IMG/VR virus record: IMGVR_UViG_3300021376_003159
Coordinates: 1-51,430 of that record
Origin: a virus
Length of the DNA stretch: 51,430 nucleotides
Reading direction: 5' to 3' (one strand)
Position numbers and translations under genes: made by a program. The notes beneath the pieces are model-generated. The model saw nothing but the letters and a program-made list of their open reading frames with translations, searched no databases and was not told the DNA's origin. Numbering within the stretch: position 1 is the first letter of the stretch; the number at the start of each line of letters is the position of its first letter. Positions 1 through 51,430 of the stretch are shown piece after piece.

Positions 1-90
1 TATGTGGGAGCTTCCACACTTAAGCAGCTTCCAAAGTGTACGACCTTTGTGCGAGTCAATCGACAGATTAATGATGTTTTCCTAAAGTAG
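1..90 (+). CDS. C-terminal end of a truncated upstream gene
   Basis: The frame is open from the first base to TAG at 88-90 and gives 29 residues ending in VNRQINDVFLK. The gene begins outside the window. The next gene, a glycosyltransferase-like CDS on the same strand, follows after 36 bases, so this may be part of the same sugar-related cluster. Nothing in the short fragment allows a functional call. Confidence 0.45.
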   Translation, partial: YVGASTLKQLPKCTTFVRVNRQINDVFLK

Positions 91-126
91 CCATACATAG
101 ACCCGTGATGGTTTGGGATATGTAAC

Positions 127-882
127 TTGATACGCGTGGACTGGTTGGGTAAGATAGGCTACGGAGATATCTGTAGCCCTATCGCTTATGCTCACAATCT
201 ATCAGATAAGACGGGTGACCATGTAAAGCTAGCTTTCCACTGGTCGCATTCTAAGGGTACCAAGACGTATCCAAATGATCCAGAGACAATAGACGAGAGG
301 GCCGACTTTATGTTTGACCTCATGCAGCCAGCTAATGTATCGCTGATGCATATCTATGAGTCCGATCATGTATTTGACGAAAGCAATCCTCACACCAATT
401 ATAAGTTTCAATATGATCCACACAATCATTGGTGGTCAACAAAGACGCATCGACAGACATCAAATCAAATTATAGTATGTCCGCCAACCGAAAATACAAC
501 ATCCTTTCCGCATAATAAGTCTTGGAAGGATCCACTTGGACCTAAGTGGAATTTGGTTATCGATCAGTTTGATGCAAAGGTCGTATCATATCGCACACCT
601 ATAAGTGATCTTGTAAATATGCTTCTGGGTTGTCGCGTCTTTATAGGATATCACGGTAGCTGTGCTTGGGTTGCTCGACATCTGCGAGTACCGTCCATTC
701 TCTTTTCGGACAATAAGGTTACAAGCAAAATGTTTCCCAGCAAGGTTTGTCGCTCTCTGCAATCACTATCAGATTTGGATTGTCTAATCGAATCGAGTCG
801 ACAGCTAATCGCTGAATATGATAATCGATTAATCAATTATACCTTTTCCGATAAAACATTGTCAGGAATTATTCAATGCTAA
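127..882 (+). CDS. putative GT-B-like glycosyltransferase
   Basis: A 251 aa protein that reads from a TTG start; no in-frame ATG lies nearby, and GTG at 136 is an alternative. The N-terminus has a glycine-rich loop (GKIGYGD, residues 9-15). The C-terminal third has an alternating pattern, SDLVNMLLGCRVFIGYHGSCAW, resembling the donor-site region of GT-B (family 9-like) enzymes, where a surveillance-type Gly-x-x-Gly segment binds the nucleotide sugar. It overlaps the next glycosyltransferase-like gene by 7 bases (ATGCTAA), which implies translational coupling. No signal peptide or membrane segment is seen. Family assignment is by pattern only; a conserved phage hypothetical protein is the alternative. 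Confidence 0.5.
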   Translation: MIRVDWLGKIGYGDICSPIAYAHNLSDKTGDHVKLAFHWSHSKGTKTYPNDPETIDERADFMFDLMQPANVSLMHIYESDHVFDESNPHTNYKFQYDPHNHWWSTKTHRQTSNQIIVCPPTENTTSFPHNKSWKDPLGPKWNLVIDQFDAKVVSYRTPISDLVNMLLGCRVFIGYHGSCAWVARHLRVPSILFSDNKVTSKMFPSKVCRSLQSLSDLDCLIESSRQLIAEYDNRLINYTFSDKTLSGIIQC

Positions 883-1532
883 AAGTATTCATAGGATATG
901 ACTCGACCGAATCTGTTGCTTGGGATGTGTGTCGATATTCCATAGAGCGCAATTCTATGATTGAGCCTGGAGACATATATCGATTGATTGGTAATCCAAA
1001 TGGATGGAATCGAATTGCATCAGGTGGCCAGTCCACAGAATTTACCTATTCGCGTTTTCTTGTTCCGTATCTTAGTGGGTATGAAGGTCTGAGTCTATTT
1101 GTTGACTGTGACTTCGTATTCCTCGACGATGTTGAGGTGCTATCAAGTTATCTAAATGGTGCAGCGGTTGCGTGCTGCCAACATCCAGATTATATTCCTC
1201 TGTCTACTAACAAGATGGATGGACAAGTGCAGGTGTCATATCCTCGCAAGAATTGGTCATCCCTAATGCTATTTGATAATGCAAAGTGTCGCAATCTTAC
1301 GCCTGAGTATGTTGCGAATGCGACTCCGCAAGAATTGCATCGTATGATGTGGGCCGAGTCAATTGCTAGCATACCGCTGGAGTGGAATACGTTGGAGGGA
1401 TATTATCATTTTGAGCGACCAAGAGCTGTGCATTATACCGACGGTGGTCCGTGGCATCAATCTTATCGTGGCGGCCGCTACGCACAGTTATGGTTAAATT
1501 ATTTTGAAAATTTTAAAAGTAGCCACGTTTAA
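876..1532 (+). CDS. GT-A-fold (family 8-like) glycosyltransferase
   Basis: A 218 aa protein starting inside the end of the upstream gene. It begins with a short beta strand and YDSTES (residues 8-13), a pattern seen in small glycosyltransferases with a GT-A fold. The metal and nucleotide-sugar binding DxD motif is visible as FVDCDFVFLDD (residues 76-86, DCD at 77-79). Near the C-terminus the HYTDGGPWH segment fits the third metal-ligand histidine region of family 8-type enzymes. Together with the upstream GT-B-like gene it probably decorates a phage or host glycan; the acceptor cannot be told from the sequence. The closest functional analogy is sugar transfer from UDP or GDP sugars in the cytoplasm. 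Confidence 0.72.
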   Translation: MLKVFIGYDSTESVAWDVCRYSIERNSMIEPGDIYRLIGNPNGWNRIASGGQSTEFTYSRFLVPYLSGYEGLSLFVDCDFVFLDDVEVLSSYLNGAAVACCQHPDYIPLSTNKMDGQVQVSYPRKNWSSLMLFDNAKCRNLTPEYVANATPQELHRMMWAESIASIPLEWNTLEGYYHFERPRAVHYTDGGPWHQSYRGGRYAQLWLNYFENFKSSHV

Positions 1533-1555
1533 AAATCAAATTTTAATTTTTGTCG

Positions 1556-1561
1556 TATAAT
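1556..1561 (+). promoter_or_regulatory. possible -10 element upstream of the ParB/HNH gene
   Basis: TATAAT in an AT-rich leader, 76 bases before the ATG at 1637. No TTGACA or TGTACA sits 17 bases upstream, so this is weak. The leader also holds a stem GTCGAT (1569-1574) with ATCGAC about 16 bases later, enclosing a small ACGG/CCGT hairpin. Confidence 0.3.
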
Positions 1562-1636
1562 TATATTTGTCGATAACGGAACCGTCCAACATCGACATCC
1601 CGGCAATCATGCCACATAAGATAAGGAATTAATATA

Positions 1637-3091
1637 ATGTACATTAATGCACCCGTGCAATGGGACGCCGAAGTTCAAACCATTCGAGACATCGTCCTTA
1701 ATGTCATGCCTCGAGTTGATATCCATCCAATCTACAATCGACGTTATTGGTCAAAGCTTGAAGGTAATGCAACACCATCAAAGCTTCAGGGTATCATGAA
1801 TTCAATTGTCACCGGATTTGATATTGGTGAAATTACATTTGCTGAGCCGGCTGAAAAGCCTGAGTGTGATCATGAAGTTCTTGATGGATCTAATCGAATG
1901 GATGCAATCAAGAAGTATTATAACAATGAATTTTCAATTCACACGTCTTGCCCGCATTCCGCTTTTGCTGGTAAGTATTTTAAGGATCTATCGGCTGAAG
2001 CGCAGGAAGCTATTCTAAGTTATCGCGTTCGCCTTGTATGGTATCGCAATGTAACGAATGAGATTAAGGGTATGCTCTTTCGTCTACGCAATGGCGGTAC
2101 TCCGGTAAATGCAATGGAGATGCTAAATGCATATGGTCGTATTCCTATTGCGGATGCAGTTAGGTCTACGGCTAGAGAAATTCCGGATGAGACTACAAAG
2201 CCTCATGCGCTTTTTGAATCAGAGTATGATAAGAAAAATGACAAGGTGGAATGGAAACATCTTGACTTTCCCAATGCGCGTCTATTTCACGATGAGCTGG
2301 TTGCGCGTATCACATATATCATGTATCACAAGGGAACTCTTGTGGCCTGCGATCATAAGGATCAGTTACAAGTAATGTATAAGGATAAATCCTTGACTGA
2401 ACCTAGAGTTGCAGAGATTATGAAGAAGGTCAATCAGTGTCTTGATTTTCTATTGATTATTGCTAAGGCTTGTTATGATCGCACAGGTCGTGGATTGGAA
2501 TCTCATGAATTTACGATGCTATACCGTTGGTATGTAGATTTTCTCTCTAAGAGAGGTCTAGACGCTAGCGGTCTTAAGATTGTTGATTCGACCAAATTTT
2601 GGGATGAATTTAGTTTTGCGATTACTAGTATTATGAGCAAAGATAAATCCCTTCACCCAAAGAGTCTAGCATCTGGTACCGTTAATGGAAAGCCCATTTG
2701 TGGTCCGAAGAATGCATTTGCATCGGGTTGTAGTCAGCACAGCTCCGTTCGGCGTATTCAGCAGACGGTCGACTGGTTAGTTAATGATGCGGGGTTTGAT
2801 GCTCTCGGTAAGGAGTGCATCAAGATTATTGATCGACGTGAGACCTTCTCACCCAAGGATATTGAACAGAAGTGGATCGCGCAAGGATATCGCTGCTGGG
2901 TATCGGGTAAGCCTCTTTCTCGCGAGGATGCTCGTGGTGCACATATCAAGGCCCGTAGTCTAGGTGGTATTACCGATCCCGTAACCAATATGGCGGTTGT
3001 TCATGTTGAACACAATCGTGCTATGGGTACGATGAATGCGGAAGAATATCGTGATATGTGGCGACAGAAGCAAAATTCAATTGCTGCTTAA
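1637..3091 (+). CDS. DUF262/ParB-like domain protein with C-terminal HNH endonuclease domain
   Basis: A 484 aa two-domain protein. The N-terminal part carries a DUF262/ParB-like pattern: a tyrosine/tryptophan-rich entry segment, then DGSNRMDAI (residues 83-91), which corresponds to the DGxxR nucleotide-binding motif of ParB/Srx-type domains. The last about 70 residues form an HNH nuclease: GYRCWVSGKPL, then GAH (436), TNMAVVH and EHNRAMG, giving the His-Asn-His set. The start is ATG 1637 with AAGGA upstream. The architecture resembles DUF262-HNH proteins used in restriction of modified DNA and in phage homing or accessory nucleases. A hairpin terminator follows directly. The role here (genome degradation, homing or superinfection exclusion) is not shown. 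Confidence 0.7.
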   Translation: MYINAPVQWDAEVQTIRDIVLNVMPRVDIHPIYNRRYWSKLEGNATPSKLQGIMNSIVTGFDIGEITFAEPAEKPECDHEVLDGSNRMDAIKKYYNNEFSIHTSCPHSAFAGKYFKDLSAEAQEAILSYRVRLVWYRNVTNEIKGMLFRLRNGGTPVNAMEMLNAYGRIPIADAVRSTAREIPDETTKPHALFESEYDKKNDKVEWKHLDFPNARLFHDELVARITYIMYHKGTLVACDHKDQLQVMYKDKSLTEPRVAEIMKKVNQCLDFLLIIAKACYDRTGRGLESHEFTMLYRWYVDFLSKRGLDASGLKIVDSTKFWDEFSFAITSIMSKDKSLHPKSLASGTVNGKPICGPKNAFASGCSQHSSVRRIQQTVDWLVNDAGFDALGKECIKIIDRRETFSPKDIEQKWIAQGYRCWVSGKPLSREDARGAHIKARSLGGITDPVTNMAVVHVEHNRAMGTMNAEEYRDMWRQKQNSIAA

Positions 3092-3097
3092 TTAACC

Positions 3098-3131
3098 GAA
3101 TGGGCGGCTATATATGTCGCCCATTCATTTT
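3098..3131 (+). terminator. rho-independent-like terminator
   Basis: A perfect 9-bp stem GAATGGGCG (3098-3106) / CGCCCATTC (3118-3126) with an 11-nt loop and a short T-rich tail (ATTTTG). It sits between the HNH protein gene and the first solute-binding protein gene and probably separates their transcripts. Confidence 0.6.
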
Positions 3132-3143
3132 GATGAGGATAAA

Positions 3144-4121
3144 ATGTTAAAGAGACGTGATCTAATTCTAGCGGGCGGCGCAGCTGCCCTTTCTTCTCCA
3201 GCTGTAGCGCAGTCAGGACCATGGCCTAATAAGCCGGTTCGTGTTGTCGTTGCATTCAATGCTGGTGGCGGTATCGATATCATGACACGCATTGTGTGTC
3301 AGGAGCTTACTCGTAAGTTCGGTACACCGTTTGTTGTGGAGAACCGACCTGGCGCTAGTGGCAATATTGGCACGGCCATGGTAGCGCGTGCAGAGCCTGA
3401 TGGTTATACTCTGAGCGCAATTAGCATCGGCAATGTTGCATTCAACATGCAGCTGTTCAATAGTCTTGGTTATGATCCTGACAAGGACCTTTCGTATGTG
3501 ATGGGTCTATGGGAGCTTCCAAACTTCCTGATTGTACCGACAGCGCATGTGCCTGCAACGAACATGGCAGAATTCCTTGCATGGGCCCGCTCACGTCCGC
3601 GTGGTAGCATCAACTTCGCTACGCCTGGTTCTGGTAGCACTGTTAACCTGACTGGTGCGACGTTTGCACAGAAGGCTGGGTTTGAAGCAGTCTCGGTATC
3701 CGCCGGCGATGCTCAGACCATTCAGCTACTGCTGCGTGGTGATATTCACTATGTGACGAATCAGTTGCCACCGTTCTCCGATCTTATTCAGGAAGGTCGC
3801 CTGCGTGTTCTTGCTGTGGCTGACCGTCAGAGGTGGGCTGCTCTACCGAATGTGCCCACAATGGCAGAGGCTGGTATTCCTGATCTGGCTGTTGCATCTT
3901 GGCATATGCTTGGTGGACCGGCTGGTCTGCCGCGTGAGATTGTCGACCGTCTTGGTTCGGAGCTTCGCCAGATTCTCGCTGATGAAGCCTTGCAGCGTCG
4001 TCTGGCTGTGCTTGGTGCGCGTGTGCTAGCATCATCGCCTGCTGATGTTCAGTCTCGCCTGGTACGTGAGCGTCCGATCTGGGCTGAGATGGTTCGCACC
4101 TCTGGAGCAAGGGCTGAATAA
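3144..4121 (+). CDS. TctC/Bug-family periplasmic solute-binding protein (copy 1)
   Basis: A 325 aa protein from ATG 3144, with GAGGAT 4 bases upstream; an in-frame ATG 30 bases earlier lacks a site. The N-terminus is a signal peptide: KRRDLILAGG (an RR pair, possibly Tat), a hydrophobic alanine stretch, then SPAVAQ with an AxA cleavage site near residue 23. The mature part follows the Bug (TctC) pattern throughout: WPNKPVRVVV, FNAGGGIDIMTR (ligand-site glycines), VENRPGASGNIGT, ARAEPDGYT, INFATPGSGST and RLRVLAVA with LPNVPTMAEAG. This family supplies substrate, often citrate or another carboxylate, to tripartite tricarboxylate transporters. No TctA or TctB gene is in the window, so it would have to work with a host permease. 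Third-position GC looks higher than in neighbouring genes, which suggests transfer from a host. Family is confident; ligand unknown. Confidence 0.9.
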   Translation: MLKRRDLILAGGAAALSSPAVAQSGPWPNKPVRVVVAFNAGGGIDIMTRIVCQELTRKFGTPFVVENRPGASGNIGTAMVARAEPDGYTLSAISIGNVAFNMQLFNSLGYDPDKDLSYVMGLWELPNFLIVPTAHVPATNMAEFLAWARSRPRGSINFATPGSGSTVNLTGATFAQKAGFEAVSVSAGDAQTIQLLLRGDIHYVTNQLPPFSDLIQEGRLRVLAVADRQRWAALPNVPTMAEAGIPDLAVASWHMLGGPAGLPREIVDRLGSELRQILADEALQRRLAVLGARVLASSPADVQSRLVRERPIWAEMVRTSGARAE

Positions 4122-4125
4122 GCCG

Positions 4126-4154
4126 TGTACATCGATATCTTCTCCTGATATGAT
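4126..4154 (+). promoter_or_regulatory. TGTACA-type promoter 1
   Basis: TGTACA at 4126-4131, a 17-bp spacer, then TATGAT at 4149-4154. It lies in front of the small-gene operon starting at 4180. It is the first of six sites in this window with the same -35 hexamer and exact spacing. Confidence 0.7.
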
Positions 4155-4179
4155 GTATCTATCATAAGAGGAGATATCG

Positions 4180-4353
4180 ATGCGTTACGAGGTTACCCTT
4201 ATCGACTCGTGTGGCTTTAGCCGTCGTGAGCTGTTCGCATCTTATGAAGCGGCCATGGCATATTTTGACGCCAACCGTGAACGGTTTGAATGCGAGTTCC
4301 GTGACCTGCGGGCCTACGATCAGTGGTCATTGCGTAGTAGGCTTGTGGCCTAA
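4180..4353 (+). CDS. small hypothetical protein (57 aa)
   Basis: Begins MRYEVTLIDS with AGAGGAGA upstream of the ATG, 26 bases after the -10 of a TGTACA-type promoter. Acidic and aromatic composition with FASYEAAMAYFDAN in the middle, compatible with a small alpha/beta fold. Its stop TAA overlaps the next ATG (TAATG), so it is the first gene of a coupled operon. No family recognised. Confidence 0.65.
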   Translation: MRYEVTLIDSCGFSRRELFASYEAAMAYFDANRERFECEFRDLRAYDQWSLRSRLVA

Positions 4354-4502
4354 TGGAATATTATTGCGAGTGTGATCCACATGGCGACAATGCTAAGTGT
4401 GATCGGCCGTGTACCAAGCCTGCTCATGTGCGAGCGGCCGAGGCTGCCGAGATTGTACGCATCGCGCGTGAACAGCATATAGCAATCCACGGCGATGATT
4501 GA
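4353..4502 (+). CDS. small cysteine-containing protein (49 aa)
   Basis: Starts in the stop codon of the preceding gene (TAATG). The N-terminal half has four cysteines (CECDPHGDNAKCDRPC, residues 5-20), a spacing that could bind zinc, followed by an alanine-rich helix AAEAAEIVRIARE. Translational coupling with the upstream gene supports it being real. Function unknown. Confidence 0.55.
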   Translation: MEYYCECDPHGDNAKCDRPCTKPAHVRAAEAAEIVRIAREQHIAIHGDD

Positions 4503-4560
4503 TGAGCTAGCCGTAATGCTGGGCTGCAATCCTATGTTGTAGTCACCCGGCTTGTGTGTT

Positions 4561-4698
4561 ATGAATACGTTCCTGATATATCCAGGCGTCATTGGTTTAT
4601 TTTCGGTATTGCTATTGTACATAGTGGCTATACCGATTGGTATTTGGGTATTAATTCGCAACCTCTTTGAATATATAAGAGACATCAGAAAGGGTTAA
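4561..4698 (+). CDS. small single-span membrane protein (45 aa)
   Basis: Begins MNTFLIYPG. Residues 8-33 form one long hydrophobic helix (VIGLFSVLLLYIVAIPIG), followed by a basic tail (RDIRKG), predicting an inner-membrane protein with a cytoplasmic C-terminus. No strong ribosome binding site is visible. It lies in line with two flanking small genes on the same strand. Function unknown. Confidence 0.45.
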   Translation: MNTFLIYPGVIGLFSVLLLYIVAIPIGIWVLIRNLFEYIRDIRKG

Positions 4699-4702
4699 TC
4701 TT

Positions 4703-4855
4703 ATGGCACCGCATGATGGTAGCCGCGATCATGATCATTCATATATTGATCCGAGGGCACAGGTTGACCCAGAGGCAGCATGGGCAAAGGTTGATCTTTT
4801 CCTGATCGCCCTTCTAATTCTAGTTCCTATTCTCGGTATCATATTTGGTCTATGA
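4703..4855 (+). CDS. small tail-anchored-like membrane protein (50 aa)
   Basis: Begins MAPHDGSRDHDH, a histidine- and aspartate-rich soluble head, and ends with one hydrophobic segment (LIALLILVPILGIIFG) as the C-terminus. The ATG is preceded by GAAAGGG. It overlaps the next gene by 4 bases (ATGA), so the two are coupled. Function unknown. Confidence 0.55.
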   Translation: MAPHDGSRDHDHSYIDPRAQVDPEAAWAKVDLFLIALLILVPILGIIFGL

Positions 4856-5685
4856 TAAAATATAATTTTTTATCAATGATCAATTATTTTATGAAAAATT
4901 CTGTGTATGATAAAGGTTTAGTCTTACCCAAATATGATCATGAAATTCATCACGGCTATGGTATTGGTCCAATAGCTGGATGGCAATCATCAGATTGGTG
5001 TCCAATGGATACCGAACAAAGGTTCAATGAAAATTGGGCTACAAAGCGTGTCTTACTAGAAAAATATGGTTGGACAAAAACTAGCATAAAATATAATTCC
5101 AATCGTCAAGGTTTTCGTATGGATGTAGACTTGAACGAAATTGAATCAGGTATGCATGATTTTTATTTGGGTTGTAGTATGACTTTTGGAATAGGTGTAA
5201 ATGGTAAAGATACCTGGCCAGAAAAAATGATGAAGCGAATGAATAGGCCGGGATTAAATTTTGGTGTTGGTGGCGGATCAATAGAAACCCAATATCGTGT
5301 ATTGAGGTGCTGGGCTCCGCTACTAAAACCGAAACGAGTCTATACACTTGGCACATATCTTGGTAGGCGCGAATTGCTTGAAGATGATGTTCCAAAAAGT
5401 ATCGGAAGTCCTAATCGTACCTGGAGAAATTTTGTCGAGGATCCGCGCCACGAATTATATTGGCAATCCGAAATACAAATATCCCACATTCGTGCTTATG
5501 ATGCAATGAGAGCCGTTTGTATGGATTATGGTGCGGAGTTGTATTCGATACGAGATGATAGGAGAAAGGAAATTTTCCGTTCTCTTCCTGGTTGGCATGA
5601 GGGACGTGACCTAGCGCACCCAGGTCCAATTTGGCATTCTCATGTAGCAAATTTACCAGATGATTGCTGGGAAAGACTCGCTTAA
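4852..5685 (+). CDS. SGNH/GDSL hydrolase-like protein
   Basis: A 277 aa protein. A block-I motif is visible as FYLGCSMTFGIG (residues 104-115) with the candidate nucleophile Ser109, and block II-like GLNFGVGGGS follows. Near the C-terminus DLAHPGPIWH (residues 253-262) provides the D-x-x-H dyad of SGNH esterases. The family removes or adds acyl groups on polysaccharides and lipids; in phages such enzymes often act on surface glycans. No signal peptide or transmembrane helix is seen, so a cytoplasmic or virion role is possible. It is more AT-rich than the small genes before it and lies next to the tRNA-Gln gene. Confidence 0.6.
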   Translation: MIKYNFLSMINYFMKNSVYDKGLVLPKYDHEIHHGYGIGPIAGWQSSDWCPMDTEQRFNENWATKRVLLEKYGWTKTSIKYNSNRQGFRMDVDLNEIESGMHDFYLGCSMTFGIGVNGKDTWPEKMMKRMNRPGLNFGVGGGSIETQYRVLRCWAPLLKPKRVYTLGTYLGRRELLEDDVPKSIGSPNRTWRNFVEDPRHELYWQSEIQISHIRAYDAMRAVCMDYGAELYSIRDDRRKEIFRSLPGWHEGRDLAHPGPIWHSHVANLPDDCWERLA

Positions 5686-5688
5686 TAT

Positions 5689-5759
5689 TGCCTGATCGTC
5701 TAACGGTAGGACTACGGATTTTGGTTCCGTGTATGGTGGTTCGAATCCATCTCGGGCAG
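5689..5759 (+). tRNA. tRNA-Gln (TTG)
   Basis: Acceptor TGCCTGA pairs with TCGGGCA. The anticodon arm is ACGGA-TTTTGGT-TCCGT, giving anticodon TTG. The T-arm with GGTTCGAATCC is canonical. CCA is not encoded. Confidence 0.9.
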
Positions 5760-5777
5760 CTTCAAATGGAGAAAGTT

Positions 5778-5882
5778 ATGGCTTTGATTAATTACATCCG
5801 ACAGATGTTTCAAGAGAGGTCCAATGGCGACCTCAGTCGCCATCGTGTATATACTGCACGATATGAAGATTTGTGCATGTAA
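5778..5882 (+). CDS. small hypothetical protein (34 aa), or structured RNA
   Basis: Begins MALINYIRQM with GGAGA seven bases upstream; ATG 5766 in the same frame is an alternative. The product is basic and amphipathic. The DNA holds two clean inverted repeats, ATGGCGAC-ctca-GTCGCCAT (5824-5843) and ATCGTG/CACGAT just after it, so the transcript is strongly structured. It may therefore be an RNA element in place of, or as well as, a peptide gene. Confidence 0.4.
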   Translation: MALINYIRQMFQERSNGDLSRHRVYTARYEDLCM

Positions 5883-5885
5883 CCA

Positions 5886-5914
5886 TGTACATCTACTCCA
5901 TTATGTGATAATAT
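5886..5914 (+). promoter_or_regulatory. TGTACA-type promoter 2
   Basis: TGTACA at 5886-5891, a 17-bp spacer, TAATAT at 5909-5914. It lies 25 bases ahead of the ATG at 5939 and could also drive the tRNA genes downstream. Confidence 0.7.
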
Positions 5915-5938
5915 GCTTATATCAATAGGAGACATGAC

Positions 5939-6178
5939 ATGAAGCTTGAAATTAACGATGATATGGCCGATGAGATTGTGCGCCAAGTTCTTCGCGAGCA
6001 ATATGAAGGTCTTTGCGAGTCCATCAAGACTCTTGAAGGTCGCCTCAATCTTAAGCCGTATGAGGAACAAGACCTGAAGGATAATATTGCGAATGCACGT
6101 GCTATTCGCACGGCTCTTGCATACTTCACTGTTTATGAAGATCATGAGCGTTGGCTTCAGAGCGTGGAGGATTCCTGA
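5939..6178 (+). CDS. conserved-type small helical protein (79 aa)
   Basis: Begins MKLEINDDMADEIVRQVLRE, is highly charged and predicted nearly all-helical, with a possible coiled coil over residues 25-50. TAGGAGAC sits upstream of the ATG, and the gene follows a TGTACA-type promoter. Similar short helical proteins starting 'MKLEI..' are common in T4-like environmental phages, but I cannot name a family or function. Confidence 0.7.
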   Translation: MKLEINDDMADEIVRQVLREQYEGLCESIKTLEGRLNLKPYEEQDLKDNIANARAIRTALAYFTVYEDHERWLQSVEDS

Positions 6179-6226
6179 TGGATATCGTAGCACATGTAGT
6201 AATCACGTTCCGAACCTTATGAGTTC

Positions 6227-6300
6227 GGGCCCGTAGCCCAACCGGCAGAGGCAGAGGACTTAAAATCCTCACAGTGTCGGTTCGAATCCGACCGGGCCTA
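6227..6300 (+). tRNA. tRNA with Leu anticodon (TAA) and a short variable loop
   Basis: Acceptor GGGCCCG/CGGGCCT, anticodon arm GAGGA-CTTAAAA-TCCTC (anticodon TAA), T-arm GTCGG-TTCGAAT-CCGAC, discriminator A. The variable loop is only five bases (ACAGT), so this is a class I body carrying a leucine anticodon; bacterial tRNA-Leu is normally class II. CCA is not encoded, and the next tRNA begins two bases later. Confidence 0.85.
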
Positions 6301-6301
6301 C

Positions 6302-6377
6302 GGACCTGTAGCTCAGTGGTTAGAGCGGGCCGCTCATAACGGTTTGGTCGCAGGTTCGAATCCTGCCGGGTCCACCA
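6302..6377 (+). tRNA. tRNA (CAT), probably Ile2, possibly Met
   Basis: Acceptor GGACCTG/CGGGTCC, anticodon loop CTCATAA, T-arm GCAGG-TTCGAAT-CCTGC, CCA encoded. The body, including TTTGGTCGC after the anticodon arm, is closer to bacterial tRNA-Ile2 (lysidine-modified CAU reading AUA) than to elongator tRNA-Met. Identity by eye only. Confidence 0.85.
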
Positions 6378-6381
6378 GTTT

Positions 6382-6458
6382 GACTCCGTAGCTCAGTTGG
6401 ATAGAGCAACAGCCTTCTAAGCTGTGGGTGGTAGGTTCGAATCCTACCGGGGTCGCCA
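6382..6458 (+). tRNA. tRNA-Arg (TCT)
   Basis: Acceptor GACTCCG/CGGGGTC, anticodon arm ACAGC-CTTCTAA-GCTGT giving TCT, T-arm GTAGG-TTCGAAT-CCTAC, CCA encoded. It reads AGA/AGG codons, typical of AT-rich phages in less AT-rich hosts. Confidence 0.92.
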
Positions 6459-6496
6459 TATAATTAATATAACAACCTTCGATAGGAATATCAAAC

Positions 6497-7462
6497 ATGA
6501 TTAGACGCCGTAATTTAGCAATTGGTATTTGTGGTTCGATGCTTGCTAGCAGCATGTCCAATGCACAGGGTGTGGCGCGAGCATCTGAATTGATGTTTGT
6601 AGTTCCAGCCGGGGCAGGTGGATCGGCTGATATTAGTGGACGACTACTTGCGCGCGGCATTACTTCAATTCAAAATACCCCTATTGTTATTTCTAATCGC
6701 TCGGCTATTGAGGGTGTGCTTCATGTTTTCAATTCACCGGCCGATTCTCGTAATGTATTAGTTGGCGGGCCTAATGGTTTGTTCTTCGCGCCCGCGCGCG
6801 AGAACCTGCCATATAATTCAGATAGCTTTGAACCAGTATGCATGTTTAGCATGGCTGCATTTGTATTAGTATCTCGTCCAGATAAATTTTCTAATATTAA
6901 TGAACTAGTTTCTGCCATGCAGACTGGACGCGTAAATTTTGCATCAAGCCAGGGCGATGGACGATATCTAATTGATAGAATGATTCGAACCACAAATGCG
7001 CGTGATACTGTAGCAATATCCTATCGTGGTGGCGGCGGCGCTGTGATGCGTGATGTATTAGCTGGTATTGTTGATATTGGTATCACATCTCTAGCTTCAG
7101 TTGCTGGAGCTGTACAGAGCAACTCACTTCGATTACTTGCTCACACATTAGATTTCGGTAATGTATCGGCATATCCAAATCTGCCTAGACTGAGTAATAT
7201 TCTTGGGGATAATCATCCAGCATTGACAACATTTCACTGGCATGGTTTGTATCTACCAAAGGGGTCGCCATCTAATCTAAATTTATTTTTGCAAAATGCT
7301 ACTAGAATGGTTTATGAAGATTCCGAATTTGTTTCCGAGCATATCAGTCGTGGTATGATCCCGCGATATATGAATCCTGCTCAATTGCGCGAGCACCATG
7401 CTAAAATGGAGGTATATATGATTGGTTATAATAATTGGATTAGGGAGGTTGGTTCGCTATGA
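6497..7462 (+). CDS. TctC/Bug-family periplasmic solute-binding protein (copy 2, diverged)
   Basis: A 321 aa protein with ATAGGAA before the ATG. The N-terminal signal peptide is MIRRRNLAIG, then a hydrophobic core and SNAQG with an AxA-like cleavage site near residue 24. The mature chain keeps the Bug plan: LMFVVPAGAGGSADISGRLLA, VISNRSAIEG, RVNFASSQGDG, VAISYRGGGG, DVLAGIVDIG and a late LPRLS segment in place of the usual LPTVAE. It is clearly more diverged and more AT-rich than the copy at 3144-4121, so the two are not a recent tandem duplication. It sits just after a tRNA cluster and overlaps a 65 aa gene by 4 bases. Ligand unknown. Confidence 0.85.
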   Translation: MIRRRNLAIGICGSMLASSMSNAQGVARASELMFVVPAGAGGSADISGRLLARGITSIQNTPIVISNRSAIEGVLHVFNSPADSRNVLVGGPNGLFFAPARENLPYNSDSFEPVCMFSMAAFVLVSRPDKFSNINELVSAMQTGRVNFASSQGDGRYLIDRMIRTTNARDTVAISYRGGGGAVMRDVLAGIVDIGITSLASVAGAVQSNSLRLLAHTLDFGNVSAYPNLPRLSNILGDNHPALTTFHWHGLYLPKGSPSNLNLFLQNATRMVYEDSEFVSEHISRGMIPRYMNPAQLREHHAKMEVYMIGYNNWIREVGSL

Positions 7463-7656
7463 TTAAAGATATTCGTGTTGTTCAGGATCATGGATGGTTG
7501 CAGCAACCAGATGGTACTTTAGCTTGGGGTCCCACCACATTTTGGCTTGAAGTTCTCACTAATCACTCTGATGAGTGGAGAAAGCTTGAGGTCGTAAATC
7601 TAAATCAATATCCTGATCCGAATGATCCTCTCTTTGAGGCGCCAATTAGCCATTGA
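7459..7656 (+). CDS. small hypothetical protein (65 aa)
   Basis: Begins MIKDIRVVQDHGW and overlaps the end of the second Bug-type gene by ATGA, so it is translationally coupled to it. Tryptophan-rich (GWLQQPDGTLAWGPTTFW), predicted beta-rich, with no signal peptide or membrane segment. No family recognised. Coupling to the binding protein gene could mean related expression but proves no joint function. Confidence 0.6.
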   Translation: MIKDIRVVQDHGWLQQPDGTLAWGPTTFWLEVLTNHSDEWRKLEVVNLNQYPDPNDPLFEAPISH

Positions 7657-7680
7657 CTTTCCAACCCATTATAATATAAT
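7653..7680 (+). promoter_or_regulatory. sigma70-type promoter for the second tRNA cluster
   Basis: TTGACT (7653-7658), a 16-bp spacer, TATAAT (7675-7680), 13 bases before the first tRNA base. A second overlapping TATAAT begins at 7670. Confidence 0.6.
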
Positions 7681-7692
7681 ATGACATTATAC

Positions 7693-7782
7693 CGGCGTGG
7701 GGGTTGGTACTCACCAGGAGCTTATACCTCCTTCGCAGCTGATTACTGTTGGGATATGGTTCGATTCCATACACGCCGACCA
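7693..7782 (+). tRNA. class II tRNA with anticodon TAT
   Basis: A 90-nt gene. Acceptor CGGCGTG/CACGCCG is perfectly paired, discriminator A, CCA encoded, T-arm TATGG-TTCGATT-CCATA. The anticodon arm is AGGAG-CTTATAC-CTCCT, giving TAT (would read AUA, Ile). The variable region is about 22 nt and can form a CAGC/GTTG stem, a class II feature of Leu, Ser and Tyr tRNAs. D-loop TTGGTA recalls tRNA-Leu. Amino acid identity is uncertain. Confidence 0.75.
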
Positions 7783-7790
7783 TAGTTATT

Positions 7791-7865
7791 GGGTGATTAG
7801 CTCAGTGGTAGAGCATCGCCTTTACACGGCGAGGGTCGGGAGTTCAAGCCTCTCATCACCCACCA
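7791..7865 (+). tRNA. tRNA-Val (TAC)
   Basis: Acceptor GGGTGAT/ATCACCC, anticodon arm TCGCC-TTTACAC-GGCGA giving TAC, T-arm GGGAG-TTCAAGC-CTCTC with one mismatch, CCA encoded. Confidence 0.9.
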
Positions 7866-7869
7866 GTTT

Positions 7870-7957
7870 GGGGAAGCTGCTCGGACGGTGGACGGGCACC
7901 GGACTGTAAATCCGGCACATAGAAACGGAGTAGGTTCGAATCCTACCTTCCTCACCA
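7870..7957 (+). tRNA. tRNA-Tyr (GTA)
   Basis: Acceptor GGGGAAG/CTTCCTC, anticodon arm CCGGA-CTGTAAA-TCCGG giving GTA, long class II variable arm, T-arm GTAGG-TTCGAAT-CCTAC, CCA encoded. Confidence 0.9.
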
Positions 7958-7962
7958 ATTTT

Positions 7963-8034
7963 GGGCCCTTAGCTCAGTGGTAGAGCATCGGACTTTTAAT
8001 CCGTTGGCCCCGGGTTCGAACCCCGGAGGGCCCT
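7963..8034 (+). tRNA. tRNA-Lys (TTT)
   Basis: Acceptor GGGCCCT/AGGGCCC, anticodon arm TCGGA-CTTTTAA-TCCGT giving TTT, T-arm CCGGG-TTCGAAC-CCCGG. Ends in TTTTC, so CCA is not encoded. Confidence 0.9.
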
Positions 8035-8079
8035 TTTCTAACTCTGAGTTAAATAAGTGATCATAGTATGGGTAGATAA

Positions 8080-8493
8080 ATGGACACAATAAATCAAAAG
8101 ATTGAAGAATACAAAGATATCCTAAGCACATTTGGCGACACCGACGACCGTTATAGATTCTTGATTAGTTTGGCTAAGAAGTCGCAGCCTTTTCCTGAGG
8201 AATTTAGACTTGAAAACTTCAAGGTCAAAGGTTGTATGAGTCAGGTATGGTTAGTTCCTCAATTAGCAAAAGGAAAAGTTTGGTTCTATAGCGATAGCGA
8301 CGCTATGATAGTCAAAGGCACCGCTACTTTGGTAAGCGACATTTATTCAGGTAACTCTGCCGAAGAAATATTAGCCAATGATAAAAATCTTATAGTAGAA
8401 CTTGATTTGGGTAACTTGCTCAGCATGAATAGGCGCAGTGGTACTTACAATATGTTGCTAATGGTAAAAGAGCATGCTAAAATGTTTATCTAG
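8080..8493 (+). CDS. sufE: SufE-like sulfur acceptor protein
   Basis: A 137 aa protein covering the whole SufE fold (bacterial SufE is about 138 aa). In SufE the active-site cysteine takes a persulfide from the cysteine desulfurase SufS and passes it to the SufBCD scaffold for Fe-S cluster assembly. Here the cysteine is present in VKGCMSQVW (Cys52), the conserved GCxSQVW loop, and the flanking FGDTDDRYRFLISLAKK helix and FYSDSDAMIVKGTATL strand match the family. No SufS or SufB gene lies nearby, so it would act on host machinery. A possible late-type element TTAAATAA lies 24 bases before the start. Family confidence is high; its use by the phage is inference. Confidence 0.9.
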   Translation: MDTINQKIEEYKDILSTFGDTDDRYRFLISLAKKSQPFPEEFRLENFKVKGCMSQVWLVPQLAKGKVWFYSDSDAMIVKGTATLVSDIYSGNSAEEILANDKNLIVELDLGNLLSMNRRSGTYNMLLMVKEHAKMFI

Positions 8494-8520
8494 CCGCATG
8501 ACCTCGCTGATGATTTTACA

Positions 8521-8730
8521 ATGACCAAATATGTATTTGTACCTGGCTCAAATTGGAGAAATGAATATCTAGCTTGGTATGATATGACCGAAAGTGAAAA
8601 ATCGGAATGGATAAATTCCGCTAAAGTTTGGCTTTCAGCATTAGAAGAAAAATCGCCGCTAACTTATTCATTTTTAATTTCTAATTTCAGACATGGTTTG
8701 GTGACGGAAGAGAATTTGGATACACTATGA
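8521..8730 (+). CDS. small W-rich protein, paralogue A of the ATP-grasp array
   Basis: A 69 aa protein, first of four related small proteins (also 8727, 11521, 13583). The shared core here is WYDMTESEKSEWINSAKVWL (residues 19-38) followed by Y-x-F/L: the pattern is W-x-x-[LM]-[ST]-[DE]-x-[EQ]-[KR]-x-x-W-x-x-[KS]-A, predicted as two helices. This copy lacks the N-terminal ARxxY segment found in the other three. It overlaps paralogue B by 4 bases (ATGA). No known family recognised; not secreted. It lies beside a series of ATP-grasp ligase genes on the opposite strand. Confidence 0.65.
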   Translation: MTKYVFVPGSNWRNEYLAWYDMTESEKSEWINSAKVWLSALEEKSPLTYSFLISNFRHGLVTEENLDTL

Positions 8731-8987
8731 AATATGATATTGAAATGATTAGAACCATAGCTCGTTGCATGTATATAACTCCATTGGAACATATTCATAC
8801 TGGATATGACTGGCCAACGAAGCAAAGGGAATGGGAAGCTTTATCTGAAGAACAAAAACAAATATGGTATGATAAAGCTTTGGTTTGGTTAGATGATCTT
8901 AAAGAAAAAATGCCAGATGCATATGAGTTTTATATGACATATAGTATTCCTGATTTAGGTGATCGAAATCATCTTTTTAGTGATTGA
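8727..8987 (+). CDS. small W-rich protein, paralogue B of the ATP-grasp array
   Basis: An 86 aa protein coupled to paralogue A. Begins MKYDIEMIRTIARCMY; the IAR-x-x-Y N-terminus is shared with paralogues C and D. The core is WEALSEEQKQIWYDKALVWL (residues 31-50), then DAYEFY. Its 3' end overlaps the 3' end of the convergent ATP-grasp gene by 19 bases, the same geometry as paralogues C and D. The helix-rich core loosely recalls HMG-box-like or other small phage proteins, but I cannot assign it. It could be a substrate, partner or inhibitor of the neighbouring ligases. Confidence 0.7.
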   Translation: MKYDIEMIRTIARCMYITPLEHIHTGYDWPTKQREWEALSEEQKQIWYDKALVWLDDLKEKMPDAYEFYMTYSIPDLGDRNHLFSD

Positions 8988-9928
8988 TATATGTCCACTG
9001 CATGGTCAATCATATGACCAGCAAGATTGCGAAATGAACAAGCTTCAGTCATTGGAAAATTGGCCGACGGATTTATCTCACACAATTTCAATCCGTCTTT
9101 AGTTGGAAAAATGTCAACTCGACCCCATTCAATATTTAACGCATCTAATGATCTATTAATTAAATTTTGCATTTCACTAGATGCTGTTATTGGTAGCTGA
9201 ACTCTTCCTTCAGCATTTGCAAAATTTGCTTTAAATTTTTCATAGCCCGTAAATGATGGGGGTATAGCCTGCATGGTTGCTTGAATATTGCGGCCACGTA
9301 CAGCATGGGCTGTGATCATATAATTCAGATCAAGATATTCCTGTACTACCACTGTGGTATTGTGTTTCTTATTAAATGGATCTGTAGTAAGTCTGTTGTG
9401 AAAATCTTTGCTAGGTAAATGCTTTAGTAAATTACCAGCAACAGTATATAATTCGAATTCATCCTTGCAAAGGGTGACTCTTTCTGATCCTGCTGAAAAT
9501 CTCCATTTAATTACGCACGGATATCCAATATTATTTTGTATTTCATCAACAGCATTTTCTGATGAAAGGTCAACAAATATAGTTTTTGCTGTTGGTATTC
9601 CAGCTTGCTCATATTTTTTGTGTGCATTGATTTTATCAAGAGCTTCAACATGAGGTTCAATATCAGTTACAAATATACTTCCGTGCTTTCTTAAAATTCC
9701 AATTTTTTTCAGACCAAGTGGATTCCATACAGCATGTCTCATTATAATAAGGTCTGGTGGTATAATCTTTTCATTGTTAATATACACATCATCACTTACA
9801 ACTGTGCACATATACGGATTGACATGTAACGCTTCAAAACCCCTTTTGTTTAATTCATCCATAAATCGCCAAGTTTCATACCAATGACTTTTCGGTGAAG
9901 GAGAAGTGAGAAGCCAAACTCTTTTCAT
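8969..9928 (-). CDS. RimK-like ATP-grasp ligase 1
   Basis: A 319 aa protein. N-terminal pre-ATP-grasp domain beginning MKRVWLLTSPSP, then the linker AGIPTAKTIFV that precedes the ATP-grasp fold. ATP-binding lysine region is GYPCVIKWRFSAGS, followed by the adenine-hinge VVVQEYLD. The metal-binding end is WGRVDIFPTKDG and CEINPSANF, corresponding to the E-x-N triad. RimK-like enzymes join a carboxylate to an amine through an acyl-phosphate; they include S6 glutamate ligase and peptide-modifying ligases. The ATG overlaps the end of the upstream ATP-grasp gene by 4 bases. One of five paralogues, all with diverged N-terminal domains, so substrates probably differ. Confidence 0.85.
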   Translation of the reverse strand: MKRVWLLTSPSPKSHWYETWRFMDELNKRGFEALHVNPYMCTVVSDDVYINNEKIIPPDLIIMRHAVWNPLGLKKIGILRKHGSIFVTDIEPHVEALDKINAHKKYEQAGIPTAKTIFVDLSSENAVDEIQNNIGYPCVIKWRFSAGSERVTLCKDEFELYTVAGNLLKHLPSKDFHNRLTTDPFNKKHNTTVVVQEYLDLNYMITAHAVRGRNIQATMQAIPPSFTGYEKFKANFANAEGRVQLPITASSEMQNLINRSLDALNIEWGRVDIFPTKDGLKLCEINPSANFPMTEACSFRNLAGHMIDHAVDIYQSLKR

Positions 9929-10905
9929 TTAATATATCCTGAGGCATATTTTGCTATTTCAAATCCAAGATCCAAGTGGGGATTTGAAATAGATAATTGC
10001 TTAAATCCACCATTTGTATTTAATTCAATTATAATATATTTTTCTCCATCATGCATAACATCTAATGTGGCCATTGCTAGATTTAATTTTTGACATGCTA
10101 ATTCGCAAAGTTTTGCTAAATCATGCGGTATAATAAATTTTCTTCTATAAGAATTTTCTAGACGATTTGATACAAAAAAATCTGTCTCATTGATTGGGGT
10201 TCTTTGTTGAGCCGCCATAGCTTTAAAACCAACAACATGAACTCTTAGAATACCCATCCCAGATATTTTATGGTCTACATATTTTTGCGCGATTACTGAT
10301 GCCGGCCATTGAGTACCAACAGGTACTCTAACATATCCATAATCACTTTTCATATCATAAAGTATCATGCAGGCATTAAACGCATCCTCCTCATTCATAC
10401 ATTTAAAAACTGCTTGAGCATCACCTGTGCTTCTAGCTTTTATGACTAGAGGATAGCCTATCTCTATTCTCAAATCTTCCAATTGAGATTTTAAGAATTC
10501 AATTTTTTCTCGTTTAAGTGGTAAATCTATTTTCACTGTTTTAGAAAAATTAATACCTTCTCTCATAAGCATTTCAGCTTGATTCCATTTATCATGATAT
10601 TTTATATGAGAGGTGGCATTATTAATTACAATAGTACCATTGGCTTCAATATCTAAAAGAGTTTTAGCTTCAACATCAAGCCACGCTGGACAAGTATCTA
10701 TCACCAATTTTGGTAGAGGTAGATTGGGAAGATCCGTTATTCTGTATACCCCAGCGTATATTCCAAGCTTATTAAATCCACTACGAATATTCATAGGCGT
10801 CCAAATGGAAATATGAGTATCAATATTGATTGCCAATTCTTCTGCTCTCATCAATTCTTCATATTTTGCCGTATAACTTCTAGTTAATAACCAAACATCA
10901 AACAT
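9925..10905 (-). CDS. RimK-like ATP-grasp ligase 2
   Basis: A 326 aa protein from the ATG at 10905 (MFDVWLLTRSY), chosen because its beginning lines up with the other ligases; an upstream ATG at 10947 would overlap the divergent gene. ATP-grasp signatures are YPLVIKARSTGDAQ, VIAQKYVDHK, TLDVMHDGEK and ELNTNGGF. The last motif has the glutamate and asparagine needed for metal binding. A late-type element CATAAATA lies on this strand 30 bases upstream. It is coupled by a 4-base overlap to ligase 1, so the two are co-translated. More diverged than the others in the acceptor-side segment (FFVSNRLENSYRRK). Confidence 0.83.
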   Translation of the reverse strand: MFDVWLLTRSYTAKYEELMRAEELAINIDTHISIWTPMNIRSGFNKLGIYAGVYRITDLPNLPLPKLVIDTCPAWLDVEAKTLLDIEANGTIVINNATSHIKYHDKWNQAEMLMREGINFSKTVKIDLPLKREKIEFLKSQLEDLRIEIGYPLVIKARSTGDAQAVFKCMNEEDAFNACMILYDMKSDYGYVRVPVGTQWPASVIAQKYVDHKISGMGILRVHVVGFKAMAAQQRTPINETDFFVSNRLENSYRRKFIIPHDLAKLCELACQKLNLAMATLDVMHDGEKYIIIELNTNGGFKQLSISNPHLDLGFEIAKYASGYIK

Positions 10906-10934
10906 ATATAACCTCGAATAGTTTTGGAGTTTGA

Positions 10935-10942
10935 TATTTATG
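10935..10942 (-). promoter_or_regulatory. late-type promoter element for ATP-grasp 2/1
   Basis: CATAAATA read on the minus strand, 30 nt before the ATG at 10905. It resembles the T4 late promoter TATAAATA and overlaps the start codon of the divergent gene at 10940. Confidence 0.45.
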
Positions 10943-11521
10943 GACATGTCTTATTTGAGTGTTGATGCTCCAGAATTTCAATGTCTGGTGAGAAAAGAAT
11001 ATCTTTATGATCACAAATATGGTCATGGTGAATATGTATCTGGTCGGGCCGTCGCAGTTTGTTTTAGAATTGGTATTGCTCCGACATTTGATGTGCTAAT
11101 GGACAATGGTGTCTTTTGGACAAGATTGCCAATAATTGCTTTATGCTGGAAAACAGATGCTGAAAAATTACCATTACATCATCATGTGATGTGGGACTGC
11201 CATTCACAATTTGGTAATGTAAGAATTAGACCAGCATTTAAAAATATGAAAACAACTCTGCTATGTGAAGATGGAGTTTCAAGAGAAGGTAAATATTTGT
11301 TCACAGTTGAATGTGCATATCCAGATGGTAAAGCATATCCAGATCACAGAAATGTTTTGTCATTTGTAAAAACTGGACATATGTTTGAAGTCAATACTGG
11401 TCATTTTTTCATGTTTCCAAATTATAGAGTTTTATGGGGCGATAATCCAAATTTAGATAATATGCGTTATAAAATTGATAGCAAAACATATAGTGTTAGA
11501 GAATCATTGAAAGATAAGTGA
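10940..11521 (+). CDS. conserved hypothetical protein (193 aa) in the ATP-grasp array
   Basis: ATG 10940 has TTGGAG ten bases upstream; a TTG at 10931 and an ATG at 10946 are alternatives. Begins MDMSYLSVDAPEF. Rich in beta-strand-like segments with many aromatic and histidine residues (LPLHHHVMWDCHSQFG, residues 74-89). No signal peptide, no membrane helix, and I recognise no family. Its stop overlaps the start of paralogue C (TGATG), so it is co-expressed with one of the small W-rich proteins. The gene is divergent from ATP-grasp 2 with only 34 bases between start codons. It may be a tailoring or target protein of the array. Confidence 0.7.
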   Translation: MDMSYLSVDAPEFQCLVRKEYLYDHKYGHGEYVSGRAVAVCFRIGIAPTFDVLMDNGVFWTRLPIIALCWKTDAEKLPLHHHVMWDCHSQFGNVRIRPAFKNMKTTLLCEDGVSREGKYLFTVECAYPDGKAYPDHRNVLSFVKTGHMFEVNTGHFFMFPNYRVLWGDNPNLDNMRYKIDSKTYSVRESLKDK

Positions 11522-11802
11522 TGACTATATTATTAGAGGTTGCTCGGTCTCTTTATATTTTTTCCGAACCATCAAGAAGAATTGAAAATTGGCTTTATCT
11601 TCAGCATATAAATGAAGCATTTGCTGTAGACGAAAATTGGTGCAATCTATCAGATGACGAACGTCAAATTTGGTTAGATAAAGCAAAGCAGTATATGAAT
11701 GAATTGAAATTACATTTTCCTGAGGTATATGAATCCATCATGAAAAATACAATTTGTGTAAATTCTAAGCCGATGTGGTGGAAGACCGATATTTCTGCAT
11801 AA
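11521..11802 (+). CDS. small W-rich protein, paralogue C of the ATP-grasp array
   Basis: A 93 aa protein starting in the stop codon of the preceding gene (TGATG). Begins MTILLEVARSLYIF, the ARxLY segment shared with paralogue D and, more loosely, B. Core WCNLSDDERQIWLDKAKQYM, then PEVYESIM. Its C-terminus (SKPMWWKTDISA) is extra and overlaps the convergent ATP-grasp 3 gene by 38 bases. The conserved spacing of the two tryptophans (11 residues) across all four paralogues argues that this is a real family. Function unknown. Confidence 0.7.
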   Translation: MTILLEVARSLYIFSEPSRRIENWLYLQHINEAFAVDENWCNLSDDERQIWLDKAKQYMNELKLHFPEVYESIMKNTICVNSKPMWWKTDISA

Positions 11803-12739
11803 TATGATCCACTATATCTTTCGCAATATTCTCTCTACATGCAATTGATGGTATTCCAAATGCACCACTACCATTCAATTCGCATACCTTATATCCATCA
11901 TTAGTGACAAATATTTCGGCGCGGACAAAATCTAAACCTAATGCATCCAATGAAGATACAAAAATATTTGATGACTCATTTGAAGGCTTTTGTTGAATTG
12001 TCATGCCATATTTTTCAAATATATTTAGTAGAGGGCTATTTCTGTAAGTAGTTTTTTGTAAATGTGAACTCTTTCCATAGACCATTGTTGTATAAAATTT
12101 ATCTCTACCCGCACTTGTAAAAACTAACATGTATTTTGCATTTATTAATTCTTGTATCACAAATGATGTAGGTTTTGGCCGCACCTTACCCATAATCATA
12201 TCTAAAGATAATTGCATATTCTCAATTGCATATCTAAGATCATTTGGATTCATACATGTAAAAAGTCCGCCGGCACTCCAACCATAATTTGGTTTGATAA
12301 TACAAGGCCAACCTATATTTTCTTCAGCAGTTTTAATCATATTATCAATTGGCATTTTAATGTCAACACCAATTGTTTTGGGAATTGGTATATTAGCAGT
12401 CTTTAATTTATGATACATCTTTATCTTATCAGTATATTCAATTATATTATCAGGATTATTTAATATGAATGTTCCCATTGATTGTAGCTTTTTCATTTTA
12501 TGTTTCCAATAATCACCTGTCAAGAAAGTTTTTATCAATGCTATATCTGGTGCCTCAAGTAGCTCGCCCTCATATTCAAGGTAATTGCTATCATTACGTA
12601 TGATTAGACTTGGAGTATCAATAACCCTTACAATACATCCACGCTTTTCAAATTCTGTAGATAGTGTTGAATATTGATAGTGTGTTCTTAAATCTTTCCA
12701 ATTAGAAAAATAATTACCTAATATCCACACGCTAATCAT
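11765..12739 (-). CDS. RimK-like ATP-grasp ligase 3
   Basis: A 324 aa protein. Begins MISVWILGNYFSNW. A typical pre-ATP-grasp stretch ends with YTDKIKMYHKLKTANIPIPKT. Then WPCIIKPNYGWSAGG (ATP-phosphate lysine and glycine loop), FVIQELIN (hinge), VRAEIFVTNDGYKVCELNGSGAFG (metal-binding Glu-x-Asn) and a C-terminal VDHIMQKY helix. The acceptor-side segment TSAGRDKFYTTMVYG is not shared with the paralogues. Its start codon region overlaps ligase 4 by 4 bases, so 4 and 3 form a coupled pair exactly like 2 and 1. Confidence 0.85.
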   Translation of the reverse strand: MISVWILGNYFSNWKDLRTHYQYSTLSTEFEKRGCIVRVIDTPSLIIRNDSNYLEYEGELLEAPDIALIKTFLTGDYWKHKMKKLQSMGTFILNNPDNIIEYTDKIKMYHKLKTANIPIPKTIGVDIKMPIDNMIKTAEENIGWPCIIKPNYGWSAGGLFTCMNPNDLRYAIENMQLSLDMIMGKVRPKPTSFVIQELINAKYMLVFTSAGRDKFYTTMVYGKSSHLQKTTYRNSPLLNIFEKYGMTIQQKPSNESSNIFVSSLDALGLDFVRAEIFVTNDGYKVCELNGSGAFGIPSIACRENIAKDIVDHIMQKYRSSTTSA

Positions 12740-13584
12740 CTTATACTTCCTATAATATAATCCGTAATAATTTTACCCATGTTTATTTCGTGAACTTTTT
12801 CAAATCCTTGAAAACCGCCGGGTGAATTTATCTCACATATGATATAACCATCATGATCAAATAATATATCAAGTCTTGCCAATTCTAAACCAAAATGCGT
12901 AACGGCTGGTTCCACAGTTTTTCTTAGCTCATCAGTTATTGGATATGGTTTTCTTGATGATAGATGCTCTGGTTTTTTGTATGCTAAAAAGGAATTATCT
13001 CCATCTGGCGCCTTTGCGACATGCGCGCGTACTATACCATTGACCCAACCCAATGCCATATAATCACCAGAATAATTTATGTATTTTTGTGCGATCATTG
13101 TGATATCACCAAATTCTTTAGAAAATCTTCGTGCAATTATATACAATTCATTTTCATCATGACACAATTCCACACCAATACCATGTGCGCCATATCGTCT
13201 CTTTATCACACAAGGAAACCCTATTTCATCTCCAATTTTTTCCGCATACCAATTTTCAAATGGAATTGGTATTAATAGTGTCTTAGGTACTCGATAACCC
13301 ATTCTCATTAATTCTTTATATTTTTTCCATTTGTCAGAAACAATATAATGTGCATCTAATTTGTTTATGAATCTGGTGCCACTTAATTCCATCTGTTTTA
13401 GTTTTGGATAGTCGCTGCCTTTGCAATTTCTGAGAATTGCAATATCAGCGGATTTAATTTTATCTGGTGTTAAAATTTCTACATGCATATTGGCCTGTCG
13501 CAGATTATTTGCGATAGACTCCATTTCATACATTTCAGGACCAGGATTATGAATCAATGTTATCATCAAAATATATACCATCAT
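12736..13584 (-). CDS. RimK-like ATP-grasp ligase 4
   Basis: A 282 aa protein, the shortest of the five because its N-terminal domain is reduced. ATP-grasp motifs are FPCVIKRRYGAHGIGVELC, MIAQKYIN, LARLDILFDHDGY and CEINSPGGFQGFEK, the last closest to the canonical RimK/ATP-grasp ending. The annotated ATG overlaps the start codon of the divergent paralogue D; a second start (ATG at 13566) would leave a few bases between them. No ribosome binding site is obvious for either. Coupled to ligase 3 by a 4-base overlap. Confidence 0.84.
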   Translation of the reverse strand: MMVYILMITLIHNPGPEMYEMESIANNLRQANMHVEILTPDKIKSADIAILRNCKGSDYPKLKQMELSGTRFINKLDAHYIVSDKWKKYKELMRMGYRVPKTLLIPIPFENWYAEKIGDEIGFPCVIKRRYGAHGIGVELCHDENELYIIARRFSKEFGDITMIAQKYINYSGDYMALGWVNGIVRAHVAKAPDGDNSFLAYKKPEHLSSRKPYPITDELRKTVEPAVTHFGLELARLDILFDHDGYIICEINSPGGFQGFEKVHEINMGKIITDYIIGSIR

Positions 13585-13849
13585 GAATAATCAGTTAATA
13601 ATAACCATAGCCAGGTCGCTTTATTTTTCTGATGCGAACATTATGTTTGGTTGGCAAGGTTGGGCTTATAAGCAAGCGACAGAGTGGCGCAAGCTTCATG
13701 ATCTATGGGACACAATGTCAGAAAATGAAAAGACTAAATGGATAAACAAGGCTAAAATAATTTTATCCGATATTAAATCTACTCAGACTGATTTGTATGA
13801 ATTACTAGTCAATAATCAAATGGATGATGGTTTTCGTTGGTGGGCATAG
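13583..13849 (+). CDS. small W-rich protein, paralogue D of the ATP-grasp array
   Basis: An 88 aa protein beginning MNNQLIITIARSLYF, aligned with paralogues B and C. Core WDTMSENEKTKWINKAKIIL, then TDLYELL. Its ATG physically overlaps the ATG of ATP-grasp 4 on the other strand, and its end overlaps ATP-grasp 5 by 34 bases, so it is bracketed by ligases with no non-coding sequence. No clear ribosome binding site (upstream is AT-rich). Function unknown. Confidence 0.7.
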   Translation: MNNQLIITIARSLYFSDANIMFGWQGWAYKQATEWRKLHDLWDTMSENEKTKWINKAKIILSDIKSTQTDLYELLVNNQMDDGFRWWA

Positions 13850-14742
13850 ACCATCTTTTGATATAGATGATCAACTAATATATCTGATATATTTTTTAGA
13901 TGTGTCATTGTGGCCCAACTATGGGATGCTTGAGGATTGACTTCGCATACCTTATATGTACCCTCATCTATCATTATATCCATTCTTGCGGAATTAAGCT
14001 TCAAGCTTTTTAATACACCAGATGCTAAATTTTGAATTTCAAAATTGATCTTATAAGGTAAAGTTATCACATCCTTTCGCAGATTACTTTTAAATGATCG
14101 ATCATATGGATGAAACTGAACTACGGCATGATGTATATCACCAATACTGTGAACTTGAATAACAGTTTGATTAGTAACTAATTTTTGTATTATGATGGTA
14201 TCAAATAGAGTCTCAGATAATTTGTGAATTTTTGCTATCTCATTTTTGTTTTTGATTATACGATATAGATCAAATGGAGTCTCGCATATTTCAACACCTA
14301 TCTTACCATAACCGTGCATCCACTTTGCAACGCATGGCCATTCTATGGCATCAAGTATATTATCATCAAATGGTAATTTGAGATATAGTGTTTTTGGTAT
14401 GGGTATACCATCGCTTTCAAGTTTTTTAAATAATGCAATTTTATTTGACGCTTGATAATGAGCATCGATATCATTGAGAAAAACTGTACCATAAGTTTCT
14501 AATGATTTTAGATTTTGATATATGTCATTACGAATAATCATTGCTCGCAAAAATACCATATTGGGCATTTCTACCTGCATATCTTTGTATGATAGATTTG
14601 GTGCAAATTTTAGCTTAAAAAGATCAACCGCCAAATGAGTAAATCCCTTTTGGCGAATTGATGAGCCTATTTCAGCATGATCAAAATTTTCTTCTAATGG
14701 AATATCTGGATAGCTATAATTTGCTGTCCATGCTATAGTCAT
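13816..14742 (-). CDS. RimK-like ATP-grasp ligase 5
   Basis: A 308 aa protein. Begins MTIAWTANYSYPDIP. ATP-grasp motifs are WPCVAKWMHGYGKIGVEIC, IIIQKLVT, SARMDIMIDEGTYKVCEVNPQASHSW (Glu-x-Asn kept) and a final ILVDHLYQK helix. An acceptor-side histidine-rich stretch (HSIGDIHHAVVQFHPYD) is specific to this copy. It is the only ligase without a second ligase coupled upstream; instead a 24-codon ORF ends in its start codon (TAATG). Convergent overlap with paralogue D. Confidence 0.84.
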   Translation of the reverse strand: MTIAWTANYSYPDIPLEENFDHAEIGSSIRQKGFTHLAVDLFKLKFAPNLSYKDMQVEMPNMVFLRAMIIRNDIYQNLKSLETYGTVFLNDIDAHYQASNKIALFKKLESDGIPIPKTLYLKLPFDDNILDAIEWPCVAKWMHGYGKIGVEICETPFDLYRIIKNKNEIAKIHKLSETLFDTIIIQKLVTNQTVIQVHSIGDIHHAVVQFHPYDRSFKSNLRKDVITLPYKINFEIQNLASGVLKSLKLNSARMDIMIDEGTYKVCEVNPQASHSWATMTHLKNISDILVDHLYQKMVYAHQRKPSSI

Positions 14743-14816
14743 TAGTTATACCAGCTAGTCTTAGCCTCTCCAAAATATTCTCTGGCCAGACCAAGAAACA
14801 CCATTATCATATGCAT
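14742..14816 (-). CDS. possible 24-aa leader ORF of ATP-grasp 5
   Basis: Begins MHMIMVFLGL and ends KTSWYN, with its TAA overlapping the ATG of ligase 5 by one base. It starts four bases after the stop of the lysine-rich protein gene. The tight junctions on both sides suggest translation by coupling. It could be a leader, a tiny precursor peptide for the ligase, or an accident of spacing. Confidence 0.3.
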   Translation of the reverse strand: MHMIMVFLGLAREYFGEAKTSWYN

Positions 14817-14820
14817 AGTA

Positions 14821-15093
14821 TTAAGCCTTAGTTTTTGGCTTGCGGCCCTTAGTCTTAGGTGCAGGCGCTGGTGCTACTGGCTTTGGTGTACGTGGCTTGC
14901 GAGCAACCTTTTCCTTCACTTCCTTGACCTCAGCCTCGACCTTCTCGACAACCTTTACAGCTTCGGCTTGAACAGCTTCAACCTTAGCCTCTACCTTCTC
15001 GACTACTTCTTTGATTTCAGCCTTAACCTCATCAAGTTTCTTCTCGGCCTCGACCCTCTTCAATCCAAGCCATACTAGAATTTTTGCAAACAT
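14821..15093 (-). CDS. lysine/alanine-rich coiled-coil protein (90 aa)
   Basis: Begins MFAKILVWLGLKR, a short hydrophobic start, then residues 15-64 are heptad-like repeats of EVK/VEA/VEKVEA, a highly charged coiled coil. The tail (residues 65-90) is ARKPRTPKPVAPAPAP and GRKPKTKA, resembling histone H1 C-terminal tails and alphaproteobacterial phasin-like or H1-like proteins. AGGAGG precedes the ATG, and a palindrome GCGATATATCGC and a late-type CATAAATG lie in the leader. It could bind DNA or act as a membrane-associated scaffold. Confidence 0.72.
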   Translation of the reverse strand: MFAKILVWLGLKRVEAEKKLDEVKAEIKEVVEKVEAKVEAVQAEAVKVVEKVEAEVKEVKEKVARKPRTPKPVAPAPAPKTKGRKPKTKA

Positions 15094-15119
15094 GGTTCCT
15101 CCTAATGCGATATATCGCG

Positions 15120-15127
15120 CATTTATG
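15120..15127 (-). promoter_or_regulatory. late-type promoter element
   Basis: CATAAATG on the minus strand, 27 nt before the ATG at 15093, matching the placement of the other late-type elements in this window. Confidence 0.4.
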
Positions 15128-15187
15128 TATACGACATTTGGATACTAACAAATGGCTAATTAGTACCAAAGTAGCCAAGTTTATCCC

Positions 15188-15216
15188 TGTACAGAATAGC
15201 CATTTGCCTGTATAAT
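15188..15216 (+). promoter_or_regulatory. TGTACA-type promoter 3
   Basis: TGTACA at 15188-15193, a 17-bp spacer, TATAAT at 15211-15216. It rules out the ATG at 15215 as the start of the next gene and supports the one at 15245. Confidence 0.8.
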
Positions 15217-15244
15217 GGCCTTTGAAAGGAAACAGGTAATCAGT

Positions 15245-15448
15245 ATGCATGATACTATTCGAATTCAAGTTCAATATCTTTCCGACGGCGGTATTCCGCT
15301 TGGTGATTGGAGAGATATGACCTTTGTCAGCAATCCAACACAGCAAATGATTTACAATCATATGTTGGCTGCGAAGAAGTCATGGCCTCGCGCGCGCGTG
15401 CGCGCAGTTAATAAGCAGGGTCAATTGCTGGATATGCTATCCTCATGA
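15245..15448 (+). CDS. small hypothetical protein (67 aa)
   Basis: Start chosen at ATG 15245 (MHDTIRIQVQ) because GAAAGGAAACAGG lies upstream and the promoter -10 covers the earlier ATG. Predicted beta-alpha: two strands, then a helix NPTQQMIYNHMLAAKK and a basic RARVRAVN strand encoded by a CG-repeat tract. It overlaps the methyltransferase gene by 4 bases. Function unknown. Confidence 0.65.
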   Translation: MHDTIRIQVQYLSDGGIPLGDWRDMTFVSNPTQQMIYNHMLAAKKSWPRARVRAVNKQGQLLDMLSS

Positions 15449-16086
15449 TAGATCCGGAAGACCCTCATTATAGAGGCAAATTGTGGGGTACCAAAGACCT
15501 TAAATTTTGGGCTGGCCTATCGCTTATATTGAACCGCATGGAGCCAGAATCGATACTTGAGATTGGTGCAGGACGTAGTACCACATTCTTCGCGGACTAT
15601 GCATGTTCAACTAGCACTAACTTTGTATCCATCGAAGAAAATTGGGAATGGCATCATAAGATTACAGATGATCTAACATGCATGTGTCTTCCCACGAATT
15701 ATATTCGTCATGTTCCCGTTAAAAACGGTTGGTATGATATTTCGATATTCAATTCTGAAGTTGAGGATCGGAATTATGATCTAGTCATGATTGATGGTCC
15801 AGTTGGCGATGAATCACGTGGACATATCCATGCAATGGGTCGCCTTGCCGAGATATGCGATAATGCTCCATTGGTCATAGTGGATGACACCCATCGCCCA
15901 TATGCTAAAGCTTATTTGGAAACCATCGCGCGCGCGCGCGAGATAATAACTGCATCTTATATGCAAAGACAGTATCGATATAGACCCACCCAAATAACCT
16001 GGGTTAGGAATGAGATATCATTTATTGTATCCGATTCACATACCAAAATAATTAAGGATGCGTTACGAACAGCCGGTGTGATATAA
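15445..16086 (+). CDS. class I SAM-dependent methyltransferase-like protein
   Basis: A 213 aa protein. SAM-binding motif I is ESILEIGAGRSTTFFADY (residues 35-52), the acidic residue after strand 2 is in FVSIEEN, and motif post-I/II is YDLVMIDGPVGDE followed by LVIVDDTHRP. This arrangement resembles small-molecule or sugar methyltransferases found in cell-surface gene clusters. No target recognition domain is present, so it is unlikely to be a DNA methylase. The stop codon lies inside an inverted repeat that precedes the next promoter. Confidence 0.7.
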   Translation: MIDPEDPHYRGKLWGTKDLKFWAGLSLILNRMEPESILEIGAGRSTTFFADYACSTSTNFVSIEENWEWHHKITDDLTCMCLPTNYIRHVPVKNGWYDISIFNSEVEDRNYDLVMIDGPVGDESRGHIHAMGRLAEICDNAPLVIVDDTHRPYAKAYLETIARAREIITASYMQRQYRYRPTQITWVRNEISFIVSDSHTKIIKDALRTAGVI

Positions 16087-16096
16087 TTGTCACACC
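16075..16096. repeat. GTGTGA inverted repeat, copy 1
   Basis: GGTGTGA-N8-TCACACC, perfect 7-bp arms. It ends 34 bases before the TGTACA of promoter 4. Same arm sequence and loop length as copies 2-4. Confidence 0.8.
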
Positions 16097-16130
16097 CCTT
16101 GAAGGTTAACAAAAATTAATCAAATACCTC

Positions 16131-16159
16131 TGTACATCTACCATAAAGCCGTCTAGTAT
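16131..16159 (+). promoter_or_regulatory. TGTACA-type promoter 4
   Basis: TGTACA at 16131-16136, a 17-bp spacer, TAGTAT at 16154-16159. The upstream stretch TTAACA-AAATTAA-CAAATACC-C is nearly repeated at promoter 6. Confidence 0.78.
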
Positions 16160-16183
16160 GGTGGCAGATAAGAGGAGAAGAAC

Positions 16184-16369
16184 ATGACCGAATATGGGGT
16201 CGATACCGAACGTGATCTTTCTACCCTTGACATCGAGTGGGTAGAATATGTGGCCGGCCGCAAGGTCTCTACCGAAGAGGCCCAGCAGCTTATCCGCGAA
16301 TATAATGAGTGGTTGGACAAGATGGAGACAGATGATGTTGGTCCGGAAATCTATGCCGAAGCCCCGTGA
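16184..16369 (+). CDS. small acidic protein (61 aa)
   Basis: Begins MTEYGVDTER with AGAGGAGAAG upstream. Acidic, helical (STEEAQQLIREYNEWLDKME). It is directly downstream of promoter 4. A strong CCTGGAG-gttt-CTCCAGG hairpin (16375-16392) starts five bases after its stop. Function unknown. Confidence 0.68.
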   Translation: MTEYGVDTERDLSTLDIEWVEYVAGRKVSTEEAQQLIREYNEWLDKMETDDVGPEIYAEAP

Positions 16370-16493
16370 CCCCTCCTGGAGGTTTCTCCAGGCTATGGGT
16401 ACGAAGGTGGTGCCTGCCCGCCGCGGGAAGGGATCGTATACCCGCAAGGGCCGGTGTGACAAAAATATCACATCGGCCAGGGAATTCGGGTGA
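16353..16493 (+). CDS. small basic protein (46 aa)
   Basis: Overlaps the previous gene by 17 bases in another frame. Reads MPKPRDPSWRF, then GTKVVPARRGKGSYTRKGR, a basic pattern resembling short conserved phage proteins that carry a KVVP..KGKGSYxRK block. The hairpin at 16375-16392 and inverted repeat copy 2 both lie within its coding region. Function unknown; the call rests mainly on the familiar motif. Confidence 0.5.
   Translation: MPKPRDPSWRFLQAMGTKVVPARRGKGSYTRKGRCDKNITSAREFG
16449..16478. repeat. GTGTGA inverted repeat, copy 2
   Basis: GGCCGGTGTGA-N8-TCACATCGGCC, 11-bp arms with one G-T wobble. It ends 31 bases before the TGTACA of promoter 5. Confidence 0.8.
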
Positions 16494-16508
16494 CCCCGAG
16501 TTTTCCTC

Positions 16509-16537
16509 TGTACATCTGGCTAATCCTGCGGTATAAT
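16509..16537 (+). promoter_or_regulatory. TGTACA-type promoter 5
   Basis: TGTACA at 16509-16514, a 17-bp spacer, TATAAT at 16532-16537, followed by a G as in most members. It drives the gene at 16576 and, by coupling, the DNA ligase. Confidence 0.8.
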
Positions 16538-16575
16538 GACCGCATCGACAACATACAACATGAGAGGTTTTTGAC

Positions 16576-17121
16576 ATGACTATGAAGCGCAATGACAAGG
16601 TTCAGATTATCGTCGACCTGCTGGCTGCTGGCCAGGGTCGCTTTACCGTGGCCGACCTGCTGGCCGCTGCTGGCTCCGAGCGGCGCGCCCGCTCGGCCAT
16701 CAGTTTGTCGCGTACCGATGGTATTGGCCTTGAGCCAGTCCGCGACGGCCGTGAGGTTACCGCCTACATCAGCGCGACCATCGGCGCTGCCCAGCGTGCC
16801 GCCGCCAATACTGCGGCCCGTGCCACCAAGGCCGTCAAGCCCGTGAAGGCGGTCAAGCCGCCCAAGCAGGTCAAGGCCAAGGTTGATGCTCCGACCCCGG
16901 TCAAGCTTCCCAAGGGTGCTACCCCAGTTCCGGGTCATCCGACCCAATATGATATGCCTACCCCAAAGCGTTCCTCCTGGCGTGGCCAGAAGGGTACGGC
17001 TGAGGAGCTGGCCGACATGTTGAAGGAATCTGGTCCTGCCATCGTGGCTATGGGCAAGCGCCACCTCGGCCCTGATGATGCTCTAGAGGTCGAGGAAATT
17101 ACCGAACAGAAGGTTGCCTAA
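16576..17121 (+). CDS. winged-helix-like protein with basic linker (181 aa)
   Basis: Begins MTMKRNDKVQIIVDLL. Residues 5-70 look like a small winged helix: LLAAGQGRFTVADLLAAAG, RRARSAISLSR (recognition-helix-like) and an EVTAYIS wing. Residues 75-125 are a low-complexity Ala/Lys/Pro/Val linker (TKAVKPVKAVKPPK), and the end is an acidic helical tail. A DNA-associated early protein, perhaps a transcription modulator, is plausible. It is visibly GC-rich compared with the phage average. Its stop overlaps the DNA ligase start (TAATG). Confidence 0.6.
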   Translation: MTMKRNDKVQIIVDLLAAGQGRFTVADLLAAAGSERRARSAISLSRTDGIGLEPVRDGREVTAYISATIGAAQRAAANTAARATKAVKPVKAVKPPKQVKAKVDAPTPVKLPKGATPVPGHPTQYDMPTPKRSSWRGQKGTAEELADMLKESGPAIVAMGKRHLGPDDALEVEEITEQKVA

Positions 17122-18011
17122 TGACCTTTCGCCCGATGCTGGCCTGTCAATATGACAAGGCCAGCGTTCGCTGGCCGATGCTGGCCAGTCCAAAGCTTGA
17201 TGGTATTCGATGCATAGCCCATAATGGTGTGGCTATGGCTCGATCCATGAAGCCTATTCGCAACCGCTACATCCAGGCTTGGTTTGAGGCCAATGCCAAA
17301 AGCCTTGAGGGCTTTGATGGTGAATTGATTGTCGGTGCACCAAATGCACCTGATGTGTTCAATGTGACCACTTCCGCTGTCAACAGCGAAGATGGTGAAC
17401 CTGACTTTGCATTTCACGTTTTTGATCGGTTGGGTGATGGTACTTACATGAGGCGCTTTGAAATTCTCTCGCAAGAGTTTATGCCAGATCGTGTCAAGTT
17501 TGTGCCTAATTATTACATCTTCAATGAGCAGGAGCTGGCCGACTATGAGGCCAAAGCACTAGATGAAGGCTATGAGGGTGTCATGCTCCGCGATCCAAAT
17601 TCACCATACAAGCAAGGTCGATCCACTCCAAAGGAAGCGTACCTCCTCAAAGTCAAGCGGTTCAATGATGCCGAAGCGGTCATTGTTGGCCTGCTAGAGG
17701 AAATGCGTAATAGTAATCCATTGACCGTCAATGAATTGGGTCTTGGTAAGCGGTCAAGCCATCAGGCTAATCTGGTTGCTAAGGGCACCATGGGTACTCT
17801 CTGCGTCCGTGGTATCAATGGTGACTTCAAGGATGTCGAATTCGGTATCGGGTCTGGCTTTGATCAAGCTACCCGTCAGGCCTTGTGGAATGACCGCGAG
17901 AATATGCTTGGTAAGGTCGTGACATATAAGTACTTTTCGATTGGTGTGAAGGATAAGCCACGTTTCCCTGTATTCAAGGGGTTACGTGATCCAATTGACA
18001 TCGGAGAGTGA
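17121..18011 (+). CDS. ATP-dependent DNA ligase
   Basis: A 296 aa minimal ligase (T7-like size). The adenylated lysine motif is SPKLDGIR (Lys25). The later motifs are FDGELIVG (motif III-like), EGVMLRDP (motif IV) and YLLKVKRF (motif V), followed by an OB-fold domain whose VKFGIGSG/VEFGIGSGF-type segment and GKVVTYKYF strand fit the family. It seals nicks in phage DNA during replication and repair. It starts in the stop codon of the upstream gene and overlaps the GNAT-like gene by 4 bases, so all three are one operon from promoter 5. Confidence 0.92.
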   Translation: MTFRPMLACQYDKASVRWPMLASPKLDGIRCIAHNGVAMARSMKPIRNRYIQAWFEANAKSLEGFDGELIVGAPNAPDVFNVTTSAVNSEDGEPDFAFHVFDRLGDGTYMRRFEILSQEFMPDRVKFVPNYYIFNEQELADYEAKALDEGYEGVMLRDPNSPYKQGRSTPKEAYLLKVKRFNDAEAVIVGLLEEMRNSNPLTVNELGLGKRSSHQANLVAKGTMGTLCVRGINGDFKDVEFGIGSGFDQATRQALWNDRENMLGKVVTYKYFSIGVKDKPRFPVFKGLRDPIDIGE

Positions 18012-18460
18012 CCATGGATCTAAAAGAATATCGTACATTAGAACCATGGCTTGAGGAGCTGCTTCTTAAAGACCCTGTTCGACCTAGTATATCTCCAGAG
18101 GATAGGTTCGGTCCAAACCACATGGTATTCGTCTTGTGGCAAGATGATCAGCCGTCAGCGGTTTGCTGTGTGGCGCTGCTGGATTATGTACCTGTGGGCG
18201 AGGTCGAACTATTCTATGACGGTAATGAACTCTACGACCATGCTTGTCTGTATACGATCTGGGCCTTGCGCCCTGGTGCCGGGCGAGCCCTTGCCAACCG
18301 GCTAGTCCCTCATCTTCGCCAAAAATATGCCGTGGCTCGGGTTCTGACCCTCTCCCCAGATACCGCCATGGCAAAGCGGTTCCATCTTAATAATGGGGCC
18401 GTAATATTTCGGGAAAATGAAGAATTTCAAACCGTTAATTATGAATATGAGGCGGTGTGA
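18008..18460 (+). CDS. GNAT-like acetyltransferase-fold protein (150 aa)
   Basis: Start ATG 18008 overlaps the ligase stop; ATG 18014 (MDLKEYRT) is an in-frame alternative. The central strand and acetyl-CoA loop are LYTIWALRPGAGRALANRLV (residues 81-100), with the glycine turn of GNAT motif A, and the C-terminal RFHLNNGAVIF strand is typical of the fold. A catalytic base is not obvious. Similar proteins occur across T4-like phages near DNA metabolism genes. Its stop lies in inverted repeat copy 3. Confidence 0.6.
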   Translation: MTMDLKEYRTLEPWLEELLLKDPVRPSISPEDRFGPNHMVFVLWQDDQPSAVCCVALLDYVPVGEVELFYDGNELYDHACLYTIWALRPGAGRALANRLVPHLRQKYAVARVLTLSPDTAMAKRFHLNNGAVIFRENEEFQTVNYEYEAV

Positions 18461-18475
18461 CAATTTTATCACACC
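18454..18475. repeat. GTGTGA inverted repeat, copy 3
   Basis: GGTGTGA-N8-TCACACC, perfect 7-bp arms, spanning the stop codon of the GNAT-like gene. Confidence 0.8.
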
Positions 18476-18485
18476 CTTACCCCCC

Positions 18486-18511
18486 CCGGTGTGATCTATT
18501 TGTCACATCGG
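18486..18511. repeat. GTGTGA inverted repeat, copy 4
   Basis: CCGGTGTGA-N8-TCACATCGG, 9-bp arms with one G-T wobble, preceded by a run of seven C. It ends 32 bases before the TGTACA of promoter 6. Confidence 0.8.
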
Positions 18512-18543
18512 TCGAAGCTTAACAGAAATTAACCAAATACCCC

Positions 18544-18572
18544 TGTACATACAACCCTTTCCGTGGTATAAT
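18544..18572 (+). promoter_or_regulatory. TGTACA-type promoter 6
   Basis: TGTACA at 18544-18549, a 17-bp spacer, TATAAT at 18567-18572. The preceding 35 bases nearly repeat those in front of promoter 4. Confidence 0.8.
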
Positions 18573-18578
18573 GCTCCT

Positions 18579-18707
18579 ATGAAGTGGACAGAAACCCCTT
18601 TTGTGCTGGCGCTAATGGTAGCCTTCGTGGTCGGATGGTTTGCCGTCGACATCTTCACCGGGCTTCTCGTTGCGCTGGTCATATTCACCATGACACTCGG
18701 AGGTTAA
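18579..18707 (+). CDS. small membrane protein (42 aa), possibly leaderless
   Basis: Begins MKWTETPFVLALM and contains one or two hydrophobic segments (LALMVAFVVGWFAV and GLLVALVIFTMTLG). The ATG is 7 bases after the -10 of promoter 6, at the expected transcription start, so the transcript would be leaderless. The next gene has its own GGAGG. Function unknown. Confidence 0.5.
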   Translation: MKWTETPFVLALMVAFVVGWFAVDIFTGLLVALVIFTMTLGG

Positions 18708-18708
18708 C

Positions 18709-19398
18709 ATGAAGCTGTTGAACATCGACGCTAATGCCAAGACCGTCAAGGGTCAAGGCCGCGGTTATATGACGGCTATCCTCTATCTCGCTCCGGCCGA
18801 CGAGTCCGGGTATGAGGTCTGCCCGATGGCCAGCAACGGCTGCCGCAAGGCTTGCCTTAACAAGGCCGGCATGGGTGCTTTCAGCAACGTCCAGGCAGCA
18901 CGTATCGCCAAGACGCGGTGGTACTTTGAGGATCGCGATGCCTTCATGGCTCAGCTGGTGGCTGAGGTGCGCGCCTTCATCCGCAAGGCGATCAAGCTTG
19001 GCCTCATCCCAGTGGTGCGCCTCAACGGCACCTCCGATATTCCGTGGGAGCGTGTACCGGTCGAGGGTCAGGCTAATATCATGTCGTTGTTCCCGTCGGT
19101 GCAGTTCTACGACTACACCAAGCGGCACAATCGTCGCGACTTGCCAGCCAACTATCACCTGACCTTCAGCCTGGCTGAGGACAATGACTCTCGCGCGCGC
19201 AAGGCCGCGACCAACGGTGCCAATATCGCCGTGGTGTTTCGTAATGACAAATTTCCGGCTTCCTATATGGGTATGCCCGTGGTCGACGGTGACGCCGACG
19301 ACCTGCGGTTTCTCGATGGCCGCGGTGTCGTGGTCGGGCTCAAGGCTAAGGGTCCTGCCAAGAAAGACTTTACTGGCTTTGTGCGGGAGGTGGCGTGA
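18709..19398 (+). CDS. GP88-like family protein
   Basis: A 229 aa protein with GGAGG before the ATG. It resembles the phage 'gene product 88' family: LNIDANAKTVKGQ start, TAILYLAPAD, then a cysteine cluster CPMASNGCRKACL (Cys38, Cys45, Cys49) and VRLNGTSDIPWE. The cysteines could hold a metal or cluster. The biochemical role of the family is not established. GC-rich, and the first long gene after promoter 6. It overlaps the next ORF (TGATG). Confidence 0.75.
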   Translation: MKLLNIDANAKTVKGQGRGYMTAILYLAPADESGYEVCPMASNGCRKACLNKAGMGAFSNVQAARIAKTRWYFEDRDAFMAQLVAEVRAFIRKAIKLGLIPVVRLNGTSDIPWERVPVEGQANIMSLFPSVQFYDYTKRHNRRDLPANYHLTFSLAEDNDSRARKAATNGANIAVVFRNDKFPASYMGMPVVDGDADDLRFLDGRGVVVGLKAKGPAKKDFTGFVREVA

Positions 19399-19586
19399 TG
19401 AATGCATCAAAGGCGGCTTGTTTTACCTTTGAGGCTTATGTACCATCACACACGACTGCTGATGGCGTGACCATGATGCACAATGTGCGCCATCAGGTTC
19501 AGGGTGAGGGGTTAACCCGTACAGCGCTGATTCAGGCCTTTGAGCAGTTTCTGCGTGGCGCAGGAATCACCGACACAACACCATGA
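19398..19586 (+). CDS. small hypothetical protein (62 aa)
   Basis: ATG 19398 overlaps the stop of the GP88-like gene (TGATG) with GGGAGG upstream; a GTG three bases earlier is less likely. Begins MNASKAACFTFEAYV. Predicted mixed alpha/beta with a C-terminal helix RTALIQAFEQFLRGAG. Operon member; function unknown. Confidence 0.6.
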   Translation: MNASKAACFTFEAYVPSHTTADGVTMMHNVRHQVQGEGLTRTALIQAFEQFLRGAGITDTTP

Positions 19587-19598
19587 AAGGAGACAGAT

Positions 19599-19748
19599 AT
19601 GCATATGTTGGTATTCAGTTATATTGTTCTAGCCTTAAATCTGATGGCATTGGCCGTCAATGTAGGGGCGGGTAATATAATCCAATCACTTGTTGGTCTA
19701 TTGGTGACAGCTGTGATTGGCTTTTATATTTGGAAGGAACGCATATGA
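19599..19748 (+). CDS. small two-span membrane protein (49 aa)
   Basis: Begins MHMLVFSYIVLALNLM with AAAGGAGAC upstream. Two hydrophobic helices (residues 4-20 and 28-44) joined by a short glycine turn, ending WKERI. Overlaps the next gene by ATGA. Size and topology would fit a small holin, antiholin or other inner-membrane accessory protein, but nothing specific is seen. Confidence 0.55.
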   Translation: MHMLVFSYIVLALNLMALAVNVGAGNIIQSLVGLLVTAVIGFYIWKERI

Positions 19749-20047
19749 GCCGCCGTATCTTTATTGTGGAGACTATCTCCCAGCATCGCTGCACGTTTGC
19801 TGTTGAAGCCGATACAGCTCAGGAAGCCATTGCACTAATGGAAGCAGACGATTACCAACGTGAATTTGGTCAGATATGGTTGGGTCAGATTGCATTGGGC
19901 GCGCATCCCGTGACCGAGGATGATTATATTGCAGCATTCGACGAGATTACCGACTACCTGAAGGATCAGCCTCGCGAACGAAAGATGTCATATATTGTGC
20001 GCGCCAAGGAGAATGCTGATGGACAGCAGCTGCCTTCTTCTGAGTAG
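19745..20047 (+). CDS. hypothetical protein (100 aa)
   Basis: Start at ATG 19745 (MSRRIFIVET), overlapping the previous stop and preceded by GGAAGG. Ferredoxin-like alternation: strand, helix DTAQEAIALMEADD, strands, then an acidic helix. It recalls short phage proteins with an FxVEADTxxEAxA pattern. The C-terminus overlaps the next small gene by 29 bases. Function unknown. Confidence 0.65.
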   Translation: MSRRIFIVETISQHRCTFAVEADTAQEAIALMEADDYQREFGQIWLGQIALGAHPVTEDDYIAAFDEITDYLKDQPRERKMSYIVRAKENADGQQLPSSE

Positions 20048-20168
20048 CTGCGCCTGGTATGAGTATCTCTACGCTTATGGTATAAGCATAGCATTCCTGG
20101 GTTGGATAATAGGATCGGCCATACTGACATCTCTCATTATCACAGCAGTTATCGGGAGTAGGAAATGA
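20019..20168 (+). CDS. small membrane protein (49 aa)
   Basis: Begins MDSSCLLLSSCAW with AAGGAG upstream inside the previous gene. One long hydrophobic segment (ISIAFLGWIIGSAILTSLIITAVIG is residues 22-46), ending SRK. Its stop overlaps the next start (ATGA). The three linked overlaps support translation. Function unknown. Confidence 0.5.
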   Translation: MDSSCLLLSSCAWYEYLYAYGISIAFLGWIIGSAILTSLIITAVIGSRK

Positions 20169-20647
20169 AGGTTGAGATTGGTCCATATCCCAAGAAGGAC
20201 AAGCCACGCAAGGTTAAAGTCAAGCTACACAAATATGATACTTGGAATGCGGATCATACTTTAGCATTGGTCATTGTACCGGTGCTAAAGGATCTTCGTG
20301 GGTTTAAACATGGTTCACCATTGATTGATGATGAAGATGTACCTGAGGATATCAGGTCGACAAATGCAGATCCAAAAGAATATGAGTGGGATATCGATTC
20401 CAACCATCACAAGAGATGGGAATGGGTATTGAATGAGATGATCTGGGCCTTCGAGCAACACGCAGATTCGGATTGGGAATCTAAATTTTATTCTGGTGAT
20501 GTTGATTGGAAATTTAAAGGTAATACGATTGTTGAAGGCCTAAATCACACGTTTGAGGTGGATCGTGAAGGCATAGATAGGCACAGAGAGAGGATGGCGA
20601 ATGGTCGCCGTCTATTTGCAAAGTATTACGATTGCCTATGGACATAA
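20165..20647 (+). CDS. conserved phage protein of unknown function (160 aa)
   Basis: Begins MKVEIGPYPKK, then RKVKVKLHKYDTWNADHTLA and HGSPLIDDEDVPEDIRST (residues 51-68). This block is familiar from hypothetical proteins widespread in T4-like and other environmental phages. Rich in Asp, Trp and His; predicted cytoplasmic. Operon member by ATGA overlap upstream and a 10-base overlap downstream. No biochemical role known to me. Confidence 0.75.
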   Translation: MKVEIGPYPKKDKPRKVKVKLHKYDTWNADHTLALVIVPVLKDLRGFKHGSPLIDDEDVPEDIRSTNADPKEYEWDIDSNHHKRWEWVLNEMIWAFEQHADSDWESKFYSGDVDWKFKGNTIVEGLNHTFEVDREGIDRHRERMANGRRLFAKYYDCLWT

Positions 20648-20787
20648 ATAAAGTTACGCCTGAGTGGATAAGGTCCATTATCCCTCATACCGTATTCAAT
20701 GCTGATCGAGAAAATTATCGCATTATCGCCGATGCGATGAAAAATTTATTGAAGGAACTTTCTCAATTGAGATCAAATGAATTCTAA
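20638..20787 (+). CDS. small hypothetical protein (49 aa)
   Basis: Begins MDINKVTPEWIRSIIPHT and ends LSQLRSNEF; mostly helical. Overlaps the previous gene by 10 bases and the radical SAM gene by 11 bases. No family recognised; support is from the tight overlaps and coding-like composition. Confidence 0.5.
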   Translation: MDINKVTPEWIRSIIPHTVFNADRENYRIIADAMKNLLKELSQLRSNEF

Positions 20788-22000
20788 ATTTGGTAATACT
20801 TCTTGTGGATTTATTTGGTCTGGTGTATCCACTGATACCATGGGTCGGTTACGCCCATGTTGCACTATAAATTCACCTCTGGTTGATAACAAAGGTGAGC
20901 CTTATAAAATAGATCGTATTGGTGATTTTGAAAGATTTTGGAAATCATCAACCATGCAAGAAATACGACAAGCTGGTCTAGAAAATAAATGGCATAAGCT
21001 ATGCTTTAAATGTCAAGAGCAGGAAGAATCTGGTTCTTTTTCTCAACGTATGTTATACAATTATCTTCTTCCTAAAGAGACCGACAATATACCAAAAATT
21101 AAGGTATTCAATCTTTTATTAAGCAATAAATGCAATATGAAATGTAGAATGTGTAGTCCAAAAAATTCACACCTTATAGGCCGTGAATCAAAGACTCATG
21201 GGCTTCAGCATATATGGGGTAATGATGTTTGGGGTAATGATCAAACATCGATGTATAGTAATCCCGTATCCATAGATGATGTGGCTATGGTCGAATTGGT
21301 TGAGGCCTATCATTCTACTATAGAAGAAATACAATTTGCTGGTGGAGAGCCATTTTTATCTGATACACAATTTTTAGTTTTGAAAAAATTAGTTGATCTT
21401 GGTGTATCTGAAAAAATTACAGTGACATACAATACGAATGGTACCATACCTCTCGATCAATATTATGATTTGTGGTCCAAATTTAAAAAGGTATCAATAT
21501 CAATTAGCTTAGAAGCAATTGGTGATTTGGCTAATTACATTAGATATCCAACCAACTGGAATACTATTAATCGGGTAATGACATCGTTAAATTCTGCATC
21601 TACCGAAATTATTCGAGTTAAAGTTAACTGTCTGGTACAGGCCTTAAATGTACTTCGAATTCATGAATTGATTGAATATTTAAGTCAATATAATAATATA
21701 TGTCCGTTACCATCATTTAGCACTCTTGTTTTACCCAAACATCAACATTTGAGAAATATTCCGCAAAAATTGAGAATAGTTTCAGCAGAAAAAATTGAAA
21801 ATTTATTATCAAAAATTTCAAGTCATAATTGGTTTATGCAATTTTCTATTGATAGAACCAAAAAAGTAATACATCACATTAAGACTGAACCTGATATCGA
21901 AGATATTAGTCAATTTATTAAATTCAATAGAACCTTAGACAAGGTTAGAAAAACTAATCTACTTGATGTGCTACCAGAATTATCTCCATATATCAGATAG
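20777..22000 (+). CDS. twitch/SPASM-like radical SAM protein
   Basis: A 407 aa protein. The 4Fe-4S/SAM motif is CNMKCRMC (Cys119, Cys123, Cys126), followed by FAGGEPF (the GGE SAM-binding motif) and TYNTNGT. Ahead of it, residues 10-79 hold five further cysteines (Cys10, 28, 29, 76, 79: CGF...RPCC...CFKC), in the manner of a permuted auxiliary-cluster 'twitch' domain. Such enzymes modify peptides, tRNA or small molecules by radical chemistry in the cytoplasm. The gene is AT-rich like the ATP-grasp array and unlike its GC-rich neighbours. Fe-S demand could link it to the phage SufE. Substrate unknown. Confidence 0.85.
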   Translation: MNSKFGNTSCGFIWSGVSTDTMGRLRPCCTINSPLVDNKGEPYKIDRIGDFERFWKSSTMQEIRQAGLENKWHKLCFKCQEQEESGSFSQRMLYNYLLPKETDNIPKIKVFNLLLSNKCNMKCRMCSPKNSHLIGRESKTHGLQHIWGNDVWGNDQTSMYSNPVSIDDVAMVELVEAYHSTIEEIQFAGGEPFLSDTQFLVLKKLVDLGVSEKITVTYNTNGTIPLDQYYDLWSKFKKVSISISLEAIGDLANYIRYPTNWNTINRVMTSLNSASTEIIRVKVNCLVQALNVLRIHELIEYLSQYNNICPLPSFSTLVLPKHQHLRNIPQKLRIVSAEKIENLLSKISSHNWFMQFSIDRTKKVIHHIKTEPDIEDISQFIKFNRTLDKVRKTNLLDVLPELSPYIR

Positions 22001-22054
22001 ATTTAATTTTAGGCCTATGCATATTCCTCATATTGAATCATAACAAAGCCATTG

Positions 22055-22396
22055 CTATTTTTTGTCTTTTATGGTATGATATGCATCAATAATATCTTTT
22101 TCTTCTCGATCATATTTCTTTAATGTTCGCGCAATCATGGATAAAATAGACCATGAGAAAAATCCAATGACTGCTCCAGCAAAAAGTATCATATGCATGT
22201 CTAAACTAAAATCCAATATTTCAAGTGCCGGTATTGCGAAAATAATTGCTGATCCGGTCGATATACCAGATCGAATGCAAGCATCTAACATGTTGAGGGG
22301 CCTCCAAAAGGCAAATAGGGCTAGACCGCCCAGTAAACCACCAATACCCGAAAGCACTTTACCCATTAGAAAGGCACTAGCACCTGTCGCTGACAT
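22055..22396 (-). CDS. holin-like multi-span membrane protein (113 aa)
   Basis: Three hydrophobic segments: residues 8-30 (glycine-rich GKVLSGIGGLLGGLALFAF), about 45-62, and 66-88 (MILFAGAVIGFFSWSIL), then a charged C-terminal tail REEKDIIDAYHTIKDKK. GGAGGG precedes the ATG and a CATAAATA late-type element sits 31 nt upstream, both fitting a late lysis gene. A class I holin or a general inner-membrane protein are the alternatives. It is isolated on the minus strand; the SleB-type hydrolase that could pair with it is at 25732. Confidence 0.6.
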   Translation of the reverse strand: MSATGASAFLMGKVLSGIGGLLGGLALFAFWRPLNMLDACIRSGISTGSAIIFAIPALEILDFSLDMHMILFAGAVIGFFSWSILSMIARTLKKYDREEKDIIDAYHTIKDKK

Positions 22397-22426
22397 TTGT
22401 TATTGCCCTCCGATTTTACATTTATT

Positions 22427-22434
22427 TATTTATG
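22427..22434 (-). promoter_or_regulatory. late-type promoter element for the holin-like gene
   Basis: CATAAATA on the minus strand within CATAAATAAATA, 31 nt before the ATG at 22396. Confidence 0.5.
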
Positions 22435-22444
22435 GAAGCATGTT

Positions 22445-23029
22445 ATGAATGTGATTGGTATTTGTGGTTTAATCGGTTCAGGTAAAGATACCGTGGCCGG
22501 CACATTAGAGGGTATTGGCTGGCTGCGATATAGCATGGCCCGACCACTTAAGGATATGACGGCCACCTTATTTGGTTGGCCTCGTGATATGATTGAAGGT
22601 GCTACGCAAGAATCCAGAGACTGGCGAGAGCATAGGGATGAGTGGTGGTCAAATCGACTTGGCTTTGACGTGACGCCTCGATGGGCACTTCAATATATCG
22701 GCACCGATGTCATGAGAAAGAATTTTCATGATGATATCTGGGTTGCATATATGGAAAAGTTTGTCGAACAGAATGATCATGTTGTGATTAGCGATATCCG
22801 TTTTCCAAATGAGATTGCTGCTGTGCGCCGCCTTGGTGGACAGATTTGGCATGTGCACCGTCCACCGTTTCCAGATTGGTTTAAGCTTGCCACAATGGGT
22901 GAGAATGTGCCTGGTGTACATCTGTCCGAACGTGCTTGGCTTAATATTGAACCAGATCGTGTCGTCTGGAATGATGGTAGCCTTCAAGATTTAAAGGAAG
23001 CCGTCATTGAGGCTGTACAAGATATGTGA
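22445..23029 (+). CDS. deoxynucleoside monophosphate kinase (T4 gp1-like)
   Basis: A 194 aa protein from ATG 22445; the longer frame before it has no site. The P-loop is GLIGSGKDT (residues 8-16), followed by SMARPLKDMTATLFGW, and the LID-like RFPNEIAAVRRLGGQIWHV segment matches T4-type dNMP kinases. These phosphorylate dGMP, dTMP and modified dCMP to diphosphates for phage DNA synthesis. Divergent from the holin-like gene. Confidence 0.82.
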   Translation: MNVIGICGLIGSGKDTVAGTLEGIGWLRYSMARPLKDMTATLFGWPRDMIEGATQESRDWREHRDEWWSNRLGFDVTPRWALQYIGTDVMRKNFHDDIWVAYMEKFVEQNDHVVISDIRFPNEIAAVRRLGGQIWHVHRPPFPDWFKLATMGENVPGVHLSERAWLNIEPDRVVWNDGSLQDLKEAVIEAVQDM

Positions 23030-23048
23030 TATGTGATATTATATTCTT

Positions 23049-23615
23049 ATGAACAGATTTATTCTTTCCCCTCTCCCAGAAATTGCGGCCATGATGCATT
23101 GCGACAAGCATGTGGTCAAGATGATCCTCGAAGAAGCACAGATGCTATCTACCGCGCATCGCGTGATTGATGGTACCATGAAGATCGAGGAGCGATACGT
23201 GCAAGGGTCATTGCCCGCACGCTTTCGCAAGGTTAAGAAGTGGGTGCATCCTGACCCTAATCTGGATGCCGTATTGTATCAGGCCACACATATCAATCAT
23301 CCATGCGCCGTGTGGTCGCGTGTCTGTCGTGACAATTACATGTGGGGGTTTGAATTGCTTGAAAACCTGTGCGAAGAATATACTCACCGGTATGGTAAGA
23401 TACATGTGGTTCAAACAAAGCTGCTTGAAGCACTATCACATGCACCGCATAAGATTCAATATGGTTTATCTTTGACTGAATTTCCTCAGGCTATGCCTGA
23501 TCATTGTAAGCACGCTGATCCAATCGAAGCATATCGCCAATATTATATCAAAGAAAAGGTGCGATTTGCAAAATGGACTAATCGCGAGCCGCCACACTGG
23601 TGGCCAAATAGCTAA
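23049..23615 (+). CDS. conserved phage protein with HCDKHVVKM motif (188 aa)
   Basis: Begins MNRFILSPLPEIAA, then MHCDKHVVKMILEEAQMLSTAH (residues 16-37), a signature of a conserved protein in cyanophages and other T4-like phages. The end is YRQYYIKEK and W-x-x-REPPHWW. The His/Cys/Asp/Lys cluster suggests a catalytic or metal site, perhaps nucleic-acid related, but the role is unknown to me. It stands alone between the kinase and the PhoH operon. Confidence 0.7.
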   Translation: MNRFILSPLPEIAAMMHCDKHVVKMILEEAQMLSTAHRVIDGTMKIEERYVQGSLPARFRKVKKWVHPDPNLDAVLYQATHINHPCAVWSRVCRDNYMWGFELLENLCEEYTHRYGKIHVVQTKLLEALSHAPHKIQYGLSLTEFPQAMPDHCKHADPIEAYRQYYIKEKVRFAKWTNREPPHWWPNS

Positions 23616-23639
23616 ATACGGTTATGAAGAGGAGCAGTA

Positions 23640-23873
23640 ATGCCGACATATAACATAGAAGATACCAATACGGGTGTCGTGGTCACAGAAATGATGTCTG
23701 TGGCTGAAATGGAACAGCTTCTCAAAGACAATCCGCACAAGAGGCTGGTCTTAGGATTCCCTAAGATTGTATCTGGGGTCGATTCCAAGCATAATAAGCC
23801 GTCTGAAGGCTTTCGCGATCTTCTTAAGACAATCAAGAAGCACAATCGAGGGTCTACCATGAATACGTGGTAG
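23640..23873 (+). CDS. conserved small phage protein (77 aa)
   Basis: Begins MPTYNIEDTNTG with GAGGAG upstream and a late-type CTAAATAC 21 nt before it. Contains a helix SVAEMEQLLKDNP, then the conserved-looking IVSGVDSK and SEGFRDLLKTIKKHNRGSTMNTW end. Similar short proteins with an 'FRDVLKxIKKxNxRSxxNTW' tail are common in T4-like phages. Function unknown. The PhoH-like gene follows after 41 bases. Confidence 0.72.
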   Translation: MPTYNIEDTNTGVVVTEMMSVAEMEQLLKDNPHKRLVLGFPKIVSGVDSKHNKPSEGFRDLLKTIKKHNRGSTMNTW

Positions 23874-23914
23874 GCCTATTTTTATCATGGACACCCAAAT
23901 ATAGGGAGCCACAA

Positions 23915-24709
23915 ATGGGTCTTTCGCATACTGCTAACTTCGAACACGAATTTCTGCCGGAATTTCTCACTAGAACACAGAAAAAGCGACTAAAAAAGCA
24001 TCAACGGCACGAAAAATTAGTAAAAGCAGTAAATAAGACTCAAAATGCTCAAAATTTTATGCAATTACCAAAAATCAATCCTCTAACATCCGGTCAGGCT
24101 CGAACATTTCAGGCCTTTGATGACGGAAAAAATCTAATTTTGCACGGTGTGGCCGGTACTGGTAAGACTTTTATGTCTCTTTACCTTGCACTTCGCGCTG
24201 TTTTAGATGGTGATACACCAAAACCGGTCGTAATTATCCGCTCTGTGGTGCCTACTCGTGATATGGGATTTCTTCCAGGCACACAAAAAGAGAAATCTGC
24301 GGTTTATGAGGAGCCGTATTCGGCCATCTGCAATGAATTATTCAAGCGTCCAGGCATTTATGATAACCTGAAGCGCGATGGAACCATTCAATTTGCCACC
24401 ACATCATTTCTTCGCGGCTTGACATTTAAGGATAACATTGTTATAGTTGATGAATGTCAGAATATGACATTTCATGAACTGGATTCTGTCATTACTCGCA
24501 TGGGTACTGGGTGCAGAGTTATCTTCTGTGGTGACTTTCGCCAGAGTGACCTCTGGAGAAATGATGAACGAGAAGGTCTACATACATTCATGTCTGTCAT
24601 AAAGCACATGCGTAGCTTTGCGCGCGTGGAATTTACGAAAGATGATATCGTGAGGTCTGATCTTGTGCGTGAATATATCGAGGCAAAGTTGGAAGAAGGG
24701 CTTGTGTGA
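23915..24709 (+). CDS. phoH: PhoH-like ATPase
   Basis: A 264 aa protein from ATG 23915, which has GGGAGCC upstream. Walker A is GVAGTGKT (residues 78-85), Walker B is VIVDECQN, and the PhoH-specific RSVVPTRDMGFLPG segment lies between. The basic N-terminal extension (TRTQKKRLKKHQRHEK) is seen in phage versions. PhoH-like proteins are a hallmark of marine T4-like phages and are linked to phosphate stress or RNA metabolism, but the reaction in phages is unresolved. It overlaps the exonuclease gene by 4 bases. Confidence 0.92.
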   Translation: MGLSHTANFEHEFLPEFLTRTQKKRLKKHQRHEKLVKAVNKTQNAQNFMQLPKINPLTSGQARTFQAFDDGKNLILHGVAGTGKTFMSLYLALRAVLDGDTPKPVVIIRSVVPTRDMGFLPGTQKEKSAVYEEPYSAICNELFKRPGIYDNLKRDGTIQFATTSFLRGLTFKDNIVIVDECQNMTFHELDSVITRMGTGCRVIFCGDFRQSDLWRNDEREGLHTFMSVIKHMRSFARVEFTKDDIVRSDLVREYIEAKLEEGLV

Positions 24710-25374
24710 AATTTATTCATGAGTTAGTGGATCTACCTGAGCTTACCGCGGTCCAAACAGATCGCGGTAGGCTTTACAATACCCCATCTGGTGAAGCATA
24801 TCCTTCGATCACCACAGTTCTTGATGCTAGATCCGAAAAGAAAAAATTAATTATGGAATGGCGTGCTCGTGTCGGTGAGCAAGAGGCCAATCGTGTTTCC
24901 ACACAAGCTTCTCGGCGTGGCACTTCCATTCACACCATGATGGAAAAATATATTGTTGATGAGAATCCTATTAAGAATGAAATGCCCAGCAATATTGCGA
25001 TGTTCAATTCTATTCGCAGCAAGGTAGATAAGTATCTATCTCATGTCTATGCAATGGAAGCACCATTATATTCCGACAAATTGAAAATTGCTGGCCGATG
25101 TGATCTTATTGGTAAATGGGCTGGTACAGATTGCATTATCGATTTCAAAACATCAAAACGTCTCAAAGAAGAGGCTTATATTGATAACTATCTTTTGCAG
25201 GCCACGGCCTATTCTCTCATGTTTGAGGAGCTAACTGGTCGAGAAATACCAGGTATTGTCATTCTTATAGGCGTGGATGATGAGGATAAGCCTCAAATGT
25301 TTTGTCGATATCGTGACAAATATGTGGAGAAATTATGTGATGTCATACTTGAATATCACAAAGGTAACCGTTGA
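24706..25374 (+). CDS. PD-(D/E)XK exonuclease (RecB/Cas4-like nuclease fold)
   Basis: A 222 aa protein. The RecB-type helix is RRGTSIHTMMEKYI (residues 71-84) with the conserved histidine; the nuclease core is IAGRCDLIG (Asp133) and CIIDFKTSK (Asp146, Lys148), followed by YLLQATAYSLMFEEL, the QxxxY motif. Such single-domain nucleases of T4-like phages degrade or process DNA ends in replication and recombination. Coupled to PhoH by ATGA overlap. The last codons run into the tmRNA promoter. Confidence 0.85.
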   Translation: MKFIHELVDLPELTAVQTDRGRLYNTPSGEAYPSITTVLDARSEKKKLIMEWRARVGEQEANRVSTQASRRGTSIHTMMEKYIVDENPIKNEMPSNIAMFNSIRSKVDKYLSHVYAMEAPLYSDKLKIAGRCDLIGKWAGTDCIIDFKTSKRLKEEAYIDNYLLQATAYSLMFEELTGREIPGIVILIGVDDEDKPQMFCRYRDKYVEKLCDVILEYHKGNR

Positions 25375-25399
25375 CATTTTATCACAAACCCTTTATAAG
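25371..25399 (+). promoter_or_regulatory. sigma70 promoter of the tmRNA gene
   Basis: TTGACA (25371-25376), a 17-bp spacer, TATAAG (25394-25399). The -35 overlaps the stop codon of the exonuclease gene. The same hexamers and spacing recur in front of gp32. Confidence 0.82.
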
Positions 25400-25405
25400 T
25401 AGTAT

Positions 25406-25707
25406 TGTCATTGTTGATGGCGATGTAATAGATACTACGGACCGCGGGGCAGTGCCGCGCAGCTCCACCAAATTATGACCGTGACCTCTGCCCTAGGTAC
25501 GTCACGGTTTTCTCTGGGGCTGAAACAGAATCGACGGGTATGGTAAAGATTGACCGGAGATGGCGGCTAGCAGCCTAACTGCTATTGATAAGTGCCAATG
25601 ACAACGGCTTTGCCGTAGCACTCGCTGCCTAATAGGTAAGCGCGGTTTGAGGAGCACCGGGCAACAGAAGCTCCTCACCCTACTCAATGTATCTTTTTGA
25701 CTAGGGC
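25406..25707 (+). ncRNA. ssrA: permuted (two-piece) tmRNA
   Basis: The 3' acceptor part comes first: T-stem CGCGG/CCGCG with a 7-nt loop, then CAGCTCC-A-CCA ending at 25470. A 45-nt intervening segment (25471-25515) with the perfect stem ACCGTGAC/GTCACGGT follows, and then the 5' part starts GGGGCTGAAACAGAATCGACGGG (written here as GGGGCTG at 25516-25522 and GAATCGACGG). GGGGCTG pairs with CAGCTCC over 7 bp with one G-U, closing the tRNA-like acceptor stem. The tag frame GCC AAT GAC AAC ... TAA TAG (25574-25615) encodes ANDNGFAVALAA, ending in the ClpXP-type LAA. A GAGGAGC/GCTCCTC hairpin and T-run close the gene. The 5' and 3' ends are approximate. It rescues stalled ribosomes with SmpB; no smpB is in the window. 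Confidence 0.93.
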
Positions 25708-25731
25708 CACAACAGAAGGATAAACATCTTG

Positions 25732-26307
25732 ATGGAAAGGATTGTAAGCGTTGCCTTGGGCGCGCTCATAGGTATAGCTTTAACTGTTTTTGCAGTAGAT
25801 AACACATATCACTCGGCAGAAGCAGCACCAAGAGCTATTCAGGTCAATACTGAAAATGCGAGAATTAGTATTCCGAAATTAGATATCGGTATTGATCTAA
25901 CCCCACCAGAATTTGAGGGTATAATTACGACAAGTCAGGCTGATGTGCATTGTATGGCACACGCTATATACTACGAAGCTCGTGGTGAGAGATTTGTTGG
26001 TATGTTAGCTGTGGCTAGTGTAATTATGAATCGAGTAAATGATCCAGATTATCCTAATACAATCTGTGGCGTGACTCGTCAAAGGATAAGAAATACTTGT
26101 CAGTTTGAATATTATTGTAAAGTCGGTAATCGAGTTCCTGCACCACATGATCCGCAATGGCAGATGGCAAATGATATCGCATTGCATGTCATAAATGGAA
26201 ACCTTCCTGACATTACTGACGGCGCAATTCGTTTTCATGCAATCAATAATCAATCACCGCAAAGAAATGCAATTCGCATAGGTTCACACCTATTTTATAG
26301 GAGATAG
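25732..26307 (+). CDS. SleB-type cell wall hydrolase (endolysin candidate)
   Basis: A 191 aa protein from ATG 25732; a TTG just before is less likely. Residues 4-22 (IVSVALGALIGIALTVFAV) form an N-terminal hydrophobic segment that could be a signal-anchor-release (SAR) or signal sequence. The catalytic domain (residues 70-191) matches the Hydrolase_2/SleB family: CMAHAIYYEARGE (Glu82/Glu86), VASVIMNRV, YPNTICGV. These enzymes cleave peptidoglycan glycan strands as muramidase or lytic transglycosylase. Likely lysis enzyme, working after holin action or SAR release. It lies right behind the tmRNA and overlaps no gene. Confidence 0.85.
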   Translation: MERIVSVALGALIGIALTVFAVDNTYHSAEAAPRAIQVNTENARISIPKLDIGIDLTPPEFEGIITTSQADVHCMAHAIYYEARGERFVGMLAVASVIMNRVNDPDYPNTICGVTRQRIRNTCQFEYYCKVGNRVPAPHDPQWQMANDIALHVINGNLPDITDGAIRFHAINNQSPQRNAIRIGSHLFYRR

Positions 26308-26310
26308 AAT

Positions 26311-27141
26311 ATGAGTTTTTATGATAATTGCCGTAATGATTTGAATTTGAGTGTGATTGCCGGTCCTTGTGTATTTGAATCGAAGCAACATGCGCTTGAT
26401 CTGGCGGGTGCTTTGTCTGAAGTTTGCAAGAATCTAAATGTAAACTACATCTATAAGACATCATTTGATAAGGCCAATCGAACCAGCATCACATCTTATC
26501 GTGGTGCTGGTTTTGATGAAGCATTTTATGGTATTACTGCTGTGCAAGAAGTATTAGGACTTGAAGTTTTGACCGATGTACACGAATCTTGGCACTGCGA
26601 AACCGTTCCTGCGAATATCCTGCAAATTCCAGCATTTCTTTGCAGACAGACTGATCTACTTGCATCGGCGGCCGCATCTGGTAAGCCGGTAAATGTCAAA
26701 AAGGGTCAGTTTTTATCTCCGCGCCAGATGGTAAACATTGTGCATAAGCTTGAAACCACTGGATGCACAAAGGTTATGATGACTGAGCGCGGCACTACAT
26801 TTGGTTATAATGATCTTGTGGTTGATATGAGATCGCTTGCGATTATGCGCGGCAATACTCCTATGAATTATCCAGTTATTATGGATTGCACTCATGCAGT
26901 TCAATCGCCTGGTGGTAATGGTATTTCATCTGGTGGCAATCGTGATATGGTTCCTGTGATTGCTCGCGCAGCAACTGCCGTCGGTATTGCTGGTGTATTC
27001 ATGGAAGTGCATCAAGACCCAGATAATGCTCCGTGCGATGGTCCTAATATGCTCCACTTAGCCAATTTTAAGTCTGTACTTGAGCAGCTACTTGAGATAG
27101 ATTATGTCGTGAAAGCACATATTTCGTTTAAAGGGGAATAA
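26311..27141 (+). CDS. kdsA: 3-deoxy-D-manno-octulosonate-8-phosphate synthase
   Basis: A 276 aa protein (bacterial KdsA about 280 aa). It condenses phosphoenolpyruvate with arabinose-5-phosphate to give KDO-8-P, the committed precursor of the KDO core of LPS. Visible motifs are IAGPCVFES, KTSFDKANRTS, NVKKGQFLSP, MTERGTTFGY, DCTHAVQSPGG and MEVHQDPDNAPCDGPN. Cys20 in AGPC plus the His, Glu and Asp in the last two motifs are the ligands of the metal-dependent class; the E. coli-type enzyme has Asn at the cysteine position. GGAGATAGAAT lies before the ATG. It is followed after one base by the cupin gene, so they are probably co-transcribed. It may alter host LPS during infection. Confidence 0.95.
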   Translation: MSFYDNCRNDLNLSVIAGPCVFESKQHALDLAGALSEVCKNLNVNYIYKTSFDKANRTSITSYRGAGFDEAFYGITAVQEVLGLEVLTDVHESWHCETVPANILQIPAFLCRQTDLLASAAASGKPVNVKKGQFLSPRQMVNIVHKLETTGCTKVMMTERGTTFGYNDLVVDMRSLAIMRGNTPMNYPVIMDCTHAVQSPGGNGISSGGNRDMVPVIARAATAVGIAGVFMEVHQDPDNAPCDGPNMLHLANFKSVLEQLLEIDYVVKAHISFKGE

Positions 27142-27142
27142 T

Positions 27143-27526
27143 ATGAAGGTTGGTAAGGTTTGGGGTAATACTGAGGATCTGTTTACCTCACCCAATGTCG
27201 AAGTGCATCGCATTAATACAAAGGCTGGGTTTCGTTGTTCGCTACATGGTCATCGCTATCGTTGGAATGGCTTTTATGTGATTAGTGGTGTCATCGAAAT
27301 TCACACCGAGAAGCAATATGGTCTCACCGATGTAACTGTTCTTCGCGCTGGCGACTTTACTGCGGTGCCACCAAATGAAGTGCACTGTTTTGTTTGTACA
27401 GCCGATGCTCAGGCACTTGAAATTTACTGGCCCCAGCATATGGAATCGATTGATATTGTTCGCAAGGATGTTGGTGGTCTTGTCGCATCACTTTCAAATA
27501 AGATTGTAGATAATAATGACTCCTGA
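27143..27526 (+). CDS. cupin-fold protein (127 aa)
   Basis: A single-domain cupin. Motif 1 is AGFRCSLHGHRYRWNGFYVISG, with His residues of the usual metal site, and motif 2 is AGDFTAVPPNEVHCF. GGGGAATA precedes the start, one base after the kdsA stop. Small cupins of this size include sugar isomerases and epimerases such as phosphomannose isomerase-like proteins; a link to LPS-sugar metabolism with KdsA is attractive but unproven. It overlaps the gp33 gene by 11 bases. Confidence 0.75.
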   Translation: MKVGKVWGNTEDLFTSPNVEVHRINTKAGFRCSLHGHRYRWNGFYVISGVIEIHTEKQYGLTDVTVLRAGDFTAVPPNEVHCFVCTADAQALEIYWPQHMESIDIVRKDVGGLVASLSNKIVDNNDS

Positions 27527-27755
27527 GTTACCTATTATGACTCCAGAAAGGTTTACTTGCACCGTCGAAAGGGTGGTGATCGAGAAGAATATGACCTATC
27601 TGGATGCTATTATGCATGTTTGTGACTTCACTGGACTTGAAGTCGAGATGATTCCTCGACTCCTTACCCCAAGAATTAAGAAAATTATTACAAGTGAGGC
27701 CAACGGGCTTAATCTACTAAAGCGTAAGCCCAGTGAGGTCAGGTTACCAATCTGA
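27516..27755 (+). CDS. 33: gp33-like late transcription coactivator
   Basis: A 79 aa protein (T4 gp33 is 112 aa). The pattern VERVVIEKNMTYLDAIMHVCDFTGLEVEMIPRLL, then KKIITSEANGLNLLK, matches gp33 homologues of T4-like phages. In T4, gp33 bridges the sliding clamp and the flap of RNA polymerase at late promoters. Its placement directly before gp59 and gp32 equals the T4 33-59-32 order and strengthens the call. Shorter because the N-terminal part is reduced. The start overlaps the cupin gene. Confidence 0.75.
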   Translation: MTPELPIMTPERFTCTVERVVIEKNMTYLDAIMHVCDFTGLEVEMIPRLLTPRIKKIITSEANGLNLLKRKPSEVRLPI

Positions 27756-27766
27756 GGATGGAAGGT

Positions 27767-28345
27767 ATGAAAGCATACCAAGAATACGTTGCCTTGCGGC
27801 TGCACTTTACGCAGGACAAGTATGACTATTTTAAATATTTCGGTAAAGTCAAGACCATCAATAATTCTACGTTTGAGGCACGAAATGATGTATTTCATTT
27901 TCGTCGCCTTGAGCGCAGATATAAAGATGATCTGACAGCATTCTATGTTGCGAATATGTCTCAAGGTATCAGATTTATTCGCGAGATGGTTACTGTGGAG
28001 GCCGAAAAGCGATATGTCGATTGGAAACGGCATATGGAATCTCTCACATATCGCTTCAAGCAAGATATGCAAAATGTGGCTGAGAATTGCAAGGATGTAA
28101 ACAAGGCTTGGTCAACAAGCGGTGATCATCCAGAAATTCTTCGACTATATCTTGGTGGCAAGGTCTCGATTGAGAGTCTTATTCTCTCTGATCGAGTGCT
28201 AAAGTTTCAAGATAACTGGGATACTCGCATCACAGATACTATCATCTGGCCAGATGTGTCCAGACTCATGAGAAAGTATGGACCATTTGTAAAAGCAGAT
28301 AATGATGCGATAAAGAAAACCATGCGTCAAGTGTTTATTGCTTGA
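27767..28345 (+). CDS. 59: gp59-like replicative helicase loader
   Basis: A 192 aa protein (T4 gp59 is 217 aa). ATG 27767 (MKAYQEYVALRLHF) is preferred since GAGG lies nine bases upstream; ATG 27758 is possible. Signature is AYxxYVALRLHFTQDKYDYFKYFGK, followed by FHFRRLERRY, FYVANM and YVDWKRHMESLTYRF, as in gp59 homologues. The loader brings the gp41-type helicase onto gp32-coated forks. Context: between gp33 and gp32, as in T4. Confidence 0.85.
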   Translation: MKAYQEYVALRLHFTQDKYDYFKYFGKVKTINNSTFEARNDVFHFRRLERRYKDDLTAFYVANMSQGIRFIREMVTVEAEKRYVDWKRHMESLTYRFKQDMQNVAENCKDVNKAWSTSGDHPEILRLYLGGKVSIESLILSDRVLKFQDNWDTRITDTIIWPDVSRLMRKYGPFVKADNDAIKKTMRQVFIA

Positions 28346-28370
28346 CAATGGCCCTTCGACATGATATAAG
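28342..28370 (+). promoter_or_regulatory. sigma70 promoter of gp32
   Basis: TTGACA (28342-28347), a 17-bp spacer, TATAAG (28365-28370). The leader to the ATG at 28442 is about 65 nt, A/C-rich and unstructured (ACACACATACGCAATATAC and CAAAACATAC), which would suit translational self-repression by gp32, as known for T4. Confidence 0.82.
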
Positions 28371-28441
28371 TACTTGTGTGGTCATGATCGATGTGAACAA
28401 GACACACATACGCAATATACAAAACATACGGAGAACATACA

Positions 28442-29362
28442 ATGTCTAACGATTTCGCTTCACTCAAGCGTTCTACCACCAGCAATCTTGATCGGCTCTC
28501 TAAGGAGCTAGGTAAGCTTGCTACTAACGGCAATCAGCGCGAATCCGATGATCGCTTTTGGCAACCCGAGGTTGACAAGGCTGGCAATGGTTATGCCGTC
28601 ATTCGGTTTCTTCCTGCTGCAAAGGGTGAGGACCTGCCTTGGGTTCGCATCTGGTCGCACGGCTTTCAGGGCCCCGGTGGTTGGTACATCGAAAATTCTC
28701 TGACGACTCTCGGTCAGAAGGACCCTGTCGCCGAGCTTAATTCTAAGCTGTGGAATAGCGGCACCGATAAGGACAAGGAGATTGCTCGTAAGCAAAAGCG
28801 TCGCCTTTCTTACATCGCTAACGTCTATATTGTTAAGGATCCTGCAAATCCTCAGAATGAGGGTAAGGTGAAGCTATTCAAGTTTGGCAAGAAGATTTTC
28901 GACAAGATCAATGAGCTGATGACGCCTCAGTTTGAAGATGAGAAGGCTGTTAACCCCTTCGATTTCTGGGCTGGTGCGAATTTCAAGCTGAAGATTCGCA
29001 ATGTTGAAGGTTATCGCAACTATGACAAGTCTGAGTTTGATCGCTCGGAGCCTCTGTCAAGCGATGATTCCGAGCTGGAGAGCATTTGGAATTCTCAGCA
29101 CAAGCTTCAGGCCTTTGTTGCTCCTGATCAATTCAAGAGCTATGATGAACTGAAGGCTCGTCTTGACAAGGTTCTGAATGAGACTAGCGCACCTCGTCGT
29201 CGTGATAATGATGAGGATAATGAGCGTGAGGTTGCTCCCGCACGCGCGAGCGCGGAGACTCGGGCTCGCGCTGCTGAACCACCTAAGGCTGCGACTTCTC
29301 GCGCACCTTGGGAAGATGACTCAGATATTGGTCTTTTTGAGCGTCTTGCTCAGGACGACTAA
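28442..29362 (+). CDS. 32: gp32 single-stranded DNA-binding protein
   Basis: A 306 aa protein (T4 gp32 is 301 aa). The N-terminal basic B-domain region (SLKRSTTSNLDRLSKEL) gives cooperativity. The core is GNGYAVIRFLPA, WVRIWSHGFQGPGGWYIE, RRLSYIANVYIVKDP and VKLFKFGKKIFDKI, the OB-fold region. The acidic C-terminal tail (EDDSDIGLFERLAQDD) contacts replication partners. The zinc-binding cysteines of T4 gp32 are absent: LTTLGQKDPVAELNSKLW stands where T4 has its CPVC element. The gene is GC-richer than its neighbours. It is convergent with the structural gene downstream, sharing stop codons. Confidence 0.93.
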   Translation: MSNDFASLKRSTTSNLDRLSKELGKLATNGNQRESDDRFWQPEVDKAGNGYAVIRFLPAAKGEDLPWVRIWSHGFQGPGGWYIENSLTTLGQKDPVAELNSKLWNSGTDKDKEIARKQKRRLSYIANVYIVKDPANPQNEGKVKLFKFGKKIFDKINELMTPQFEDEKAVNPFDFWAGANFKLKIRNVEGYRNYDKSEFDRSEPLSSDDSELESIWNSQHKLQAFVAPDQFKSYDELKARLDKVLNETSAPRRRDNDEDNEREVAPARASAETRARAAEPPKAATSRAPWEDDSDIGLFERLAQDD

Positions 29363-31191
29363 AAAGCTGCGGTCATAAAACCCGCACCATTATAAGCATC
29401 TCCAAGAGTGTTATCAGAATTTCTAGTCTGAATGCGTGGTGGATTGCCTGCTGGTGGTGGTGCGGGCTGATTTTGTCTAGTATTAGGTTTTATCGATTCT
29501 TGATATATTGGCGGTAAAACTATTACTCTACCGGTGCGGTCTTCTCGGCCAGCAATTAGTCTCGAATTTGCACCTTCAAGGCCAGATGCTGAAATCGCTT
29601 CAATCGCAGCCTCAATATCACCTGCTCTCCGAACAGTTCCAGCTTGTGATCCAATCTCATTTATCTGGTCGGCCTGAACTCGCGTTATTCTACCCTCATC
29701 GACCGCTTGTTGTGTAGTATTCATCATTTCATCATCATCTAATATTCTTTGGCGCCTTTCATTTCTAAGTCGCGCTAATCTACCCATAAGCTCGGCTGCT
29801 GGTTGATTTGTTGGACTTTCTGTAAAAAATGTATCATATAATACACTGGCCAATTGTTCGCCAATCCCAGTGCTTACAAACCATTGACCAGCTTCAGCAC
29901 CTCGAATTGCTCCATATAGACCACCTATAATCCCGCCTATAGCAGTTCCAACGCCGGGTACAATAGAACCGATAGCTGCACCTAAGGCAGCACCTGCAAC
30001 GCCGCCGCCGATAGCTCCAAGAGCTCCTGCCACAACATCAATTACTCCTTTTTTATATGCTTCGTCATCTATTTCTTCTTTGTCTCTTTTCTCAGAGAGT
30101 TCAATAATTTGTTCTCTCGCGCTGATCGCCTCAAATGCTACAGCGAGTGGGCCAGATAAGCGGGCAAAGAGTCGGGCGGCCCTTCCCACACGATTACCTG
30201 TAGGTTTATTTGTTGGTTCTGGTGCACCTGGCGGGCGTCCATCCGGCGGCGTTGCAGAAGTTGGTGCACCTGGTGCGGGTGGCTTCGCCGCCGGCCGTGG
30301 TGGAGGGTCCGGACCGCCCGCACCGGGCTGGGCTTTTGTATATCTTCCCGTGTTAGGATCTCTAAATTTTGTTTTACCCGATTTGTCCGTCTCTGCAATA
30401 GGTGCAGAACCAGCACCTGGAGGCTTGGCAGGACCGGTGCCGCCACCTGGAGGCTTGGCAGGACCGCCACCGCCTGGAGGCTTGGCAGGACCGGTGCCGC
30501 CACCTGGAGGCTTGGCAGGACCGCCACCGCCTGGCGGTCTTCCGCCTGGCGGTCTTAATCTTGGTGTTCTATCCAACATATTAGCTAAAACCATCGCTGC
30601 TAAAGCTGCACCTATTGCAAGTATAATATTAGAATATTCTTTTAATTTGTCGAAAAATTCTTTGACTGTATCAAAAACTGCACCAATACTATTAAATGTT
30701 TCTCTCAATTTTTCAATATCAATATTCGCTAATACGGCGGTAAGACTTGCAAAAAGTCCTGTAAATAATACACCGAGCGGGCCCATTCCTGTAGCTCGTC
30801 TGATACCAGATGATACTCTGGTTAAAGCACCGCGCACTAATTCTCGTCTACGCTCTCGCCTTTCTTCAGCAGCCCTTTGTTCATCGTTTCTTAGAGATTC
30901 GGTATCTTTTTGTTCACCTGCCATTGTTTTCTGCATTTCTACCAAAGCTTCTCTGGTAAAAGATGCGACTTTGCTTATATAAAGATATATTTCTGATCTA
31001 AATGAATTGAATGATTCTTGGGTTACATAACCTGAAGATGCTCGGCCGTCGGCTCTAGCTGGACTACCTGCTACAACCCCTCTGGTGCTAACCATTCGAT
31101 AGTTTTGTTCCATATCATGAAAGCGATTGGTTCTTTCATTATATGTTATCGAGGGGCCCATCTGCTGGGCAACATCTGCTAGACTGGGCAT
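29359..31191 (-). CDS. large virion-type protein with Pro/Gly-rich repeat (610 aa)
   Basis: N-terminal 130 residues are soluble with a charged helix (RNDEQRAAEERRERRREL). There are hydrophobic segments near 150-165 and 195-210, then a Pro/Gly/Lys-rich stretch (about residues 220-340) with GGPAKPPGGGTGPAKPPGG repeats. A glycine-zipper region follows (AIGGGVAGAALGAAIGSIVPGVGTAIG, about 390-420). The DNA repeat is at 30416-30530. The gene follows the lysozyme-domain protein by direct overlap, and both have a similar N-terminal plan, so both may be tail- or baseplate-associated and enter the periplasm. No exact family recognised. Confidence 0.6.
   Translation of the reverse strand: MPSLADVAQQMGPSITYNERTNRFHDMEQNYRMVSTRGVVAGSPARADGRASSGYVTQESFNSFRSEIYLYISKVASFTREALVEMQKTMAGEQKDTESLRNDEQRAAEERRERRRELVRGALTRVSSGIRRATGMGPLGVLFTGLFASLTAVLANIDIEKLRETFNSIGAVFDTVKEFFDKLKEYSNIILAIGAALAAMVLANMLDRTPRLRPPGGRPPGGGGPAKPPGGGTGPAKPPGGGGPAKPPGGGTGPAKPPGAGSAPIAETDKSGKTKFRDPNTGRYTKAQPGAGGPDPPPRPAAKPPAPGAPTSATPPDGRPPGAPEPTNKPTGNRVGRAARLFARLSGPLAVAFEAISAREQIIELSEKRDKEEIDDEAYKKGVIDVVAGALGAIGGGVAGAALGAAIGSIVPGVGTAIGGIIGGLYGAIRGAEAGQWFVSTGIGEQLASVLYDTFFTESPTNQPAAELMGRLARLRNERRQRILDDDEMMNTTQQAVDEGRITRVQADQINEIGSQAGTVRRAGDIEAAIEAISASGLEGANSRLIAGREDRTGRVIVLPPIYQESIKPNTRQNQPAPPPAGNPPRIQTRNSDNTLGDAYNGAGFMTAAF
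30416..30530. repeat. tandem repeat coding for PAKPPGG units
   Basis: Two copies of a 57-nt unit (30 + 27 nt halves) built from CCTGGAGGCTTGGCAGGACC. The arms are almost identical in sequence, so copy number is likely to vary between strains. Confidence 0.85.
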
Positions 31192-32633
31192 TATGCTTCT
31201 ACCCTTTCGCGGATGATTATAGGTTGAACTTGTGTTATTGTCTCAGTTGCACCCATTCCTGATGTGGGCATTGATGCAACGGCCTCAGGTGAAGTTATTG
31301 GCGCCGATTGATCTGGCGCTGGTTGACCTGGCACTGGTTGACCTGGCGCTGCTGTTGTTGGCGCTGCTGCTGCTGGTGCTGCTGCCACCATTGTTGGTGG
31401 TCTTTGTTGACCAGGAGCAAATGCAACTTGTGATCTAGCTTGTGTTGGTGATGGTTGCGGCGTAGCACCAGCAGTTTGTGTTGCCGCACCCAATCTATAA
31501 TAAGATGCACCTGATGTACCATATGCATCTGCACCATCTCTACCCTGAGCGAGATTTCTTGCCCCACCGGGACCAAGTAAGTGTGCAGCAGCTAGAAAAC
31601 CCGCAATTTGCTCATTTGAACTTTCAGCATTAATCACACCTAAGCGATTTAAAGCACGAAAATTCTGATTAGTATATCTAACCATTGTATCTTCTTGTAA
31701 TTGTGGATTATTTAAGAAAGCTTGCTTTCCACCTTCAATCGTCCAATTTGATGGATTATCTAATTGTCTATTAGATGTAACTCCTCGTCTAACAAGACCC
31801 ATATCTATTAGTGCCATATAACCAAATTGATATTTTCCAAGAAATCCTATAGTATTAACTGCTTGATAATTTGAATTACTTTCTCTTTGTCCAATTCGTT
31901 GAGCATATGCCGCATAATCTATTGGTAAGCTTGAATTTGAAGGTATAGGTGCTCCGCCGGCCGGTGCGCCTTCAGGTATTCTTTGCGATGAACCCGGTGG
32001 TGCACTAGGTGCTTGCCCAGGTACACCAGTTGGTTCTGGTTCATCACCTCGACCAAAAATATAGGCAGCAATTCCTGCGGCCGCAGTTGCACCAGCAGCC
32101 AGTAATCTAAGTCTAGGATTACGCATTATACTTGCTATACCTGCTAGTAATCCCCGTACAGCACTAGTTATTACTCTCATACCAGTTCTCAATACCGATG
32201 CAACAATTCTACCAATCATTGATGTCAAAAAAGTTAGAATTGTTTTTATGGCAGAAAATATTTTCTTCAAAACTAGTGATATTGCACGTAATATACCATC
32301 AAGAATTGAAGTGTTCTCTCTTTCTTCTGGTGCTTGTTCAGGCATATCACGAATTGGCATACCTTGTTCTCTGCGATCTTCATCAGCCGAGCGGCGTACC
32401 CGAATTAATAATTCTCTCTGTTTATTTTTTTCATTGTTTATACCACGAAGCGAGTTTATCATGCTTCTAAATGTACTAGTTACCTGAGCCACTGGTGAAG
32501 TCATACCAGATGATCGAGTCATGCTACCAGATTGCGGGGGCGTCATTATGGAAGTTACAACACTTGCGACAGCATTTACCGCTCGGTTATCCCGAGATAG
32601 GTATCTTTCTGTAGCTTCCATTAGTGATGCCAT
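31191..32633 (-). CDS. virion protein with lysozyme/transglycosylase-like domain (480 aa)
   Basis: Start ATG at 32633 overlaps the end of the gp26 -1 frame extension (TAATG). N-terminus has a charged helix, then hydrophobic segments around residues 120-200 (SLVLKKIFSAIKTILTFLTS, LRLLAAGATAAAGIAAYIFG). Residues about 245-395 form a lysozyme-like domain: AAYAQRIGQRESNSNYQAVN (catalytic Glu candidate in QRES), FLGKYQFGYMALIDMG and GFLAAAHLLGPGGA. The C-terminus is Ala/Pro/Gln-rich. Because the gp5 homologue here lacks the T4 lysozyme insert, this protein may supply the tail's peptidoglycan-cutting activity. Confidence 0.72.
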   Translation of the reverse strand: MASLMEATERYLSRDNRAVNAVASVVTSIMTPPQSGSMTRSSGMTSPVAQVTSTFRSMINSLRGINNEKNKQRELLIRVRRSADEDRREQGMPIRDMPEQAPEERENTSILDGILRAISLVLKKIFSAIKTILTFLTSMIGRIVASVLRTGMRVITSAVRGLLAGIASIMRNPRLRLLAAGATAAAGIAAYIFGRGDEPEPTGVPGQAPSAPPGSSQRIPEGAPAGGAPIPSNSSLPIDYAAYAQRIGQRESNSNYQAVNTIGFLGKYQFGYMALIDMGLVRRGVTSNRQLDNPSNWTIEGGKQAFLNNPQLQEDTMVRYTNQNFRALNRLGVINAESSNEQIAGFLAAAHLLGPGGARNLAQGRDGADAYGTSGASYYRLGAATQTAGATPQPSPTQARSQVAFAPGQQRPPTMVAAAPAAAAPTTAAPGQPVPGQPAPDQSAPITSPEAVASMPTSGMGATETITQVQPIIIRERVEA

Positions 32634-32752
32634 TAATTTTCTCTTTTAGCCTTTTCTTTTTCGATATAGTCTATCAACATCTTAACATATAAGTCCCTCT
32701 CCCAAGGTATCATATTTTCTATCTCAGTCAGACTATACTTGTGGTGCTGCAT
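32633..32752 (-). CDS. gp51-like segment, -1 frame extension of gp26
   Basis: An open frame overlapping gp26 out of phase, too short to be listed as a normal ORF. From the internal ATG at 32752 it gives 39 aa (MQHHKYSLTEIENM, then IPWERDLYVKMLIDYIEKEK). The IPWERD-x-Y motif is familiar from the end of phage tail or hub assembly chaperones. The frame is open back to the T8 run at 32808-32815, so the likely product is a gp26 fusion made by -1 slippage. Its stop overlaps the next gene's ATG (TAATG), which indicates real translation. Confidence 0.7.
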   Translation of the reverse strand: MQHHKYSLTEIENMIPWERDLYVKMLIDYIEKEKAKREN

Positions 32753-32805
32753 GAGAGAAAAATTCAATGAATAATAATTACCCAGTGTATTATGAGAGAG
32801 GGCTA

Positions 32806-33522
32806 TCAAAAAAAATCAGCGAGTCCTTTTAATGTGATGGTATCTTCTTGGCCGCAGCCGGCGCACTTATATGTGACTGTATGTTGTAGCTTTGGCATGG
32901 TCTCAAAAAATTTCATAATTTCTATAAATTGCTTATTGCTAAGAGACCCAATGAAGTTTTTAATTTCTTCTTCATTCTCAGGTTCATAAACTTCTTCATC
33001 ATCATAAACACATTCAATGCATTTTGATATCATATCAATTTCATCTGACTTTTCAGATGACAATGTGGCCTTAATATCCGCAAGAGTTGGATATTTCATC
33101 TTTAGAATAAGCTTGTCGGTTAGCGGCACAGTCATTCTATGATTAGGATCGAATTCAACCTGAATAGCATCAAGATCAATCTCAACCTTTGTCACGGCAT
33201 CACAAGCTTCACCCTTGTAGTTGACACCATCAACATGTCTGTAGCTTAGTGTAACCTTTTCGCCTGCCGATTTGGCACGAATTTGAAGAAACAGATATTC
33301 AACATCAAATGATGGAATCTTTGTGATATCAAATCCTTCTGTCAATATGCAGCTTGAAATGACATCAAACATTGCACGTTGCATATGATCAGAATCTTTA
33401 GATTCCATTGCAATCAGAAGTGTCTTTTCTTCCTTAACCACAAATGGTCGGAAGACAATTTCTCTTTTATCAGATGGCAAAATCACCGAAAAGGTAGGTA
33501 CAGCAATCTTAGGTAAAGGCAT
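32806..33522 (-). CDS. 26: gp26-like baseplate hub subunit / assembly chaperone
   Basis: A 238 aa protein (T4 gp26 is 208 aa). Begins MPLPKIAVPTFSVILPSDKREI and continues FRPFVVKEEKTLLIAMES, a pattern of gp26 homologues. The middle holds SIEF-type strands and LKMKYPTLADI; the end carries YKCAGCG with a CxxC pair and stops in GLADFF just after a run of eight T (GAT TTT TTT TGA). GAGGAG precedes the ATG. gp26 acts in assembly of the central hub before wedge attachment. The slip site and the following open -1 frame suggest two products in a fixed ratio. Confidence 0.82.
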   Translation of the reverse strand: MPLPKIAVPTFSVILPSDKREIVFRPFVVKEEKTLLIAMESKDSDHMQRAMFDVISSCILTEGFDITKIPSFDVEYLFLQIRAKSAGEKVTLSYRHVDGVNYKGEACDAVTKVEIDLDAIQVEFDPNHRMTVPLTDKLILKMKYPTLADIKATLSSEKSDEIDMISKCIECVYDDEEVYEPENEEEIKNFIGSLSNKQFIEIMKFFETMPKLQHTVTYKCAGCGQEDTITLKGLADFF

Positions 33523-33537
33523 AATTAACTCCTCACG

Positions 33538-34449
33538 TTAAAATAGGGCGCCCCGTTGCGCCGTCGCACTGTTTCTGAATATTACTCCAGTTTGCTGGGT
33601 AAGGCCACGAATTCCACCACCCAGACCCTGTCTAGCAAATAGGGATACAAGTGGCGAAAATCTATCAAGAGCATTGACCGCACCGCGAAGCAGAGATTCA
33701 AGACCATATAGATTCTCAAATGGCAGCGCATCAGGATGTTTTTCTGTCGAGATAAAGTAACGCATTTGCACAGTCATCTTAGCGGCACCATCGGCCGACC
33801 AGTCAAGATCAACATCATTGATCGCTATCGGATATGCTTCTTCTAATCTGATTTTGTATTGCGGAAAAATCACTCTATCATTTCTTGATTCAAATTCATT
33901 TCGATTAAGTGGATTGAATGCATCAATAACATCATTGATTAGTGATTGAGTATCACCCCTAATGAATGATGATGCGATACTTATCGCAGATGGATTTTGA
34001 AATTTAGGTGATTCAGCAAATTGCATGATTTCCACACCACCAATCATCTCATCATAATAGGTGGAATCAAACCCACCTTGCTTTGGTGCCTTACCACCAC
34101 CACGCCTATAGCTTGCAAGGCCACCAGCAGACACAGCCATATCCTGCCATGCCATAAAAATCTCACGCTCAATCATATTTTCGCTGAGTAATACCTGCAA
34201 TGTCATTGGCTGATAGCTAAAGGCATACGGAATCATTCTTTCCGGGCCATGATATCTTTGCACAATGGTATCTAAGCTACGTGCGGGTAGTGATGCTCGC
34301 TCAATTCTAAGCGGAAGAAATGATGTATTGAAAAATCCACCCAGTCTTGACGGTAGAGATATCATCACCGAGAAGTAATTTGGTTTACCAATACCTCTCT
34401 TATTAACTTCGGCGGTAAATTCATTAATATTAAATCTACGGTTTGCCAT
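33538..34449 (-). CDS. 54: gp54-like baseplate tail-tube initiator
   Basis: A 303 aa protein (T4 gp54 is 320 aa). Begins MANRRFNINEFTAEVNKRG. The tube-protein fold is visible as LRIERASLPARSLDTI, RMIPYAFSYQPMTLQVLLSE and PQYKIRLEEAYPIAINDVDLDWSADG (strands of the gp19/gp54 beta barrel). In T4 it binds gp48 on top of the hub and starts tube polymerisation. One-base overlap with the upstream gene (34449). It could alternatively be another tube-like initiator of the same fold family. Confidence 0.75.
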   Translation of the reverse strand: MANRRFNINEFTAEVNKRGIGKPNYFSVMISLPSRLGGFFNTSFLPLRIERASLPARSLDTIVQRYHGPERMIPYAFSYQPMTLQVLLSENMIEREIFMAWQDMAVSAGGLASYRRGGGKAPKQGGFDSTYYDEMIGGVEIMQFAESPKFQNPSAISIASSFIRGDTQSLINDVIDAFNPLNRNEFESRNDRVIFPQYKIRLEEAYPIAINDVDLDWSADGAAKMTVQMRYFISTEKHPDALPFENLYGLESLLRGAVNALDRFSPLVSLFARQGLGGGIRGLTQQTGVIFRNSATAQRGALF

Positions 34450-35072
34450 TATTGCACCTTTGAATAGGCATCGCGATGGACAGATGATACACTCGCGCCT
34501 GCAAATCTTTCAAGCGGCATGAATAGTGCTATATCCCACGATTTTGGATCTATACGAAAATATCTTGTTCGAACATGCGAAAAGAGATATTGTTTGATAC
34601 ACGGCTTATAAAAGCGATACCGTGAAACTGAGCTTAATAGTTTATATGATATTTGTAGGTGTGTTCGCTCATCATATTTTTCATCACTAATTACCGTATA
34701 TAATGCATCCATCAATCTTGCTCGTAATCGAAGCGGTAGATAATGCATATTTAAACCCATAAACCCCTGCGAGGCCGATGAGCCTCCAGCGCGGCCGCCA
34801 GTGCGTGTGCTATCAAACGGAAAGACAAGAGGATATCTATCATAATATGGAAGTTTTTCTTTTGTCTTTGGGTCATATGCAAACAAATATAGCTGACCAA
34901 TCATCGGCACAGATACCATTGCACTACGATCTTGCATCATAAGTGCATTTGGGCTCATAGCAATTTTGCTGGCTTGAGCACGAAACCAATTTCTTGATTC
35001 TACCGTGCGATTAGGCAGCTGTCCTTGCTTTTCTCCCTGTGTCAATAGATTGTCAAAGACGTAGTTTACCAT
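34449..35072 (-). CDS. conserved T4-like virion assembly protein (207 aa)
   Basis: Begins MVNYVFDNLLTQGEKQGQL. Conserved-looking block GQLYLFAYDPKTKEKLPYYDRYPLVFPF (about residues 60-87) and GFMGLNMHYLPLRLRARLMDALY (about 104-126) are well known from T4-like environmental phages. Position next to gp4 would fit the DNA end protector gp2, which is a gp4 neighbour in T4, but I cannot confirm homology with T4 gp2. Overlaps gp4 and gp54 genes by one base each, so it is translated with them. Confidence 0.62.
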   Translation of the reverse strand: MVNYVFDNLLTQGEKQGQLPNRTVESRNWFRAQASKIAMSPNALMMQDRSAMVSVPMIGQLYLFAYDPKTKEKLPYYDRYPLVFPFDSTRTGGRAGGSSASQGFMGLNMHYLPLRLRARLMDALYTVISDEKYDERTHLQISYKLLSSVSRYRFYKPCIKQYLFSHVRTRYFRIDPKSWDIALFMPLERFAGASVSSVHRDAYSKVQ

Positions 35073-35518
35073 TATTTGAGCTTAAGCTCCCTTTCCGTGA
35101 TAATAACAAATTCCCACCCACGGTCTTTACAAAATTCTCGGGCAGCTTTCCACTTTGCGCTATTTATCCCATATATGGCAACCTCAGTAATATATTTACG
35201 AGTGGGTTTTTTGCCTGTTTGATGTGGCGCCGGGGCCATTGTTTGAGCAAATGGTTTTATTTCAATTATCTTAATCAAAATTTTACCATCACGATCTTTC
35301 ATCTTGACTACAAAATCGGGGAAATACCTATGCCACCTACCGTCAATCGGTGAAATGTAAGGTATTTTTATTTCTTCAGAGGCCCATTCTAATACACTAT
35401 CATTGGTATCAAATTCTACCATGACACGACGTTCCCATAGCGACCTATAAACTATATTTGTAGGATCACCTCTATATTTTTCAGGTCTTTTAGGTTGATA
35501 CCGACCTTTGTATGCCAT
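35072..35518 (-). CDS. 4: gp4-like head completion nuclease
   Basis: A 148 aa protein (T4 gp4 is 150 aa) from ATG 35518 (MAYKGRYQPKRPEKYRGDP), the start typical of gp4; the longer frame upstream overlaps the divergent gp48 gene. TnsA/endonuclease-like motifs are IVYRSLWERR, WHRYFPDFVVK and IIEIKP (acidic-x-K). The protein is needed for head completion before tail joining in T4, probably by trimming or sealing DNA at the portal. First gene of the minus-strand virion block. Confidence 0.9.
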   Translation of the reverse strand: MAYKGRYQPKRPEKYRGDPTNIVYRSLWERRVMVEFDTNDSVLEWASEEIKIPYISPIDGRWHRYFPDFVVKMKDRDGKILIKIIEIKPFAQTMAPAPHQTGKKPTRKYITEVAIYGINSAKWKAAREFCKDRGWEFVIITERELKLK

Positions 35519-35532
35519 GTTCTTATGTATGG

Positions 35533-35540
35533 TATAAATA
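35533..35540 (+). promoter_or_regulatory. T4-type late promoter of the baseplate operon
   Basis: TATAAATA, an exact match to the T4 late consensus, 27 nt before the gp48 ATG at 35567, which also has AAGGA upstream. Confidence 0.75.
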
Positions 35541-35566
35541 AAAGTGTTTAAAATGGTAAGGACGCC

Positions 35567-36595
35567 ATGTCGCAATTTACAAACGAAGAAATAAACAACG
35601 TTCAAAATCAAATTGGTCCGAATGCTGCTGCTCTGCTGCGTCGAGCTAATCGTATTTCAGGTGCAAATAGTTTATATTTTCCTGAAAATTATCAGACAAT
35701 TTATCATTATGTGACATTTACTGCTTTAAAATTTGAAAGTGTGACTAGAACATCAACAATAAACTCTGATGAACCTTTAGTATCAAATCGTCAGGGTCGG
35801 GCAAAAAGAAAATTGATGAGTATAACACTACCTATGCCTGATCAATTAAATACTTCATATAATGCATCATATGCGGATGAATCTATTAGCAATATAGGTG
35901 AAGTCGCATCAACAGGTGCTGCTAATATTAATACTGAACAGGCAAATGAAAATTTTCGAAATGGTAGATATGTAGAAGGTGCTCAAGCACTAGCTCAGCA
36001 AATAGGTGGTGGGGCTGCAGGAGGCGCCATTGTAGGTGGTTTATTAGATAGACTTCCTACTTCTGCAACGACAGGTATCGGTAATGTTTTTGGTTTTACC
36101 CGCAATCCTCAAAAAGTATTACAATTTAATGGTGTTAATTTTAGAGAACATCAATTTAGTTTTAAATTAACACCGAAAAATATTCGCGAAGCAACTGCTA
36201 TTCAAAAAATCATAACTGCATTTAAACGTCATATGCTACCCAAATATGGTGTTGGTGGTGGAATAGACGCACTTAGAACAGCGGTCTCATCTTTACCTGG
36301 TGTAACAGCAAACGGCGCTCAAGAAATTACCAATCAAGCTGCTGCAACATCGAGAGCATTTTTTGAATATCCTGACGTATTTGAGATTGTATTTAATAAT
36401 AAAAAGGTATTGTTTAGTATAGGCGAATCTGTAATTACAGGATTTACGGTTGATTATCATCCGCAGAATTATCCTGCATATGTACGATCTCTTTCTAGTC
36501 CAAGTGTAGCACATCCGGCATCAATAACGATATCGATGACATTTAAAGAAACCGATATTGTTACTAAAGAACAGGTAGACGAGAATTTTAGATGA
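35567..36595 (+). CDS. 48: gp48-like baseplate tail-tube cap
   Basis: A 342 aa protein (T4 gp48 is 364 aa). The decisive segment is NPQKVLQFNGVNFREHQFSFKLTPKN, then IIxAFKRHMLPKYG, with the C-terminal barrel YPDVFEIVFNN and GFTVDYHPQNYPAYV. A glycine-rich loop IGGGAAGGAIVGGLL sits in the middle (about residues 145-160). gp48 caps the hub and, with gp54, nucleates the tail tube. First gene after a TATAAATA late promoter; overlaps gp53 by 4 bases. Confidence 0.87.
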   Translation: MSQFTNEEINNVQNQIGPNAAALLRRANRISGANSLYFPENYQTIYHYVTFTALKFESVTRTSTINSDEPLVSNRQGRAKRKLMSITLPMPDQLNTSYNASYADESISNIGEVASTGAANINTEQANENFRNGRYVEGAQALAQQIGGGAAGGAIVGGLLDRLPTSATTGIGNVFGFTRNPQKVLQFNGVNFREHQFSFKLTPKNIREATAIQKIITAFKRHMLPKYGVGGGIDALRTAVSSLPGVTANGAQEITNQAAATSRAFFEYPDVFEIVFNNKKVLFSIGESVITGFTVDYHPQNYPAYVRSLSSPSVAHPASITISMTFKETDIVTKEQVDENFR

Positions 36596-37167
36596 CACAA
36601 TATTTCTCTAATTTTCCAACTCTACAGTATAAACTACCAGAAATGCAAAACTCTCTTTTGGCAACTGACGTCACCAAAAGATTTGTATTACGCGATTTCT
36701 ATCGTAACTCACTAATCGATTTTTATCGTTATGATATTATTGAAGGACAACGACCAGACAATGTTGCTTATGAATTTTATGGCGAATCCAATTTAGATTG
36801 GCTAATACTTTTACCAAATGAAATATTAGATCCTTATTATGAGTGGCCGCGCGGACAAAATGAATTAAATGAATTTATCAGAAAGAAATATGGTAGCATT
36901 TCAACTGCAATGGCTACAGCACATCATTATGAGCAAATTATACAAAGTAAATCATCAGTTCGTTTACCTGATGGTGAAACTCTAGATATACCAGAAAGAA
37001 CATTGATTGTCGACCAAACAACATATACTTCTCTTTCACCATCGGACCGTAAACTTGTTACAAATTATGATTTTGAAATATCAAGAAATGACAAAAATAG
37101 AACGATCGATGTAATCAAACCAATTTATATTCCATCAATACTCGAAGCATTTAGATCGCTGTACTGA
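36592..37167 (+). CDS. 53: gp53-like baseplate wedge protein
   Basis: A 191 aa protein (T4 gp53 is 196 aa). The signature is RDFYRNSLIDFYRYDIIEGQRPDNVAYEFYGESNLDWLILLPN (quoted in parts: DVAYEFYG-type and LDWLIL), the LysM-like wedge domain, followed by DPYYEWPRGQNELNEFI. gp53 joins adjacent wedges around the hub. ATGA overlap with gp48; the next gene starts two bases after its stop. Confidence 0.9.
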   Translation: MTQYFSNFPTLQYKLPEMQNSLLATDVTKRFVLRDFYRNSLIDFYRYDIIEGQRPDNVAYEFYGESNLDWLILLPNEILDPYYEWPRGQNELNEFIRKKYGSISTAMATAHHYEQIIQSKSSVRLPDGETLDIPERTLIVDQTTYTSLSPSDRKLVTNYDFEISRNDKNRTIDVIKPIYIPSILEAFRSLY

Positions 37168-37169
37168 TA

Positions 37170-38471
37170 ATGTCACAATATGAGCAGAGGTCTGGTACAG
37201 GCCTAATTCAAGGTATATCAATAAAATCTACAACAACAGATCAGGTTATTGACATATCCAATCTGGTGATTGAGATAAGCTATTTTGAAAGCTTAGATCA
37301 ACCAGCAGCATCAATGACATTAAGTATAATTGATGGTATTGGTTTAAGATCATCTTTACCAATAATTGGTGGTGAAACTATAACTTTTTCATTCTCGGAT
37401 AGCGAAAAGGGGTCCAATCGTATAAGTGGATCAATGCAAATTTATAAAATGACAGGTAAGACAAGAATAAATCCAGGCTCTGATGGTTATGATATTTTTG
37501 CAACTTCACCAGAAATGCTAAGAGACCAATATACCATTATTTCTAATTCGCAAGAATCTTTAAATGTTGGTGATATGGCCAAAAAAATATTTGATGGTAA
37601 TATTGCATCTATATCTGGTAAAAAGCTAACAACATTAGAACCGACAGAGGGTTCATTTGATTCTATCTTTCCTCGAGTTAGTCCATTTACAGCAATGAAT
37701 TATCTCTCTGATGAAGCAAAGTCTGAAGATATCAGAAGTACATCAAATTATTTTTTCTTTGAAAATTCTTTAGGATATCATTTTGCATCATTTCAATACC
37801 TAATGCGTCAGCCAATTAAAAAGGTATTTCATTATCTTGATAGTAAGATACAAGGCGACAAAGCATTTGAGAGAAATCGCGTAGTATCAATTCAAGAAGA
37901 TGTTGGATTTGATATTCTAGAGGGCGTATCTTCGGGTCAATTTGGTACTCAAGTTTTATCAATAGATCCTGTAGCAAAAAGATTTAGATCATCATCATAT
38001 TTGTATAATAAAGATTTTGCAAAATATGATCACTCATCATCTAATCCAAAATTGTCACCTCAATCGGCAAAAACATTTGGATCATCAATATCACGCGAGA
38101 AATTTATAGTATCAAATTCTTATCGCGGTACTATACCATTTGTGACACAGCGAGATGGTGATGCACAAAATGTATTTCGTCGCCGACAAGAATTTTTGGC
38201 TGCTGAAACAGCATCAAAGGCAGAGCTTCTAGCAAATGTAACTAAAATTCTTGTGCATGGTGATAGTAATTTGAATGTTGGTGATACTATAGAAATTAGA
38301 ATACCACAATCTGGTGAGAGCACACTTAGACGCAGACAAACAGACGGGTTTTCTGGTGGTAAATATCTGATAGTCGCATTAGCACACCGTGTAGGACCAA
38401 GAGGTCTTCGTTATGGTACTGCATTAGAATGCGTCAAGGATTCTTATTCACAGCCCGTTGATGGGAGATAA
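37170..38471 (+). CDS. 27: gp27-like baseplate hub protein
   Basis: A 433 aa protein (T4 gp27 is 391 aa). Begins with a tube-like barrel (DQVIDISNLVIEISYFESLDQPAASMTLSI), then middle and second barrel domains (SPFTAMNYLSDEAKS, YFFFENSLGYHFASF). The end is LNVGDTIEIRIPQSGE and GGKYLIVALAHRV, the pattern shared by gp27, VgrG and Mu gp44 hub proteins. It forms the trimeric hub that carries the gp5 spike, which is encoded next. Confidence 0.82.
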   Translation: MSQYEQRSGTGLIQGISIKSTTTDQVIDISNLVIEISYFESLDQPAASMTLSIIDGIGLRSSLPIIGGETITFSFSDSEKGSNRISGSMQIYKMTGKTRINPGSDGYDIFATSPEMLRDQYTIISNSQESLNVGDMAKKIFDGNIASISGKKLTTLEPTEGSFDSIFPRVSPFTAMNYLSDEAKSEDIRSTSNYFFFENSLGYHFASFQYLMRQPIKKVFHYLDSKIQGDKAFERNRVVSIQEDVGFDILEGVSSGQFGTQVLSIDPVAKRFRSSSYLYNKDFAKYDHSSSNPKLSPQSAKTFGSSISREKFIVSNSYRGTIPFVTQRDGDAQNVFRRRQEFLAAETASKAELLANVTKILVHGDSNLNVGDTIEIRIPQSGESTLRRRQTDGFSGGKYLIVALAHRVGPRGLRYGTALECVKDSYSQPVDGR

Positions 38472-38474
38472 AAT

Positions 38475-39713
38475 ATGCCGGTACGTGATGATGAGTGGTT
38501 AGGCACAAATGGCTTTACATGGTTTATGGGAATTGTAGAAGATCGTAATGATCCTTTACGTGTCGGCCGTGTTCGTGTGAGATGTTATGGGTGGCATACA
38601 TCAGATAAAACCGATCTTCCTAAGGAATCTCTTCCTTGGGCTCAAGTTATGGTTCCAACATCATCCGCATCTACCAGTGGTATTGGTAGTTCCCCAACAG
38701 GTCTAGTGGAAGGTTCTTGGGTTATCGGTTTTTTTCTAGATGGTAATAAAGCGCAGCAGCCCATGGTCATGGGAACTTTTCACGGTGTTCCCGGTGATGC
38801 ATCAGCTGATAATGAAGGATTTAATGACCCAAATGGTACATATCCGCTAGCACAAGGCACACCTGATACATCTGCACTTGCCGCTGGTGGCCAAGAATAT
38901 ATCGGGCATATGAATACAAGAGATCGTATTGCAAGTAGAGTAACTGAAATTCCAGAAGCTGCAATTCGTGCAACATCCTCTGTAACATATGATGATGCGG
39001 AACCCGTATATGAAACTCCAACTTGGAATCAGCCAGAAATACATGCAACAACTACACCACCTCGTTACCCATTCAATCATGTACGCACAACTGAATCGGG
39101 TCATATTTTTGAAATTGATGATACCGATGGAGCAAGACGAATTCATGAATATCATGCATCTGGTACCAATAGAGAAATAATGGATGATGGTACAAGAGTT
39201 ACTAGAATAGTTGGTGATGATTATGAGATTGTAGTCAAAGACAAAAAGGTGTTGATATTTGGTGAATGTAGTGTCACCATTCAAGGTGATGCGCGAGTGA
39301 GAATTGATGGTAATATGGTGCATGAAGTATTGGGAAATTATCATCTTCATGTTGTTGGTAATATGACGTCTAAGATTGAAGGTAATCAAGAAACTGAGGT
39401 ATTAGGTTCAGCAGTATCACAAATCAATGCAAATGATTCTAAGACTGTTGGTGGTAATAGAACCAGAGGTGTTGGTGGAACGGTGACAGAAAACTATGCA
39501 TCTACTCATGATTATACTGCTGGTGGTAATGTGACAAATATTATTAACGGCACAGTATTAACTGCATCTCTTGGTAAAATGACTCAGGTATCAGCAGGTG
39601 ATATTGATATTGGGTCTGGTGGCGAAGCATCTATTGCTGGTAGATCATCTTTTACTGCTGGTTCTCCAGGACCAACTACAGTCAAAGGCTCAAGGATTGA
39701 TCTAAACCCATGA
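38475..39713 (+). CDS. 5: gp5-like central spike protein without lysozyme domain
   Basis: A 412 aa protein (T4 gp5 is 575 aa). The N-terminal OB-fold is clear: FMGIVEDRNDPLRVGRVRVRCYGWH, LPWAQVMVPT and GSWVIGFFLDG (residues 15-95). The region where T4 gp5 carries its T4L-like lysozyme is only a low-complexity linker here. From about residue 195 the chain turns into a beta-helix spike (HIFEIDDTDGARRI, RIDGNMVHEVLGNYHLHVVGN, and repeating GN/GG turns) as in gp5C and VgrG. Overlaps the next gene by 4 bases. Confidence 0.88.
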   Translation: MPVRDDEWLGTNGFTWFMGIVEDRNDPLRVGRVRVRCYGWHTSDKTDLPKESLPWAQVMVPTSSASTSGIGSSPTGLVEGSWVIGFFLDGNKAQQPMVMGTFHGVPGDASADNEGFNDPNGTYPLAQGTPDTSALAAGGQEYIGHMNTRDRIASRVTEIPEAAIRATSSVTYDDAEPVYETPTWNQPEIHATTTPPRYPFNHVRTTESGHIFEIDDTDGARRIHEYHASGTNREIMDDGTRVTRIVGDDYEIVVKDKKVLIFGECSVTIQGDARVRIDGNMVHEVLGNYHLHVVGNMTSKIEGNQETEVLGSAVSQINANDSKTVGGNRTRGVGGTVTENYASTHDYTAGGNVTNIINGTVLTASLGKMTQVSAGDIDIGSGGEASIAGRSSFTAGSPGPTTVKGSRIDLNP

Positions 39714-40519
39714 CAACACCTCAGGAATTACAAAACGCACTAACATCTAATCCAGCAATAACCAATGCTGCACAATCGGCTTTATCATCAGGTTGTGGTA
39801 TTGGCGCTGCTCTATCAGAAGTTAGATCGGCCATAACTTCTGCAACAACTGCTATCAACGGTGCAATACAAACCGCGACCGACATAGTGGCATTTGTTCA
39901 AAATTTACCAGCATTGATGACTGCTCAGGTAACAGCAGTAATTTCATCGGCTGTGTCTAATATCTTAGGGCCAGTGCAAGAATTAGCAAACCAACTTCAA
40001 CAAGAAATTGCATCACTTGTAAGTCTGATAAATGACCCAATTGGATTTTTATCACAATATCTTAGAATACAGCTATTATTTCCCAATATTGATTTGAATG
40101 GTCTACTCAATAATATATTATCTGGTATTAGCATATGTCAAGCATCTGCTACTGCGACCGCACAACCAGCTGAACATCCACCATCAAATCAACCAGCGCA
40201 AGCTGCACCTGCACCAACACCAATTCCATCAGCACCTGCAGTTGAAGTTTCACCAAATAGTTCAACACCTGCTCAAACTCGAATTGCTAGAGAAGAATTG
40301 GCAGCATTACCATCATCCGCACCAACTATTACCACAGCTGAACAAGATGCGTTAAATTTTCGATTAGAAACTGCACAATTAAGAATCGATAGACAGAGAT
40401 TGGGACTACAATTAGCTTATACTCAATCACCTGAAATTAGAGAACAGCTAACCGGTCAAATGCAAGAATTGCAAGATAGAATAGATGCTAGAACTTTGTC
40501 ATCTGAGAGCGTTCGATGA
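39710..40519 (+). CDS. helical, Ala/Pro-rich baseplate-region protein (269 aa)
   Basis: ATGA overlap with the spike gene. Residues 15-110 are amphipathic Ala/Ser/Thr-rich helices (AITSATTAINGAIQTATDIVAFVQ); 150-200 is a Pro/Ala-rich linker (HPPSNQPAQAAPAPTPIPSAP); the end is a charged coiled coil (LRIDRQRLGLQLAYTQ). No PAAR fold is seen although it follows gp5. It may be a minor virion or assembly protein. No family recognised. Confidence 0.6.
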   Translation: MTTPQELQNALTSNPAITNAAQSALSSGCGIGAALSEVRSAITSATTAINGAIQTATDIVAFVQNLPALMTAQVTAVISSAVSNILGPVQELANQLQQEIASLVSLINDPIGFLSQYLRIQLLFPNIDLNGLLNNILSGISICQASATATAQPAEHPPSNQPAQAAPAPTPIPSAPAVEVSPNSSTPAQTRIAREELAALPSSAPTITTAEQDALNFRLETAQLRIDRQRLGLQLAYTQSPEIREQLTGQMQELQDRIDARTLSSESVR

Positions 40520-40528
40520 TATTATCTT

Positions 40529-40536
40529 AATAAATA
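40529..40536 (+). promoter_or_regulatory. possible late promoter of gp25
   Basis: AATAAATA in TTAATAAATATG, 22 nt before the ATG at 40558. A second element, CATAAATG at 40540, is too close to the start. Confidence 0.4.
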
Positions 40537-40557
40537 TGCCATAAATGGAGAGCTTAG

Positions 40558-40956
40558 ATGGCCGGTGCTATAAAAACCCCAATCTATAAAGATTTTGATC
40601 TGAATATGAAGATGCACCCGGTTACCGGTAAGCTCATTGTGCGTAAGAATTCTGATGCTGTAAAACAGGCAGTTAAATCATTAGTTTTAACAGACAAAGG
40701 CGAAAGACCATTTCGTCCTTTATTTGGTTCTGATATCAGATATAGATTATTTGATCTAATGGATCCATCATTGGAAATGAATGTGCAAACTGATATTGAA
40801 TATGCTATCGAAAGCTATGAAGAACGGGCCCAGTTACTCGGTGTTGGTGTTGACGCCGACCCTGATACAAATAATCTGAGAATAAACATATCATTTTCAA
40901 CTAGAAATTCAGAAGCACCAGCTAGCGTCTCATTGACCTTGGAGGCCATACGTTAA
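40558..40956 (+). CDS. 25: gp25-like baseplate wedge protein
   Basis: A 132 aa protein, the same length as T4 gp25. Signature is YKDFDLNMKMHPVTGKLIVRKNSDAVKQAVKSLVLTDKGERPFRP (seen as KDFDL, DAVKQAVKSLVLT and GERPFRP), then GSDIRYRLFD and the terminal strand SASVSLTLEAIR. This is the universal sheath-initiating wedge protein, with relatives in type VI secretion (TssE). GGAGAGC precedes the ATG; it overlaps gp6 by one base. Confidence 0.95.
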   Translation: MAGAIKTPIYKDFDLNMKMHPVTGKLIVRKNSDAVKQAVKSLVLTDKGERPFRPLFGSDIRYRLFDLMDPSLEMNVQTDIEYAIESYEERAQLLGVGVDADPDTNNLRINISFSTRNSEAPASVSLTLEAIR

Positions 40957-42803
40957 TGGCTGCAAACAGCGCAATCACCGTCACTGGTCTAGACTTTGAT
41001 ACCATCAGGCTAAATCTGCGTAATTTTATAGCAGGTCGTCCAGACTTTGCTGATTTTGATTTTGAAGATTCCGCGATAGGTACACTACTAGACCTTCTAG
41101 CATATAATACATATTATATGGCCTTCTATGCAAATATGGCGGCAAATGAATCATTTCTAGATACGGCGCAGATTTATGAGAATGTGGTATCAAGAGCTAA
41201 GATGCTTGGTTATACACCAACCTCTGCTCGCGGTGCTACGGCCAATGTATTGATTAGCTTTTCTACTGTTGCCAATTCTACATTTAGAACAATTAATATT
41301 GCAAAAGATACACAGTTTCGTACGACAGTAAATGGTGTATCATATAGCTTTGTTACACCGCAATCTTATCCGATATATGCAAATTCAACAAATGGATTCC
41401 GTGGTCATATTCAAATAACTGAAGGCACACCATTAACACATCTCTATTTGTTTACTGCGGCCAATACCTCATTTGTATTACCGAATGCAAATACTGATAC
41501 CTCAAGTATTGTGGTCAGTGTAACTACTGCTGGTAATACGCAAACCTACTCACAAGTTTCTGATCTTAAAGCTGTAAATTCAACTTCTCGTGTATTTTTT
41601 GTCGAGCCTGATCGCAATAAGCTTTATAAAATCAGCTTTGGTGATAATATACTAGGTAAGAAGCCATCTTTTAATAGCACAGTAACGGTATCATATCGTG
41701 TTAGCAATGGTATTAGACCTAACGGTGCAAATAATTTTACTGCTGTTGGTACAGTTGGTGGTCAAAGCAGCTTTACACTCACAGCCGTAGAGCGGGCAGA
41801 AGGCGGCGCTGAAATAGAAACGGCCGAGTCAATTAAATTTAATGCGCCGCGTCTTTATGAAACGCAAAACCGCGCTGTCACAAAGGAAGATTATAAGAGA
41901 ATTATTCTGCGTGATAATCCGGACCTCTCCGCTGTAAATGTGTGGGGTGGTGAGGAAAATGATCCGCCAATTTTTGGTAAAGTCTATGCTTCCATCAAGC
42001 CTAAGATTGGTACTCTAGTATCGACCAATCGTAAAGAACGTGTTATACTTGGTTTACGATCATATAATGTACAGTCAATTGATATCGAGATAGTTGATCC
42101 AACATATCTTTATATTGTACCGACAATTATTGTAAGATATGATCCGCTTCTTACGACATTGCAACCGTCAGAAATTGCGGTTCGCATTGCAAATAAGATC
42201 ATAGCTTATGAATCTACAAATCTAAATCGCTTTGATGGTAGATTTAGATTTTCAAAATTTCTAAGCAGCATCGATACCGCCGATGCTTCTATTGTGTCAA
42301 GCACGGGCAAGATTGAAGCTCAGAAAAAGTTTCTACCGTCAATAACAACATCAAATACATATCGCATTCCATTCAATCGAATGATTTTTCATCCAAGCGA
42401 TGGATATCAAACGGCAGTATCATCAACCGCATTTACTACAGATGGCCTAACAACATTCTTTGATGATGATGGATTTGGTAATGTAAGAATTTATTACTTA
42501 TCTCAAGGCACCAGAACTTATATCAAGTCTGTTGGAACCATAGATTATGTAACAGGTCTTATAACTCTGAATGCATTTGCTCCAACCGCAGTTGCAAATA
42601 GTAGTGAAATTGATATTAGAGTTGAACTTGATGATTATAATATCTCACCAGTAAGAAATCAAATTCTATTAATAGCTGGTGCCAAGATAACTCTGATAAA
42701 TGATAATACTGGAGCAATTGATGCTCGACTTGATACAGTTAGCACAGTTGGTAACAGTGCTACATTAGGTGCGACATCAATCTCACAGCTGACGATATAT
42801 TAA
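40956..42803 (+). CDS. 6: gp6-like baseplate wedge protein
   Basis: A 615 aa protein (T4 gp6 is 660 aa). N-terminus has DFDFEDSAIGTLLDLLAYNTYYMAFYANMAANESFLDTAQ, with quoted parts SAIGTLLDLLAYN and NESFLDTAQ being diagnostic of gp6/TssF-like baseplate proteins. The centre has RAEGGAEIETAESIKFNAPR, TKEDYKRIILRDNPD and VWGGEEN, the wedge-ring segment also found in Mu/P2 gpJ. It forms the iris-like ring of the baseplate. Confidence 0.93.
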   Translation: MAANSAITVTGLDFDTIRLNLRNFIAGRPDFADFDFEDSAIGTLLDLLAYNTYYMAFYANMAANESFLDTAQIYENVVSRAKMLGYTPTSARGATANVLISFSTVANSTFRTINIAKDTQFRTTVNGVSYSFVTPQSYPIYANSTNGFRGHIQITEGTPLTHLYLFTAANTSFVLPNANTDTSSIVVSVTTAGNTQTYSQVSDLKAVNSTSRVFFVEPDRNKLYKISFGDNILGKKPSFNSTVTVSYRVSNGIRPNGANNFTAVGTVGGQSSFTLTAVERAEGGAEIETAESIKFNAPRLYETQNRAVTKEDYKRIILRDNPDLSAVNVWGGEENDPPIFGKVYASIKPKIGTLVSTNRKERVILGLRSYNVQSIDIEIVDPTYLYIVPTIIVRYDPLLTTLQPSEIAVRIANKIIAYESTNLNRFDGRFRFSKFLSSIDTADASIVSSTGKIEAQKKFLPSITTSNTYRIPFNRMIFHPSDGYQTAVSSTAFTTDGLTTFFDDDGFGNVRIYYLSQGTRTYIKSVGTIDYVTGLITLNAFAPTAVANSSEIDIRVELDDYNISPVRNQILLIAGAKITLINDNTGAIDARLDTVSTVGNSATLGATSISQLTIY

Positions 42804-42804
42804 T

Positions 42805-45285
42805 ATGGCAATTTCAGGCGCCGAAGAAATCTTCAAGAAAATATCACCTCTTATCGAGGCACAATTTCCTGCATTTCTTCGCGATGAAGGGCCGCGCTTT
42901 GTTTCATTTCTAAAAGCATATTATGAATTTCTAGAGCAGTCTGGCCAGACCGTAGATGTAACACGCAGTCTAGTTGAATATCAAGATATTGATCGTACAT
43001 TGGATTCTTTTGTGGAATATTTCCGCAAAGAATTTATGTTGAATATACCAAAAGATGTGCTAGCCGACAAGAGATTGTTGGTAAAGCATATTAGAGATTT
43101 TTATAGAACAAGAGGGTCAAAATTTTCATATGACTTTCTATTCTATGCATTATTCAATAAACAGATTGAGATTATCTATCCTGGCGATTACATTCTAAGA
43201 GCATCTGATGGTCGTTGGGTTAAAGAGACAATTCTTCGTGTTGGTAATCCATTTTCAATTCTACCAAAAAATTTTGATGGTAGAAATATAGTTGGTACTC
43301 AATCTGGCGCTACGGCTCGTGTGCAAAAAGTTACACAAGTTGTTGTTTTAGGACATCCGCTATTTGAGCTGCTTGTTGAAAACGTAGTCGGATCATTTGT
43401 TGACGGTGAAACGGTTACCGATGATCTAGGTAATACAGCAACCATTACATCAGCATTTGGTAGCTTGATTGGTATTGAAGAAGTTGTAGATTCCGGAGCG
43501 TTTCATCAATCGGGTGATGATGTTGTTATCACATCATCTGGCGCTACTGCCGCGGCCAGGGTGGCTGCCACAAATGATCAAGGACCTGTAACATTTCGTA
43601 TCAATAGAGGTGGTAGTGGTTATCGTTTAGGTCAAACTGTCATTGCAATAGAAGGTGGATCCGGTACTGGCGCGGCCGCTGTGGTTACATCTCTTTCTAA
43701 TACAACATTTGTTAGTCTGAATACAAATCAAATTGGTGCCTTACAAAATGTTGTTCTCAATACAGGATCTACATTTGTTTCTCTTGGTACTAATTCTGCT
43801 GCTGTATCGGCAAATCTTGCTGCGGCTAATATATCATCACAGCTAGTGACATCATTGAATTTTGCAAATTCAGTTGCTGGTACAATTAATGCAATATCCG
43901 TAACAAGTGTTGGTAAAAATTATGTTCCTGAATTACCAACAGTAACTGTTACAGATCAGGTTGTATTTGAGCAAGCTTTACCTGGTCAAAATGGACAATT
44001 TAAGGGTGGTGATGCTGTCATTGCTGTCATACGAGCACCAGGTGCAATTACACGACTTGAGGTAATTTCATCCGATGCATCGTTTGATAAATTTGCTGAT
44101 GCAATTGTTGTCAATTCTCGCGGTGTAGCACCAACTATTGATACTAATACAGATCAAGCTGGTATTACAAGACACACAATCAGAAATACAACATACAATG
44201 CTGATATCAAACCAATTATCTCAGGCGTTATCAATCAGCCGGGTAGATATATTGATACCAAAGGTTTTCTAAGCTGGAATATGAGATTACAAGATAATGA
44301 TTTCTATCAAGAATATTCATATCTAATTCGAGTGACCGAGATTGTTGACAAATACCGCGATGTAGTTAAGAGAGTATTACATCCTGCGGGTTCTAAGATG
44401 TTTGGTAGCTATCAGTTTGTATCAAATACTGTATTGACGCACAATCATGGTTTTGTTTATAGTCAACAAGCACTACTACCAATACCATTAAATGTTAATA
44501 AAGCAATTCTTATGTCTGCAAATGTATCTGTAGACGCACAGGATAGTCAGCCAGTAGGACTAACATTTAATTCGTCTGGTAAAAGAATGTATGTTATTGG
44601 TACAAATCAAGATAAGGTATTTCAATATAAACTAGCAACAGCTTTTGATGTGTCTACAGCAACTTATATGTCTAAGAGCATATCGATTGCAAATACATCT
44701 ACATCTGGCCCAGGTGATACAGAACCACGTGATGTTCAGTTTAATCCTGAGGGCAACACAATGTATATTGTTGGTACAACTAGAGATACTGTTTATCAAT
44801 ATTCATTATCAACTGCTTGGGATGTATCAACTGTAACATATTCATCAAAAAGTAAAGATGTTTCTGCACAGGAGACAAATCCTCAGTCGCTTGCATTTAG
44901 CGATGATGGTTATAAGATGTATATTCTTGGTTCAACAAATGACAGCATATTTCAATACACACTATCAATACCATGGGATGTATCAACTGCAACTTATGCA
45001 TCTAAATTCTTATCTGTTACGTCGCAGGAAAATAGTCCATTAGCTATGGCATTTAGTAATGACGGTAAGAAGGTTCTTGTTGTCGGTAGCACAAATGATA
45101 CTGTTTATCAATATTCATTATCAACTGCTTGGGATGTGTCAACGGGCTCTTTTGACAGTAAAAGTTTATATGTTGGTAATCAAGAGGCCGCACCTCATGC
45201 ATTAGCATTAAGCACCGATCAAACCAAAATGTTTATTCTTGGTACAGCAAGTGATATAGTTTATACCTATCAAAGGTCTACCTAG
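42805..45285 (+). CDS. gp7-like baseplate wedge protein with C-terminal beta-propeller repeats
   Basis: An 826 aa protein. The N-terminal about 120 residues (FPAFLRDEGPRFVSFLKAYYEFLEQ, VKHIRDFYRTRGSK) are the known start of baseplate wedge/structural proteins in T4-like marine phages, and the place between gp6 and gp8 is that of T4 gene 7 (1032 aa). The middle carries GATARV and GSGYRLG-type beta repeats. Residues about 570-826 hold five repeats of roughly 50-55 aa with the pattern FS-DG-KMYILGS-NDTVYQYSLSTAWDVSTATY, a YncE/lactonase-like propeller blade. Nearly identical DNA in two repeats (44785 and 45097) indicates recent duplication. The propeller may bind a host-surface ligand. Confidence 0.75.
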   Translation: MAISGAEEIFKKISPLIEAQFPAFLRDEGPRFVSFLKAYYEFLEQSGQTVDVTRSLVEYQDIDRTLDSFVEYFRKEFMLNIPKDVLADKRLLVKHIRDFYRTRGSKFSYDFLFYALFNKQIEIIYPGDYILRASDGRWVKETILRVGNPFSILPKNFDGRNIVGTQSGATARVQKVTQVVVLGHPLFELLVENVVGSFVDGETVTDDLGNTATITSAFGSLIGIEEVVDSGAFHQSGDDVVITSSGATAAARVAATNDQGPVTFRINRGGSGYRLGQTVIAIEGGSGTGAAAVVTSLSNTTFVSLNTNQIGALQNVVLNTGSTFVSLGTNSAAVSANLAAANISSQLVTSLNFANSVAGTINAISVTSVGKNYVPELPTVTVTDQVVFEQALPGQNGQFKGGDAVIAVIRAPGAITRLEVISSDASFDKFADAIVVNSRGVAPTIDTNTDQAGITRHTIRNTTYNADIKPIISGVINQPGRYIDTKGFLSWNMRLQDNDFYQEYSYLIRVTEIVDKYRDVVKRVLHPAGSKMFGSYQFVSNTVLTHNHGFVYSQQALLPIPLNVNKAILMSANVSVDAQDSQPVGLTFNSSGKRMYVIGTNQDKVFQYKLATAFDVSTATYMSKSISIANTSTSGPGDTEPRDVQFNPEGNTMYIVGTTRDTVYQYSLSTAWDVSTVTYSSKSKDVSAQETNPQSLAFSDDGYKMYILGSTNDSIFQYTLSIPWDVSTATYASKFLSVTSQENSPLAMAFSNDGKKVLVVGSTNDTVYQYSLSTAWDVSTGSFDSKSLYVGNQEAAPHALALSTDQTKMFILGTASDIVYTYQRST
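44785..45145. repeat. propeller-blade coding repeat
   Basis: A 41-base identical stretch occurs at 44785-44825 and 45097-45137 (starting GATACTGTTTATCAATATTC), with one mismatch just after it, inside the propeller region of the gp7-like gene. Confidence 0.85.
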
Positions 45286-45289
45286 ACCT

Positions 45290-45297
45290 GATAAATA
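45290..45297 (+). promoter_or_regulatory. possible late promoter of gp8
   Basis: GATAAATA, 22 nt before the ATG at 45319, placed like the other late-type elements. Confidence 0.45.
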
Positions 45298-45318
45298 ATC
45301 GAACTAGGAAAAGGTTAG

Positions 45319-46887
45319 ATGACAAATAGAATCACCCCATTTTTTAGATTGAATACTGCAGATCAGTTGAAGGAATCATTTGATGAACCTTCTCCTACTC
45401 GGCTTTATATGTTTGTTGGTAGGGTGACACCTTTTGCCAATGATTCATTACCACCTGCAATAACAAATACACAATTTACTACAGAATTTGATGTATATAA
45501 AGACATGATTGCAATGAAACGTATCAATTCAAATGATATTATATCTGTTGTACCACGATATAGCTGGACAAATAATACTGTCTTTACTCAATATAATGAT
45601 AAAACTGCAAATTTTTATGACAAAAATTTTTATATCATTACTTCAGAAAACAACGTTTATAAATGTATTGATAATCATAGCGGCGCAGCATCAACCGAAG
45701 AGCCTTCGGGGATTAGCACATCAATTATTAGCACGGCCGATGGATATCGTTGGAAATTCTTATTTGCTGTTACTACAGCCGATGCACAAAAATTCTTAAC
45801 ATCAACTTATATTCCAGTAAGACAGCTAACTGCCAATAACGGAAGCGCACAGTGGTCCGTGCAGCAAGCCGCATCTAATGGTTCCATAGATCATGTGGTG
45901 GTAACATCAAATGGCAGCGGATATTTAAGTACATCAAATACATTTTTTTCTATAACTAATTCAACGACTGTAAGATTACAAACAAATGCATTGCAGATTG
46001 ATGGTGCATATACAGGATCAACACTTTATATTTCTTCAGGTCTTGGTATTGGTCAGCTAAGACGTATTACAAAATATATTGGTACCGGCCGTATTGTAAC
46101 CGTCAATGGTGCATTTACAATTACACCAAACACTTCATCAACATATTCAATTGCGCCCACTGCTCTAATCACCGGTGATAGTGGAGCCACGGCCGCAATT
46201 AGAGCTACGGCCCATGTGTCTAATACATTTGGTGGTCAAGTTCGTAAAATTACTATAGTAACCAACGGCCGCAGCTACTCATTTGCAAATGTTGTCATTA
46301 CGGCAAATACGACATATGGTTCTGGTGCGGCAGCACAAGCTGTGATATCTCCAAGAGGTGGTCATGGTAGTAATGCTCGCAATGAACTAAATGCTAAAGA
46401 CTTGATGCTTTCAATATCCGTATCTGGTGGCGAGTCAAATACATTTCCTACAAATAATGATTTTAGAACAGTTGGTATTATTAGAGATCCTAAGCTCAGA
46501 AGCGGACCTTCGGCAAATGCTTCGGTAATTGATCAATGTCATCGTATTGTATTGCAAAATGTTACTGGTGACTATACTGCCGACGAAGTTGTAACTGGTG
46601 GAACAAGTGGTGCGAAAGCTAGAGTTGTTTATTTTGCAAATACTAATGCAGCTAAATCAAAAGGTATTCTTAGAGTAATACGGTTATCAACAAATGGTAT
46701 TGGTCAAGGATTTGCACAAACCGAAACATTGACATCAGCCTCTTCTGGTGTAACAGCTACTATTATCAATGCCGTAAAGCCCGCTATTAGAGAAAATACT
46801 GGAGATGTCTTATACATAGAAAGCAATCCGCCAATTGTCAGAAAACCAGATCAACTTGAAGAATTTAGATTTGTCGTGACGTTTTAA
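45319..46887 (+). CDS. 8: gp8-like baseplate wedge protein
   Basis: A 522 aa protein, longer than T4 gp8 (334 aa) as in marine T4-like phages. The start RITPFFRLNTADQLKESF and the blocks LYMFVGRVTPFAND, FYDKNFYIITSENNVYKCIDN and GYRWKFLFAVTTADAQKFLTS are diagnostic. The inserted middle part has beta-rich GSGY and GATAAI segments resembling those in the gp7-like protein. The end is REFR-type: PDQLEEFRFVVTF. gp8 holds the outer wedge and contacts gp7 and gp10. AAAAGG precedes the ATG. Confidence 0.87.
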   Translation: MTNRITPFFRLNTADQLKESFDEPSPTRLYMFVGRVTPFANDSLPPAITNTQFTTEFDVYKDMIAMKRINSNDIISVVPRYSWTNNTVFTQYNDKTANFYDKNFYIITSENNVYKCIDNHSGAASTEEPSGISTSIISTADGYRWKFLFAVTTADAQKFLTSTYIPVRQLTANNGSAQWSVQQAASNGSIDHVVVTSNGSGYLSTSNTFFSITNSTTVRLQTNALQIDGAYTGSTLYISSGLGIGQLRRITKYIGTGRIVTVNGAFTITPNTSSTYSIAPTALITGDSGATAAIRATAHVSNTFGGQVRKITIVTNGRSYSFANVVITANTTYGSGAAAQAVISPRGGHGSNARNELNAKDLMLSISVSGGESNTFPTNNDFRTVGIIRDPKLRSGPSANASVIDQCHRIVLQNVTGDYTADEVVTGGTSGAKARVVYFANTNAAKSKGILRVIRLSTNGIGQGFAQTETLTSASSGVTATIINAVKPAIRENTGDVLYIESNPPIVRKPDQLEEFRFVVTF

Positions 46888-46903
46888 GGAATAAGAGGAA
46901 CAG

Positions 46904-49900
46904 ATGGCATCTATTGCTAACACCGTCACGATTTCAACGGATCTAAATGTAGATCCGTATTATGATGACTTCAGTGAGTCTAAAAATTTTCATCGTATTC
47001 TATTTCGTCCTGGTCTAGCAGTTCAGGCGCGCGAACTTACTCAAATTCAATCAGTTTTGCAAAATCAGATTGATCGTTTTGCCGAGCATATTTTCAAAGA
47101 AGGCAGCATTGTTCGTGGGTGTGCTACAACTTTAGATCGCGATGTCATTTATATGAAGCTTCGTGATAAGGCATCTAATGGTACAACTGTAGTCAATGTT
47201 TATTCCTTTTTGTATAAAACCGTCACTGGATCTACATCTGGTGTTTCGGCTAATGTCATTGAGGTAAATGACGGATCAGAAGCTAATACACCAAATTTCA
47301 AAACTCTATTTGTAAAATTAACTGGTGCTAACGGTGCTCGTCGTACATTTGCTAATGGCGAAGTTTTAACTGCTTCGGGTGGTGGTGGGCTTACAGCTAA
47401 TCTTATTACATCATCGGCCACTGGATTTTCAGCCCTAATGAAAATCGGATCTGGTGTAATCTATGCCAAAGATCATTTTATTAGAGCCGATGAAAATACC
47501 CTAGTATTATCAAAATATAGCTCAAATGCTTCTGTTCGTGTCGGATTTGATGTTGTTGAATCTATTATTAAAGAAGCCGACGATTCTACCCTTTTAGATC
47601 CAGCATCAGGTTCTTATAACTATGCAGCCCCCGGTGCGGCCCGTCTAAAACTTTCATTACAATTCTCAAAGAAAGCTTTGACTGATACGGCCAGCAATAA
47701 TTTTGTTGAGCTAATTCAAATTAAAAATGGTGTTATTCAGACACGTTCTGATACAACTCAATATAATTTGCTGCGTGATTATTTTGCAAAGCGTACTTAT
47801 GATGAGTCAGGAAATTATGTAGTTAATGGACTTTCGCCTAGATTACGTGAGCATCTATTAAGCGGAAATAATCAAGGTGTTTATACTGCAGGTGAAGGTG
47901 GAAGCGCATCTAAATTAGTTGTTGAAATTAATCCCGGTAAAGCTTATGTTCAAGGTTTTGATATTGAACAGCTACAAAGCGCACGAGTTACCCTTGATAA
48001 AGCTACTGATTTTAAATCAGTAGAACAAGCATCTGCACTAATCGATTATGGTAATTATGTCATAGTTGATAACGTTGTTGGTGGTTGGGATGTAAATTCT
48101 CAGGGCTTAGTCAGTCTCAGATCACAACAAGCAAATGCAGTTTCAACAAGAAACTATTCGACTACAAATTTTCCAGCAACACAAATTGGTACTGCTCGTG
48201 TTCGTGCTATTGAACATTATACCGGTACACCAGGTCTTCCCTCTACACAATATAAACTCTTTCTAACAGATATCAATATGTCTGCCGGATTTGGATTTGC
48301 AAATGTTCAATCTATTGCTTTTAGTGCCGGGGCTGGCCAGGCTAACGGCAAGGCTGATATTTTAGGGTCAAATGGTAAAAACGCAAATACTGCTGATTCA
48401 TCGTTTGACACAGCCGTATTTCGTTTGCCTGCAACAGCTATTCGCCGTCTACGTGACACATTAGGTAATATTGACAACGATTTCCCATTCAAGAAGTCAT
48501 TTGATATTACATTTGGCACAGGTGGTACAGCATCTGTTGCTTCTGGTTCTGCCAGCGAAACATTTGCAGGAAGCGGTGTTATATCTTCGGCTACAGGCCG
48601 TGCCAACTATTATGTTGTTGCTAGAGGATCTACAAATACCGCGGCAGTTAGCACTTTAAGACTAAGCACAACAAGCGGATCAAATACTATAACTCGCTCT
48701 AATAGCTCAATCGATTTAACAACTAGATTTAGTGCAGGTGAATTAATTCGTGTTGCAAATACGGGTGACTTTATTGTTACATCTGTATCAGCATCATCTT
48801 TGAATACCTTATCAACAGCTGGTGCTACCCGCACAAATATGCGAGTTCATAAGCTTATAAAACAAGGTCAGGTATTGGATTTTGGTGGTAGCGGTGGTTT
48901 AGCTGGAGCAGCTCGTACCATCACAGTATCATCTTCAACTCAAACTGATTTTGATCTGAAAGAAACTCTTGGTGCATCACTTAATGCGACAGTTCTCACC
49001 GAACTAAACAAGGTTGATGGTCAAGAAGCATCAAAAACGGTCAATAGAAATCGTAGAGTTCAAATTAGAATTGGTGCTGGTGGTGGTACGTCATATGTTG
49101 CTAATACCACAGGACCTTGGCCGCTTGGTCTATCTGATGGATTTAAGTTAGTATCTGTTCGCAGAAAATCAGGTTCTAATTTCGCATCTCTGACAGAGGG
49201 TGCAGATGTAACAAACAGCTTTACCCTTGATGCGGGAATGCTAGATGATTTCTATAGCCATGCGCGTCTGGTGCGTAAGCCCGGTAGTGGTATTTCACTA
49301 TCAACTGGCGATAGACTGCTAGTTACACTTGATTATTTTACTCATAGCTATTCATCTGGTGTTGGCTATTTCTCAGTCGATTCGTATCCCGTCGATGACG
49401 TAAATGCAGCAGCTGATACCACAAAAATATTTACATATGAAATTCCAGTTTATGTTTCACCAAGAACTGGTTTAAGATATGATTTGAGAGATTGCGTAGA
49501 TATTCGTCCTCGTATGACGGACACCGCAAATAGCGTTACCTCGCTTACAAATATATCAATTAATCCAAAACTATCAACGACATTTGATCAGCCGTCTGGT
49601 GGTTTAAGATTTATGGCGCCCGGTGAAAATTTCACCGCAGACCTTGACTATTATCTACTTCGAAATGATAGAATTGTTCTTGATCGCGATGGCAATTATA
49701 TTGCGGTAAAGGGTGTACCGTCGCTTAATCCGACAACACCAGATGAACCCAAAGATACTATGTCAATTACGACTATTAATCTGACACCATACCCATCACT
49801 TGCTGATGAGCAGGCCCGCAGAGTTAATAGAGGTGATTTGGCATCAAAGGTATTTCCTGTTAAAAATCCTAGATTTACAATGAAAGATATTGGTGTTCTA

Positions 49901-51430
49901 AGAGATAGAATTGAAAATCTTGAATACTATACAACTCTCAATTTACTTGAGATGGATACCAAAAATCTTCTTGTTCAAGATTCAGCGGGTAATAATAGAT
50001 TTAAAAATGGAATCTTAGTTGATCCATTTTATGGACACAATGTAGGCGATGTAAAAAATTCGGATTATAAAATTGCCATTGATCCTAATTTCGGTGAAGC
50101 GCGCCCCCCATTTAAGCTTGATAATATCGAGCTTTTCTATAATTCGGCCAATTCAACAAATGTTGTTCGCACAAATGTCACACCAGGTGGTGTAGCCAGA
50201 GACCAAATTGTTTTCATTGCGAATTCTGCATCAGCATTTGCTAATGGTTCTACAGTAAGCTCTGGTGGAACAACTGCTACCCTGAGATTTAAGGTGGGTA
50301 ATAAGCTATATGTTGAAAATGCAACTGGTAATTTTGTTGCATCGTCAACAATTTCAAGCGGAGCTGTGTCCTCAACTATCTCTGGTGTATATGGTATTCT
50401 TGCCGGTGAAACTATAACACTGCCATATACTCATGAGATATTTGTAAATCAGCCGTATAATTCCACTACTAGAAATGCTGCAGGTCTATTTTGGAAGTGG
50501 AATGGCAACATTACTCTTGATCCCCCATCAGACTATTGGGTCGATACTGTTCAGCTTCCTGACGTACTTGTCAATATTGATAATTTTGATGAAAACTGGG
50601 AGCAAAGTGGTGCATGGGGTACTGTCTGGAGCGATTGGCAAACCCTATCTCAATCAACTGATGTTAGCGAAGTTCGCGGAGCATTTCCCCAGCAAGTAAT
50701 AACCACAACTACGACCACAACAAATCAAGCTAGAGTTGGAACTCGTAGAACTCTTGTTCCTAGAACTACTACCACAAGCACAGGTAATAGGGTAGTAAGC
50801 ACAAATATTCAACCCTTTATGAGATCGCGAGAAATTAGATTTATAGGTCGTGGTGTTAAGCCGACATCAAGAGTATATCCATTCTTTGATGGAACTGCGG
50901 TATCACAATATGTAACACCAACTAATTCATCATTTGCAAATACTGCAAATGAAGGTGGACATCTTATTTCTGTAGCAAACGGAAATGTATATGGAATATT
51001 CCGTCTACCGTCTAATGAAAATATGAGATTTAGAACTGGTAGTCGTATTTTTAGACTGACAGATTCACCAACAAATGATACCAATCAGGGCACTTTCTTA
51101 ACTTCGGCCGAAACTGTATATACAGCCGAAGGGCTTACACAAGATGTGCAAAATACTGTTGTAAGCACAAGAACTGGTGATGTTGTTTCTGAGGCAGTTC
51201 TAGAAGGTAGAACTTCAATTACTGTTGATCAAACAATTTTTGATCCTATCGCACAATCATTTACAATGGATACTAATTCTGTTGGTAGAATATCAGGCTC
51301 AGGCGCATTTGTAACTAAGGTTGATCTGTTCTTTGCTACTAAAGATACCCAAATTGGTTGCGAAATACATATTCGTGCAGTTGATCCTCTAACCAATAAC
51401 ATAACACCTCGTATAGTTCCGTTTAGCAGT
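46904..51430 (+). CDS. DUF4815-type virion protein, incomplete at window end
   Basis: The frame is open from ATG 46904 (MASIANTVTIS, with AGAGGAAC upstream) to the last base, at least 1509 aa. The opening DLNVDPYYDDFSESKNFHRILFRPG and VQARELTQIQSVLQNQIDRF are the DUF4815 signature seen in large virion proteins of T4-like environmental phages. Later regions hold RPRMTDT-like, GLFWKWNGNITLDPPSDYWVDT and TTTTTTTNQARVGTRRT low-complexity parts. Near the window end QSFTMDTNSVG and TKVDLFFATKDTQ are similar to the tail of that family. It follows gp8 and may do the job of T4 gp10 or of a tail-fibre connector. Short opposite-strand frames inside it are shadows. Confidence 0.85.
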   Translation, partial: MASIANTVTISTDLNVDPYYDDFSESKNFHRILFRPGLAVQARELTQIQSVLQNQIDRFAEHIFKEGSIVRGCATTLDRDVIYMKLRDKASNGTTVVNVYSFLYKTVTGSTSGVSANVIEVNDGSEANTPNFKTLFVKLTGANGARRTFANGEVLTASGGGGLTANLITSSATGFSALMKIGSGVIYAKDHFIRADENTLVLSKYSSNASVRVGFDVVESIIKEADDSTLLDPASGSYNYAAPGAARLKLSLQFSKKALTDTASNNFVELIQIKNGVIQTRSDTTQYNLLRDYFAKRTYDESGNYVVNGLSPRLREHLLSGNNQGVYTAGEGGSASKLVVEINPGKAYVQGFDIEQLQSARVTLDKATDFKSVEQASALIDYGNYVIVDNVVGGWDVNSQGLVSLRSQQANAVSTRNYSTTNFPATQIGTARVRAIEHYTGTPGLPSTQYKLFLTDINMSAGFGFANVQSIAFSAGAGQANGKADILGSNGKNANTADSSFDTAVFRLPATAIRRLRDTLGNIDNDFPFKKSFDITFGTGGTASVASGSASETFAGSGVISSATGRANYYVVARGSTNTAAVSTLRLSTTSGSNTITRSNSSIDLTTRFSAGELIRVANTGDFIVTSVSASSLNTLSTAGATRTNMRVHKLIKQGQVLDFGGSGGLAGAARTITVSSSTQTDFDLKETLGASLNATVLTELNKVDGQEASKTVNRNRRVQIRIGAGGGTSYVANTTGPWPLGLSDGFKLVSVRRKSGSNFASLTEGADVTNSFTLDAGMLDDFYSHARLVRKPGSGISLSTGDRLLVTLDYFTHSYSSGVGYFSVDSYPVDDVNAAADTTKIFTYEIPVYVSPRTGLRYDLRDCVDIRPRMTDTANSVTSLTNISINPKLSTTFDQPSGGLRFMAPGENFTADLDYYLLRNDRIVLDRDGNYIAVKGVPSLNPTTPDEPKDTMSITTINLTPYPSLADEQARRVNRGDLASKVFPVKNPRFTMKDIGVLRDRIENLEYYTTLNLLEMDTKNLLVQDSAGNNRFKNGILVDPFYGHNVGDVKNSDYKIAIDPNFGEARPPFKLDNIELFYNSANSTNVVRTNVTPGGVARDQIVFIANSASAFANGSTVSSGGTTATLRFKVGNKLYVENATGNFVASSTISSGAVSSTISGVYGILAGETITLPYTHEIFVNQPYNSTTRNAAGLFWKWNGNITLDPPSDYWVDTVQLPDVLVNIDNFDENWEQSGAWGTVWSDWQTLSQSTDVSEVRGAFPQQVITTTTTTTNQARVGTRRTLVPRTTTTSTGNRVVSTNIQPFMRSREIRFIGRGVKPTSRVYPFFDGTAVSQYVTPTNSSFANTANEGGHLISVANGNVYGIFRLPSNENMRFRTGSRIFRLTDSPTNDTNQGTFLTSAETVYTAEGLTQDVQNTVVSTRTGDVVSEAVLEGRTSITVDQTIFDPIAQSFTMDTNSVGRISGSGAFVTKVDLFFATKDTQIGCEIHIRAVDPLTNNITPRIVPFSS

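What the first reader, a model, noticed from the sequence alone, without database searches (positions are those of the whole stretch)
8521..14742. Strand-alternating array of five ATP-grasp ligases and four paralogous small proteins
Five RimK-like ATP-grasp genes lie on the minus strand (8969-9928, 9925-10905, 11765-12739, 12736-13584, 13816-14742). Four related 69-93 aa proteins lie on the plus strand (8521, 8727, 11521, 13583) and share W-x-x-[LM]-[ST]-[DE]-x-[EQ]-[KR]-x-x-W with an 11-residue Trp spacing. The unit repeats: a small protein convergent with a ligase, and ligases paired in the same geometry (4-base overlaps). All ligases keep the ATP lysine and E-x-N metal motif but differ in acceptor-side segments. 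This looks like a duplicated enzyme-substrate or enzyme-partner system, for example peptide or protein tailing, or RiPP-like graspetide chemistry. I know of no described phage system like it.
Basis: partly seen in the sequence, partly recalled or inferred. Interest (0 to 1): 0.92.

Follow-up and report, generated by a model that had tools for sequence, protein, structure and literature searches.

The report
Phage ligase and small-protein pairs
A T4-like virus of bacteria carries a run of diverged enzymes that join amino acids to proteins, and one branch of these enzymes always has its own small helical protein encoded at its end, here and in other phages, so it is probably an undescribed phage system for modifying proteins.

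Summary
Five intact RimK-type ATP-grasp genes (minus strand) and four paralogous small genes (plus strand) lie at 8521-14742, essentially as listed. The pairing is more than local duplication. DNA-motif scans of IMG/VR, seeded on the small proteins and blind to ligases, found the family in only four distinct phages (plus one near-identical copy of the window). In every one a small gene lies directly at a ligase's 3' end, convergent or co-directional. Seven ligases so paired form one clade (support 96/94); eleven unpaired ligases, including window B and D, fall outside it. The small proteins are absent from the single-RimK phages tested. All ten array-type ligases keep ATP- and metal-binding residues. 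All have lost RimK's D187, and the seven paired ones also R189 and R203. The model of ligase A resembles RimK and LysX/ArgX, which act on the C-terminal tail of a small protein; the small proteins are acidic, helical, HMG-box-like, with C-tails conserved within but not between ligase groups. In two relatives the pair sits beside a radical-SAM/SPASM maturase-like gene and a Hint-domain gene. Best reading: dedicated ligase/small-protein modification pairs, small protein probably the acceptor. Chemistry, target and benefit are not shown.

The parts
8521..8730 (+). s1, small acidic helical protein (69 aa) without the N-terminal helix; no ligase of its own
   Evidence: sits where relative G002 has a ligase plus small gene
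8727..8987 (+). s2, small protein (86 aa), cognate of ligase A
   Evidence: orthologue 76% identical in G002, dN 0.159 / dS 1.04; AlphaFold2 model four helices
8969..9928 (-). Ligase A, RimK-type ATP-grasp, paired clade
   Evidence: Pfam RimK 39.6 bits; model matches RimK 5zct E 1e-21; 70% identical orthologue in G002
9925..10905 (-). Ligase B, RimK-type ATP-grasp, unpaired type, 4-base overlap with A
   Evidence: Pfam RimK 36.1 bits; groups with G002 ligase B 99/97, outside paired clade
10931..11521 (+). T4-like phage family PHROG 3704 (labelled 'ferredoxin'), between B and s3; probably not part of the system
   Evidence: E 4.7e-30; 111 phages, mostly cyanophages
11521..11802 (+). s3, small protein (93 aa), cognate of ligase C; start overlaps preceding stop (TGATG)
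11765..12739 (-). Ligase C, RimK-type ATP-grasp, paired clade
   Evidence: Pfam RimK 25.3 bits; tree
12736..13584 (-). Ligase D, RimK-type ATP-grasp, unpaired type, 4-base overlap with C
   Evidence: Pfam RimK 60.1 bits; outside paired clade, keeps the RimK GF-x-GFE loop
13583..13849 (+). s4, small protein (88 aa), cognate of ligase E
13816..14742 (-). Ligase E, RimK-type ATP-grasp, paired clade
   Evidence: Pfam RimK 34.9 bits; tree

Best explanation
The array is a duplicated set of two-gene modification units in a T4-like phage. Each unit is a diverged RimK-type ATP-grasp ligase (A, C, E) plus its own small acidic helical protein (s2, s3, s4). Shown: the ligases are intact RimK-type enzymes with ATP- and metal-binding residues; the small gene sits at the 3' end of every ligase of this clade in all four phages found; the residues D187, R189 and R203 of RimK are replaced. 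Inferred: the ligase recognises the folded body of its cognate small protein and, by the acyl-phosphate chemistry of its fold, joins an amino acid or short peptide to that protein's group-specific C-terminal tail, as RimK does with ribosomal protein S6 and LysX/ArgX with LysW. B and D are companion ligases of another type that may act on the same or other targets. The tagged small protein then acts on a host or virion component that is unknown.
For: Pairing: G002, G013; small family in G000, G001, G002, G013 only, of 19 phage records; new record L099 found by small-protein motif alone, ligase directly upstream; of 68 motif-scan loci the only strong small homologues are the four known records, and the only ligases are in those records. 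Clade: 7/7 paired vs 0/11 unpaired, one change on the tree, support 96/94. Covariation: mirror-tree r 0.96 for 7 pairs (1 of 5040 permutations; driven partly by two orthologue pairs); 0.73 without them (4 of 120). Purifying selection on s2 and A. Tail: disordered in the model; s2 tail IPDLGDRNHLF identical in G002 despite synonymous base changes; G013/L099 tails share GK-x-VYS; no shared tail between groups. Enzyme: best structures RimK, the RimK-RpsF complex and ArgX/LysX with LysW; residue map. That RimK and LysX/ArgX act on protein C-termini is family knowledge.
Against: No chemistry or interaction is shown. The small proteins' last residues are not conserved and no common acceptor residue exists. 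Only four distinct phages carry the family, so the statistics rest on few independent cases. In three window units the small gene is on the opposite strand from its ligase, which argues against simple co-transcription. Deep branches are long, so the clade could be affected by artefact. s1 has no ligase.
Confidence: 0.42

Rival explanations
1. The small protein is not the acceptor but a dedicated adaptor or activator subunit: it docks on its ligase and brings in a host or phage protein (for example a ribosomal, polymerase or virion protein) that receives the amino acid or peptide.
For: Same pairing evidence. The conserved part is a folded helical core rich in Trp, with no shared acceptor residue and no variable core peptide. 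RimK itself works in a tripartite complex with other Rim proteins (PMC11957791 abstract). Graspetide loci carry small auxiliary 'LPL' proteins (PMC8939145).
Against: Closest structural relatives act on a small protein directly. C-tails are conserved within each ligase group, which suggests that the tail itself matters.
Confidence: 0.33
2. A RiPP-like pathway: ligase, small protein and a SPASM-type radical-SAM enzyme together modify a peptide or protein, such as the Cys-rich Hint-domain protein encoded nearby in two relatives.
For: G013 and L099 both carry a Hint-domain protein, ligase, small protein and 59%-identical radical-SAM/SPASM-type proteins within about 5 kb. GRASP-with-SPASM systems are known in bacteria (PMC8939145).
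Against: The window's own radical-SAM protein is a different type (twitch, NF033640) 6 kb away, 22% identical to the other. No Hint protein was found in the window or G002 (the contigs are incomplete). The radical-SAM gene also occurs in Achromobacter phages, with no small protein found in the record tested.
Confidence: 0.15
3. No functional link: accessory genes accumulated in a variable island of the phage and ended up adjacent by chance or by shared duplication.
For: The island differs between the window and G002; convergent gene ends overlap, which could simply reflect compact packing.
Against: Adjacency recurs in four diverged phages with different neighbours and in both orientations, only with one ligase clade; profile search finds no small protein without such a ligase in 19 phage records.
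Confidence: 0.07

Closest known systems
RimK, ribosomal protein S6 C-terminal glutamate ligase (and single-copy phage 'S6 glutaminyl transferase', PHROG 2599)
   Same: Fold and best structure matches of ligase A (5zct, 4iwx, 5zk6); ATP lysines and E-x-N kept; acts on a disordered protein tail (family knowledge).
   Different: D187 lost in all ten array-type ligases; the seven paired ones also lack R189, R203 and the full RimK G-[FIL]-x-G-[FI]-E loop; scores 48-93 bits against TIGR00768's cut-off of 143; has a cognate small gene; up to five copies.
LysX/ArgX with the carrier protein LysW
   Same: A RimK-like ligase working on the C-terminus of its own small acidic protein; among the best structure matches (3vpb, 5k2m).
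   Different: Small proteins here are helical, with no Zn-binding Cys pattern and no conserved C-terminal Glu.
Graspetides and GRASP-with-SPASM RiPP systems
   Same: ATP-grasp ligase next to a small protein, SPASM radical-SAM enzyme nearby in two relatives; such loci also carry small auxiliary proteins (PMC8939145).
   Different: Ligases are RimK-like, not graspetide-type; no leader/core organisation; not matched by any graspetide model at cut-off.
Phage amidoligase / glutamine amidotransferase / ATP-grasp clusters (phiEco32, LUZ24-like) and phage R2K ATP-grasp
   Same: Phage-borne ATP-grasp genes proposed to modify host proteins or cell wall (PMC3890496, PMC10580990, PMC4431377, PMC7824862).
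   Different: Those clusters add COOH-NH2 ligase and GATase genes; R2K is another ATP-grasp clade; no small-protein partner family reported in the passages read.
HMG-box domain
   Same: Weak but consistent resemblance: Pfam HMG_box_2 E 0.02-0.09 in three paralogues; nearly all profile hits in PDB are HMG boxes, best E 0.0056; Foldseek top hit is TFAM box B.
   Different: No hit is significant; proteins are acidic (pI 4.75-5.69), so ordinary DNA binding is unlikely.

Membership tests
RimK S6:glutamate ligase | RimK-like ATP-grasp domain with catalytic lysines and E-x-N | tested here: met
   two ligases outside the window have D for E in E-x-N
RimK S6:glutamate ligase | Curated subfamily score (TIGR00768 cut-off 143 bits) | tested here: not met
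   48-93 bits
RimK S6:glutamate ligase | Conserved D187, R189, R203 of E. coli RimK (kept in all 8 single-copy phage RimKs compared) | tested here: not met
   lost in all paired ligases; B keeps R189 and R203, G002 B keeps R203
RimK S6:glutamate ligase | Glutamylates ribosomal protein S6 | not testable with these tools
   needs biochemistry
Graspetide (omega-ester) maturase | Match to graspetide ATP-grasp models (TIGR04184, 04185, 04187, 04192) | tested here: not met
   at best 13-21 bits against cut-offs of 230-475
Graspetide (omega-ester) maturase | Precursor with leader and variable core carrying conserved Thr/Ser and Glu/Asp/Lys | tested here: not met
   folded conserved helical body, no repeated core motif
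LysW/LysX amino-group carrier system | Small protein with C-terminal Glu and Zn-binding Cys/His | tested here: not met
   0-2 Cys, C-termini D, N, A, A, L, S, M, V
GRASP-with-SPASM RiPP system | SPASM radical-SAM enzyme encoded with the ligase | tested here: inconclusive
   adjacent or near in G013 and L099; window has only a twitch radical-SAM 6 kb away
HMG box | Significant profile or fold match | tested here: inconclusive
   consistent but weak: E 0.0056 profile, Foldseek E 1.8
Known anti-phage defence protein | PADLOC-DB match | tested here: not met
   one marginal hit for s2, E 0.0094 (E2 model); none for the other nine proteins

The most novel reading that the evidence does not exclude
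A new class of virus-encoded protein-tagging system: each diverged RimK-type ligase tags its own HMG-box-like small phage protein on a private C-terminal tail, paralogous ligase/substrate pairs diversified side by side, and in some phages a radical-SAM maturase adds a second modification.
Probability: 0.27. Interest if true: 0.85.

Novelty: new variant of a known kind. Interest (0 to 1): 0.63.

Why it matters
Phage RimK-like genes are usually annotated 'ribosomal protein S6 glutaminyl transferase' and left there. This locus shows a separate ligase branch with a defined candidate partner for every enzyme, so enzyme and target can be tested together in a few experiments. If the small proteins are tagged, phages would have an enzyme-substrate protein-tagging system of their own, with paralogous pairs that allow specificity to be studied.

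Tried and rejected
Close-relative scans with single ligases (A, D, G013) only returned the same records. Small-protein scans of 84,980 bacterial and archaeal genomes found no relatives: alignment scan, and motif scan with 25 motif matches, best profile E 2e-5, none with a ligase. tblastn of s2, s4 and the G013 small protein against 50,697 phage records gave only chance hits. The Caulobacter phage suggested by Foldseek BFVD has no profile match. Carrier-protein (LysW) and C-terminal Pup/ubiquitin-like tag readings were rejected because no C-terminal residue is shared. DNA binding as an ordinary HMG protein was rejected on charge. PHROG 3704 'ferredoxin' between B and s3 is a widespread T4-like phage protein, not specific to the array. 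The exact T4 late promoter motif TATAAATA occurs only once in the window, so it says nothing about timing. Iyer et al. 2009 (PMC3268129) is not held, so its phage amidoligase section could not be checked.
Full report
WHAT IS THERE. The window is a 51,430-base linear virus record. It carries T4-like structural and replication genes: baseplate wedge, baseplate hub/tail lysozyme, tail tube and single-strand DNA binding protein. It also has eight tRNA genes and a tmRNA gene. In 8521-14742 the gene order is s1>, s2>, <A, <B, PHROG3704>, s3>, <C, <D, s4>, <E. All five minus-strand genes score over Pfam's RimK cut-off. B/A and D/C overlap by four bases. s2, s3 and s4 overlap the 3' ends of A, C and E convergently by 19, 38 and 34 bases. 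The small genes are real paralogues, and their motif occurs in exactly 4 of 782 reading frames.

RELATIVES. G001 is 99.995% identical over 20 kb, so it is practically the same phage. G002 shares long stretches at about 69-77% nucleotide identity (short stretches 67-92%) and the flanking tRNA, TctC and structural genes, but its island has three ligases and two small genes. s2 and A are conserved there (76% and 70%), the B-type ligase is 30% identical, and a further ligase followed by a small gene stands where the window has SufE and s1. G013, found only by a degenerate DNA motif of the small protein, is a distinct phage with tail genes related to the window's. It has a co-directional run TctC, radical-SAM/SPASM, ligase, small, DctP. 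L099, found by a relaxed version of that motif, has Hint-domain protein, ligase, small, unknown, radical-SAM, plus 2OG-Fe(II) oxygenase-like genes on both sides. Its ligase, small, Hint and radical-SAM proteins are 32%, 37%, 53% and 59% identical to those of G013.

IS THE PAIRING MORE THAN CHANCE? Among 68 loci returned by the motif scans of viral and bacterial collections, the only strong small-protein homologues are in four known records (L026, L030, L024, L099). The only ligases are in those records too (the L024 stretch is too short to include the ligase, but its record G013 does). A profile of the small family over 19 phage records rings in G000, G001, G002 and G013 and in none of the single-RimK phages. 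In a tree of 18 ligases, the seven with a small gene at their 3' end (A, C, E, G002 A, G002 plus-strand, G013, L099) form one side of a branch with support 96/94, and 'paired' changes once on the tree (86/88 before L099 was added). Distances between ligases and between their small proteins covary: r = 0.96 over 7 pairs, 1 of 5040 permutations; r = 0.73 over 5 pairs without orthologue duplicates, 4 of 120. Caveats: few independent phages, long branches, and the window's own three pairs share ancestry.

THE LIGASES. AlphaFold2 model of A: pLDDT 84. Best solved structures are RimK (E 1e-21), the RimK-RpsF complex, and ArgX/LysX with LysW; the graspetide ligase PsnB comes at rank 43. Compared with E. 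coli RimK, the lysines 100 and 141 and the metal-site positions are kept in all ten array-type ligases, with E/D exchanges in C, G002 plus-strand and L099. D187 is kept in E. coli RimK and all eight single-copy phage RimKs but in none of the ten array-type ligases. R189 and R203 are kept by B (R203 also by G002 B) and lost in all seven paired ones. So these are active-looking ligases in which conserved RimK residues, which I take to line the substrate pocket, are replaced; what they ligate cannot be read from sequence.

THE SMALL PROTEINS. 69-99 residues, acidic (pI 4.75-5.69 for the seven measured), modelled as four helices with a disordered tail (pLDDT 78). Profile and fold searches point weakly but consistently to HMG boxes; none is significant. 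s2 and its orthologue have dN 0.159 / dS 1.04. The tail IPDLGDRNHLF is identical between them despite synonymous base changes (its last codons also overlap the end of ligase A, which adds constraint). G013 and L099 share GK-x-VYS near the C-terminus. Tails differ between ligase groups. That pattern fits a recognition or modification site private to each ligase.

MECHANISM. Shown: specific pairing, intact active-site residues, divergence from RimK at positions RimKs conserve. Inferred: each ligase acts with its cognate small protein. I put the acceptor model first because the closest structural relatives work on the C-terminal tail of a small protein (family knowledge), and because tails are conserved by ligase group. 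The adaptor model is close behind. The SPASM-type radical-SAM neighbour in two phages suggests a multi-step modification there, but the window's own radical-SAM gene (20777-22000) is a twitch-type protein of another family, so this is not a general feature.

NOVELTY. Single phage RimK-like genes, phage R2K ATP-grasp ligases and phage amidoligase clusters are known. In the searched library no paper described phage ATP-grasp ligases paired with a dedicated small protein family; that library lacks most subscription papers. I rate it a new variant of a known kind: a protein-modifying ATP-grasp system with a new partner family.

Noticed in passing
window 25367-25723: Phage-encoded permuted alphaproteobacterial-type tmRNA (Rfam alpha_tmRNA 139 bits, tmRNA_permuted 100.7 bits; tag ANDNGFAVALAA), conserved in G001 and G002. 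Points to an alphaproteobacterial host.
   Followed up: partly
window 3114-4121 and 6497-7462; L031 10964-11923 and 14623-15627: Two TctC-type solute-binding protein genes in one phage; relative G013 has a TctC and a TRAP DctP gene flanking the ligase cluster.
   Followed up: partly
window 8080-8493: Phage-borne SufE (Pfam E 2.2e-33), located where relative G002 has a ligase gene.
   Followed up: partly
L031 10051-11046 and L099 2023-2841: Phage proteins with a Cys-rich stretch followed by a Hint (autoprocessing) domain, upstream of the ligase cluster in both phages.
   Followed up: partly
L031 11945-13375, L099 4851-6245, L042 5950-7308: SPASM-type radical-SAM proteins 46-59% identical between these phages and Achromobacter phages 2-1 and JWF; substrate unknown.
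   Followed up: partly
window 14821-15093: Small Lys/Glu/Ala/Val-rich coiled-coil-like protein with a basic Pro/Ala/Lys tail just upstream of ligase E.
   Followed up: no
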